From NCBI GenBank assembly GCA_023634235.1, contig JAMKCF010000012.1, forward strand, positions 1,001,501 through 1,065,500: DNA of 64,000 nucleotides, in the 5' to 3' direction. Shown one piece after another: positions 1-64,000 of this stretch (position 1 is its first letter; every line of letters starts with the position of its first letter). The position numbers were made by a program, and so were the translations under genes. The stretch comes from Pisaster brevispinus (Eukaryota; Echinodermata; Asteroidea; Forcipulatida; Asteriidae). The notes under the pieces were generated by a model. It saw only the letters and a program-made list of their open reading frames with translations, had not been told where the DNA came from and did not search any database.

Positions 1-46
1 CACCCACCTTCACAGTTTGATTGTTTTTGTTGATGAATTCCTCCAG

Positions 47-127
47 GAAGGTGAAATAGACATGATTGCAGACACTGTAGTTGCAACAACAGAGAATATC
101 ATTGAAGGAAATGAAGATATCCGAGCG
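47..127 (+). CDS. STX18: Syntaxin-18, penultimate coding exon (gene cut by left edge)
   Basis: Eighty-one bases (27 codons, phase 0 at both ends) read EGEIDMIADTVVATTENI followed by IEGNEDIRA. This is the C-terminal half of the SNARE motif of syntaxin-18, the Qa-SNARE of the endoplasmic reticulum used in Golgi-to-ER retrograde fusion. The block TENI-EGNEDIR is characteristic of the family. The donor is GCG|GTAAGA. The acceptor is taken at CTCCAG|GAAGG. The frame is also open back to position 2, so an upstream acceptor at 15 (CACAG) is a possible alternative. The preceding exons, including the N-terminal domain, lie left of the window. Confidence 0.88.
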
Positions 128-1040
<913 letters not shown>

Positions 1041-1877
1041 GAAAAGAGCCAAAAATTTAATCAAGGAACCTGAAAGAGTCATTAATTAACATTGCTACAA
1101 ATATAACCAAAGTTAACTCACTGTTTTTGCCATTCAATTCACCACAATACCACTTTATATAGATATGATCGGAGACCAATAATCCAATTGGCTTTTCATT
1201 TTAGTAGAGCGCCCTCTTGGGGTGATATTGTGTCATGCCAAGCACAATGAGGAAAACTGGTCAACCAGGGTACTTTATGTTTGAGCCAGAGGCAAATGCA
1301 GTTGCCAACCCAACCCCCTCTCCCGTCTTTTATGCAAGTGTTTCAAGTTCTTTGTTTGATTGTTTTGTTTTCCTCTGAAAAGAAACAAAGATAGACAAAG
1401 ATGACTAATAAGCAGGCATGATATTCTTCTTTTTTTAAGCCTAAACCATGTGTATATGTAGGTCAGTCCTGGTACTCAAAATGGTCCTACTTCTCAAACA
1501 TCATTCCAGCTATTATGTATTAAACTTCTTGCAAGTACCTAGTGATACATAATTAAGATTTAATAAGTGAAAAGTGTACTTGGAATTTCAAATTGTATCA
1601 TTAGCTATTGATGTGATAGTAAACCTTGTCGCTAGATTTGCAACAATACCGACCCAAATCAACCTGTGAATGGTTCAGCAGTCAACTAAACCAAACTCTT
1701 CTGATTCTAAGATTAATCACAACTTAAAGGCAAGTTACTCATCCCAAGTCGCATTTTAGTGTTTTTGCCATTTTTGTAGCCATTATTCGGCGAGTGTTTT
1801 AACATTTTCTTTAAACAAATTATTAGCTTAACACTTAGTTCACAATACACCCCTTGTATTGGTCGCCATCCCTGAGT

Positions 1878-1976
1878 AGGCCTGGAATTACATGGAGGCC
1901 ATGGCCTCTGTTGCCCCTAGTCTTGGCCTCGGTGCTCGATCAAAAATTCTCTCAAAGATGAAATTTCAGGCCTGGT
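1878..1976 (+). repeat. AGGCCTGGAATT fold-back element, copy 1
   Basis: The copy begins AGGCCTGGAATTACATGG and ends with the inverted form GAAATTTCAGGCCTGG. The interior (TGTTGCCCCTAGTCTTGGCC) recurs at 20872-21030 and, on the opposite strand, at 21535-21706. Short length, terminal inverted repeats and three copies point to a non-autonomous element of MITE type. Confidence 0.6.
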
Positions 1977-2282
1977 TGAGGTCAAACAATGGGAACGTGC
2001 ACACTTGTACGCGATGCGCACAACTCTCAGCCAATGATAGACCTTCATTGATCTGATTGAGGGCGCTGTTTTGGCTTGTGACGTCATGTGCAAGGGGTGT
2101 GTTATGTTGAGCAGATAAAACTGATTCACAAGCAACTCCTGATTTTCACAATGATTTCAGAGTTTCTTAAAAGGAACTCAACCTCCGAGTTATTCCTGGG
2201 GTGTTTCATTGAGACTATATAAAATCCCGTACGGAATATTAAATAAGATTCTTCCAAGCAGAGTTAGTAAAAACTATATTAT

Positions 2283-2411
2283 TTTATTCATTTATTGACT
2301 CCCTTAATTAATGAATACAAAATACTGTTTGGTGTCATTTATTTTAGAAAATAAAATATACTGCATCATGGAATTACAACACTTGTAAAAATAACTGTTA
2401 TTCTTAATAAA
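2283..2411. promoter_or_regulatory. Converging poly(A) signals of STX18 (+) and FUOM (-)
   Basis: The + strand has AATAAA at 2350-2355 and 2406-2411. The - strand has AATAAA (TTTATT on +) at 2283-2288, 2291-2296 and 2338-2343. These are the nearest consensus signals I see downstream of either stop codon, so the two transcripts probably end within about 130 bases of each other. Confidence 0.4.
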
Positions 2412-5252
2412 GCAAATATTATTCAATAATTGTTATCGTAAAGAAGTTTGACTATAATATCAAATATTCATGTCAACTGTTTACTTCAAATTTTCAAATT
2501 CCCTTGACTTGGGAATTCGTTCACAGAATCTTAATCAGAATCTATTTTCCAGCAATATTTAGCACACATCCAGGACAAATACTCAAAATGAAAAAACAAA
2601 AATGTATTTTTAAATAAACCGAACACTAGATTCCATTAACTTGGATTAACTGAACAATATTCTTTTACAAAGAATTTTTTTTAAATCACATTAGTTTTTA
2701 GAAGACTGGAAATCTGGAAAGCATGTATGTAAAAAATGTAAAAGTTTAGGACCTGAAGTTGACAGAAGCTACAATGGAAACAATACCAAAGTTTTGCAAT
2801 TTTTCTTGTGGGTCAGAGGTAACTTTAATCTGTAAACAATAGAAGCAAAGACAAAGAATTTCCTAGAAATCTAGAAGTTGTCTGAGATCAGTCATTCTTA
2901 AAATAACAGTGCAATAATTTTGAGTCTGATATTTTTACGACCCAGTTGCAGCCTAAACAATCCATAGATTCATTGGGCAACCAGTTGGGTCAATGTCCCC
3001 TCACATCTCAACTCCGATTCAAATTGAAGACAAACAAAAATCCCACTCTCTGACTAAGATATACCAAGAAAAACCAGTAGGTTTTCTCACTCTGGTAACC
3101 CCTCATCAGCACGTGGGCATTAACCACTTTCCCTCTTCCCATACAATACTCTGACGATGTTTTTACCTGCCTCGTTCTATTTGTTACCAGACTCCAATGA
3201 AATGTATTCCAAGAAGTCTCAATATTAGGTATCAGAACCCAGCCAGAAATCCAGCTCACCCTGCGGGAAGCTAATGCTTTACTCCAGGATTAACGTTACC
3301 TCATGCTAACCCTTTCCGTTGTGTCATACAACATACTGAGCCTCAGGTACCCTTGGCATTAGAGTACAATTCAAACACTACTTAACCTAGACTCAGGCCT
3401 TTGTTGTCCTATCAATGCACCCTGTCGATAGTGTCAACATTGCCGCAAGGTAAACCTGGAGGAGTTGGGGACTCAATATCAGAGGAAGTTGTCTTGACAG
3501 ACCAAAAAGCCCACAACAACTGAGTATGTATTAGGCTAGGAATACAGAAATTGTAATATATGCCGATCGCGCCCACTCCCTTGTCCGTGATCCCCATGGA
3601 GGTAGGGTGGAGGGGGGTGCCTAAGAATCCACTCAGACATAACCTCACAGCTGGGGTTAGCAGACTTCAATTGATCATCTCATACCCCTCCAGCAAACTC
3701 TGACCAACTTCTACTCTTGCCCTCATCTTGACCCCCCTACCCATGCCTTTGCAATAATGATAGGGTTGGGTTTGAGATACATCAGGGTACGGTCTGATGA
3801 CCCACAAAACACAAGGAGTCTCTTGAACATGACAGTGCCGTAAGCATTACACCCAACACCATGACCTTAGAGTTACCATGTTGAATAGCAGCTTTATCCA
3901 AGTCACAGCGGGGCAGGGCAGTTTACACCAAGTGGTTACAATTAGGTTCTATCTACACCTGACAAGACATCGGCACTTCAAAGACTCCAAACTCTCCACA
4001 TCGGAGGGAGTCACACAGGTAAAACACACCCTTGATGTAGTGTCACATATACCTTCACCGACTGCGGTTTGACTTGGATGATAAAAACCATATTGCGAGG
4101 AGTAACTTTTACCCAACCGATTACAATCACCCTATTCAAGTGCTAGGCTTATAAATGAGACGCCTAGCTTTGGTTGACTTGCTGCCCCCAGGCAGAAAAC
4201 TGACCAAACCTATAAAATTGTAGTTGGCATTACACCTGGCACACCTACTAAAGTCTGCCAAGAAAAGCTCTACCAATTACTGCTCATATCAAATGTCCTA
4301 AATATCAATGGGCTTGGCCATTTTAACTGATGGAAACAGGTGGATTACTTTACATTTTATGTTTTTATGGTCTTGACCTGGGCATGATACATTTACCGTC
4401 TTAGTCACTCACTTCTCTAACCATCTACAATACAGACATTAACCTCTGAGGTGTGTATTGAGGTCAGACCTCCTTACAAGGCGCTGCTTCAACAATTCAA
4501 TTCCTATTTCCGCTCTTGTCTGGTAATAAACTTCCCAAACGGAACCTCAAACCAAACTGCAACGAGCACTTGTTAAAAATAATCAAACATCTTCTGAGCT
4601 GATGTGTTTGTGGTTACAAAACAAGTCAACTCATGAAAACATCAATCAGACTGTCAAGATTTTCAAGTTGTAAAAGGTTCAACAACAAAATGTTGTGTTA
4701 AAAGTAAAAACTGTTTAAACCCAAGTGGTCTTCCCAATGAAACATCTCTTTTAGGTTTTCAGTAAACTTATAAAACTATTGTTTCATCAATACAACGGAA
4801 ATCGTACCAATTCAAAATAGGCAGGTATCTCTCTGCTTTTATGAAAATCATTACTACATGTAGTTCACATTAGTGTGCAAAGGGAATACAGAATAATAAT
4901 TCAAAAGATCTATTTAAAAACCAACTGTAATACAACTTTCTCATGGGTTAAGATTTTAAAATATAGCACGATAAATAATAACAATCCGATGTAAACATGA
5001 TTCCTTCCAACTGATGGAGTTCTCCTGGGTCAATATACCATTGTTGGGTATTTAAGACCAAACACCAAACGTATGTGGTTTTTCTCCAGATCTTCTGACT
5101 TTGTAACGGATCTGCTTTGTGTATAAAATCATATCTCTAAGGACTTGGTCGTGGATTACTTTCAACTTGTCATACAAGCAAATGTGGCTTGCCACAAACC
5201 ACACCAAGTATCAACTCTGTCATTAAATGGTCCCAAGTGTAGAGGTTAAGGA
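2412..5252 (-). other. Probable FUOM 3' untranslated region
   Basis: Between the FUOM stop codon (5253-5255) and the first - strand AATAAA cluster near 2.3 kb I see no splice-bounded coding exon on either strand. The sequence is ordinary AT-rich DNA without recognisable repeats. A 3' UTR of about 2.9 kb is inferred. Transcription could stop earlier at a variant signal. Confidence 0.35.
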
Positions 5253-5313
5253 TCACTGACCCGAGGAAATCACCCCTTTCTTCAAGATGAGGTTTCCGTA
5301 GAGGGCCTTCTCC
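5253..5313 (-). CDS. FUOM: Fucose mutarotase, exon 6 (terminal)
   Basis: The acceptor TTCACAG is followed by one base completing the glycine codon started in exon 5. The frame then reads EKALYGNLILKKGVISSGQ and TGA. The ALYGN(L)ILKKGV block is the conserved C-terminal strand of the FucU/FUOM fold. Its Tyr and Asn correspond to sugar-binding positions Y138 and N140 of the human protein (from memory). Confidence 0.95.
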
Positions 5314-7883
5314 CTGTGAATGGATGAAAAGAATCAAGACTCTGAGATGTTGTTGGGAAATCACACACCTACAACCCCACTTTAAATAATGTGGGTGTTA
5401 AACAGGCATGATGTGACCTTTGACAAAAGTAGGAAAAAAACATTCACAAAGGCTGACCTACATTTGTTATAGGCTTTGTGGACTTTCATTTTGGTAATAA
5501 CTTGACTGATTTTCTGAAGGGAAAACAAATTGGAAATCAGATACAAATATACAGAAATATCATGCCTGGTAAAATTAGCACCAACCATCTCGAGAAATAG
5601 TGACTGGCATCTTCAAGAAACTTGTGTCGGAGTACCAATGTTCTTATCTTGAAGGTCATTCCGAGATACAAGCTTACATTTACAAAAACATCTTAATTTG
5701 TAGATGATTCCAGTTAAGAGAGCTGTTTTTTTAATAACTTAAAACTTTTACAAATCTAGACATAGAAGTTCGAATAAAAACATTCACTAAACCAGATTGT
5801 TAATGCCTCTGGTCATTGTAACCAAGGTTGTAAAGAGTTGGATTCAAGATACAGGTCTATATTTCACTTTATGTGACCCAACATACACGTGAAATAACAA
5901 ACCTGTGAAACTTTAAGCTCAATCGGTCATCAGAGTCAAGAAAAATAGCACCAAAAAAAACCCCCCTTTTTTCCCCTCTATTTTTGCGAGATCAAAACTA
6001 ATTGTCCACAAAGAACATAGCATTTCATGAAAAAAACATTTCAAGGGTAGTTGTCCACCATGAGCATCTTTATACCATGTCAGTTATGTGCACACTTCGA
6101 AACCTTTATACATTGCCAATCTTACTAATATTGTACAAACCGTTTAAAGAAAAAGCCATCCTCAACCATGAGGTCAAAAAGCTTATAAATAAAAACATGT
6201 TTGCATTTGTCAGTGGTGTGTGGTCAAGCCAAACTAAGAGACACTGGTAACCCCGGAAAACATAAATTATCGATCAGGTATTATTTCTCTAAACAAATTG
6301 TGCATTATCAGAAGAATAAAAGAGAATATAAAACTCAAAACGGTGAATCCAGCTTGGTATCAACTTCTTTTATCCCAGTTTCCTGACAACACTTTTACAC
6401 CAATTATTTCATTGTGGTCGTTCAAAAGAGAGAAAGCAATAACGCATACCATACCAACAAGTCAAAGTAGGACCGGTACCCAACAGCCCCCTTCTCTATT
6501 CTGTAATAACAATGACTGCATGCCTGGAATACCAGGGGCTTGTTATGATACAAATTGATGGCTACTTGACTTCAAACTCTCACAATGTTAAGTGGGTACC
6601 ACTAAACCAACTCCCTATTGTTATACATCACTGACCACCAATTAGCTCCCTCAGAAAAATAGTTCAAACCCTTAGTAATGATACAATGTAACTTTAACCT
6701 TTTCCCCCTTCTGGTACGAGTTGCTGAAAAACATACCCCAAGAAAAATCTGTCAACATGTTTATTTGATTTGGAGGTGCAGGCAGAATAACAAACACCCT
6801 GTTTTTTAAAAATATCCCAAATTGTTTGATTTTCGGGGCTGATTTTAATAGTTCCCACACACTCTTTGTCAGGTGTAATAATCCTCAAGAGCTCAGCGTC
6901 TGTCTGTCACCAATACATTAAGCAGTGTGACAACTTAACTCCAGTTCCGTTTTTGGGACCTCTGCCCGGCAGGGGAGACCTATTTGTGGGTCCCCGTAAC
7001 CGCCAAAAAGAAAGGAAAAAAAACATGTTTGTATCAATCAACATTTTCTTTCCCAATCGAAAGTATTTTGTGATTCGATTTCAGTGTTGACAAGATATTA
7101 TTTGAAAGGAGACTAAATGTTTACTACCTGCTATTATTTATCCAAGTGACCCTAACACAAGCCTACCCAGGGGTGATTTGGGGGCTCTTTGATTTACATA
7201 TAATACTTGTTTGTTACTACTGTATTCAGATACGGTCTGGTACCACAATCAATAGATCAGTGCTCATAAACCTCTCAAACAGGTTACCAGACACTCCCAT
7301 CATCCCAACCCCATGATTTTCTCCAAACAGGTTCAAATTGGGGGCATAGCCCGTTCCTGTAAGGTCCATGACCTATATTTCGGTTTTATACCCCAGTGTG
7401 TTTGTTTGTAAGAGGATTTCCTAACCGATAAAGCTAGCATGGATGAGTTACTTTTACTGAGCTCTACTGTATCTCTACTAAACAAGACCCAGTATCTGGA
7501 CAAATCTCAGAAGAATGTCAACTATTGTGCCATTGTTTTTTTAATATGATTTTGTTGTTTTGGTGTATGTGGTGAGGGTATTTTTTATCGTTCATTCTCA
7601 ACGACAGATTGAAGTATCCTTTGTATGTTTATGGTTAGGCTTGACAAACAGGGAGATAGACTGATGGCTTTATTACCTCCAGGTAAATGTGACATAGTTA
7701 GCAATGACCCCAAAAGGTACAAAGTCCAAAAATCAAAAGGGCAAAAGGAATGTTATTCTCAAAGTAAAAAAAAAAACCAACAAACTAAGAGTTGTGTACA
7801 TTTTCAGCTTGCTTAAAATCAACCACCCCACATCAGTTTATGATCAACATTGATGTAGATTGGTAAGATGGCAGCTTTGCGAC

Positions 7884-7975
7884 CATGGGCAATGCGCAGT
7901 ATCGACACCTCTTGTCATAGCCTCACTGCCATGGGTAGCGCGCCATATCGTTATCTCTCGTCACTAACCCCTGCA
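7884..7975. repeat. Two diverged tandem copies of a ~46-bp unit
   Basis: CCATGGGCAATGCGCAGTAT...CTCACTG is followed directly by CCATGGGTAGCGCGCCATAT...TCACTAAC. The spacing is the same and the phase of CCATGGG, TATCG and CTCGTCA/CTTGTCA matches. Confidence 0.5.
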
Positions 7976-8699
7976 TAAAAGGCATGTGGCGTCGAACAAG
8001 GCTGACTGGCCCCCAAAAGTGGCTACTTTGTGCGCACCCTTTTGAACAAAATTTTAGCGCTTGTATGGCACTTATAGGATGCGTGTGTCAAAATGTAAGT
8101 ATTTTGACGCAATGCCCCCCAAATTAATCATGTATTTACACGGTCACCATATAGTGCATACAGTTTGACATGTCACAAGATCAAAGACGAATAAGAGGGG
8201 ACCAGTTGCTCTTTGAATTAATGCCTCTTTTGCGGGCAACATACTTGAGCACGCGCGTAGAGCGGATCGACCACAGGCCTAATTGTGACCCGCTCTGCAA
8301 AAAAGGCCCGTAAGTCGCGCTATGCCTTTTCACGTAATGGGCTCGTCAATGTTGAAAGGGTGATAAATTTTTCGTTGGTGTGATTTTTTTATTATCCCTT
8401 TTTTGACATCGTTGATATCCACACTTTCATAATTTGTAAGATTGAATGTTTATTTTGACCAATAAAGATGAAAAAACCCGTGTTTTGTGTACGTTTTGTT
8501 GGTGGTTTGCGCGATCGGTGTCCGCGGTTTCGGTGGAAAGTTGCGTCGTTTTACACATCTGGCAGCACATTATTTGGAACCCCCCTATTATAAATTTGGT
8601 ATCATCTGATAGCTGAGGACGTTGCCTTTCTGTATGTGGACATATAAAAGGTAAAAGGTCAAATGCAAAACCAAGGCAGGTTAATTTCTGACACGTATA

Positions 8700-8890
8700 C
8701 AAAGGGCGCTTGTTACTAGGAGCATGGATCTTTTCGGTCACGTGTATACAGTGTAGTGCAACGATTGGACAATGTGCGCACGGTCGAGCGCGCGCATGCG
8801 CCGTGAATGGGATTGGTTGTTTATTCATTGTCAGGTGACTGCCATGTGACTGTTTATAGAGTGCGTGCCACGCGAAAACACAGCGCAATA
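8700..8890. promoter_or_regulatory. CpG-rich, promoter-like block inside FUOM intron 5
   Basis: The block contains TCACGTG (E-box, about 8738-8744), a GCGCGCATGCGCC palindrome resembling an NRF1 site (about 8790-8802), and GTCAGGTGAC/CATGTGAC motifs, all within 150 bases of otherwise AT-rich intron. It is followed on the + strand by a short open frame at 9029-9136 (MGLKNQCLAEALNDLRKEK...). That frame looks coding-like but ends after 35 codons. A nested antisense transcript or a decayed mobile element would both fit. Confidence 0.3.
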
Positions 8891-10511
8891 CCTGTCAAAT
8901 CTGTCCAACTCAACTGACTTCTCTTGCTCCAAGCGTAAATATTTTCATAATTATTTACTATTTTAGCCAACATATCTTGTTTTAAGCAACAGGTTTTCTA
9001 TACTGTTTCGTTAATTATTTGCTTAAGTATGGGTTTGAAGAATCAGTGTCTGGCTGAAGCTTTGAATGATCTCCGTAAGGAGAAAGACACGATTGGTTTC
9101 GTGGAACAATGGTGGAACGGAAGATTTCGTTGTTAACTTCCGATGTGAAAATGACGATGTTGAATCAGAAAACGATTCGGAATCTGATTCCACAGCGCCA
9201 TTTTCAGCAGGAGATAACGAAAAGATCGACCCTGACAGCAAAATGTTAACCCAAAGATGATTTCAAAATGTATTAATTAACTCAAGTTCGATCTTAGTAA
9301 AGAAGAAGGCAAACCATGTTGACTGTGTTAGATTTAATAGAAGGAAATAATTACATTTGTAATTTTATTTATTTATTTTTTTTAACTTAAATTTTTTAGC
9401 CCAAAAATAGTATTAATCCTGAATAGCGGGCTGATTTAAGAGTTTTAGTAAACAACTCAAGCTGATAGTTTTTAAAAAAAAATTAAAAAATGAAATTTGT
9501 TTTTTTCCAAAAAGCTCTTGTTTTCAGAAAAAAATTACATAATTTTAATTCATAGGGTTTAAATAGCCAGTGTTCATTTGTTTAACTTTAAGAAAAAGCT
9601 AAATTCACCAAAAAATGGTCTAAACTCTTCAAAATAATTCTCAAGTGTGTGTTTGTTATTTTAAAATTTGCAAAAAATGATAAGAAATAGCACAGTATGC
9701 AAATTAATTTTAAAAAATAGCGATAAAGTGCATTAAATGAAACGCAAAATATTTTGTACTTTAAAAGTCATAACAAACACTTGGTGAAATTTTCAGACGA
9801 ATAGTCCAACGGGAACGTACTCGTTGCTAGGGACTTTCACAAGAACTTGGTATTAAAATACTTTAAAATACACTGTAAAGTTTAAAAGGCTGTTTCTCCA
9901 TAACCTATTTTGACAAAAATGGCAATTATTTGTATGCAAATTAAAGTATAACTCTGGATTGCAAAATGCTACAGACTTCTAAAATACACCAAATTAAAGC
10001 TGAGAGAAAGACCTTTCCATCCATGTATCTTACTCCAGAATGATTTTTTGCGACATAAGGGCCATTTTTGCAGAGCCGGTCACAATTATGAGCGAGCATT
10101 GCATGCTGGGGAAAAAAATGGTGCGGGCAAGATCAATCACCCCTGGGAATGAGGTTGGTAAGATTGAAAATATAAACGTTCACCGATTTACACATAACTT
10201 TAACATGGTGTAAAGATGATCATGCTGGACAACTTAGCCTGAAACATTTTTGACTGAAATGCTAGAATCCAAAATACGATGTTTAAAAACACTGAAAACA
10301 TATGAAGTTATTTTTTTCTCACCATTTTCTTGTGACTCTGATGACCGATTGAGCTTAAACTTTCAAAGGTTTGTTATTTCATATATCTATGTTGGGTCAC
10401 ATAAAGTGAAGACACTGGTCTTTGACATTATTCACGTCTTGGCTTCATTCACTGCATATTCACACAGAGAAGGCATCCAAGAAAATAAGGAATGAAGTGG
10501 TTGTTTCTTAC

Positions 10512-10585
10512 CCTGTTGCCACGACAGCAAAAGCTTTCTTGGCTCTTTCATAGAAAGCGAACCTCTCGATCTTCTCAATACTGAC
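10512..10585 (-). CDS. FUOM: Fucose mutarotase, exon 5
   Basis: Seventy-four bases encode VSIEKIERFAFYERAKKAFA and VVAT plus two bases of a glycine codon. The IERF-FYERAKKAFAVVATGE block is the most conserved signature of animal fucose mutarotase, and its Tyr (residue 121) lies at a substrate-contact position. The acceptor is AAATCAG|GTC and the donor is ACAGG|GTAAGA. Confidence 0.97.
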
Positions 10586-10766
10586 CTGATTTAACCAAAA
10601 GTGACGAGAAAAAGTGTTCATTACTTTATTTTCCATGAAATTAAAGTTGCATGGCACAATTTTAATTTAAAGACTTTTATTTATTATTATTATTTTCTTT
10701 GAAAATGAAAAAAAAAAAACATGGACAAATTTCTGCACATGCCACAGACACTGCACAACAACATAG

Positions 10767-10920
10767 GGCTGGATAGCTCAGTTGGTAGAGCGCCGGTACG
10801 TTAATCCGGAGGTCGTTGGTTCAAGTCCCGCTCCAGTCAATTTTTCTTTGTTCAAACCCAAATTAATTAAAAATTTACCCAGTCAGTTTCCCTTGTGGTT
10901 TATTACTTGATATTTAAATT
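10767..10920 (+). repeat. tRNA-derived SINE, copy 1
   Basis: 10767-10838 folds as a tRNA-like head. The 7-bp acceptor stem pairs GGCTGGA with TCCAGTC, the D arm is TAGCTCAGTTGGTAGAGC (A box), the anticodon-loop region is ACGTTAA (GTT, as in tRNA-Asn) and the B box is GGTTCAAGTCC. The T stem has a mismatch. The same non-tRNA tail, CAATTTTTCTTTGTT, follows the second copy at 48031. A further tail CCAGTCAGTTTCCC...TGTGGTTTATTACTT recurs at 40188. A shared tail makes a SINE more likely than a functional tRNA gene. Confidence 0.7.
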
Positions 10921-11691
10921 AATAATAACATTTTCTGTTTGGAATGTTACAGACTTCTCATGCCAAAATTCAGACTTGCTTATGTATTTCTTGGCATGCG
11001 CACACTTCTAATCATGTCAAGTTTCAAATAGTGCATGACTATACCAGGTACAGGCGATGACGTCAACTGACCAGAAGACCTCAATGTCATTTCCAGGAAA
11101 TTAACAAGAATTGCCTGGATGTTCCAGGTGCACTTGGTCAGAGAATGAGATTCAAATAATAATACTAATAGTAACAATAATAAACTGTATTTATTAAGGG
11201 AATCGCAACAATATCCCGAAGAGCTTTACAAAAGAAATTAGCAATTAATTAATTAATTAATTAAAGAGGTATGTTTTAAGCACAGATTTGAGAATGCAAT
11301 CAACTAAAAAACTCAAAACTTTTGCTTTTTCATGGAATCTCTTTACACCTCAAGGATTTCCTTGATAGACCATTTTGTTATCCAGTTATTCTGGAGTACA
11401 TTTTGTGTAGTTGTTGTACTCCATGCCAAACCCAGTAGTTCCTGCCAGAACTTCAAACTGGATTTATTTCCTCATCAAATACGTAGCTGAGAAGAAGAGC
11501 TTTCAAATAACACCTCATACTGAGATTATCCCTAACCCCCATTAGGGTCTCTCTACATACCCTGCTAAATACAACAGAATGCAACACAGTTGAAATGAGA
11601 ACCATGCCAAATGCAACAAAATGCAACAAGGGATATTGTTGCAATGTGCAGGCATGCTGTTTGTGAAAGGACTGAGCAAGGGTGTTTGCCC

Positions 11692-11995
11692 TGCTAAATG
11701 CAACAGTATGCACATAAGTGTAATGTTTAACTGTTATTATACAGTCTTTTTAGTATGATTTGAATTATGACTCTTACCTAATATTACATCATACTTCTCA
11801 ATACTTTTCCCATAAAAAATATTTTGAAATACCCATTATAAGTTGTTCAGATACAATAGAAGCACCCAAACCTATATGAAGTCACTTCACCGATGAATGC
11901 AATAAATTCAGTCAAAAAATGACATCTGAGTTGACTGCCAAATGCAACAGATCACAACAACTATTACCATTTGGTGCATATTGTTGCATTTAGCA
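11692..11995. repeat. Fold-back element with TGCTAAATGCAACA arms
   Basis: The arms at 11692-11713 and 11974-11995 are inverted copies that differ at one position (TGCTAAATGCAACAGTATGC against its complement). Related ATGCAACA motifs cluster just upstream, at 11560-11640. Confidence 0.55.
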
Positions 11996-12057
11996 TGGTT
12001 AAATTAGGACTTTTCAACATAGAATGTACTTTAAGACATCAGATCACTTTGATATCA

Positions 12058-12400
12058 GGGTTCTCCCAATGTACAAGCTAGCGTATCGGGCCGATACGCG
12101 CGAATTGCGTGCCGATACCCGCACATTTCAGGCGATCTGCGCAAATTTCGGCCGATACACCAAAAAAAAAATTTTATTTAAAAAAAAAAATTCTCAAAAA
12201 AAGAAAACCATTTATAAAGAATGCCCAGATTGTACAGTAGAGCTTTTAAAACCAAGAGAAAAACACCAAGTAGAAGACATTCCAAAAATGTTGTTTCAAT
12301 TAAGCGTGCTTCGGCCGAACATCAAAAAATGTTGGTCCAGCATGCCCCTGGGTATCATGCCTGATGTTTCACTTGCAATTTCACTAGTTCTAAGGAATGC
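12058..12400. repeat. CAGGGTTCTCCC element
   Basis: The stretch starts CAGGGTTCTCCCAATG, close to the terminus CAGGGTTCTGCCC of the element at 33729. It contains GTATCGGGCCGATACGCGCG and a later GGCCGATACACC, which form short palindromes. It encodes a 126-codon open frame with lysine-rich low-complexity sequence that I do not regard as a gene. The right end is uncertain. Confidence 0.35.
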
Positions 12401-15400
12401 CTGATTTTGGAGTAGTGCGTCACAATTCCATTTGCATTATACAGCCACCTCTACCTACGTATCTGATTATGTGGGTTTGTAGTGTTTAGAAGTTTGACAA
12501 ATATCATGACTGAAGAAATGACACTTCCTATTCAGTAACCGCAAACACTTCCCCCATAACGTTTGCAAATGTCAATGCTATTGACAAATCAATTATCTCT
12601 CTAAATGGATTCTATATTCATTGATGCCACATTTCCATCATATGACATTCCATGGAATACGAGTAATTTTTATACGATACAAGGTTTTGTAAGGACATGG
12701 TTAGGACAGCTGAGTAATTTTAACAATTCTCTTCATCAGAATTACATCTTTGTAATTCAATAAAAAGAGAAAATGGCAAATCACACAAAACAGTGTTTTT
12801 CAATTTTCTATGGCACAAGTAAAATACAAAAAAGGAAACCAGCTAATTAGCTAAAAGTTACATTCCTGTTAGCGCTTAATGGTTTTATACAGGATTGGTA
12901 AGCATAAAAAACACCATTGTTTAGTTTAAGTCTTATTAGAAACAATTTTTCTGTGAAATATTTCCCTCTGAAAAGCAGGCATTTTCAAGAAAAATGTATC
13001 TGAAAACCTTTTTAAAAATGAGGCAGCTAATTTCGGTTGTTATAACTCAAATTAAGGACAATTGTGCATGGTCACTATTTTCTCCTGTATCATACAACAG
13101 ATTAAGCTCAAATTTCACAGGTTTGTTATTTTATGTATATTGGTTGATCACAAAGAACATAAACACTGTCTGTGACTATTTCCTCAGCTCCACCAATACT
13201 ACTTAACACATTTAGGCCCTAAATCATTTAGGAAATCTCAACTGAAGTAACAATTGCAGAATTAAGATAGTGGAGTGTGATTGTGATTGGAGCAGGTGTT
13301 GTGAAGGATCTGCAAAGTTCACAAGACCCCATGTGACGTTCAGAACAACAAAGCCACGTTAAAACATCAACAGTCTCCCTGATTTGTAGTGGACAAAAGG
13401 AGACCTAATGGAATGTTCTTAGTCAATTCAAACTTCTAAACTAACCCCCCCCCCTCGTTCTCTCCCTCCCGCACTCTTAACAGATTATAATGTCATGTGG
13501 GACTGGGAACCGTATGGCATTAATTCCTATTCACAGTCAACTGACAGCAGGAACACACAATTATAAATATGGAAGAGCACATAAAAGGGCATGGTGCCAA
13601 CCTAAACTTGTGGAATTTTAATTTTTTATAAAAAAAAGAGGAAGGCAACCACAGGAATGTGGTGGTGTCTGTGCTATGCCAATGGGAAATAATACATCAG
13701 GAAGTAAGAGTAGAATACCACCTGGGCTGATGATTTCATTTCTGGGCAGTCAACCAAAGAATTTAAAAAGTGGCGGGCAAAGTGTCCTTTCATTCTACTT
13801 TCTCCTCAAACCACAAGTCACAAAGGAGAACATGAAACGCGATTCGGGAACTGCCTTTGAGGACAATGGGTGCTAAATTAACAAAAATGACAGATTTTCT
13901 CTATCTTTACAGTCGATCTCATTCATAGAGTTTGAATTATTGTATATGGACTTTTCATTAAGAGCTAAATAAAATAAACCCGCCGCTTTTATTTTCAACA
14001 TTTACCTTTTTTTCATTTAGTTGGTAAAGTAATAATAACTTAATGACCAGTGAGGTAATTGTGGTTTAACAATGGCCCATGTTTGAACTATTTTCAAACA
14101 GACTTTAAGTGAGATAAACACAAAGCTGGCTGATCGTTTTTTCAAAAGTTGATCATTTCCTATTCTAAATAACTTTAAGGTTTTTATGAACTCTAAAATT
14201 CCTGTTGTTGTACATTGTGTAAAACTTGTTAAAAAATAGGGTTTCTGTATTTAATTGTGGGTGTATCCATATACTTGTTATTACCTCGTAAAAAAATTGT
14301 TATAAAAAGACTAACAATTGACTTTTATGTGTTTTTGTCTGGGGATCTTAGTGTTTTTGCGAGTGTTCTTTTATTTTTCCCTGTTTTGGAGTTATAATAT
14401 ATCATTGTAAAGTTTTCCATGTAACACAACTGGTAACAAAAGCTTTAGAATTAAACTGCTCCCCTCCAATGACCATAAAAACACCAGAAAATACAAAACA
14501 GATTTCACAGCACAAACGATATTAAAATGAATGGAGCGTGGTATTATCAGAAAGAAAAAGGCAAACACAATTATTCTCCCACAAACTCAACAACATTGTA
14601 TCAGGAGCATAAAAAGTCTTTATGTTTGCAGTTCAGGTAAACAAACCCATTGCGAGAGGAAATTATGGAAATACAATGAGTCTGTATTTAATCATACAAT
14701 CAATGAAACAATTATTTTGTAACTAACAACAGGTGATTGTGGTCAAACTAAATTTAGTCACATGAACTTTGTACCCAAATGGGATGTTTGACTATCACCA
14801 CATGAACATACAAAAACCAATAATCTACATTGTAAGAACAGTTTCAAACATAGAACTAATGATGAGCAGAAATGGGAAACCAACCAAGACTGGTTCACTA
14901 ATAAGTTTTGCTTTATAGCAAACAAACTAAATTAATAAGTTAATTCAGAAATAGTTTAGTTGGGTAATGGTTCAGTTTAAGTACAATGGAATAGTTTTGT
15001 TAAGTAATTGTTTGGTTACATAATGGTTTAGATCAGTGATGGTTCAGTTAGGTAATTGCCTCTCCTTTATGAAATTAGACCAATCTTAAACAATTATATT
15101 TATTTCTCTCAAATCACAAGAACCTATACATTTTAACCGAGTCCCTCAAAACCAAAAATGTGTATTTTTTCTTAGTAACTATTTGATTCAATTTCATATA
15201 ATATTTGAATAAAAGCTCAACGATCAAACTTACCAATTCACAAAATGGTCATAAACAGTGTGTTTTCTATCAGAGTGATTTGAATTTTTTGGTTCCATTG
15301 ACAATTTTAATGGCTACCCTTTGTGTAGGACTGAGCCAAGAGATTGAAAACTATACCGTGGGTGGCCGTTAAATGCCGAGGAACAAGAGAAGGGGGCAAT

Positions 15401-15919
15401 TCCAAATTCCTATCACCAGTTTCAATTACTTGTAAAGTCAAGTATACAATACAAATAGTTTGTACTAAAATGCCTGGCTTCTGTGTTTGTGTGGGTGTAT
15501 ATGTTTTTCTCACGGCAAAAGTGATATGAACTAAGCACAAACACAGTTAAGTTTGAAAAAACAATCAACAAATTCAAAATATACAAATAATAAGTTATGG
15601 TTTCGACCCTTTGCACCAATAACACACTGTCTAGCCAAGGTCTGCATTTTGTCAATTGAATGTGTAAACGCATGGCCTAAAATAGGCACAACACTCAGTA
15701 ACACACGGGGATATTCCCACTCCCAAAATGGCGCCACCAAGAGTTATTGCGGTGATGTCACTCGGGTGAATTGGGCCGATAGTAGTAGAGTACATCTCCA
15801 ACAGCTATCTAGGCTCCTTCAACTTACAAGTGACCATTTCATGACAATATGTCCTCCCTTAGTAAAGACAACAGCAGAGCCAATACAATGAAATGAAATG
15901 CAAAGAGGAGACACTTTAC

Positions 15920-16021
15920 CTTTTGTCCCTCAGCTGCATCTAGAAGGAGTTGATATTTATCCCAGACTGGAGTTGGTAGTTTCTCCTCCTTGTGTTTCTC
16001 TACCAGCTCCATCACCATGGC
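15920..16021 (-). CDS. FUOM: Fucose mutarotase, exon 4
   Basis: Thirty-four codons in phase 0 at both ends read AMVMELVEKHKEEKLPTPVW and DKYQLLLDAAEGQK. The VMELV...TPVW block matches animal fucose mutarotases. The acceptor is CCTCTAG|GCC and the donor is AAG|GTAAAG. Confidence 0.95.
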
Positions 16022-16154
16022 CTAGAGGTATGAACACAACAAAATAAACAATTACACAAATATCATTTCATCGTGTCGGTAACGCGCAAGTGTGAAAGTG
16101 TCAAAACGTTGTATCTTGTTTAAAATAGCGCAGAGACACACACATAAATGAATG

Positions 16155-16305
16155 CGCCGAAATACGATGTTTCTGCACGGATTTTCGTGCGAGATAAAAT
16201 GTTTTTGCACGGAACATTTTCGGTCGAGATACAACATTTTTGCACAAGCATTTTCTTGCGAGAAACGACGTTTTCGCAAAATAAAGATACGACATATTAT
16301 TTGTA
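16155..16305. repeat. Degenerate tandem repeat, unit ~45 bp
   Basis: Units of the form CGAGATAMAAYGTTTTTGCAC followed by GGAMATTTTCGTG recur three to four times, about 130 bases upstream of the FUOM exon 4 acceptor. Both strands carry open frames here only because the unit length and composition avoid stops. Confidence 0.5.
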
Positions 16306-19101
16306 CTGATACGACGATGTGAAAATTGAATTGAATATATGGACAACCTTTGTTGCAAAAAACTCTTCCATGAGATGGGGAAAATGTGCCAGGCATTGGG
16401 GGATTAATGAGCGGAGAAGTGATGGAGGGAGTATTTATCTAAAAAACAATGATTGAAATACAAAATAAGAAGATTTTGAGAAGCACACCTAAGCAGAGCG
16501 AGAGGTTTGGGTGGGCCTTGAAACCCCCCCCCCCCCCCCAACCTACATCACAAGATCTTCCACCCTATTCCGGGAACAATTTTAAAAGCCATTATTTTTC
16601 ATTATGTCTTCTCATTTTACTTTGTTTTCAGGTATTTACTCCTTCCTGCTGGGTATTCAAGCCACATTTTTCACTCTTTTCGATATACCATTACCTTAAT
16701 TCCCTGTTTGTTGAATTAATATTGTCTGATTTTTAACGACGTCAGACTTCAATGCATTCATTTGTAGTGGAATAAATGCAGTTTCATAGCTGAACTGGGT
16801 ACGTGCATTTTGTCCATGAGTAGTTTGTCTGTTGGGAGGTAACAGATAGGATCAAAATGACAACTATTGTCATTAACAAATATTGGTGTTGAATCCTTAC
16901 AAAGTTAAGTACCAGGCACTACCTGTACAATCCTCAAACAGGACTCTCATTATTGCATCAGAAGAAAGAAATGACAATTTTAAGGATTCAAGCTGTTGTT
17001 CTTTGCACAATTACCGGACAAAACTCAGATTATAAGAAGTGAAGTACTTTGAGAAGTCCTTATTTTATTGAATGGACAAGAATGGTTTACTTGTCCTGAG
17101 CTGGACAATGCTTTAAACCTCTTGAGTCAACTTGTCCTTCTATTGCTTAAGCTTTGCTTTATTACACCACATGTCACCTTTTGTGAACCCTAAACAAACA
17201 CTAGAAAGTTTCTGTTTCAAAAGTAATCAAGCACGTCACAACCATCTCCATTGTAAGGCATTTCATCATAAGGGTGCTATTCATCTCTTAATTAATAGAC
17301 CGTGTTTAATGTCCATTCATCCTATGACATCAAATTACTTCCGTTTAGCTATGGTGCTTACTGACTCCCCGATGATATGAAGACAGTTGCATTAAAGCTC
17401 TGTGAATCAGTTCTTACAATATGACTAGAGATCATTTGTCCATTATCCCATCTCAAACCCCACCGATAAACCCAGCCCAAGGCATGTTTATTCATTCCGT
17501 TGCTTCCGGGCTGTGGTTAGAAACTGGCGGCAGGGTGGGTCCAACTTTCCAATGAGGTTTCAAATTGGGAGGTCACCTGTCCAAAGAAATGCCAAACAAA
17601 AAAGAGACGGCACGCGCTTCAAACACTGGCGCATTCCGATTGATAAGGTTTCCTTTCATTCATAAAAATATGAAGTGCAAACTGAAGGCGTGTCTGTTCA
17701 CAATAGAAGCACCTGGCAAAAGGTCCGAAATCTGGCTCTATTCCAAGTCCTACTACAAATGTTTGTAATGTAAACAAAATCAGTAACCACAGAGCTTGTT
17801 TGCTGTTTATCCCTCGGGTAGTATAACACGAAAATTATTGCAAAATCTTCAATAAAGATTCTGGTGCTAGTACAGGTATCGAAGCAATACTTGACAATCA
17901 TTGTTTACAATACGAGTACCATAGAGGAAGGAAGACTTCCTCCGTGCTAGTATAGTACTAGCCTATATACTAGCATATGAAATCCTTGTTTTGTGTTTGA
18001 AGTCCAAACATTGGTACACGTGCTGTTAAAAAGATTCCATTCAGAACAATTTTGGCAGAATAATTTGTAAAAATTCTGCATACTCCACTGACAGATCACT
18101 GGATAATTCATCCATAATTGTGCACAAACTTAGTTTTACTTCGGTGGTTTTCAATATGTTATTCATAATAGAAAGTGAAAAACGGGCGTATCCAAAAACC
18201 TTGATTTGGAGCTGTGATCATAATTGGAGACTCACACAGATTTAAAACGTTGTTAACAGCACTTATCGGTAGAACTATATAACACTACCATGTACCCTGT
18301 ACATGTTTGTAACAATCTAAGTATTAAGTAAAATTCTGTCAAAGTAAAATTCCGATTTGACAGTCGGTCAAGCGCTACACAAACTCAAAAGTTATTTCAA
18401 CTTTGTGCATTCCATTTAGAAGCCAACTTTTCAATAAACCGCTACAATACAAAGAAAGAGGCACTTACATGGAGCTAATAAAGGAATTTTTCTTGACCCC
18501 CCTTAGGGGATGAGCTAAAACTAAAATGGATGTAATGTAGGTGGCTCTCTTTAAAAAACCCATCAGACACAAAAAAACTTGTGTACCCATGGACTTAATC
18601 TGCGCCGTTTCGGGTTGGAATTCGTCCTTCTAATTGTCCAAGCACGATCACAGCACTTTAGTGGGTGTACATGTGTGTATACCTTAAGTCTATACTCAAA
18701 CTTAGCCCACAGGGCGTCCTCTGTTAGGTATCCCCAAAAAGGGGAAGCTATGTGGGTACGAATGGAAAGTTCTACACCCACTGAATAAAATAAACAGAAG
18801 CTACATAAATGCACATCCATGGATACAAACTACGCATAGTGACCTGTTCAAACAGATTCCATGCATTCCAACTGAGGCTAAAAATACTTTTCTTCTTTGT
18901 GACGTGTTTAAAATTAAATTCTGATGCAACTTTCCAAACAATGATAGAGGAGCCAATTTAGGTTGAGATGATTCCAGTAGTGTTTTTATAAATTTTCTAT
19001 TGAACAAATCTCTGGTTGTCAAGGTAAAACAAATCCTACAATGATGAATCACAGTCTTACACCAGTAGCATTGACCTATGACCTTGTAATAGTCTTTTAA
19101 T

Positions 19102-19236
19102 AAGGGAATACAGGAGTGGCGAAGAGTTCTTAAACGGCTGTTGAAAACCAGCAGGGTCGTGGCCCGTGCGATAAAGGACGGAGCCGAAATTTTTAACTGG
19201 CCGTTTAAGACTGAGTCACCACTCTTGTTTTCCCAT
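19102..19236. repeat. Short palindromic (MITE-like) element
   Basis: The left arm AGGGAATACAGGAGTGGCGA...TTAAACGGC is mirrored on the right by GGCCGTTTAAGACTGAGTCAC and CACTCTTGTTTTCCC. Almost the whole 135 bases can fold into one imperfect hairpin. Confidence 0.5.
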
Positions 19237-20871
19237 GCATAAATTCCTTTCCCTTAAAAACATCCACAAATCTAAACAAGTTGAGAACAAATCTGACAGT
19301 TTAGCTTCAGCTCGTCTCGACTCTGCATTGAATTTCTATCCTTGTTGAGCACTACGTAGCTCCTCACGCAAGTTTAGAACTTGCGCAACACAATTATGCA
19401 ACCTACCAACTTAAACTGGGCCATGAAATTTGCGCACTCTGTGCAATTATCTGATAGCGCCCTCTTTCAATTCCCCCTTGTTTAACCACTCAACTAATAA
19501 GAATGGATAAAACTGTCCCAGGGGTTTATGAATGCAAATTAACAATTGTTACTTTCACAATCACTTGCATTTAAATGCATTGAATCCATTTTGTTAAATG
19601 AAACAAAATGGAAAATACTTGTCTACAAAGCTACACAAATGTGGGAAAGCAGTTAAAAACTAAGTCAAATACCCAAATTTAAGACATTTTGATTCCCATG
19701 TCTGGTTAACTACAAATTGTGACAAACTGTGTCAGTCAAAAAGTGCATACCTGCATGTACATGTAGGGACCAAGCAAAGGACATGGGAGTAGGTACATGT
19801 ACATGGTCTACTGCACACAACTGCAACCCCCCCCCCCCTTTACACCCAACTAATAATCAAAATTCAGGGTCAAAAATGTCACCCCACACCAAACAAAAAC
19901 AACATTTTCAGCCTAATAAATGATAGGGGGCAACCACAGAAATTTGCCCCACCACTAGCAGACTTCCAAATAAATTCCTGGCCCCGACAGCTCACCATAG
20001 TCTCCAACCAAACCCCTCATTCAGGAAGGAACCGGGAATTGTTGTGAGAATACTTCACATTCTTCTGTTTGTTTTATTGAATTATATTTTTAGAGTAATC
20101 ACTTCCGCCAAGTCCAAGTTGCAGACCAGAGGCTATTGGCAAGTTTAGAACCAGTGGTTGATTGATGGACTTCAAACTTTTTCTCAAAGTGCTCAAGATA
20201 AATGTCAACATTTGCATAACACAATTCTTCAGGGGTGTCAGTGGACTTGAAGTGGTGTTTGATTGCATGTAATTCCGCTACTTGATTTGTACACATCATA
20301 AATCAGAGTTCCTATTTTACTTTCCCATGAACAACTTCAAGGTATGGCTCTAATCCACTGAGAGGTAAATAAATACCTCATCAAGGTATCATGAGCGTTT
20401 GATTTTCCTAAAACTGCTGTCTCTAGAGGTGGAATTTTCTTTTGAAATTGGATTGGCAGGTCTCTGCAGGCCAGCGCTGCACTCCCAACCGCTTTCCTCA
20501 ACCCTACCCCCACCCCAACATGTAGGTCAATACCCATGCGTTCATGGCCTTATTCGTCAGCTTTATTTTAGTTTTGAAAAGGAGGCGTTATCGGTCTTTC
20601 CTGAAATGCAATCCAGACTGAGGATCCCACAATTGAACTTTCAGTCTTCTGCACTATCAAAATGTCCAAAACAAAACCTACGACAATTATTTCAATCAGT
20701 GAAGATGAAAACAACAAATGGCCAAGTGTAAAGTGTCACGTACACATGGATCAATAGTACTTCATTTGAAAACCTTAACCTATTACACGAACATTGGGAA
20801 AGTACAATATGTCATAGAAATTTAAATTGTTTCATGATGCATTACAAAACGTTATGATGCTGCTTTGAAAT

Positions 20872-21030
20872 CCAGGCCTGGAGTTACACGGGAGGCCTCA
20901 GAGGCCTTGGCCTCTGTGGCCCTGGCCTTGGCCTTGGTGCCCCATCAAATGTTTTCCTTAGACTTAAGGATTTTCCACTGGAAGTACCCTTTGCAAAATG
21001 AAAATGGCCTTGCCCTCTCAAATGTGTAAT
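20872..21030 (+). repeat. AGGCCTGGAATT fold-back element, copy 2
   Basis: It begins CCAGGCCTGGAGTTACACGGG and continues with CTTGGCCTCTGTGGCC and CCCTCTCAAATG, parallel to the copy at 1878. It stands about 500 bases from an oppositely oriented third copy (21535-21706), with two other fold-backs between them. Confidence 0.55.
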
Positions 21031-21240
21031 CTGTGTTAGCTTTTATAAAATTCAATTTGAGACTTGAATTTGGAATTAAATTTTCATGATTCTTGATTTT
21101 TAATTTTTTTTTTTAGAAACCTCCATGGAGATGAGCCCCCTGTGATAAAATGTATCAGTCCAATAAATACTCAAACTTTTTCAATATCTGATTCTAATAC
21201 TGACTTAAATTATACCCTAACTATGAAATCTAATCAGTCC

Positions 21241-21391
21241 AGGGCTCGATTTCACAAAGAGCTAAGATTGATCTTAACTCTAAATCACTCCTAATCGCTA
21301 AGCAAAGTATGATGTCACAGTTACAAATCACTATGGTGATACTGACAACTCATCTTAAGATGAATCTTAGTGCTTTGTGAAATCGACCCCT
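21241..21391 (+). repeat. 'Cagggctcgatttcacaaag' fold-back MITE, copy 1
   Basis: Starts AGGGCTCGATTTCACAAAGA and ends with the inverted GCTTTGTGAAATCGACCCCT. Internal CTAAGATTGATCTTAA is mirrored by CATCTTAAGATGAATCTTAG. A second copy follows head to tail at 21393. Confidence 0.7.
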
Positions 21392-21392
21392 G

Positions 21393-21538
21393 ACCAATTT
21401 TACAAAGGGCTAAAATTGATCTTAACTGCCAATTGTTCTTAATTGCTAAGCAAAGTGTGATGTCACAATACAAATCACTACAGTCATATTGACAACTCAT
21501 CTTAAGATGCATCTTATCTCTTTGTGAAATTGGCCCCA
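21393..21538 (+). repeat. 'Gatttcacaaag' fold-back MITE, copy 2 (tandem)
   Basis: The order of motifs matches copy 1: ACAAAGGGCTAAAATTGATC, CTAAGCAAAGTGTGATGTCA, GACAACTCATCTTAAGATGC, then CTCTTTGTGAAATTGG. This is an amplified tandem pair. More distant relatives are at 61147-61318 and 61318-61487. Confidence 0.65.
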
Positions 21539-21706
21539 GGCCTGGAATTTCATCTTTGAGAGGGCAAGGCAATTTTCATTTTGCAAAAGGCACTTCCAGT
21601 AGAAAATCTTAGCGTCTACACAATGTGTGGTAAGCTTTTGAAGTGGCACCAAGGCCAAGACTAGGGGCAATAAAGGCATAGTCTCTATGTAATTCCAGGC
21701 TTGCAG
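21535..21706 (-). repeat. AGGCCTGGAATT fold-back element, copy 3 (reverse)
   Basis: Reverse-oriented relative of the copies at 1878 and 20872. CCAGGCCTGGAATTTCATC is at the left, ACCAAGGCCAAGACTAGGGG is inside, and CTCTATGTAATTCCAGGC is at the right. Confidence 0.55.
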
Positions 21707-22784
21707 TCACCTGAATTTATTAACCAATGTTAAGAAACAATGAAGCATTATTTTTTTCTAACTTTCTGGTTCGAAGGAATAAGATTTAAAAGGCAAATAA
21801 TTGATGTATCCAGATCGGTATTATTTCTATCACCAAATAAATGTGAATCACTTTCAACAACAAAAACATTCATAGACACTTAAAAATGGAAAAACTAATA
21901 AAATAGCAGTTCCACTTGCCATAAATTTAATAAAGTGTTTCCAAGCAATAGGGAAGTGTTCACTGATGCCCCATTGTAGGGATTTCTCATACTAAAGTAT
22001 GTCAAACATTCCACAACTACAATTCTAAACTACTTTGATAGCATACCTTGGGTGGCCTTAGATACACTCCAAGTGTCTGGACAAATTTGTCTTTGAAATT
22101 AGTCTAACATTTCTAAATACCACATTTATCAGCAGAAAGAAAAAAGGGTTGCGGTTTTCAGAGAAGTGGGGGTGGTGGTTACAGGTGCCGAATTGTAGAC
22201 AGCTTATTAAACTAACATTAAAATTGGAACATGTGGGCATTTTTTACATACCAAGGATATTTAAAAATGGGACTTACAGTTTTTCCAAATGCGCTGTAGC
22301 AAAAGTGAAAAAATACATTCTTAGCATGTGGCTACTATAAAGACAATCTTCTGGATCAAAACACAATTAAATGACTGGGGTGTTGGGTGGGGGTGTTGGG
22401 AGGGGGTGTGGGGTTGGGGTGTTGGTTTGCAAGGGCGAAGCCTTAATGGCTTGGGGTCCGGGGCCCACCTAAAGGCCCCGAAAAATTTTGATTGTACATG
22501 CTCTGTGATCATGATGATGCACTCGGAGCTGATTCCTGAGGGCCACTTCCTCCTAAAATTGATTTTAAACATTTGCGGCGACTTCTTAAACGTGGTGGTT
22601 GCCACAGAAAGAGGGGTAGCGACAACCTTTTTTTTTACATGTTGGAGAACACTGGAATACGTATGGAATATGTTGTTAATCTTTTGCTTGGACAGAAATG
22701 CACATAAAACAAGTTTTCTTCAGCAGTTCAGACATACTTAAATCTGAACGCTCAAAAAACTGAAACTTCAGGAAATAATGTAGG

Positions 22785-22940
22785 TCACCCAGGGATAAAT
22801 GGGTACCTCTGAGTAGGGTGAGGGTACAGATGGCTCTTGTGATTCAACTAGCTTGGTGCGCTGTACACTCCCAATAAGAGAGCTGAGATGGTTTATAATG
22901 AAATAAATGGCTCAGTGACCAGGGGTAACAATGTTGGAGT
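22785..22940 (+). repeat. SINE-like 3' fragment
   Basis: CCCAGGGATAAATGGGTACCT is followed by GTGAGGGTACAGATGG, a direct continuation of the type seen at 28985-29030 (GTAAATGGGTACCTG). CTCAGTGACCAGGG at the end also occurs at about 218-231. The head of the element is missing. Confidence 0.4.
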
Positions 22941-24888
22941 GCCACGAGCATCACTGAGTGGGGAATTAAAGTGCATTATAAGAAGACACTTTTATTATTC
23001 TGTTATTATATTTCACAACAAACATTTCAAAATATTTCAAAATTCAAACCCCCCTTTTCTTGGTCATACCTTTTTTTCACAATCTCTTTAGAGATACTGG
23101 ACTGCAGTTCAGAGACACTTTTAGACTAACTGAAATAGAGATTATTCCTTATTTATTCTGTAATTAGCAATGTTTTAGTAAAATAAAAAGGCAATTTAAA
23201 TGCCAGATAGAAGTTCGCTAACATGCGAAGTTTGAAAGCCTACACGTTTATGAATTTATTAAAGAAATTGTGATTTATACCAGTGTGACAAAAAGGCAAG
23301 AAAGTGATGGCAATTACACAATGAACTTGGGCCCTTAGGGCTTCATAAAACCTCAAAACACACAGACGGCTGTCATTGTAACAGGTACAATCAGTACACC
23401 ATGCTGGCACATGAAATTACCCACCTCAAACCACCCAACACGCTGGGTGTCAAGGGTGGCCATACCATTGAAGACAAACACCAACGTCTCTGTAGAGAAT
23501 AGCCCAATCTACTTCACAAAGTAGCGACGAAGGCTAAGCTTTGGTTGACTGGGACCAAAATACCCAACTACAAGTAGGTTGATGACAAATGATGGGTTGA
23601 CCTTTTGGTGACAGAGTCAGCCTAACCACACATCAATAGAGTCAAGATTGTCTCGACATCTTCATTCATAATTCACAGGAAATATGCACAAAATGGCAAT
23701 ACCCAGAAACTGAAAAACCAAACCATCATCAATAATATTTTATCCAACACCTTACTGAGATGACAAAAGTCAAATAAAACTCCAAACTCAAATTGGTCTA
23801 CTCCAAAACTTCTAAACTCATAAAATAACAACTTTGGAACTCCCAAAATCAAATGTTAAAGACTTCTAAAATAAAAACTCAAAACTTCTAAGCCTGTGAC
23901 TCAAAATGTCTTAACTCGTAACTCAAAAACTCTATACTCAATACTGAAAACTCAAAACTCATCATAAAACCTCACTGGACCCCTCAAACATGAGAAGCTA
24001 CAGGTATCAATGAAGACAAGAACACTTGGGGATGCATTTTACAAACATGTGCTTCACTCTTCAAGACCTTCCTGATAACCCAATCTGTTGAACTCGGTTT
24101 CATTCACCTCAGAGATCTGTCCCTAATGCAACACTTTGTTAAACGACACACATGTCCCCGAAAGGGAATCCTAAACTCTCATTCAAAGGAACTTGCCGAC
24201 AATGAAGGCACTTGTCACCACCTCTGAGAAGCCAAAAAGGAAAGCTTTTAATAAAGTCTGTCGGCTGTGTGTACACAGCACACAATGGGGGAAGAAAGTC
24301 TGCTATGTGAATAAGAAAAATGGTGTAAGCTGGTAACAATTAGCGTCACGCCAAGACAGCCACAGGGAGTATTTCAAAGAGCAGACTTTTTTAAGCATTG
24401 CGGACTTGCGCCAGGATGATATCTGGTGTATCCCGTGACTCATTGACGAGAACAGTACCATGCTAAAGTAACGAGCCTGGTGCTACACATACTAAGAAAA
24501 GAAGCTCATCAGTGTATGGGTAAATTCCCTTCTGCTTCCAAACAAGCAGGGGTAAAAACCCACTTGAAATTGCATTAACAGACCCATACATTTTATTTAT
24601 GGATTTGATTACACCTACCCTGGCTTTATTATTTTGTTTCTATTGGGAAAAGAACAACTTTTTCAGTTTAAAGTGAAAGGAAATCAGAGTCAAACCCTCG
24701 GTCCTGCTCAGTTTCATTCACAGAAAACTGAACAAGATAGGAGTATTCCTGCCTTCCTAAAGATGTAGCGAGACAAATCAAAGCTACTGTTACAGTATTA
24801 AGAGTTTATTGGTCAGCATTTTTCCTACTACTCATGCCAAACATTGGCCCTTCTCAAATAACCTTAATGGCACTAGGAAACAACTTAC

Positions 24889-24959
24889 CGGTGATGTCAC
24901 AAAAGCATCTAGCGGTAATAGCTGTAATATTGCCTCTAAAAGCCCTGGTATACCATGAC
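24889..24959 (-). CDS. FUOM: Fucose mutarotase, exon 3
   Basis: The exon enters with two bases that complete a glycine codon, then reads HGIPGLLEAILQLLPLDAFV and TSP. The IP-LLEA(I/V)L-LLPLD block is a family signature, and D69 is a substrate-binding position. The acceptor is CCTACAG|GT and the donor is CCG|GTAAGT. Confidence 0.96.
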
Positions 24960-25973
24960 CTGTAGGAGGGGAAATGCAGGCTGTATTAAAACCTTTGTCC
25001 TTCCTATTGGAGAGACCACAATAACAGGAAAATCTTTCACTCATGATTTCTTATTAACTAGTCATGAATATCGGTTTGATGAAAATGAAAACAACTTTTC
25101 ATGGAAATGTGTACTGAAAGTTGATCTTTACTGAAGTTGACGTACTCAAATAAATTGTTATTGTTTAACAAGTTAATATACAGTGACTATAAGGGAGGAG
25201 GGATCAATTAAGAGGTCAAACATGGGAGAAGTGAAAACATGCAATAAAAACAGCTACCTTGATGCATCTTGTATCCAAGCAATAGGGGTAGGGTGCAAGG
25301 ATTTTTGTTTAATGGGCAGCACATTTTTTCGTTGCAGAGTGTTTTTGTTTTGTTTTGTGTGTGTGAGCGTGTCTACCCGTTGAAACCGAGGACTTAAACA
25401 AAAGGGATCCGGGTGTTCGACAGAGCGAGGATGTCCTTCCCCTTAGTGTACAAAACCAAAGGGGATATCCCTAAAAAAATGTTTCACAAACATGCATAGA
25501 GTGTGTGGTTAAACCCAGGGCTCAAATTTCGGGAGAAATTCAAAAGACTGCAGCCCCCACCCCGCCCCGCCCCCCTCCCCGGCAGGACTTGAACGTCAAA
25601 TTTTACGGAATCAGAAATTTGTTTACATGAACCAAATTTGAACAAGCACTAAGAGAAGATTGATCTCATTTGTCTTGGGTAAGGGTAAGAATTGAAAGAT
25701 ATTTATCTGACTCAAAGTAAACATTTGAACCTTTTGTTTTTATTAAAGATATTACACACTTCAGTACTATTACTCAAATGAAAAACACAAGACTGCAGGA
25801 CTTGTCCATCCATGAGTTTACTGGCCCGACGCTAAAATCACTGGCCTCAGGCCTGCGGTCCAGAGTAAATTTGGAGCCCTAAATGGGTATATTTGGGCAG
25901 TGTTTCCATGGCATTACTTGTTTAGTTTGTCAAGGAATTCTTGGTAGTTTCAATATTGAGTTCAAAATCTTAC
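24960..25973 (-). other. FUOM intron 2 (1.0 kb)
   Basis: The shortest FUOM intron. Over a third of it is the 'cagggctcgaattt' element at 25516-25880, which ends only about 95 bases from the exon 2 donor. Confidence 0.75.
25516..25880. repeat. 'Cagggctcgaattt' element, copy a
   Basis: Starts CAGGGCTCAAATTTCGGG and ends TAAATTTGGAGCCCT. The right part (CTGGCCCGACGCTAAAATCA, CTGGCCTCAGGCCTG) is nearly identical to 41450-41514. A non-autonomous DNA transposon with short terminal inverted repeats is inferred. Confidence 0.65.
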
Positions 25974-26042
25974 CATCTGCCCGTATTTCTCGTGGCCCAG
26001 CAGCACATATTGAACTTGATGGAAAATTAGCATCAGCTAGAA
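25974..26042 (-). CDS. FUOM: Fucose mutarotase, exon 2
   Basis: The exon completes a valine codon split with exon 1, then reads LADANFPSSSICAAGPREIR, AD and G. LAD-NFP is the strand carrying D32. The acceptor is TATCACAG|TT and the donor is GATG|GTAAGA. Confidence 0.97.
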
Positions 26043-26220
26043 CTGTGATAGAAGAAAGTACAGAGGTAGATTGAAGTGAATTTATCTTTTATCAAACAAT
26101 TTTCAATCTATTATAGTCTTCTGGTCAGATTTCCTACAAAGTAGTACAGTAACTACGCATAGTTTATTTCACAAATCAAGGAGCCAAATTACTTCCAACC
26201 CCTTTGCTTTTCCTTAGACC

Positions 26221-26345
26221 GTGTCCAAATTGGTGGCTACAGCTACGCTGGATTTCCACATCGTCATGCGTTGAAGTAAAGGACATCTTAAGCAACACCC
26301 TAGCAACAGTTGTATCTGTAACCCTAGCCACCAACTTGGATATAG
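26221..26345. repeat. 'Gtgtccgaattggcggctatggc' fold-back, intron copy
   Basis: GTGTCCAAATTGGTGGCTAC at the left is mirrored by TAGCCACCAACTTGGATATA at the right. Internal GTCATGCGTTGA and AGCAACACCCTAGCAACAGT recur in the copy at 50279-50431. Confidence 0.65.
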
Positions 26346-28841
26346 CCTTACACTGCAATCACCCATGGGGTACATTGCAACATACACTGTCAGGGGAACA
26401 AAAACTCTACTGTAAATTACCTCATGGTATTTTCTCAAGTATGTCACTTTAACTAATCCATAGCGAGCATATTTGTGGTTAACCCCCATCCCTTTATTAC
26501 ATCATATTTAAGAGAGTCTTGAGATGGTTTCAGGATTCAGGAACACACACATGGTTTATCAATGGGTAACAATCTGCTTTCACTGTTGCCTCATTGTATA
26601 TGAATTCTTACAACTCAATAGAACGGAATAACACAAGAATGTCTAGAAGTGTACATGTATGTCCCAACAAAAGACAAGTTCCGTTTGTCATTCCTCACTG
26701 ATGAATTAACTAACAATAGTATGAACAATTGAAAGATGTACAACACGGATGACAAGATCCTTCACTGAGAGGACGTTTCTTTCTTAGGAATAATTGATGA
26801 CGTGAAATCATGTCTAGGGAAACCCCTAACCCTTCCCTTTTGAAACAAGTTGTAATTATTTAAATTTTTCTGAAAATCAGAAAAAAGGGCGCACTGGAAC
26901 TCAAAAAGGCAAACTTGAAACTAAAAACTGATTCTGCCGTAGGATTGTCAATTCAAATCCACTTATCTAGGATTAACCTGAAATATGTTCTTCTTTTGTG
27001 ACATGATGTATTAAATGAGCGTTACAAAGCAACGAGCACTTTTTGTTAACAAGTAAAACTAACAATCTTTCCAGACAGTTTCCATTTGACTGTTATCATT
27101 TTTCCAATTTGATGTTCATTTAAATTCCTTTATAATCTCAATACTCTAACAAACAGCCCTCACCCTTAACACTGGCCTGATGTACATTCTCTAGTAACAA
27201 CTTCTGCGGACTAGTAAAAACTACTTCTCATCTTGCCCAGTGGGCTACCAAAAACTTTGCAAGTTCCTTCTTGTCTAAAACACTCCTTTTCAGATTTTGT
27301 TGTTGTAATTTTGTATGAGAAAAAATCACCTACATGTAGCATCACAAAGCAGGACGGCCACTTCAAGGTGAGGGCTACAGATGTGAATAATAACCTTTTA
27401 AATTTGTTAAATAATTTATGAGTGTGTGAATGTTCTTCATTGACCACTAAACTGGTTGGGATCACTACCATTAATACATCTGAAAGATACAAGTATGACA
27501 ATACATGTCTAAAATCTGGGCTACTAAAACTTCCCTGGGGCAAATAAAACTCCCAGTTTACTAGCCTGTCGGGTTACTTCACAAAAAACTGCAGCAAAAT
27601 GTCTGAACATCCCTTGTATTGCAGAAGCGCTGGTCTTTAATTTATACCAACAATAACCATCCATTTGTTTAATTTCAACCACCCACAACACTGCAGCCTG
27701 CAAATAATCCTTAACTGCTATAATAAAAAATATACCACACTAGTTTTGACATCATTGATTGGGTAACCAAAAGAGATCCACCTGTTGCCATCATTCAGTA
27801 ATACAACTGAAGATTCTTAAGTTAAAATTTCAACCACAATTTTATCTTCACCAGATGTTTCCTGCCATAAACATAAGGGAAAACACCATTTTAATTATAT
27901 TGTGGACAATCTAATAATAAAATATGCAATCTATTGATTTTAAACTTTCACAGAACTTCCTTAAAAAAATCAGCGAATTCTGGCAAGCACTGGAATGTTT
28001 CAAGGTAGGTCATACTTTGGTTATGACCCAGAAAAGGAATTGTGCAATTTTATAAATCCAAAAGCCTAGTCATTATAAAGACGGTAATGGTCAAAAAGGA
28101 TATTGCAGAATTATTATGTCTGAAGTGTCCACGTTAATTAGAAATCAATGAAAGTATGTCAAAACATTTGAATCTCCAAAGATCAATCAGCCTCAAAATA
28201 AGGAAGGGGGTCCCTATTATAAGTGAAATATAACAACAGATTGTAATCATGTTTACAGAAATAAACTACAACAAAGAATCAAATGCAATCCTTGATCTTT
28301 GAAATATTCTAGACTGAAGACCATCCGAAAATCTCACTTTAAATTCGGCAGCTCTTTTCAAAAAACCTTGGACCAAGTAGATCAAACACCGATGCTTAAT
28401 GAAGTGGTTTTATTAATACCACAAACCACAACATACAGTGTGCCGCAGAATTGCATAGATAGGATACTAGTCTACAAAAGAAGGCTTCTTCAGCTTTCTA
28501 AATAAACACTGTATATAGCTTTCCCACAAACTGGCGGCTGTTTTATCAAAATGACTTAATCAGGTTCATCCAGGACGTGGTCATTGTCTATGGTCAGACT
28601 CACACTCACAGTGTAGAAGGACCCAAATAAACTGCTCCAGTACAACCAAAACAAGTTCACTGTCCTACATGTTTGATAAAGTACACTGCCAGTGCCAAGC
28701 ATTCTACTAGGTTGTGGTAACTTTGAACCATAGTGGTAACGAGCACTTGCACAATGTAGAAACACAATGTAATGTACTATGGCCAAATTTACTGTATGTA
28801 TGTATGTGTACTTCTCAGACTTCCAAACAGAGCATGTCATT

Positions 28842-29030
28842 GCCAAGTGGTTGAGTGCACAAAACTCAACTTTAGGTCGCCCAGTCATCCAAAGGGGGGG
28901 GGGAGTGGGTACAGGGTTGGATTGGATCCCAGTCATTGCACTTGTGTCCATCAGCAGCAAGACAAGTAATTGCATGTATCATTGCTTCTCAACACAGAGT
29001 GAGTAAATGGGTACCTGCCAGGACAGTTAC
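28842..29030 (+). repeat. SINE-like element with CACTTGTGTCC core
   Basis: Contains CACTTGTGTCCATCAGCAGC, TTGCTTCTCAACACAGAG and GAGTAAATGGGTACCTGCC in the order seen in the element at 61490 (CACTTGTGTTCTTACGCAAG) and the fragment at 22785. A G-run interrupts the head. Confidence 0.4.
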
Positions 29031-29410
29031 AGTTTGGAAGTAACCGTTACTACTAGTATGCTGGTATACAACCTTTCTCTATGGTACAACCATCTCTTTT
29101 TGGAGGAGTGATTGGCTTACACGAGCCGTTGTGGTCTCCACGTTTGGGACGGTACACTTCTGCTCCTCTTCAGGAGGAACTGTTGCATGGTTGATGAGCA
29201 ACATGTACATAAAGCCCAGCTTTGGCTGCCTAGGCTGCACTTAAGATGTGGGTTCACTTATTGGAACATTTTGTTTCCTCAAAACATAAAAGAGCAACAT
29301 TTTATGGTATTAACAAAGATTTCCTCTGACACGAAGTCACACTCACAATACATGCTTAAAAATATGTAATATGAAGTATCATCAAAACAATTGGAGCCTC
29401 GTCTTCATTA

Positions 29411-29474
29411 ACCATAACCAGTGGAACCATAACCAGTGGAACCATAACAGGTGGAACCATAACAGGTGGAACCA
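29411..29474. repeat. 15-bp minisatellite, four units
   Basis: Four head-to-tail units of ACCATAACCAGTGGA and its variant ACCATAACAGGTGGA. Confidence 0.85.
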
Positions 29475-29934
29475 AGTTATATTAGGGAAATTCCCACAAA
29501 TCTGTCCAACACCTGGTACTATGGTACATGTACAGCAGTTCAGTTAAAACAACAACTTCTTGATTATTATGATTCAATCACTTGAGATTGCTTGACAACA
29601 AAACACGTTTTGACAGAAAATAACAAAGTCTGACACGATGCCTGATGAAATTACTTCCTTTCCCTATTACCCAGGCAGAGTTATTTTTAACAAAAAAACC
29701 TGAAAAAGCTAATTGCTGAGTTTCCAGAAGGGACCAGCTGTTTTAAACAGTGTTGGTTTGTGTGGCTTTGTGGTTTGTTCATTACCTAACCATTTGAGTT
29801 TTTATTAGCTACACCAGTGCCGGCTTCAATGGGGTATCATCTGGTTTACTGGGTCAAGGATCTAGAGGCTGGATACTGAATGAAACCAAACAAAAAGAAA
29901 TTGCTCCATCCAAGAAAGTGAGATACATGAACCC

Positions 29935-30837
29935 AGCTATCCGGCGTGCTCATCTATCCGGATGACCAAATATAATAACATTACATCATGCCACGTCTGC
30001 ACACAGCTGGCAAAAGAAGTACAGTTTTAGTGCCGTGCTGAGTCATGTTAGGTACTAGCAACATTCATTGTAGATGACCCCTTCCTCTTGGACTGTCATG
30101 GAGGCTTCCGAGAGCACTGGACGCGTGAATCGTTTTAGGGGTGTCTAAATAAACTCCCATAACTCCTTTCTGCAGAGTAAAATGATAAATTTTGCTTAAG
30201 CGCAAGGAAAAGCATGAACATGTATAAAGATTGGCCAAGAGAATGTGATTGAACTGAATTGAATCAGAATATAAATGGAACCACAAAGAACTACCCGCAA
30301 GGTAGCCTTTTGTCAAGGCCTTCGTGGATTGGACAGCTTTATAAACAGCAGAGCACTGGAACGGGAGACCACCCCGCGAGCCGAGTGGCGAGGCCACGAG
30401 GGCCTTTTCCAACTTGTTTGCGTTTGCATTATTCATAACATATGCAAATAAGTATCTGATGGTACACACAACAAAACGTTCACCATTTGTATATTTGTTA
30501 ATTTGCATAATTTGTTAATGTATGCTGACCCGCTGACCCCGTTGCTTCTAATTGGTTTGGAATTTTGCTACCGTTTGGGTAGCAAAAATCAAGATTATAA
30601 AGAAAAATATTAGAAACCGCAAACAAGTTGTGGTCTCCCCTTCCAGTCGCTTGGGATCACGGCTCTATGAAGCTGTCCAAGCCATGAAGGCCTTGACAAA
30701 AGGCTCCCTGCAAGATGCTGCAAGGGTGAACGCGGCGGTATTGTCCGCCAGTTTTATCACCATCCGAGCACAGTCGGACTAATCAGACCATGACTGTCCG
30801 GCTACGCCACCCGGATAGTTGAGCACGCCGGATAGCT
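29935..30837. repeat. 0.9-kb fold-back element with 27-bp terminal inverted repeats
   Basis: The termini at 29935-29961 and 30811-30837 are inverted copies (AGCTATCCGGCGTGCTCA...) differing at one position. Inner arms at about 30299-30340 and 30669-30710 are also inverted: AGCCTTTTGTCAAGGCCTTC against GAAGGCCTTGACAAAAGGCT. A 147-codon open frame on the - strand lies between the arms. It has no recognisable motif and is treated as incidental. Confidence 0.75.
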
Positions 30838-31013
30838 GAGACCGTGACAAGGGCTTGGCTTAAGACTAGCCCAGTGTACATGTATGTTGTCAAATAAAAA
30901 AAACCATGGTGGGCTAGTAAGCACCACTTGTCAACTTGCCCTGTAAGCTCCTAAAAAGTGTGCACCGTGCAGATGTTTCAAATGTTCTTTTTTTCCCCTT
31001 TTAGATGTGATTA

Positions 31014-32188
31014 GGCCGAACAAAATAATAGTTGTGTTTCCGGTTACCCGACCGTCCCTAGAAAATCATGCCGACCCTGTATCTTTTTATTCCAAAAACG
31101 ATATAAAATAAAATCTTATGGTGCCGACCCAACCTCATTTTTGTGCACATCGTCAAATTTTGTGAAGTAACTTAATTGCCAAATTAAATTCTTGCCAAAC
31201 TATTTAATTATTTAACTTAAAATGTAGGTTTTTAAAAGGAAATCTACCGGTAAATTCAAGATATCCAGCTCGTTTTCTGTCGAGAAAGTCTCTGGTATTT
31301 ACTAGCTGCGATCGTTAATTTCAGTATACGAACGTTAAAACATGCATGCACGTTGTTAGTCTGGCTCTCTCCTCGATGTCCCATACTACAATACGTAGGC
31401 GAGTAGGGAAACACACAACTCGATTTTCCAGGAGTTAGAAGACGCGCGGTGGAGTCTAATCACAATCTTTTTCTTGTGATATATTATACAAAATTGTAAC
31501 CTCGTACTCAAAAACACATCGTTCTCGCGGCACAATTTTCCCCAATGTGCGTCGTCGACCGATCGTTCCACCGATCGTTTAATCGAAAATGTATTGCAAA
31601 AGAAGCGATTTTAAACAAGCGATCCTTTATTCACGAATCCATGGAAATGGTTGTTGATGAAAAAAGTTTTATTAAGGGCAGAAATTAGGGGGAAAGATCG
31701 TTCAAAAACGCAAGTTTGCGAACTTCACTTCTGTTTTTTTTTTTTTTTTATTTTTTTTTTTTTTTTAGCTTCAATAATTGTATGCACCTTTGAGTGTTTA
31801 GATTAAAATAAGTATCAATCATGGTCGAGATTTTTTGAAAGCTTGACCGACCTGCACATAAGGCATATATCTGAATAGGCCTACAACAACTGCAATGTAT
31901 CACAAAGCACAATTCCTGTCTGTAGCATTTTTTATTTCCTTAAATTTAATATTTTGCATCAAACTACTGGTAGTGGTAGGCTAGGTATTGTAACAGCTGT
32001 GACCTCATCTTATATTTGTGAGTGACCTTTGACCCTGCTTTTTGCTGCCTAAATATTTTTAACATTCATTCCGACCCTAAGTTTTGGAGCAAAACAATAT
32101 TTTAACAAAATAAAATGTGTTTATGTCCCTACCTACCCTAATTTTTTGGTCAGTGTAATAGGAAACACATATATTATTTTGTTTGGCC
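31014..32188 (+). mobile_element. Harbinger-like non-autonomous DNA transposon
   Basis: The termini are inverted: GGCCGAACAAAATAATAG...TGTGTTTCC at the left and GGAAACACA...TATTATTTTGTTTGGCC at the right. The element is flanked by TTA on both sides (31011-31013 and 32189-32191). A TTA/TAA target duplication with GGCC-type ends is typical of PIF/Harbinger. There is no long open frame, so no transposase. About 1 kb of the interior is shared, inverted, with 33729-34750. Confidence 0.65.
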
Positions 32189-32920
32189 TTAGTACAAACA
32201 AATTTTTAGTTTTTCTTTTTGACTTGTGAATGATCTGACCAATAAACGTGTTTGGATGGCTACATAATGGTTAAAGTTATCATCCGACAGTACACGCTCA
32301 AAATCTTGGCTTATAAAAGTTCCAAAAGGGCAAATAATTAATTTTTTTTGTTTTTTGAGGTTTTTAAAAAAAATGGGGGGGGGGAGAGGGGGTATTTCAT
32401 GTATCGAATAATTCATTTGTGCATTTTTTAAAAATCTCATTGGGGAAAAAGGGTTCTGAGGGGGGCTGTAGCCCCACCCCTCTGTTTATGCAACTGGTTT
32501 TTGGATTGTGGTGGGATGATACTTTAGATACCATAACGCATTGTAGTGCTCAATTATTTGCTGAAGAAACATCAACAGTGTTACTCGTTTCCACATCGCT
32601 ACGTATTGTCAATATATATGCTATTTCTACCCCAAGCAGATCTGTATTCAGCTTGTTATGACTGATGATATTCACCAACTCTAAAACACAGAGACCTATT
32701 CTTCTTAACTATTCATGGTATTTAAAGCACTCCTTCATGACCTTACGGATGAGACTAAAGATATGGGTGGGGTGACAGGTGAGGTATGCTTCCAGACAAA
32801 GACACACAAAAGAACCCAACAAATCTAAGTCTATTTACAAAAGGGGGTCACATTCTTCTTGGAGTCTTGAAAAAGTGAAAGTTATGTTCAAATCTATTTA
32901 TAGCTTTGAGTTGACAGTGA

Positions 32921-33110
32921 GCCACGTGTTGTCCAGGATTTGTACAGGATGTACTGAAACGTGTATACATACAGTACATGTTTAATTTACATTATGAAAT
33001 AATGGCAACTTTTGTCAGAGACAGCCATGTATTGTCCAGGATTTGCACAGGATGTACTGAAACGTGTTTTTTTACATTATGACATAATGACAACTTTTGT
33101 CAGAGACAGA
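32921..33110 (+). repeat. Tandem duplication (~100-bp unit, two copies)
   Basis: GCCACGTGTTGTCCAGGATT...CTTTTGTCAGAGACA (32921-33023) is repeated as GCCATGTATTGTCCAGGATT...CTTTTGTCAGAGACA (33024-33110). Copy 2 lacks part of the internal ATACATACAGTACATG segment. Confidence 0.8.
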
Positions 33111-33728
33111 TGTTTGGCTAAGGCAGGGGTCATCGAAGATTTGAGTTTTGAAAAAAAAATTGAATAACAAGCAAATTTAAAAATGGTTGCCATTGTTGTT
33201 ATACTACATGTACTTTTTTTTTTGAAAGGACAAATCTGCCAAATTCCATGCTTGTTTCATCGAAGGCACAATCCCATCAACTATATGCTGAACTCAAAGA
33301 TCCCAATTGCTAATCTTCCAACATGTGCATGATGTATATAGGTACAGACCAACATCCATCCATGATCGGGGCTAACTCAACACCAATTGTTTCATGTTTG
33401 GACTCTGAAAAGATTGGTATTTCTTGCATCATGCATAAAGTGAATGATGAGGCTATACAACAACATTCATCAAAGAAATATGACGTAGATTCTTGAAGGA
33501 TTTGGGTTTCAAGTGCTATCATGGTTAAAACTAGGACTCCTGAGGTGATCCTTGGCTACATGTATTTCTATGGCTATAGTTCACTGGTTACTATACATGT
33601 AGGATAGTTTATTGGTACCTACCGGTATAGTACATTGTATAGTGCAAATGTGCAACTTTCTAAGGAAAATAGGGCAAATCATGTACACGTACTCTAAACT
33701 AATCAAAAGGCAGAATCTTTATACAGGG

Positions 33729-34750
33729 CAGGGTTCTGCCCAGGATTTTTTCAGTGGGGGAAAAAAATGGGCGAATGGGCGAATGGGCAGGCGAATGGGC
33801 GGGCGAATGGGCAGGCGAATGGGCGGGCGAATGGGCGGGCGGGCGGGCGAATGGGCGGGCGGGGGTGGGGTAGAGGCAGCAAAAAGCAGGGTCAAAGGTC
33901 ACTCACAAGTATAAGATGAGGTCACAGCTGTTACAATACCTAACCTAGCCTACCAGTAGTTTGATGCAAAATATTTGGTTGTACACTGGACACTTTATCA
34001 ACAAAATCTCCCATGATTAATACTTATTTATCTAAACACTCAAAGAAGCATACAATTGTCGAAGCTAAAAAAAATATTAATAAAAAACGGAAGTGAAGTT
34101 TGCAAACTTGCGTTTTTGAACGATCTTATCCCCTAATTTCTGCCCTTAATAATACTGTTTTCATCAACAACCATTTCCATGGATTCGTGAATAAAGGATT
34201 GCTTGTTTAAAATCGCTTCTTTTGCAATACATTTTTGATTGAACGATCGGTCGACGACGCACATTGGGGAAAATTGTGTTTATGAGTACGAGGTTACAGT
34301 TTTGTATGATATATCAAAGGAAGGAGGTCGCGATTCGACTCCACCGCACGTCTTCTAACCCCTGGAAAATTGAGTTGTGTGTTTCCCTACTCGCCTAGGT
34401 ATTGTAGTAAGGGACATGGAGGAGAGAGCCAGACTAACAACGTGCATGCGTGTTTTAACACTCGTATACTGAAATGAACGATCGCAGCTAGTAAAATACC
34501 AAGACTAGGGACTTTCTCGACAGAAAACGAGCTGGATATCTTGAATTTACCGGTAGATTTTCTTTTAAAAACCTACATATTAAGTTAAATAATTAATAAT
34601 TTGGCAAGAATTTAATTTGGCAATTAAGTTAATTCACAAAATTTGAAAATTTGTGGTGGGCGGAAAAAGAGAAAATTCCGTCAGTGGTGGGCGGGGAATC
34701 ACGAGTGCCGGGCGGGTTTTCCGGCGCCGACCACCGTGGGCAGAACCCTG
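33729..34750 (-). mobile_element. Non-autonomous DNA element with CAGGGTTCTGCCC ends
   Basis: CAGGGTTCTGCCC (33729-33741) and GGGCAGAACCCTG (34738-34750) are perfect inverted termini, flanked by ACAGGG on both sides (33723-33728 and 34751-34756). Near the left end is a tandem array of GGGCGAAT/GGGCGGGCGAAT units (33769-33862). The interior matches the reverse complement of 31014-32188, for example ACCGGTAGATTTTC, GTACGAGGTTAC and GAGGTCACAGCTGTTACAAT. Confidence 0.7.
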
Positions 34751-37700
34751 ACAGGGTGTTATTTAATACAATACATGATATACCAAAGTACATGTGGTAA
34801 TACTAAAAGAGCCACATATAGGAATGGGACATTAATTACAGCCATTCAAATAATACAGGTGGACAAGTTACAAGCAGCCACACTATACATCAGGTGAGAC
34901 CAGGATGTGGTTCGACTCTTAATACAAAAAATTTCCTTTGAGAGATAAAATTTGCAGAGATGAAAAAAAAAGAAAAAAAAAAGGAGTTCCTGTCTGACTC
35001 TCTTGGAATGCGGACGCAGACAAATAAACAAGAGCATATTGAATTTAGACAATAACAAAAATACTCAAGTTCAACAAGATATTCAATTTGATTCGAATTG
35101 TGGTGTGGATACAGATTGTACAATAGAAGTGGGAGGGTCTTTTATGATTTTAGTCAGTCCATCAGAACTCCCCCACACTGGGAATATTTTCAAAGGGAAA
35201 ATATTTTAAATAACTCAACTCACAACTGGTCTGCATAAATAAACTATTTTTAGCCAGATTTTAAAATGTGTACCTGAGAAAAGTAGTTTTTTGAGTCTGG
35301 AAAATTAAGGAGGAAGAATATTTGCACCATGCAAACTCCAGTGCCCAACCAACATTATCGTTGAGCAGTATAACCTAACCAGCGCAAAGAGCAGGCCTAC
35401 ACGCAACTTTGTGCATCATTGTACATACATGTACATGTAACTGTGAACAAACAACAAGACCAGTGAACCATGCAGCAAGCAACAGAAGGTTCCCAAAACA
35501 GTTTCATGCCTTAACTACATCTAACCACAGAGAAAGGTCACTACCTCCATGCTTTAAAATCAAGCATTGACCAACTTCGGAAAATTATACAAGTACTGAA
35601 CCTACCACATATTTTGAGACCTTACATACATGTATAGGTAGCAATCCAGGCGAGTGTATTGGTTATGATAGAGGACAGTTTTTGGAACTCTTGTTTTTTT
35701 GTTTTTTTCCTGATCATTTTGCCTAAAAAGGATGATCATTGAATTTGGTTGCTACAGCCCAAGTACCTATGGCCCAAGGGTATAGGTGCACTTCCAAAAA
35801 TGCTTTTGTGTAAAAGTGCATTTATAGTGACCTATTCCCATTTTAATCCACTTTCCAAATCTTGTAGTTGATACATGTATATCAAAGATAACATACAAGT
35901 ACTGTACATACTGTTTATTTTACGATTTTTTATTATTATTTTTTTAAGCCCGCGTGCCGAGGTCACGACTGTTGCTACATGACGTGTTATACATGAAAAC
36001 AACGACTGACTGTCTAACACCCAGACTCATCACGAGGTGCCGAGTACTGACAAATATTTTGAGCATTGCCATTTAGTAACTGTTAGAATTTTAAGAATGT
36101 TCATCCTAAATACCAAAAAGGTAGCCGGGGGGGGGGGGGGGGGGGGCCACAATTTCTGTGGGTGCCCCTTCATTTGGTTCTGACACACTTTTTCAAATTC
36201 CAATAGAATTTAACATTTTTCCTCAATCAAGGAAATGGCATTTATGGGGGGGGGGGGGTGAAATGTCCCTTAAATAGCAGAGGTCAAGCCCTCCATGGCC
36301 CAAAGTATGCCCTAATTTAACATCAACTCTGATAACATATTTCCCAAAAGTGCTTGGCAGATTGTATTACCTACTTGGAAGTACCAGTCCAAATCACCTT
36401 TGAACATAAACATCCTGCACTAACCTTTTCCTATTTAACCACAACATTGTATGCAAGGGTATAGAAATATAAAACTATGTAATTAAATTTAATCAATAAT
36501 ACTACTAAGTGTATCAACCCACTGCATACGTGATGATGGTTTTGGTCGGAAGTCCGACTTGAAACCAAACAGCATCACAGGTTCATGATTCCATGAACTT
36601 ATCAAGACTGTGACACCAACCATCCAAGTCAAGTACAGTTCATTCCCTAGTTTGCATAGATTCAACTTGTGACGGCAAATAAAAAAACTGAGTACACTGA
36701 AATGTTCTTATCCAGCTCAAAACAGACTTGAAATTATACAGCAACGTCTAGGTCTTGACCTCAGTACCCCACCAATGTGCTTCCACGAATAGTCTTATGA
36801 CTTTACCCATCAGAAATCAATTTCTAGACTTTAATTTAACCTTTTTATTCAATCTTACAAGGTAAAAACTCAACTGTGCATTGATCACATCAATGAAAGC
36901 CACAAGTAACTGACATTCACTTCACCAAGGTTTATGGTCAATATTATTGACTTTCTGAAAATGTGATAAATGGAAACAAAAATGATTCACTAAAACCGAT
37001 CAAACTAATTGCCACACTCGACTACGCAACCTGAACATCGCACCCCTGACCATTACATCATTGACACTGTATTCAAAACAGTAAAACACTGCCACCGAAG
37101 GGGAAGACAAAAAAATCGCTGACACATATTTTATTTTTAAGAGCTGACGAATCCACCGGCATGAATACTTCAGGTTGCCTTGTGACACATTCTGCAAATA
37201 AGACTTTTAAGTTTAACTCTAAAGGCTATTCCATACCATAGACATCAATACATTCTGTGGTTGGCTACTGTGATATGAATTCGTTAGTGACGCTGACGCA
37301 CCATGACGTGTTCTCCAAGATGAACCTGTGCCTTTCAAGGAATGCCGCATAAATTATACACAATTAAGATGCATCAGAGTTTCCATCTTAAGACACAGCG
37401 CTATTTATAGAATTTGTGAGTAGATAAACAAATTCACCAAAACTGTAATCAAAACACTTAATTGAGAAATACATACTTTATTTCCGTTCTTTAATTACTT
37501 TTTCTAACCCCCAAAAAGTATTTCAGCCAAACATAATACACACATCTTGTACTTCATCTCTTTGCAGATTTTTTTTATTCTCAACATATATTGTCATGGA
37601 ATTACTTATCATCTATGGAATTGAAAGTGAAGTTCACCTAAATGAGTGATAACCTTTAAAACAGTTTACATGGTGAACTTTTGTAAATTATCTTGAACAT

Positions 37701-38137
37701 TTTGGAAACTTGAAAACTTTTTCACAAATCACATCAAACTGAATGTGTTCCTTACATGTAGATGCTACCGGTCATACAAATTAAAAAGGAATTTGTTTCA
37801 AATCAATCAATATGAGTTTAATGGAATGATCTCTACTGCCTTAACTTTTCAAAATCACCTGTCAATATTTGTATGAATATATAGGCCCACAGTTTGGAAA
37901 TAAACAAACGATCTGAATGTGACGTCAAAGACTTCAAGATGTTTTGTATTTCATCGTTGGATTACATACATTACGTGGTACGGTACTGGTACCCCGCCAG
38001 TTGGTCAACCCATATGTATAGGAACAAAATGATAGAGGACTGGTTTGCAAGGGGGGGGGGAAGAATATGCCTGGGTGAAAGGCAGTACAGAAATAACAAA
38101 GTGGTACGGTCATACAAGTGACAATTAAAACAAACCC

Positions 38138-38201
38138 CTAATCCCCACCATCCCTAATCCGTACCAACCCTAGTCTCTACCAGCACTAATCCCTACCGAC
38201 C
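38138..38201. repeat. 16-bp degenerate minisatellite, four units
   Basis: Units CTAATCCCCACCATCC, CTAATCCGTACCAACC, CTAGTCTCTACCAGCA and CTAATCCCTACCGACC lie head to tail. Confidence 0.65.
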
Positions 38202-40085
38202 CCACCTCCAACCAGAATTTAAGGAAACCTCAGGAATGACTTTTTGGTTCCTTTTTTCCTTTCCCTCCATGAGTTTACTACTTTAAAAACAAATTTAAAA
38301 GAGGAAGCCCACGCCACCGGACCTATCACATTAGTGATAACTATGAGTTACGACAGTAATATGACTACCATTTTCATTTCCTCATGAATCTTTTCTACTT
38401 AAAATCTGTTAATCTAAGAAGGGGGAAAACCCGAGGCATGTTGTGGTAATTACAAGTTATGACAGTTATAATCGCCATTTTGACTTCCTTGTGAATGTCG
38501 TCTTTTATTTAGCATTGCATGAGGAACAACCAAACATTTCGTTTTATTAAACCACACAACCATTTAATTGTCATTAATTATATGAAATAAATGACTATAG
38601 TAATGACATAACTTAAGGTTGTTATTGTTCTGGAAATCCAACACCTGAGGACCAGTCACAATTCTCTCCAAGTGGTCCTACTGGCTAGTTCAGTGTTGAA
38701 AGGCATCCTTATTTAATGCCAAGTATGGACTAGAGAAAAAGCTGACAGACTAATAAAATTACAAGCTAACTGGTCTTGCTGGCTAGTCACTGACAAAGTT
38801 AAGGACAAACCCTGACTGGGTTTGTGGTGTTTAGAAGAGCTCCTTTTGATCTATAAACCCATTTTACTGCTGTTCAACCTTTACAAGGAAAAGACTCAAA
38901 ATAGCTAGGCCTACTTGTTTTTCAAATTTTTTAAAACAAAAAAATAGTTTTTAATATTCAAAGAATCTTTTGATAAAAAAACAATACAGTGCACTGCAGA
39001 GTAGTGTACCAGTGGTCCTAAATTGATTGCTATTTGAGTGTTTAATAATTCAATTTTGTTGAATTAACTATGTAAGCAAAAAACTTAAGCAGCTTTTAGA
39101 AATTGTGTGCCAAAGAACAAGGAGCCAAAACTGCCAATATGAGGTGCTAAGGGATGAGGTACCAAAAAGGCAAGAAGCCATGGAACATGATTTTGACTTT
39201 TGAAATTGGTTTGTTACATGTACATGTGTAGATACTGACATTTTATGCTGAAAAGTTGGCAGAAAATTATGATCATGGACACAGAATGACCTTTGAAATG
39301 ATACAGAATGACCCAAGTGGGTAATACTAATAATGGGCAAGAATACCACTTCAAGAAAGATAATGAGTTGTAATTAGACACAAGTTTTCATCATTTTTCC
39401 AAAGTATAGGCCTAAGTTTTGGGAGATTTTGAAGCGAAATTTGAGTCCAAAGGTACAATCCTAATAGGAGTCTAAAGAAACAATCCTACTGGAGTGGAAA
39501 GTGTTAGCCAGAGGGGTGTCTGGGCATCTTTTGGACATTCTCTTTTAAACTTGGACAGCCTGTTTTATCTGTTATTTACATGAACAATTCGGACAATTCG
39601 TTTTTTAATTTCTAGCAAGTTTGGACACCCTTTAACCAAGGTGAAATTACAGCTGATATTGCTAAAAATTGTGACCAGTGGAGGTACTACTTAAACTCTT
39701 TGAGGTTAATATGCAAACCTCATAATAGGGAATGTGTTTTTGACAGTGGAGAAGGGACTGGGAGTAAAAGAAATTGTTAGATTGGAACCTTTCAAGTATT
39801 TAGACTTTTCTGGTTAGAATTTTTTCACACTTACATTGTACATTTACATAAAATGCTCACTTTAACACAACAATAATACAGTCTACAGAGTATATAAAAA
39901 GCTTGATTTTGGCCGAATCTTGTTTAAAAAAAGACACAGTGCACAACTTCCCTCCTGTTGTAGCAAAACAAACTGCGCCACAAAATGTATCAGTTGCTAC
40001 TCAAAAATTGCACCTGCTCTTCAATATTTGCATTCAGTGTGCATAAAACATGTTCACTTTAAAAGATTTCGCTATGCAACTTAGC

Positions 40086-40168
40086 TGGATGAAACCAGTC
40101 CCGGATGAAACCAGTCCCGGATGAAACCAGTCCCGGATGAAACCAGTCCCGGATGAAACCATTCCCAG
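40086..40168. repeat. 16-bp minisatellite, five units
   Basis: GGATGAAACCAGTCCC is repeated perfectly four times, with a fifth degenerate unit ending CCATTCCC. Confidence 0.9.
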
Positions 40169-40187
40169 ACTGACACAGATACTTTTT

Positions 40188-40222
40188 CCAGTCAGTTTCC
40201 CTAATTGTGGTTTATTACTTAT
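40188..40222 (+). repeat. Tail fragment of the tRNA-derived SINE
   Basis: CCAGTCAGTTTCCC followed by TGTGGTTTATTACTT is the same tail found 3' of the tRNA-like head at 10879-10910. The head is absent here. Confidence 0.55.
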
Positions 40223-41156
40223 TTAAGACATACATAGGGGCCTTGAAAATCTCAACTCTCATATCGTCACCAATTTCACGAAGAGCCACATACATGTATG
40301 TCCAAACGCCTGATTAAGGTTTTCAATTTTACACTCTGCTTGGCTTAAAACTGCAAAATCTGCAAAACTAAAGCCACGGTTTGCAGTTTAAGATCTCTCA
40401 CATGATTCTGTATAAGTTTAACCTCTCCATTGGCTAACTAATTTCTTTAAATATATTGGCTAATTACCATAAGTAATTAGTCAAAGATACGTGTCTCTTC
40501 GTGAAACCCGTCATGTTTTCAACCAACATGCATTTTTGATCCCCATTTTGATTCCCGTTAACCCCAAGATGGGGCGAGATCCACGGTGACCAGTACCTCT
40601 GTTCTAAAATCCAGACTATGTGCTATCATCAGGCCCTAACATGTTGAGAATAAAATTTCACTGTCGATAGTGACACCTAAAAGTTTATAAAACTTCGACA
40701 TGAATCACTGAGGCAGTATTTTACTAATAATCAAGTGTGTCAACAAAATAACAAATCCATGGTCAAATATTCCAAACAGAAGTTTCATCCACGGTAAATC
40801 ACATTTCAGTGTCCTTCATCAGTAGGAATGCTGTATTTAAGTGGAATTTGTATGGCATGCCAATATTGCAAAAAAATTAAGTTTATCTCAAGTGGATATG
40901 AGTGATTTTTCATCATATATTATATTGACAAATCAAACAGTAGAAGAGCCACCAAAAGGAATATATATAAATAATTAATATAATTTAAGTGAAAACAATG
41001 TAATTTTCAAAATAATTGATGTTTACCATTTTTAAGTAAAATTAAGAATACACAAGTGGAGAGAACTTTATTTTATGTTACTAAACTAAATAGACTCACT
41101 GTTAACCGACAGTGGACAACATTTTAGAGACATTTTGCACACTATATCTACATGTA

Positions 41157-41514
41157 CAGGGCTTGAATTGGGGGGAAATACCCACAAGACCACAGGGCTT
41201 GTAGCTCAAAATTGTTACTGGACCAGAATTTATTTTACAAGACCAAAATCAAAATGAGTTGAATCAGCACTAATACTAATTCTCATAACATCTCATTTGT
41301 CTAATGTGTAGTACTTCGATACTGAAGAGAATTGAAAGTTGTTTATCAGACTCATAGTCAACATTTTTTCACAAAAATATTACACAATGAGTTAGCCTAT
41401 TATTACTCAATAGAAAAACACAAGACCACCGGGCTTGTCCGGTTATGAGTTTACTGGACCGATGCTAAAATCACTGGCCTCAGGCCTGTGGTCCAGTGTT
41501 AAATTCGAGCCCTG
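41157..41514. repeat. 'Cagggctcgaattt' element, copy b
   Basis: CAGGGCTTGAATTGGGG at the left and TAAATTCGAGCCCTG at the right are inverted termini, with ATGTA directly outside both ends (a 5-bp target duplication). Interior blocks match copy a at 25516-25880. Confidence 0.7.
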
Positions 41515-43032
41515 ATGTATGTGGAAAGTTGATAAAAATTGCCTCTCAATAAAAGGATCCAAAAACATGATGGTGCCAGCAAACCGTGTTGACTGTACCG
41601 CTGTAAACGGAGAACAATCTTTCAGAACAAAAGACAGCAACTTAGAAACTGAAAGTGTCTCATTAAAATGGTGGGTCAGATGGTTTTAAACAATTTCATG
41701 TAGAGATGTTTTTTTCGCCGAGCAACTTTCCGGTTATCCGATCGAAATTCCATGTCAAAAGGAATAAAGATATTTACAAAAAAAACTCAACTAGAAGTTA
41801 GCGGAGCCATTAAGCTGTTTGACAATCACAGATATGGCCATCTTGATTCCTCCAGGTGCAATTGAATGGCATACACTGCACTTATCAACACCCCTGTGGG
41901 TCCGGTACTCAACTCATATTTTTCCAGAGTTATATGTATTTAATTGGACTATTGTTCCCATTCAATTTTCCCCATTTTGCGTCGGGGGGGGGGGGGGGGG
42001 TCTAAAAAGATCAAATAAGCATCCTTGTCCCAGGTTGTAATTTTATTTTAATAATATTAATAATGAAAAATTTTCTTTTGGTAATTATCATAAAAGCTAA
42101 AACTCATTTAATAAAAATTGTAATGGGTATTTTTGTTGTTCAGATTTTGTCATTTAAGACAAAAGATTTGATATCAGAAAAAAAGTCCTTCGTTTGACGT
42201 GTTTTCTCGTTACACACGAGACTTGCAAAAAGTCTATACCACTGCCACTCATAAGCACGATCTCGTAGCCAGCTAACGCGATCACGATGATTCTATGTAA
42301 CTCTTGTTGTATTGAGGAGTAATGTCTCATAATCTACTTCTAAAAAAAAGTTTAGATGGAAAATTTCTATATCCGGCCACCACTTTCTAAGGGATTATTA
42401 ATATTTTTCAATGGATGTTGGACTTTAATATTTCTTTTCTTTTTTAATTCCTCTTCAGAAATTGGTAGCTAAAACGCTAAATGTTGACCTTTATAAACAG
42501 GTAAATTCAAGCGCACATTTCTTTGAGCAGACATAACTCTCATGCCCAAAGGAGCTAAAATGGAGTGTAGCGGGCAGCATTGTCAAGACCACCATCGCCC
42601 CGAAAATTGTTTAGTTTTTCCATTTGTAATTCAAAGTGCATGTCAAGTCTCTGTATTAGTACCATTAACATTCTGCTGTCAACCCTTCTGGACAGGTATG
42701 GTAAGGAAATAATTTGACCTAATTTAAGGGAGGTAAAGTGGTGATCGATACGGAATTCAAGCCAAGAAAATGCCAAGAAACTTGGAGGCAAATTTCGGGA
42801 AAGTAGAGCATAACTTCCTTCGGAGATAATTTACTGTTGCGTTTAGTTCCTACCTACACAACACACTGGGTACACACCCCTCACACGCATCAATCAATGC
42901 AAAATTTATCTGTACTTCCGAGGTTGTGAGCCTTCAATTTGAAGGCGTTTTCCCAACATCTAAGAGCTTGACAAAAGCAACACGAACGATCACAGAACTT
43001 CCACAGAGTATGATAAACCACTACCCACTCAC

Positions 43033-43117
43033 CTATTTCATCTCCATGGCCCATTTGCGCCAAAGCATACAGAAGTTCAGGCGACAAAATTACAGGAATA
43101 CCCTTCAGCACCACCAT
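43033..43117 (-). CDS. FUOM: Fucose mutarotase, exon 1 with start codon
   Basis: ATG at 43117-43115 opens MVVLKGIPVILSPELLYALA followed by QMGHGDEI and one base of a valine codon. LKG(I/V)P...LSPELLYALA-MGHGDEIV is the N-terminal signature of the family. The histidine at residue 24 is the annotated proton donor. The start gives the same distance to this histidine as the human protein. The donor is ATAG|GTGAGT. Confidence 0.96.
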
Positions 43118-44962
43118 TTTGTCCGAGTCGAAAACGTAGCAGTTGAGTCCCGTTGGTTTCCGCTTCACGACCTCCTCAAACGTCAAGTACTGTCAAGCGT
43201 CATTGCATTGCAGCTGTTGGGAACCATTCGGCCTGATCTAGATAGGTCAAAAGAGTTCATTATTTTTCGTTAAAGGGGTGTTATCTTACGGTCATCTGTA
43301 GTCAAAATTCTCAGTCGTTCTAATTTCCCTCCTTTTTTAAGTAGGCCCTAAACTTTCCTCAAATCCGACTTGTATAAATTAAGTATTGTTACTGACATTG
43401 CAAAGTTCCTTTCCTGGTAAGCCTAAGTTAGCCCGATGGAGGAATTTATAAGCCAACGGAGCTGTAGCTGTAGCCAGACAGGTTCAGCGTCAAAAGTAAC
43501 CGTATATTGGGGTAATTGCACGCCTATATTTTATGAGGGTTGGGGTGTTTGGGGGGGGGGGTGTTGGGGTGGGGGTTCAAGTAATGTTCAGTCACATAAT
43601 TATTGTTATGTGAATGTTAACTATCATCTAGCCGACAATCAAGTTTTTGCTTGGAATTTTCATTTGGAATGAATGGATTCATTCAAATGAACTCACTAAA
43701 ACCGTTTATTTCTGCATTTGCCGTCACTAGGCCCTGTCCTTTTTTAAGACACACATTCAAAAAGTGATTTACTGTGTGATGGGAGACTTCCGACCAACGG
43801 CACCCAGACCCACCCCAAAATGAATTCCTTCAAAAGGAGCTGTCCTCAGACAAAATTACAAAAACCAAGGAAACCGCGAAGCCTTGCGTGCTGCACGACG
43901 AAGTCTTGGTGAAACCTAGGTGGTTTCCTCAACTTCCATCACAGACGAATAAAAACAAGAGACTTTTGACGTCCCTATCTAGGCGTAACCCATCCACAAT
44001 GTGACCACAGTCTCAGGTCAAGTCGGACATAACAACATCTGAAGACGATCAACACTTTAAAGGGGGTGTCACAGCCTTGTTTATAAAAGGAGTCTGAAAC
44101 CGTCAGAGGGCCTACAGATTTTCCCAAACACATAATTAATTCGTCTGATCATGGACCTCCATAGTCTGACTGAAAGTTTCAGAACAATGCATTTTGAGAA
44201 ATGTTAATTGTCATGTTTAGTAAGATGGATAGGAGCAGTTAAGCCTTAATGAACATGTTCTTCACACCCAACCATTATAACCCCCCCCCATGCGCGCGCT
44301 TTTCCGCCTGCCCGTGACCCCTTGTAGTTGGGGACCCATACTTTCTCTATTGAATTACATTTGGTTTTCCTTATGTAGCATGAAGTACCCCCCCCCCCCC
44401 AAGAGTGTCTTCACTCTTGGATTCTCGGGAACTCGAGGATTTTAGGGGCACTTCTGTACAGGAGGAAAATAATGTGAGTATGGGACTATTTGGGGGTACC
44501 CTGTGCCACATTTCGTGAATTGGATGAAGCAAATGTACATAATAACATGCCCGTCAATCATATGGAAACCAGTGACTTTTCCAACAGTACACTATTAATA
44601 TTATTACACAGTGACATAAGCTGATTAATTGACCGCTGTTTGTGAAAACCTCATAGAGGTAAACTGGGGTTTGATCATCTTGTGTTGACGTGGCCGTTTT
44701 TGCTACATTATATTGGCCCGTCGTCCATGCATCTTCAAGGCCCATCACCCTCATTATTTAGAAGGGAACCTACAGTCAAAATAACATCATCATGGTCACA
44801 AAAACATGACTCATCCCTTTGGTTTTAAATAAATGTTAATAATTGTTAAAGGTTTGACCGTTGAGCTTAACTGGCTTCTACGATCGGAAGACATCAAGGA
44901 TGTTCCATTGTGATAGACTCTTTCTGCAAAGGGGATATTGCGGTTAAAATCATCTGATCATA

Positions 44963-45136
44963 ATGGCGGATCCATATGAGGAGCAGAGCCTGGCGTACTT
45001 TCTCTTTCTGAATGAAAAGAATGTTTCGAACATATGTGACTTTATTCACTGTTTCGTAACTTTCAATCAACCCTATACCAGTCCTTTTGAACTACACGAA
45101 GGCCTCACATCACAAAGGAAGGTATTGTCTTGGTAA
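44963..45136 (+). other. Unassigned short open frame (57 codons)
   Basis: ATG in an acceptable context (ATAATGG) opens MADPYEEQSLAYFLFLNEKN, then VSNICDFIHCF..., ending TAA. The composition looks protein-like and an AAG|GTATTG donor lies just before the stop, so it could be a first exon. I do not recognise the sequence and found no partner exon. It may equally be a repeat fragment. Confidence 0.2.
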
Positions 45137-46034
45137 CTTATTAACAATGAATGTCAAACTAATGTGAGATAAATTGTGGCATGAAATTGTGGCTGAAAAT
45201 GCTGTTATAAAACCAATAAATTTTGATTGTGGCTTCGAATTTGTTGTTTGTATATTTATAATCGAGTTCAAAATATTTCTGATCGTAAGAGCAAGCATGC
45301 ATTTTACAAAGTGAACCAATCTGTAGAGTAAATTATTTAATTGATCTTTAAACAGAAGTTTGTTATGAGACAAATTAGAATGTATCAACTTTCCATGTTC
45401 CGGGTCAATGGCAGGGTGGGCGAGGCGAGCGAATTTTAGTTTCCGGTTCGTAAAACCGCTGGCTCGACATTATCGCAAAAGGTGTTTCCGGTGATGCCCA
45501 CGTCCAACAAAACAACAATAGCAACTTTAACTGCCCCCTCCAAACAAATAAACAACAATAACCACTTGTGTATCTGTTGTCTATATTTCCATGTGTTTTT
45601 ACTATCGTGCGAGGCACGAGGGTAACTATTTTTAGCGGACCTTCCTCACGAGTCATACAGGATGCATTGGCATAAACTAACCCATTTGCTTTAATTTACA
45701 AAACTTCTTGGTACAAGTACGTTTATAAAATTTAAAAAAATGTTAAATTGCATTTAAACATTGTCATGGGAAACTTTTTGGGACTCCCAGGTTGATATAA
45801 TTTTTTTGTTAATACTTCATCAATTAAATTTTGTCGATACTAAAGTATGATTTATTTTTTCACCATTTTCAAACTTGTTATTCATATTCAAGGATGTTCC
45901 CATTCATTGTGCATGCTACAAAAAATTAAAGTTACATTTCAGTATTAAGACCAAATAATTTAAAAACAAAGTTTTACAAGTAGACAGTGAAAATAAATAC
46001 ATAAAGAGGTATCACTACTTAACATAAAGGGGAT

Positions 46035-46190
46035 ATCAGGGTGGCTCATTTGTTTTGTTACAGCGTTATGGAACCTGGTTCGAATCCCCCCTCAGACCCA
46101 TAGAGTTGTAAGCAGACCGGAACCTTGCATATCAGGTTTTCAGTCGTCCCTACCCCAGATTGCATTCGGGGATTTCCCTGAACAACACTG
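46035..46190 (+). repeat. tRNA-like SINE carrying a kappaB-type motif
   Basis: GGTGGCTCATTTG...GGTTCGAATCCC has box A/B-like spacing of a tRNA head. A body of AGCAGACCGGAACCTTGC and an AAT-rich tail follow. GGGGATTTCCC (46168-46178), a consensus NF-kappaB site, lies in its body about 620 bases upstream of the gene A TATA box. Confidence 0.45.
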
Positions 46191-46741
46191 GCTTCCTAAT
46201 CACCACCCTGATACCGGTACCGGTGCCTGCTCATTTGCATGTTTAATGAAGTAAATAAAGTAAAAAGTAAATTAAATAAACAAATTAAAAGCTTTCTTAA
46301 CCACATCAAGGACAACCACCACCACAACATAAAAAATAAGTCCGGTACGATTGATTCTTCCTTAAGTTTTTGATAAGCCATTCTTTTTGCATTTCCTTTA
46401 AACAAAAAAAGCGATAACCCTAGAAATTTGTCCCGTACCAATAGTGCACAGCACGCAAGATAATGCAGCGGATGGGTTTCCCCGAACTAGCAAACAGTGA
46501 CCGTGAATTATTTTACAGGGGAAGCTTTAGAGTAACCTGGTATACGTAACCATCCGGTAAAAACACTGATGACGTCGCATCCTATGTGGTTCCCGTTGCT
46601 ACAGTACACGATCGATCATTATTAGTTCATAGTATTTGCGATTCGGTGACAATCGTCGATCACCGACCGTCGATTTTTAGAACGCTGCGTGAAGTTGCCG
46701 TCACTCCACCGAGTCCAGTACTACATCCGAGCTGATCGTGA

Positions 46742-46808
46742 TGACTCACTGTAGAACCTACTTTTCCACGCCCCTTTTAGAAACCGAGCAACGCGTACAG
46801 TATATAAA
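46742..46808 (+). promoter_or_regulatory. Core promoter of gene A (AP-1 site and TATA box)
   Basis: A perfect AP-1 element TGACTCA (46742-46748), a CACCC/KLF-type CCACGCCCC (46766-46774) and TATATAAAG (46800-46808) precede the start codon. TATA places transcription start near 46830, leaving a 5' UTR of about 150 bases. A CRE-like TGACGTCG is at 46570-46577. Inducible cytokine genes commonly have TATA plus AP-1. Function here is inferred. Confidence 0.55.
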
Positions 46809-46982
46809 GAGAGATCAAACAGTTAGATTTCTATAATCAGCCAATAGCTCAAAGTTGTCGGTCCTGCTTGACTAGCAAGCCACGCTCCAAGAATTAGCAG
46901 TACCCTACACAAGTTGATCGGGAATTATACTTCAGTAATAATTGTTAATCGAGATTTGACATCACTCAGCTTTCTTTCAGAG

Positions 46983-47031
46983 ATGGATCCCAGCAAATTG
47001 GTAACTTCGAGGTGCATGGGGCACATTTTGG
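46983..47031 (+). CDS. Gene A exon 1 (start and n-region of signal peptide)
   Basis: ATG (46983) encodes MDPSKLVTSRCMGHIL and one base of a glycine codon, followed by GTAAGT. A very short first coding exon ending in phase 1 is the usual layout in IL-6-family genes. The lysine/arginine-bearing start leads into the hydrophobic core encoded by exon 2. Confidence 0.8.
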
Positions 47032-47719
47032 GTAAGTAGCCGTTGAAAACACCAGTCATCTTCAAGCCATAAATTAGTGATAACTTTCACTGCAGTTTCG
47101 TTGTGTGTATAACCATTCCTAAGTATCTTTGATTACTGTGCGGTTTAACTGAAAATTGCTCTCAATCCCTCTCTTTAGCATTCATTAAATTTCAATACTT
47201 TTTCAAATTTCTAAGTCAGCGTTTTTTTACCGAGCTCAACATACACTCTAGTTCTTAAAATCTATATACTGTATAAAGGGGTATTTTGTACTGATCTCCT
47301 TTGAGTGATAATGTCAATTTTTTATTTATTTTTTTTGTACTGTGGAAAATAAAGGAACCTCGAAACTTCAACCTTGAAACTTATGATTTTGTTGAAGTAA
47401 TTGTACAGCATCAGTGATTGGGAACAGTCGCTTACTGAAAGCAGGTGGTATTTGGGGAAAGTGCACTTCTCTTACCAACATTCCCAAACTCAAACCAAGG
47501 GTAAAACCAAATGGTATTTTTTATCCAGATGCAATTTTTACGTCTATTATATATTTTATTTTAAAGTACTTTTACTGCCTAGATTTTATAGTTGTTATTG
47601 TGAAGCGCTTTGGAATATTTTCTTTACATAAAGTGCAATAAATGCATTTTATTATTATTGTTATTATTATTGTTGTTATTAAACTTCCTTTTGATCTTGG
47701 TTGCTATTTTGGTCTACAG
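47032..47719 (+). other. Gene A intron 1
   Basis: GT-AG intron of 688 bases. Its 3' part (about 47575-47690) reads GAAGCGCTTTGGAATA...AAGTGCAATAAATGCATTTTATTATT plus an (ATT/GTT)n run, the kind of 3' tail left by a truncated LINE or SINE. Confidence 0.6.
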
Positions 47720-47913
47720 GTTTGTACAGCATACTCGTCATATTTCTCGGTGTGATTGCCTCAATCAGTGGTTTTCCAACTGGATCAGTTATAACACAAG
47801 CCAGCTTACCTGACGGGGACAAGTCTTCACCTGACGGCCCATCACGCCCATCTGTTCTCGGCATTTACGCTGGTGATTTAAAAAAAAACCTCAACTCGCT
47901 TTGTGAAGAATTC
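47720..47913 (+). CDS. Gene A exon 2 (signal core, spacer, helix A)
   Basis: Completes the glycine codon, then encodes LYSILVIFLGVIASISG (signal-peptide core, predicted cleavage near G34-F35), a spacer with PDGDKSSPDGPSRPS, and helix A (VLGIYAGDLKKNLNSLCEEF). The exon stops exactly at the end of helix A in phase 0 (GAATTC|GTAAGT). As I recall, CNTF and CT-1 genes also break at the end of helix A. The acceptor is GTCTACAG. Confidence 0.82.
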
Positions 47914-48368
47914 GTAAGTTTATCATTGTATAAATCTGAACAACCCATCGTCTTGACTTCCTCTCACTGTAATGATTGAAATCGCACCACGAACAAAGAT
48001 ATTGGCAAAATAGGAAAACCGCCGAAATAGGGCTAGTAGCTCAGTTGGTAGAGCGCCGGGACGTTAATCCAGAGGTCACAGGTTCGCATTCCGCTCTAGT
48101 CAATTTTTCTTTGTTTAACCTAAAATGGTTGAACTCGTTGGCACCATAATAATCCAATGTCACAACCACACTTAATTTCGGTTCTAAGCAGCATCATTTC
48201 CTGTACCAACTTTATGTTCCATAGTAGGATTCACCAAATACAAACTGTACGTAACCGACTCATCTTTTTTTGATTAACATACTTTATTTCCACTTAGCAA
48301 CTAAGTTTTCGCATGTGCTGAGAAAAAAACCTGCAGATTTTAATAGCAGATTTTCTTAATCCCACCAG
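47914..48368 (+). other. Gene A intron 2, with tRNA-derived SINE
   Basis: GT-AG intron of 455 bases. It is mostly occupied by SINE copy 2 (48031-48120) in the sense orientation. Confidence 0.75.
48031..48120 (+). repeat. tRNA-derived SINE, copy 2
   Basis: GGCTAGTAGCTCAGTTGGTAG, GAGCGCCGGGACGTTAATCC, an AGAGGTC variable region and a CAGGTTCGCATTCCG B box are followed by GTCAATTTTTCTTTGTTTAA, the same tail as at 10838. Mispairing in the stems argues against a functional tRNA. Confidence 0.7.
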
Positions 48369-48650
48369 TCCCAAAAGCGATTCCACGACTGGGACGATCC
48401 ACACCCTCTCTACGACCCAGTACGGAGCAAACTCCCAGATATCAGCGAACTCCTTCCCAACATAATCTTATCAAGTGAAGATATACCGACTAGGATGTGG
48501 ATTCACTACCGGATTCTCCACGCGTTTAACCGCTCAATGGATAACTTCAGATTTGACGAGAGTCAAAACAACGCAAGCTTCAACTTCGGGACAAGGTTTG
48601 ATGAGTTGCAAAATAAGATTGAACAAGTCTTAGGTGGGATACTTCAAACG
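48369..48650 (+). CDS. Gene A exon 3 (AB loop, helices B and C)
   Basis: Ninety-four codons, phase 0 at both ends. The AB loop (FHDWDDPHPLYDPVRSKLP) is followed by helix B (IPTRMWIHYRILHAFNRSMD), a loop with a sequon (NNAS), and helix C (TRFDELQNKIEQVLGGILQT). The acceptor is CCCACCAG and the donor is ACG|GTGAGT. Gene B has the same order of segments, but there the AB loop and the B-C block are split by an extra intron. Confidence 0.85.
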
Positions 48651-49942
48651 GTGAGTTTGTCTTTACCCCCCCCCCCCCTCACCACTCTAGTACCAATAAC
48701 TTGCCCTTTTCCAACTTTATAAAGCGATTGACCACCGAGAAAAATCTTGCTCGAGAATGAGTTTACCAGCCAAAATACCCTTTGAAGCACGTTGCTTCTT
48801 TTTCTTCTTCTTGTAACTAAATTGGTAAAGACACATTTGATCAGTAGATTCTTAAACAAGGTCCTGATGTGGGATCTATAGCAAGTAGCGCCCGACATAA
48901 GGAAATAATTTAAAAAGTGGAAGTTGAAAACAAATTCAATTTTTGGGGTTCCAATCTGTTTATTTGAACCAATATCAAACGGCAGTTAGCGATGTTTTGA
49001 ATTCACAAGCATAAATATTTCGACCTATATTAGGCATGAATGGTCAACCGACATTTGACAACGTAACAGACAGTGACCGGTCTATATCCGTCGGAATAAA
49101 TGAGACCAATTATTTATAACCTCCGATTGCGACAAACAATTCAACCCACATGTCTCCGACTATATTAACACAAAAACAACAACTCGCAGGTCTGAAGGCA
49201 CCACCTCAACCGGAAGTTAAAAAGACCGGTCATGACACCATTGTAAACCTCTCTGAAACTGCCTTCTTTAAAGCAATTTACATCAGTCAATTTCTGCTGA
49301 ATATTAATCTGGAAAAATCTGCAACTTCCTCAAAAATAAACCGTGTATGTAATACTTTAAGTGTACTTGAAGTGTTTCGCAAACAGTAAACCGACATTGC
49401 AATACAAATGTTTGTTGTCTTCTCGTTGCAAAATTAATCAAACCCAAACGTAGAGTTCACAAACCAGGAAAAAACGTTGGCAAATCAACTTTTGGCTACG
49501 ATTCTAGAAAAATATCCCTGTGTGGCGAGTCTAACCGCACGCTACTTAGAGCCGAATGATTGTTTTTAATGTGTTCGATGTCGGGGTTCATACGGGTCAA
49601 ATTGGCACCGGCAGTCCGTCTCATATCAGGTTAAAAATGAGGTACATCCTCTGAAATTTATTGGTGGTTAGTAAGTATAGAATATGATTACGCACGTGGG
49701 TGAAATCGGGCGTTACTGCCGGTCTCTGAAGGCCACTTTCAGACCTTTTTAAGAGTTCTTCCCATTGCGGAAAATTATACCGCAATGTGTTTTTATTATT
49801 TATTTTATTTTATTTTAGGGGATATAATTGTAACTAAAAAAACGCAATCACCTTCCTGCCTCGGGTTGAAGCACTTATTAAATATTACACAACATTGACG
49901 ATTTAACTAATCCTTTAAATTATTTTCCATATCGTCTTGCAG
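48651..49942 (+). other. Gene A intron 3
   Basis: GT-AG intron of 1,292 bases. It starts with a C-run (48665-48679). I see no repeat family or exon in the rest. Confidence 0.7.
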
Positions 49943-50119
49943 GCTCACGACAGAGGCTGGGAAGAGAACGAAAGCGTCACAGTAACGCACTATCTGGATG
50001 ATGTTTTCAAGACAGTATATAATATAGACATGTTAAGAAACCTTCGGGCTTATACAGTCCTGTCTTTTTTTGTTCAGTACACGTCGATACTTAATACTGA
50101 TGTTCAACGCCTTCGATAA
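49943..50119 (+). CDS. Gene A exon 4 (CD loop and helix D)
   Basis: Fifty-eight codons plus TAA. The CD loop region has AHDRGWEENESVTVTHYLDD. Helix D is IDMLRNLRAYTVLSFFVQYT followed by SILNTDVQRLR. V214, L215, Y221, D228 and V229 occupy the positions of V, L, W, D and L in the last helix of CNTF. The protein stops right after the helix, like CNTF and CT-1, which have only short tails. The acceptor is CGTCTTGCAG. Confidence 0.85.
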   Translation, partial: AHDRGWEENESVTVTHYLDDVFKTVYNIDMLRNLRAYTVLSFFVQYTSILNTDVQRLR

Positions 50120-52300
50120 CTCAAATCGTGGAATGAACTTTGCCAACTTTTTAGGATATAGAATCCAAGTTATGCTCCAACTTCGTCTGTCTCAATGGTA
50201 GCGATGATCCAACAACCAAGACGGTAGAGATTGTGCTCAATTAGCGGCAGACTTCAGGTAGTAATCTTGACCTATGGCGTGTTCGAATTGGCGGCTATGG
50301 CTATGGCTATGGCTACGGCTACGGCTGGATCGCCGTGTCATCATGCGTTGATGTATAGGATATAGCAACACCCTTAGCAACACCCTTAGCAACAGTCGTA
50401 CCTGTAGCCGAAGCTGTCAATTCGGATACAACCTAATTTCACAAAGCTATTAAATAACAACAATAATGCTTAGCAAAATGTCTTTGCTCATCAAACAATT
50501 TAGGGCCCCGGTCGCAATGTTGAGTTGACTGGTAAACTGTTTTTGCTAAGCAAGATTTGTCTGTGCTTAGTAGCTTAATGAAATTGAGCAGGACTCTGCC
50601 GGTAATGAGGCACTGCGGCTTCGGCTTTGGCTATCTCAAAAAGCCATAACCTTAGCCAGAGATACCATTTTTGACATCGTCCAAGCAAAGATTATAAAGT
50701 TTGGCAGCTAATGATCAATTCATAAATAATAAGTGAGCTTTAATCTTTCTAAAAAGCAGCTTTTATAAAATGAAATCATTCCATATAAGTAACATTGACA
50801 GAGAAGAAGCTAACAATGCTGTGCTAAATTATTTGAAGTGAGACTTGTGAAAAGAAAATAATTTTTTTTTACCTCAATTCTTCCTTTTGAAACCGTGACA
50901 AAAAATGTTTTTGAAGCAAACGAGTTTGAGCTATGCAAGTACTTTATATTCCTACACCGGCACTCATTATTGATGTACAGTTCGGCAGTGCTAATGTCTG
51001 AATTGAATAAGTTATAATTTATCAAAAGAGACAGATAGGATGTGTACATATTATTTATTGAAGAGAAAACATATTTTTCTAATTATTTTTGTACAAATCT
51101 GTTGCCAAATTTGTGTGGCAACATAAATAAATGTTCTTTTTCAGATGTATTGTAGTGTTCAAATTATGAAGTGGGTAGAAGGGGAGTTTGGCTTTACATC
51201 TTGGAAGAAAAACACTTTCCGACTGTCATAGTGGGCTAACAAAATGACAAAGTAGGGGAAAATATCACGTATACAGCGTTGAAATGGTCATTGTAAGGGT
51301 AGTTCATCCAAGTAGGAAGAAAGGGGGTGAGATTATGCCATAAAGATCCTAAGTTGGAAATCTTGAGGCAAATCTGAAAGGAATAATTTCAGCTGTCGCT
51401 AAGGCGACAACTTACCATTAGGAGGAGATCTTCATTTTGTATAAACTTATATTTATGGACTAAGTGCAATAGCCCAATATTTGATGTTGTTAACTTATTG
51501 AAAAAAAGAGAGATGTAAATAATGTTTTAATCAAGACGTGTACGAACGTTGTGTTGTTATAATGAAACTATAAAATGAAATGACTGGAATTTGTTTCGGC
51601 TCTCCAAGGTGATTTGATGTATACCAAATGTCTGAGATTGGGTTAGAGTTGTTCGACTTGTAACATCTAACGGAACTTCAACATGCTTTCTAACCTTTGC
51701 ACAAATCTCCTTGGACGGTTTTTACCACAATGTTCAATTCTTACTCTTTTTCACACTTTTAACTAATTTTTTAATTACTGATGCATATACGCGTTTTAAA
51801 TCTAACACGAGGCCTACCTCCAATAATTTCGCAAATACCTGTCGTGTTGCAACCATCTTCGTATTAGTCCTTGTGTGATATTAATAATTAGAACCAGGCA
51901 ATTGTGTCCACCAAGCCTCGCTGTGGTTATCAGATTTGTTCTCTTAGAAAACAAGATGGTTGCATCATTTTGAAAATATGTTTTTCTTTCTGAAAATAGT
52001 TTCGTCATTATCTATTATGTATTCCAAAAAGAAATAATTAGTGTTTCTAATTTACTTATTTAAATGTTATTTTTGTTTCCCGTGATATTCCACGGTCCTC
52101 TCCGTAGTCATCATGTATTCTACTTCTTTAATATCCCCTATTTGAAAATTCGTCTTCGCAAAATAGATGTTCAAATGTTCCTGCAACTAATATAATTATT
52201 AATATTTATTTATCTATTTATTGTACTAAAACAATCACCGTCAGCCTTATGTATTATTTTGAATGCAGAAGATTTTATGAAATAAAAAGTACTTTTTGTA
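50120..52300 (+). other. Gene A 3' untranslated region with AU-rich elements
   Basis: Two possible ends are visible. AATAAA at 51126-51131 is preceded by the ARE nonamer TTATTTATT (51051-51059). AATAAA at 52281-52286 is preceded by ATTTATTTA (52204-52212) and ATTTA (52216-52220). AU-rich elements near the poly(A) site destabilise many cytokine mRNAs. A fold-back element sits at 50279-50431. A 29-codon open stretch after a good acceptor (CAACTTTTTAG at 50154) could be an alternative last exon, but nothing requires it. Confidence 0.5.
50279..50431. repeat. 'Gtgttcgaattggcggctatggc' fold-back, copy in gene A 3' UTR
   Basis: GTGTTCGAATTGGCGGCTAT at the left is mirrored by GCCGAAGCTGTCAATTCGGATACA at the right across a GCTATG/GCTACG run and AGCAACACCCTTAGCAACA repeats. 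It is related to 26221-26345, 54967-55081 and the arms at 163 and 803. Confidence 0.7.
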
Positions 52301-52369
52301 AATGCAATTATGTCAAACTTTGTATTTATTTAAGAGGATGTTGGGTTGCTATTTGTGGAGTTGTAAATG

Positions 52370-52480
52370 GTTTGTTTGTTTGTTTGTTTGTTTGTTGGGG
52401 TGTTTGTTTGTTTGTTTGTTGGGGTGTTTGTTTGTTTGTTTGTTTGTTTGTTTGTTTGTTTGTTTGTTTGTTTGTTTTTG
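52370..52480 (+). repeat. (GTTT)n microsatellite with GTTGGGGTGTTT interruptions
   Basis: About 110 bases of GTTT units interrupted twice by TTGGGGTG. The three overlapping open frames here (repeating CLFV) are a by-product of the tetranucleotide and are not genes. Confidence 0.95.
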
Positions 52481-52664
52481 TTCTTTCGTTCGTTTGTAAC
52501 CAGTACCCAACGCTTACAAGTTTGTCAGTCGCAATATGTTAAAACACTCATCGTTGTTTAGTTATAACAGTTCCGTTTCATACATTCCTGTAAGGTTTTA
52601 TAATGTGCAAGTAATGTGTATTGGGTTTTTTTAATTGTTTTTTTTTTTATTGATAAAGGCAGGG

Positions 52665-52975
52665 TATGCTTTTGGTAACTGTCAAAGACCAGTATCCTCA
52701 CTTGGTGTATCCCAACATAATATGCATAAAATAACAAGCCTGTGAAAATTTGGGCTCAATTGGTCATCAAAGTTGCAAGAAAAAAATGAAAGAAAAAGAA
52801 ACCCCCTCGTTGCCTAGAAGTGTGTGCTTTCAGATGCCTGCAAAAGGCTTCATGGCTGAAGTCTTTCTCAAAGGCAAATTTTTAGGTGAAAAATTACCTT
52901 TTTCTCTAAAACTACATTACTTCAAAGGGGCCGTTTCTAACAATGTTTGATAATATCAACAACTCTTTAACATCT
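52665..52975 (+). repeat. AAAGGCAG dispersed element (right end unresolved)
   Basis: Starts AAAGGCAGGGTATGCTTTTGGTAA. It contains AATAACAAGCCTGTGAAAATTT and GGGCTCAATTGGTCATCAAAG, a block that recurs in partial form at 5865, 10315 and 13080, and in the copy at 58289. Confidence 0.5.
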
Positions 52976-54966
52976 AAGTTTTATGGTCATTCATTTTTGG
53001 AGGAACTACCAATGGTGTACCCTGCCTGCTAAGCACACAGGAGCATAATTCATGGATGCTATGTTCATTATTATTAATTATTAAACAATTTTCCGTGTTC
53101 TGAGTTGTCTTGAGCCCAATTGCAACCAGAAACACACCCTTATAGTCAATGATTGGTGCGCATTCTAACCGAAAACACCTGTGACGGACCAGCTTTCACA
53201 ATGATGACGTAAGGCTGCCCTTGAACTTTGTAAGCAATTCATTTTAATTGATTGGTTTCATTATTAATGATGCTACGTACAGACGTATGCTAGGACAACA
53301 ACTTGACAATACGTTAATGAAATTGCATCACTGAGGAGGCATTACTGATAAGATGATGACGTCATGTCTATATTTAACCCAACCGGATGCTTTTACTTAC
53401 GCGAATGGGGACTCGTAACAATACAATATGAACTTGTCACCTCTGATTGATCAGGTTGACAATCGATTAGGATTAAACAATGAAAATGATCGATAGTTCT
53501 TATATGGCTCTCGTTATGGTCCATCACCGCGCCCAAAACATGATTAATTTCTGCTCCTCAAGCAGACGAACCGTGGCCATCATATCCAATCTATCTATAT
53601 TACAATCAATAAGTTTTAATGCGTTCGTCATCAACACATTTTAAAGATACAATACGTCATTGTTTTTGAAAGAATAGGTTAATTCCCACCCTCTAGTTAT
53701 CGATAAATATGCAATTACGATTGCAACAAATCTGTGAAAATTGCATCACAATTTGGGGGGACTACAATTTTAGCGGAACTGACGAAGTCCACGTTTACTC
53801 AGGGACTTTTTATACGTTCGATCTGGGCAATCGAAACAAGCCACGGTGGTTTGCGGGTGACTACAAACGCTATTTTCCCGACTTTGTCAGAAGACAGTGC
53901 CTCGGGCCTGTACTTTCTGTTTCCCCCATATCACAGAGGCACCCTTTACCAATGGCAAACCCTACATAAACGAAATCATAGCCCCAAACTCTCAAAGAAT
54001 CTTAAGATTGCAAATCTTCAACAAATATTCATGATACATTAATTATGCGTAATCTGCTATTGTTCTTTTTCACTCGAGGGGTGTCAAGAGGAGCCTAAAA
54101 AGCTGCTTGTCAGGAGGCTATACAAGCCTCTTAGCGACGTCAAGCTGTCCCATTAATCCACAAATGTAGTCTCCATGTCTGTCCGTTCCTACTCTTGTAA
54201 CCTCAAGTCAATTTGATACCCGACTACAAACCGTTTTTACTGTTAACTGAATACATCGATCTGTTAGCACTGAACGGTGTGATTCAGCGATCTTGTTTAC
54301 TGCACTAAGATCTCCATAGCCAACGGCCAGACTGTTGGGCACCAGTGTACAGTAACACCAGCGATAGCTACGTCGCTTATACTAATCGTATATTATAATT
54401 GTTGCGTATTTATAAATAGCTGTTGATGTCATCAACGACTTGTAAAGTGTAGAGCAGTTCCCTACGGGTGCACCCCACTAAATAAACTTACATAGCATAC
54501 AGTGCAAAATGCTAAATGATAAAAATACACACAAAAATACTTAGAAGTCTCACAGCTGTTTACTGTACAGGGGAAATTATTCATTGAATCTTGACGTTTT
54601 ACCCTCTGCTCAACTTTATATGGGGAGTCCCAAGGCCCGTCGAGTTATCTTCCAAATAAAAACACCCCTACACCGGTGTAATTTTCCAAACGTCCGAGCA
54701 TCAGTCTTGAAAAATGTCCCTACACCTCTCAGCAAATAGGACCATTTATTTCAGGGTATTATGTCATCCAAAATAGCTCAAGCTGGAAGTCAACAACCCC
54801 CAGGTCACAACTGGGCAACATTTTTACACTGTTCCCCTTTTATTGGGCTCTCAAATCTGTCTAGAATATAATATTTTGAGGGCCTACAAAATATTAATGA
54901 GGCTGGCGCTCTGCTGTCTCCCTATTTAGTGGGCTGCACCCCCACAAGTTGTACTGGCAAGAAGAA

Positions 54967-55081
54967 CACGTCCGAATAGACAGCTTCGGAAGTGGCTACG
55001 ACCAGATGCTGACAAAACATATCCCTCACCACTGTCGCATCAGCCAACGGCATAACCCGTAGCCGAAATCACCTGGACACG
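54967..55081. repeat. Fold-back related to 50279-50431
   Basis: ACGTCCGAATAGACAGCTTC and GAAGTGGCTACGACC are mirrored by CCGTAGCCGAAATCACCTGGACAC, with GTCGCATCAG between. Confidence 0.45.
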
Positions 55082-56120
55082 TACCTTACAGGATTCCACC
55101 CTTTCCATCCTCGACCTCAGAATACATTTCCATTTCCTGGTTATAAAAGTATTGTATCAGAACCGTGCAACATCGATCTCATGAAATGTTACCGCTTGTC
55201 ACTATAGACCATGTAACATGTGAGAAAGTTTAAAGCCCAAGAGCCTGAACTTTTTATTACACAGCTCAACGGAAGAAATAATCAAGTCTAGCATAGGGAT
55301 CGCATCCACTGTCTGATCAACTTTTGATGTATGGGATACAAGTCAAAACCTGTTCAGCTGTTATGTTTATAATTCTTGGTTGTATTTAGAAGTTACGGGA
55401 ACAATATCAAATTTCTTATTGTGACCTGCCGGGAAACACCCTGTGCTGCACAACTTCATTTCTAAAGAATGAAGACAATTCTTTTGATAACATCTTATAC
55501 GGTTGATATGACAAAGCCTTAACAGTCACTAATTTCACAGACTTTTTAAAGCCAAAAATATCACCCAGGTAAAAATAAAATTAATCGGTGAGTTCCAAAA
55601 AGTTAAAACCCCAATAACGTTGTGAATTCAAGATGGTGATTATGTAAAAGTAAATGTGCAAATATTTGTTCATTTTTCTCTTCTTCCTGTGTGAGATTTC
55701 AGATCACTCTATTGAAATGAGTCGTTGCCATAGTATATAAGCCACGACAAAACTTGATTTGCAACCTCCTCAATAACTATAAGTTGTTTGTATGGGGGGG
55801 GGGGCCATGTCGAGCAAAATAATTGAAATACTGTTATTTTATATGTTTATTCAGATTTTTGAGCTAAACTATCCATGTAAATCAAAGGAAACACCGCAAT
55901 CAATAATCATGATTGTATAAATTATGTATTTATTTATGTATATATTTATTTATTTTATTTGGACAGACATGGGAGTAACGCAGATCAACTTTACTTAATG
56001 ACAGGATATGTTTTGGGGGCTGTTGGGTTGTTGGGGGTGTTTTCCTGTTTGTTTGTCGTTTGTTTGTTTTAAGGGTGTCTGTGTATTTGTTTGTGTTTAC
56101 TTTCAAGCAGTGGATGTATG

Positions 56121-56162
56121 GAATGTATCAGGCGTACGTATACGTATAGGCCTGATACATTC
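56121..56162. repeat. Perfect 13-bp hairpin
   Basis: GAATGTATCAGGC (56121-56133) and GCCTGATACATTC (56150-56162) are perfect inverted repeats around a 16-base loop. The loop itself is nearly palindromic (GTACGTATACGTAT). Confidence 0.7.
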
Positions 56163-57542
56163 TATTGATAGTACGTACCAAGATGTACCGACATGTTACA
56201 CTGCCAGGTTCAAGAACTGCATTTAAGTTCAAGGTCACTGGAAGTAATGACATCCGCAAGTGCCGTTCCTCTTGTGATCTTTGACATATCAGAATTTACA
56301 TCCGAACTATACCGGATGCATTAGGCAATATGGTTGTCGGTCCACTTTCATTATTGGTGAAGAATTTACCGCCTTGTTTGAGAAAAAAACAACATCCCGA
56401 GAAAAACTTCCGATTTCTCTTGTCTTCTTGAAGAGAAACTTGAAACAGAAGGAAACATTATAACGCAATTAAACAAAACCACAAGACGGTTGATGTATGT
56501 AATGCTATCGATACCAAAAGCAAACCCTTGATCGAAGCGCTACCACATTTTCCACACAATAACACGTAGTGGCCTACCAGAAAACGGTTTTGTATGTACT
56601 TTCCACAAAACAAATTTGTCTTGCTTCAGTTCTTTGTTTCTTGTGTGGTCTGGTCCACGTATAGCAATGATGGTGATGTGATCACGCACTAGTAGTATTG
56701 TGATGTTTTTGACAGGGGCTGATTTTGAAATCTTAGTCAACATTTCTAAACCGCGCCACCTGCTCAGAAATCGCAGTTTCAAAATCACTCTGGAGCCAAC
56801 GGAATCGAGTTAAGCCTTCAATATTATTAAACTCTCTACTAGCTCCTGGCCACATCGTATTGATTTTCGAAGTGAGACGTTAGAATTTCAGACCTGTAAC
56901 TTTCAACCAATAGAAAACCCATTGAATAGGACTGTCCAACAGAGGGCGCTACACTCATTCTGGAGGGCTATACAGATCAACTTTTGAATTCTGAATCGTT
57001 TCCTTGTGCTTTTGTGATAAATTGGTGTATGTTTCCATTGGTTCGTCAAATTTAGTTTAGCGATATATTGGGATATAAACCATTTCAAGAAAAACTTGAC
57101 CAATTCAATGAAAATGCATTTTTAGATGAGTATTTTAATTACGTTTTACATGTAAAATCTTATATAGTATGTTTATATATAAAACTTTATAAAAAGCATA
57201 TATATAATCAAGTCTATTGCATTGACACCAAGTTATCATATAACAACTGTTAAAGTTTTCCAATAACTAGCTCTTTCTTAGAAAAAAGGACAAACTCTCG
57301 TTTTGATAAATACAATTATAGATTTCATTTCATCATTTCTTCATTTCATTCTACAATAAAAGTATAATTAGTAAAATATATTAATATATCACATTATTTT
57401 ATAAAAATGTATTGCTATATAATGTGAGTCATCTATGTCTACATTTTTCATCGATGCTCTCCCACAGTTCTAATTTTATTTTTACTGTAGGGTTGTACAC
57501 GCTCCGGTATTCACTTCATTAGAAAAATCTTGCGTTAATATC

Positions 57543-57854
57543 TTAAACTTCAGTAAAAAGTTTCAAATCTGTGGATCGATTTGACGTGTTCCTCCGACCT
57601 CGTCGTTGAGGTCGTCCCAACATAACCTCGAATTCTTCCATCGAAGTTGACATTGGTCTAAGCGTCCATATCTCTCTAACACTATCCTTGATCAGAGTCA
57701 GATGGGCACAACTCATCAAGACATCATGGTAGTGAATAAACAAATGAAGGAATGAATCTCCCAAATTCGGGAGGGCAGTTGCCCCCTCCCCCACCCTCTC
57801 AAGTCTATGACCTAGAAACAATTTAAACCGATGATTAGAACAAGGAATGGTCAT
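57543..57854 (-). other. Unassigned 103-codon open frame
   Basis: Downstream of gene B on the same strand. It has an internal acceptor-like site (AATTGTTTCTAG) and a hydrophobic/aromatic stretch LGDSFLHLFIHYHDVLMSC followed by AHLTLIKDSV and an arginine-rich end (RPQRRGRRN). It could be another helical exon, alternative 3' coding sequence or part of the gene B 3' UTR. No splice partner was found and I do not assign it. Confidence 0.2.
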
Positions 57855-58288
57855 TATAAATAATATGTTACATTTGTTTCAACACACACGTCCACATTTA
57901 GTACTGTCAATCCACCGCAACTTCAGCTTCTAATAACCGTGCCTTCCATATGATGAGGTTAAGCTTGGTCCGCCCCATAAAAAAAAACCAATTAGTTAGT
58001 GTAAATAAACTTTCAAAAAGACAATAAAAACTACAATTTAAATGCATTACTATAGGCCAGTAGATATTTGATTTACATCTAAACATCGTGTCCACCCCCA
58101 GATTATATTTTCATAAAAGTGAAACTAGAAATTTATCTCTTAATTCATTATAACTTTTCCTCCTTTCTTTACGTTCTTCTAATTAGTAATAATTACTTCC
58201 TCTCGATTGTAGTTTTGTATTATTCTTTCTGCTCATTTTCTAATCTATATTTCACTGACAGTGCCTCGCTTACATACTCATTATACAT

Positions 58289-58911
58289 TAAAGACAGGGT
58301 ATACCTTTGGTAATTACTCCCAAAATAATGACCATAACAACTTACTTGGTAAGAAGCACTGCAGCTGTTTATAAATATTACATTTTGAGAAACAATTCCC
58401 TTGAAAGGAATGTGGTTTTAGTAACAATAATACTAACAACAATTTCAACATTTCTAGTGCGCCCTCTCCACCAAAGGATGTTCGAATGTGCAACTTACAA
58501 TAAAACTCCATCAAAAGTTACATTTAAAAAATATTAAACAAAAAAATTTAAAATAAAAATTAATATGTTAACAATAAAGTGAAAATACATACAAAACATA
58601 TATATTTAATCAAACAAAAATTTCATTTGAAAAAGTGGCAGCGTTTTTAGGAAAAGGGATTCAAACAAGTTTGAAAGTCTGAGACAAATTTGAAAATCTG
58701 AGAAATCTTTCCCAGGTTGTTTATTCAATTACGGATTATTCTTCCAGCGGAGACATAACCACTCCACTGATTTTGAGCAATATTTCAAAAACGCTACCAC
58801 CTTTTGAAATTAAATTTTCACAGGTTAGTTTTATTATACATTTATCTACATTTATAGGATTAAAACAAACGAACGGTTCCAAAAACCAAAGGTATACTTT
58901 GCCTTTAAGAA
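58289..58911. repeat. AAAGGCA...TACCTTTGG inverted-repeat element
   Basis: AAAGACAGGGTATACCTTTGG at the left is mirrored by CCAAAGGTATACTTTGCCTTT at the right, giving a ~620-bp non-autonomous element. It contains - strand AATAAA signals at 58720-58725 and 58830-58835 that could serve gene B. Confidence 0.65.
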
Positions 58912-59529
58912 AGCGGATAATAATTATTATAACAGGAAAATATGTTTGTATATTTTTCAAATCCGTAGGATTAATACATGTCTGCCGTTAAAACACAGCT
59001 TACGTAAAATGGTTCAAAACAGGCAAAGTTTTTTGTTCAAAACTTTGCTGTGATAGGAATCGAATTCCCGTTGTAGTTGAGCAAGATTTCCTTTTGTAGG
59101 ATAGCAGTGGAAGTTAAATGCAGTTCAAGTTTTTATCTGGTCCATGCAAAGTGACTTGAGACTCACCCATTGCCATCCTACAAGGAAATAGTGACCACTA
59201 GCAACCTTGTTCTCGTCGTTGGGAAACTTTGTAATCGCTTTCTTCTACACAATTTGTGTTAGTCACAGAATTAGCCATCACCATTTATATTTCCCTTCAG
59301 TTCGTAAGACTGCTTATCATTACTAACATAACTATTGCTATAAATCGGCCAATAGTACCGCCCAAAATATACTTTACCGGTTGCATGGCAGTGACGTCGT
59401 GGTGTAAGACCTTTACTGATGTTTACCTTTTCCATGTTGCATTGATCCTGTGAAGGCACCAGACTATTTTCGTATTCAGCCTCGGTTTCAACGCCAGTGG
59501 ATCCCGGTCAAGGTTTGCATTCTTTAATT

Positions 59530-59724
59530 CTAATCAGAGCAAGAATTTGAAAAACTGATACTGCTCAAGTCAGTGGATGCGTCTGAAACGTAGCTGGTTA
59601 CTTCCGGCAAGATGTAATCTCTAATGTACGTTACTTCCCAGTCGTTGTCTGGTGGAATGTAGCCGTTAGGGGGCGTTCTAACGAGCTGCTCAAGAAGTGC
59701 CGAGTCGAAGTCGCACTGGGTTAA
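59530..59724 (-). CDS. Gene B terminal exon (CD loop and helix D)
   Basis: Sixty-four codons plus TAG, entered in phase 0 after CCCTTCATCAG. LTQCDFDSALLEQLVRTPPN and GYIPPDNDWEV form the loop. YIRDYILPEVTSYVSDASTD and LSSISFSNSCSD form helix D and a short tail. Aligned with gene A, Y-S-TD fall on the same columns (YVSDASTDL against YTSILNTDV). Confidence 0.78.
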   Translation of the reverse strand, partial: LTQCDFDSALLEQLVRTPPNGYIPPDNDWEVTYIRDYILPEVTSYVSDASTDLSSISFSNSCSD

Positions 59725-60192
59725 CTGATGAAGGGAGAAAATTGTGGAACAACTTTAAGAATATTGGCATGAATTAAACATTAGTAGTCTGACATCGGTG
59801 TTGCAGTATACTCTCTAATTCATAACAGGGAAAGTTTAAGACGAACACTTATTCACTTGTTTTTCCTCAAGGTTGTTCAAGTGGAAATCGTATTTTTCTT
59901 AACGTCGACCACAAATTCATGCCATCAAATCTCTAGCATAATCATAAAGAAGAGACATGTCTTCATCTAGGCATAGAGAAAGTGGTCCTTTCTCTATGAT
60001 CTAGGTAATACAATTTTATCTTATTCTTCGAATACACAATCAAACCAGACTACAATATTGGTAGTCAATTAATATCAACCTCGTTCTTACTTCGTCGTTC
60101 CCTATTCGTGAAGGTATGCTGTGGGGTTGGGGATGGGATGGTTTGGTTAATACTGGTGTGAATGGCTGAAACAAGGTATTGTATATACTTAC
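59725..60192 (-). other. Gene B intron between helix C and CD-loop exons
   Basis: GT-AG intron of 468 bases in phase 0, at the same position relative to the helices as gene A intron 3. No repeats recognised. Confidence 0.7.
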
Positions 60193-60363
60193 AATAAAAT
60201 GAACGGAGCACAGCAAGTTTCCAAATGCATCTTTTGTTTTGTTCGTGTAGTAAGTAATTTCAGTTTCACCCGGTGACATCAACTGCAAGTCCTGCAGAAC
60301 TATATCCAGGGCCCAGATGTAGCCAACAATGAGTTTAGCATGCTCGTACATTAGTTGTGTTAC
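60193..60363 (-). CDS. Gene B exon with helices B and C
   Basis: Fifty-seven codons, phase 0 at both ends (ATTGTAG|GTA ... ATT|GTAAGT). Helix B is VTQLMYEHAKLIVGYIWALD followed by IVLQDLQ. A loop with PGETEITYYTNKT is followed by helix C (KDAFGNLLCSVHFI). Gene A shows the same spacing between TRM-IHYRIL and RFDELQNKI. Confidence 0.82.
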
Positions 60364-60485
60364 CTACAATAACATTTTCAAACAAGTGGAGGTTTATAAA
60401 CTTTTAACTCATGAAACACATTGTAAAGAGAAAGTATATTCATTAAGAAAACATTAGCAGGTAATTTAAAAATACAAGTTGCGAT

Positions 60486-60766
60486 TGTTTGTTTGTTTGT
60501 TGTTTATTTGTTGTTTGTTTGTTGGGGTGTTTGTTGGTTTGTTTGTTTGTTTGTTTGTTTGTTGGGGTGTTGGGGTGTTTGTTTGTTTGTTTGTTTGTTT
60601 GTTTGTTTGTTGGGGTGTTTGTTTGTTTGTTTGTTTGTTTGTTTGTTTGTTTGTTTGCTTGTTTGTTTGTTTGTTTGTTGGGGTGTTGGGGTGTTTGTTT
60701 GTTTGTTTATTTGTTTGTTTGTTTGTTTGTTGGAGGGGGTGTTTGTTTGTATGTTTGTTTGTTTTT
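60486..60766 (+). repeat. (GTTT)n microsatellite with repeated GGGGTG interruptions
   Basis: About 280 bases of GTTT units broken at least six times by TTGGGGTG, once doubled (GGGGTGTTGGGGTG). All three + frames are open only because of the repeat. Confidence 0.95.
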
Positions 60767-61146
60767 AAATAAAGAACAAAAGTGGATCTAACAATGTTGT
60801 TTTCTGTTGGTGCTTGTATGCAACAACTTTCTTGTTAGTTGAATTCTTAATCAAACCCGCCAAAAATGTGTCTCTTCTTCAAATTATCAACACTGAAGAA
60901 GATGCAATATTAAAATATTTATATGATATTGTTCTCATCCATAAAAATATAGATTTGATTTTCACCGTTTTGAAGATTTTATTTATTAATTTTCTATTAT
61001 TTGTATTTATTTATTTATTATTTTTGGGGTATTTACTCCTATTTTGGGGCACTATTCTTGTTTAACGACCTGTTTTTCTTCTGCAATTTGATCTTTGCAA
61101 TGAACGTTTGTGCTTTGGCGTGACGTGTCGTGGTTGAGTTGAGCAT

Positions 61147-61318
61147 CTAGCATAGAGCTGCTTAAGCTAAGCACAAAACACCTTTACTTTATGAGTATAA
61201 GGTTACCAGCCAATCACACATACCATTTGGGTTGGTTTCCTGCTAAATGTTTGCTATAAAGCAGGAGCTGTGTAAGCAAAGATGTCTGCCTTAGCAGCTC
61301 TATGAAAGTCGGCCCTGC
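61147..61318. repeat. 'Gctaagca' fold-back element
   Basis: TAGAGCTGCTTAAGCTAAGC at the left is mirrored by GTAAGCAAAGATG...TTAGCAGCTCTATGAAAG at the right. It abuts the next fold-back directly. Confidence 0.5.
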
Positions 61319-61487
61319 AGCCGATTTCACGAAGCGCTAGGATTAATCCTATCTCGAGTTAGGATGAGTAACTAGTCCTAACTTAGGATTAATCTTAAGG
61401 TTTACATGTTACAATGCAAGGCTGGGACTCGTCCTAAGTCCTAAGATTAATCCTAAGTTAGGAAGAGTTTGGTGAAATCGACGGCTG
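61318..61487. repeat. 'Cagccgatttcac' fold-back MITE
   Basis: CAGCCGATTTCACGAAG...AGGATTAATCCTA is mirrored by TAAGATTAATCCTAAG...GTGAAATCGACGGCTG. Nearly the whole 170 bases can form a hairpin. Same family as 21241-21538. Confidence 0.75.
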
Positions 61488-61810
61488 GTGTTCCTGGACA
61501 GCAGAGTGTGGGTTCGAGTCCCGGTCGTGACACTTGTGTTCTTACGCAAGACACTTAACTAGTATTGCTTCATTCTTCAGATGGGACGTAAAGCCGCTGG
61601 TCTCGTGTGTTGTGTAATGCACGTAAAAGAACCCAGTTAAAGAACCCAGTTAATTGTCGCTAAGAGAAGGGGTTTCCCCGGTGTTTCTGGCCTGGTTGGC
61701 TGCATGCAGAATGCGCCGCGTCACCTTTCAAACCCCGTATGTGCTATGGGTATTGTAATTAAGAAAAACACTAAGCATGCATGTCTTATTGTTAATAAGC
61801 GATTTGAGAC
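61488..61810 (+). repeat. tRNA-derived SINE with CACTTGTGTTCTTACGCAAG core
   Basis: GTGGGTTCGAGTCCCGGTCG (B box) is followed by CACTTGTGTTCTTACGCAAG, GATGGGACGTAAAGCCGCTG, GTAAAAGAACCCAGTT (partly duplicated), GGGGTTTCCCCGGTGTTTCT and a tail AAGCGATTTGAGACG. This order of core segments is that of a widespread deuterostome SINE type; family name not assigned. Confidence 0.6.
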
Positions 61811-61877
61811 GTCTGTTAAATGCTTTTTCTTTGAACTAATTATCATAGTAATATTTGCTGTTTCGCAGTGAACTTAC

Positions 61878-62009
61878 GTTGTTTTGACGTAATTCGCTCC
61901 TCCATGATGTAGTGAAATTGGCCGTGTCGGGAATGACGTCATCATAGTAGCCGATGAAGCTGCTACTGGCAGTACCAGAGGTTGTTTGTTCTGGGAATCG
62001 GTCATTCTG
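61878..62009 (-). CDS. Gene B exon with AB loop
   Basis: Forty-four codons in phase 0 (TTTCCAG|CAG ... AAC|GTAAGT): QNDRFPEQTTSGTASSSFIG, YYDDVIPDTANFTTSWRSEL and RQNN. It starts at the same point relative to helix A as gene A exon 3 (SQKRFHD). It is less proline-rich than the gene A loop. NFT, and NVT made with the next exon, are sequons. Confidence 0.72.
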
Positions 62010-62182
62010 CTGGAAACAAATCAAAACAAGAATTATGGAATGTAGCTCTTTCGAAATAGAAGTCAGTTGAAGAACTTTTTGAAATGAAAGTCACTCGATC
62101 ATAAACTTTTTTGACGATTCAAAAATTAGGGGGGTTGGGGGTTCAACATGAACATATGAACAAACTATAGGTTCTTTCTTAC
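62010..62182 (-). other. Gene B intron after helix A
   Basis: GT-AG intron of only 173 bases (GTAAGA donor, TTTCCAG acceptor), phase 0, matching gene A intron 2 in position. Confidence 0.6.
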
Positions 62183-62250
62183 GGAAGCCTGTTGGTAATC
62201 AAGTTGAGCTGTCAAAGGCAGCCGACTTTCCGTTTGTAGTTGCTTGGCTA
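62183..62250 (-). CDS. Gene B exon with helix A segment (5' boundary uncertain)
   Basis: Phase-1 entry after TTCTCAAAG, then AKQLQTESRLPLTAQLDYQQ and AS, donor TCC|GTAAGA. Entry phase equals that of gene A exon 2. The frame stays open to 62290 (adding PLFYILKV), so the exon could start further upstream, inside a tandem repeat that abuts it at 62251. Confidence 0.5.
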
Positions 62251-62510
62251 CTTTGAGAATGTAAAACAGAGGCGTTACTTGCTTGCTTGGCTACTTAATG
62301 AATTTTTTTTTTTATTTATGTAAAACAGAATCGTTACTTGTTTGCTGATGATGTATGTAAAACAGAGGCGTTACTTGCTTGCTTGGCTACTTAATGAATA
62401 TGTAAAACAGAATCGTTACTTGTTTGCTGATGAATATGTAAAATAGTGTTGTTTCTTGCTTGCTTGGCTACTTATATGTAAAACACGTGCGTTACTTGCT
62501 CGGCTATACA
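62251..62510 (+). repeat. Complex minisatellite abutting gene B helix-A exon
   Basis: Units of TGTAAAACAGAGGCGTTACT, TGCTTGCTTGGCTACTTAATGAA and GTAAAACAGAATCGTTACTTG alternate four to five times, and the last part of the unit (TTGCTTGGCTACTT) is also present at the exon edge itself (62240-62254). The repeat appears to have grown out of the splice-acceptor region. Confidence 0.75.
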
Positions 62511-64000
62511 TAATGGTTGTGTAAAACACAGTGGAGACAATATTGTTATGATAATAGCTCAGGTTGAATTTAGGTTGAGAAGAACAGTGCCTTATACACT
62601 ATCGGTTACCCACAGGCCAGGAGAGAACAAAAATTGAGTCAAACTAAATGGACTAAATGAATGGTTTGGACTTATGTCTATTTCCCATGGTGCACCTTAA
62701 GATACCAAGGGTGCGTGGCAAAGTCTTGATGGCGCACCTATGTTAATCCCAATTAGCATGCGGCTATTGTTGTAAAATATGACTTGACCGAGTAAACACT
62801 GAGTAAACAAGCTTCAGGAAAAACTTATTCAAGTTGCAATGCAAAGAAACACGGTCAGTGGTTTGCAATTCATTTTACAGAAATGACAGTTATTGCTTTT
62901 ACATCCCCGGCCCCAAAATCTGTTGAAACCCTTTCAACACTAGGATAGTTCCTTTTATGACAAATTATTTATTAAAATGAAAGTTTACAACTTTTGTTGA
63001 ACTATTGAACTATTGAGGGCTGTCATTGGTTTTGGTGCTGGGTGAGTGTTAAGTACTGTTTCTGTCACAACCTTTTTTCCCCCCAAACAGGGCATTTTTT
63101 TGTCTAAATGACAAAAGTGTTAAGTTCGCCAAGACACACACTATTTGTCAAGTAATCTGTTTTAAAATCAACATCTGTACTTGATGACAGAGTAAACTTT
63201 CAACAACTCATACCTGTGTCAAATTCATTCCGGTATAATATTAAATTGTTTCTCTCACTAACAGCATTCACTCTCATAATTCGTCATCATTAATTTTTCT
63301 TCTTCTTCTTCTTTTTTTTTTTTTAAGACGTGTTTTTCATAATTTCAGCAACGCTGTAATGCAACATAATTATTGTGAAAGTAATAGGCCTAAACCCCCA
63401 AATAGTTGCAGGTTTTTTTAAACAAGAAAATTATCAGTGAAATGTGTGTATCGAAAGTTAGCGACATCGAAAGTTAAAATGATTAATAACAGTACAAACT
63501 ACCGTTAGCTTCATTGTTGTTCATTAAGGTGGTACAGCCTAATATTGTTGATAAGTGTGACGTAATCATGTTGACTGCGTCAAACGCGCGCGTATCTGTT
63601 GCAAGCCCAAAGTTTTCGCTTTTTCCGGCTACAAAACTGGCTTAATGTTTTGTGTGTATTAAGGCTACCGCAAATAACCCATTTCACTTTCAAAACTATT
63701 TCTTGTGACAGACGTGGGCGTTGCTTACAGTAGTTTCGTCACACTTACGACGAAGATTCGTACGAAAACCTCGCCCTTTTCGCAAATGTTTCCAAGTTTC
63801 CAACAATTATGAGTTTGGGATTCACTCGAAAAACTGTTAACTTCTAGACTTTCACAAACAATTACTAACAACATTTTGGAATGTTCGCTTGCTTCAAAAA
63901 GACCATCACCCCTAAGCGGTGATACGATTGTATACCGGCTTTAGAGTCGACAGAAACGTGCAACCGGCAGTGTGTTCGCGCCTGCGCACCTGCCATTATT
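62511..64000. other. Upstream of gene B, no exon identified
   Basis: I looked on the - strand for a start codon with a hydrophobic stretch ending in a phase-1 donor and found none that convinces. A frame beginning MLLVIVCESLEV near 63860 has a good donor (GTAAGTG) but the wrong phase and a weak signal sequence. A CT-run lies at 63298-63325. The last 60 bases are CpG-rich with GCGCCTGCGCA (NRF1-like), so a promoter may sit at the window edge. Confidence 0.4.

Follow-up and report, generated by a model that had tools for sequence, protein, structure and literature searches.

Does an echinoderm encode a cytokine ligand of the IL-6 type? The question is raised by a four-exon gene of the sea star Pisaster brevispinus, here called gene A, which lies in a window of 64,000 nucleotides (the whole stretch of DNA analysed, C12:1001501-1065500, within a 549.7-Mb assembly of 512 contigs), and whose product had been described in a sequence-only reading as a CNTF/cardiotrophin/CLCF1-type cytokine. 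According to a 2026 survey of 18 metazoan phyla/subphyla, in which BLAST matches had to reach E<=1e-5 and 30% identity, IL-6 family cytokines occur in vertebrates only and the receptor is traced to molluscs (PMC13203501). Since the family is reported as vertebrate-only and the receptor as older, the gp130-like receptors of invertebrates, insects apart, are left without a known ligand. Human CNTF, LIF and CLCF1, compared with one another in the PDB, fall below the same survey standard.

Several invertebrate systems provide points of comparison. The Unpaired/Domeless system of Drosophila, an arthropod, can be likened by description to the one considered here, as it comprises an invertebrate ligand, a gp130-like receptor, a JAK, and a STAT (PMC13203501). 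For amphioxus, a review describes GH-like (GHl), which is filed near GH and is a divergent helical cytokine of class I with a length of 208 aa, and mentions several further type-I helical cytokine genes; it gives none as detected in acorn worms and sea squirts (PMC9010856). The likeness between GHl, from a cephalochordate, and gene A is again one of description, as both would be class I helical cytokines of invertebrate deuterostomes. Among echinoderms, a 2012 analysis found no apparent cytokine receptor signalling system in the purple sea urchin (PMC3296744), and 'interleukin-6 receptor' contigs were raised in wasting sea stars according to PMC4503460, which cites Beck and Habicht 1996 for an IL-6-like molecule in another sea star, Asterias forbesi. 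In the literature searched, which covered few subscription journals, no echinoderm IL-6-family sequence is described. Beck and Habicht reportedly obtained IL-6-like activity from A. forbesi in 1996, and we know of no sequence for that molecule.

Structure of Gene A

The exons of gene A and a promoter-like element upstream of them are the following:

46801..46807, plus strand: TATA-like box TATATAA, about 180 nt 5' of the gene A ATG, a sequence match only
46983..47031, plus strand, 49 nt: coding part of exon 1, with the start codon and the start of the signal peptide, followed by a phase-1 intron
47720..47913, plus strand, 194 nt: exon 2, with the signal core (residues 20-30), a linker, and most of helix A (modelled at 62-83)
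48369..48650, plus strand, 282 nt: exon 3, with the end of helix A, the AB loop (DPHPLYDPVRSKLP), helix B, and most of helix C (B at 120-147 and C at 154-179 in a low-confidence model)
49943..50119, plus strand, 177 nt with the stop: exon 4, with the end of helix C, the CD stretch, helix D (modelled at 211-232, profile fit at 205-233), and the stop codon

Joined, these exons give 702 nt encoding 233 aa and a stop, and the four exons proposed in the sequence-only reading agree with the DNA in their coordinates, GT-AG sites, and open joined frame; the model is open, spliceable DNA. The three introns are all GT-AG, in phases 1, 0, and 0, with exon 2 ending after F81 and exon 3 after T175, both in phase 0. 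The start is the first in-frame ATG past an in-frame stop at 46869, and the beginning of the protein, with its hydrophobic core, is signal-peptide-like. A single mature cysteine had been claimed and is indeed found, Cys78, the sole other one (Cys11) lying within the signal; NxS/T sequons occur at positions 135, 149, and 184. By sequence, gene A appears to be single copy, with five matches in its own genome at E<=10: its own exons account for four, and the remaining one, at E 9.95 and with three stops, resembles a chance hit. Directly 5' of the ATG, a good acceptor-like site at 46970-46982 (TTTCTTTCAG) makes a 5' UTR intron possible.

The exon chain was also assessed by a crude splice/open-frame scan. 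It scored 3.4; when the 5.5-kb segment underwent 400 first-order shuffles, 3.3 was reached once. The chain ranked seventh among the 76 real segments that yielded a model; a minus-strand segment within the window scored 3.6. An alternative, non-secreted first exon at 46239-46344, which keeps exons 2-4, scored equally (3.44, in the segment starting at 46001). Codon usage, in a test trained on one receptor gene, gave no significant coding signal for exons 2-4, the proportion of stop-free control windows scoring as high being 0.31 for exon 2 and 0.18 for each of exons 3 and 4, and the exonic bases of the exon 2 donor are weak (log-odds -0.33). The control-like codon usage, the weak donor, and the equal score of the other first exon are points in favour of a wrong or unexpressed model, either a chance open-frame chain or a gene with a different first exon. 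Set against them are the shuffle result, the signal-peptide-like start with its TATA box and upstream stop, and the cytokine-like fits of helix A in exon 2 and of helix D in exon 4, and we regard an erroneous or unexpressed model as highly improbable.

Helix Profiles and the LIFR-Binding Branch

Sequence searches with gene A gave no match, and Pfam yielded no family at E<=10, those of the IL-6 family included, in a search where most weak matches are discarded by the filters of HMMER; human CNTF, LIF, and CLCF1 likewise fail to find one another by sequence. A helix-A profile was built from the end of this helix in CNTF, LIF, CLCF1, and CT-1, and anchored on the CNTF/LIF introns. Of the 208 positions tried on gene A, the best-scoring one puts the anchor after F81, coinciding exactly with the second intron of the gene (phase 0), which was no input to the score; with G-CSF and IL-6 added to the profile, the F81 site falls to rank 2. 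The helix-D profile finds its best position at 205-233, in the same register as earlier proposed, and the claimed V214-L215-x5-Y221-x6-D228-V229 is present in the last helix.

Both helices were combined in a joint score, in which helix A must precede helix D with room between them. Gene A scored 8.0, between human IL-6 (0.75) and human G-CSF (15.2), a value equalled by 7 of 3000 shuffles. When only database-verified letters were used, 96 of 20,000 shuffles were as good; the same held for 296 of 20,000 shuffles in which the hydrophobic pattern was kept, and for 33 of 4252 open-frame chunks. Profiles of helices B and C did not discriminate in gene A, and no robust pairwise similarity of gene A to LIF, CNTF, CLCF1, or CT-1 was observed.

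These four cytokines resemble gene A in size, in the hydrophobic register of helix D, and, by eye, in the character of the AB loop, and gene A could be a genuine LIFR-binding member of the CNTF/CT-1/CLCF1 group, acting through a complex of receptor chains, one of them LIFR-like. Under simple ungapped scoring helix D is mostly unremarkable, with its best result against CLCF1 (15, 57 of 2000 shuffles), and this, together with the helix A anchor at the CNTF/LIF intron and an AB loop like that of CLCF1 by eye, would favour such membership. However, FxxK, the motif with which helix D opens in LIFR-binding members and which marks them, is absent, with M205-L-R-N208 in the best-fitting register, and the WxxR present in the CNTF and CLCF1 sequences, and also found in helix D of CT-1, is absent from helix D of gene A, which has Y221-T-S-I224 instead. 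In addition, where helix C ends, gene A has an extra intron with no counterpart in LIF and CNTF; G-CSF, which stands outside the LIFR-binding branch, beats gene A on the joint helix A/D profile; and of at least three receptor-domain matches in the genome, the number over the cut-off is one, as a lower bound. As FxxK and WxxR are both missing, gene A is not filed as a CNTF/CT-1/CLCF1 member; membership seems quite unlikely, and the protein may work like one.

Intron Layout

In IL-6, G-CSF, and GH, the first intron is in phase 1, and helices A and C are each interrupted by a phase-0 intron shortly before they end; of these last two, LIF and CNTF have kept the helix-A one alone. The long-chain class I order, with phase 1 first and phase 0 later, where helices A and C end, is found in gene A. 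In the second structural model, which is of low confidence, helices A and C end at residues 83 and 179, and the phase-0 introns fall 2 and 4 residues earlier. Gene A shares with LIF and CNTF the phase-0 intron at the end of helix A, and with IL-6 and G-CSF the phase-1 first intron and a phase-0 intron close to the end of each of helices A and C; the D helix of G-CSF also fits the same profile. Unlike IL-6 and G-CSF, gene A has no intron before helix B, which makes its layout intermediate, and it carries one mature cysteine instead of two disulphides. Phases by themselves do not tell class I cytokines from class II, because in IFN lambda 2/3 the first intron is also in phase 1 and the others in phase 0, according to PMC2654155. 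The 1-0-0 phases of gene A agree with those genes and are unlike those of fish type I IFN genes, whose introns are in phase 0 according to PMC4929537.

Predicted Structure

AlphaFold2, run on the joined protein without relatives, gave two all-helical models with mean pLDDT of 48.6 and 49.7 and pTM of 0.36 and 0.40; six helical stretches are seen in these low-confidence models, compared with the four helices of the sequence-only reading. Foldseek found no match for the first model at E<=0.001. Superposition with VIA-align was considered over 50 listed rows per model. For the second model, helical cytokines occupy 21 of the 50 rows, and G-CSF entries 8 of those 21, with grass carp IFNa at 9.5, CNTF at 8.8, G-CSF at 8.5, placental lactogen at 8.4, and IL-11 at 7.8, followed by prolactin (7.7), LIF (7.3), leptin (6.5), and GH (6.0). 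The CNTF superposition covers 93 residues at 2.6 A (model 60..176 against CNTF 66..180), and its end agrees with the register proposed earlier. For the first model, helical cytokines account for 6 of the 50 listed rows (IFNa 10.2, G-CSF 8.1, prolactin 8.0, IL-6 7.0), among which CNTF and LIF are absent. Bacterial Wzc chains also appear in the lists, at 8.6 and 8.4, interferon and not CNTF stands at the head of the listed rows for both models, and none of the listed cytokine rows covers helix A. The superpositions lend weak support to a helical-cytokine arrangement over other folds, without choosing a subfamily.

A fast-evolving secreted helical protein with no kinship to cytokines is a further reading of gene A. 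The coincidence of the helix A anchor with an intron, the register of helix D, the phases of the introns, and the proportion of cytokines among the superposition rows all argue against it, and we consider it unlikely.

Receptor, JAK, and STAT Candidates

A search of the same genome for the IL-6-receptor binding domain gave at least three matches, at least one of them over the cut-off, on contig C29. The corresponding gene consists of nine exons joined in phase, C29:226625 to ~237300 (L011-L012), encoding 625 aa counted from the first cytokine-binding domain onward, the 5' end not having been found. It possesses CFSRDSFDITCEW, WSSWS, a fibronectin III domain, a membrane span, and a Box 1-like ILKPMPS, and its tail carries several YxRL motifs and no YxxQ. 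Pfam families over their cut-offs were fn3 (1.6e-15), EpoR_lig-bind (1.9e-10), and IL6Ra-bind (1.6e-7), with LIFR_D4 and Interfer-bind slightly below theirs; in the PDB, among the best 60 of 81 matches, gp130 came first (1.5e-22), then LIFR, IL-12Rb2, CRLF1, and the prolactin receptor. Judged from these matches, the C29 gene is a predicted gp130-like class I cytokine receptor.

Downstream components could be present as well. On C16, a pseudokinase-like IVHGNISAKNVLV exon accompanies a kinase exon with HRDLAARNV, a pair typical of a JAK. The kinase piece was over the Pfam cut-off and the pseudokinase pieces below, and the JAK-specific profile reached a maximum of 19.6 bits against a cut-off of 26.1; the locus is probably a JAK gene. 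STAT_bind gave one match, a STAT-like exon of 28.3 bits against a cut-off of 27, with two stops inside.

The receptor also bears on whether gene A could be a class II helical cytokine, of interferon/IL-10-like type. The class II-type profile slightly under its cut-off in the C29 receptor and the 1-then-0 phase pattern common to IFN lambda 2/3 (PMC2654155) would be consistent with this. However, the best matches of the receptor are class I, the introns of fish type I IFN genes are in phase 0 (PMC4929537), helices A and D fit class I profiles, the kind that was built, and the confidence of the models is low, making a class II cytokine decidedly improbable.

Genomic Neighbourhood and Mitochondrial Contig

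In the flanks of the window on C12 (L022, L018, L024), a HECT ubiquitin ligase and a syntaxin-18 homologue were observed upstream and a GH38 alpha-mannosidase downstream; syntaxin-18 and MAN2B2 both lie at human 4p16. Within the window, ARAGORN identified a tRNA-Asn (gtt) at 10767-10839 on the plus strand, and long GTTTGTTTG-type microsatellite arrays at 52370-52475 and 60470-60760 give rise to spurious open frames. Intron 2 of gene A contains, at 48030-48102, a tRNA-like stretch (GGGCTAGTAGCTCAGTTGGTAGAGCGCC...) that is probably a tRNA-derived SINE (seen by eye, with no ARAGORN call), and a similar stretch, by eye, lies in a receptor intron at L012:2964-3030. A tandem protein-level repeat (NFDKNAGLTPCEIFNFGP...) is found on the minus strand of L017, in a spurious or repetitive frame.

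The mitochondrial contig C512 is best read with the echinoderm code, with AGA at Ser and ATA at Ile, and in COX1 with AAA at conserved Asn positions such as GGFGNWLIP and LTDRNINTTFFDP. The frames 3' of COX1 read as ND4L, COX2, ATP8, ATP6, COX3, ND3, and ND4, an echinoderm order, and 5' of COX1 lie tRNA-Leu(-), tRNA-Asn(-), and tRNA-Gln(+), which fits sea stars. The contig therefore points to an echinoderm, and probably to a sea star.

Gene A as a Probable Echinoderm Cytokine

All in all, gene A is best read as encoding a secreted echinoderm cytokine of the long-chain class I helical kind that is related by descent to IL-6, G-CSF, LIF, and CNTF of vertebrates, with a probability of about 0.58. 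The broader part of the sequence-only reading is thereby retained, as the helix A/D profile fits, the intron positions (compared with vertebrate ones), the superposition, and the gp130-like receptor in the genome all favour a class I cytokine. Its narrow CNTF/CT-1/CLCF1 label is unsupported, with FxxK, WxxR, and a Pfam match absent, G-CSF fitting better, and interferon heading the superpositions. Gene A is therefore a probable echinoderm helical cytokine of unproven subtype.

On this basis, we infer that gene A is expressed and that its protein, secreted and folded as a four-helix bundle, would act as the ligand of the C29 gp130-like receptor, engaging its cytokine-binding module with the face formed by helices A and C (by analogy, site II). 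The ligand would bring two receptor chains together, and signalling would follow through activation of a JAK bound at the Box 1-like motif and then of STAT. A cytokine of the IL-6/LIF/G-CSF lineage outside chordates, in the form of a sea star ligand that acts on a gp130-like receptor and whose exon layout is intermediate, is a tentative proposal to which we give somewhat less than even odds. It can also be hypothesized that gene A is linked to the IL-6-like molecule of A. forbesi.

If this were true, an IL-6-type ligand-receptor pair would be older than the echinoderm/chordate split, and gene A would be a molecular candidate for the sea star IL-6-like activity of 1996. A signalling family usually described as vertebrate-only may thus be older, and with an echinoderm ligand candidate of exact exon coordinates and a putative gp130-like receptor in one genome, the age of the IL-6 system becomes directly testable.
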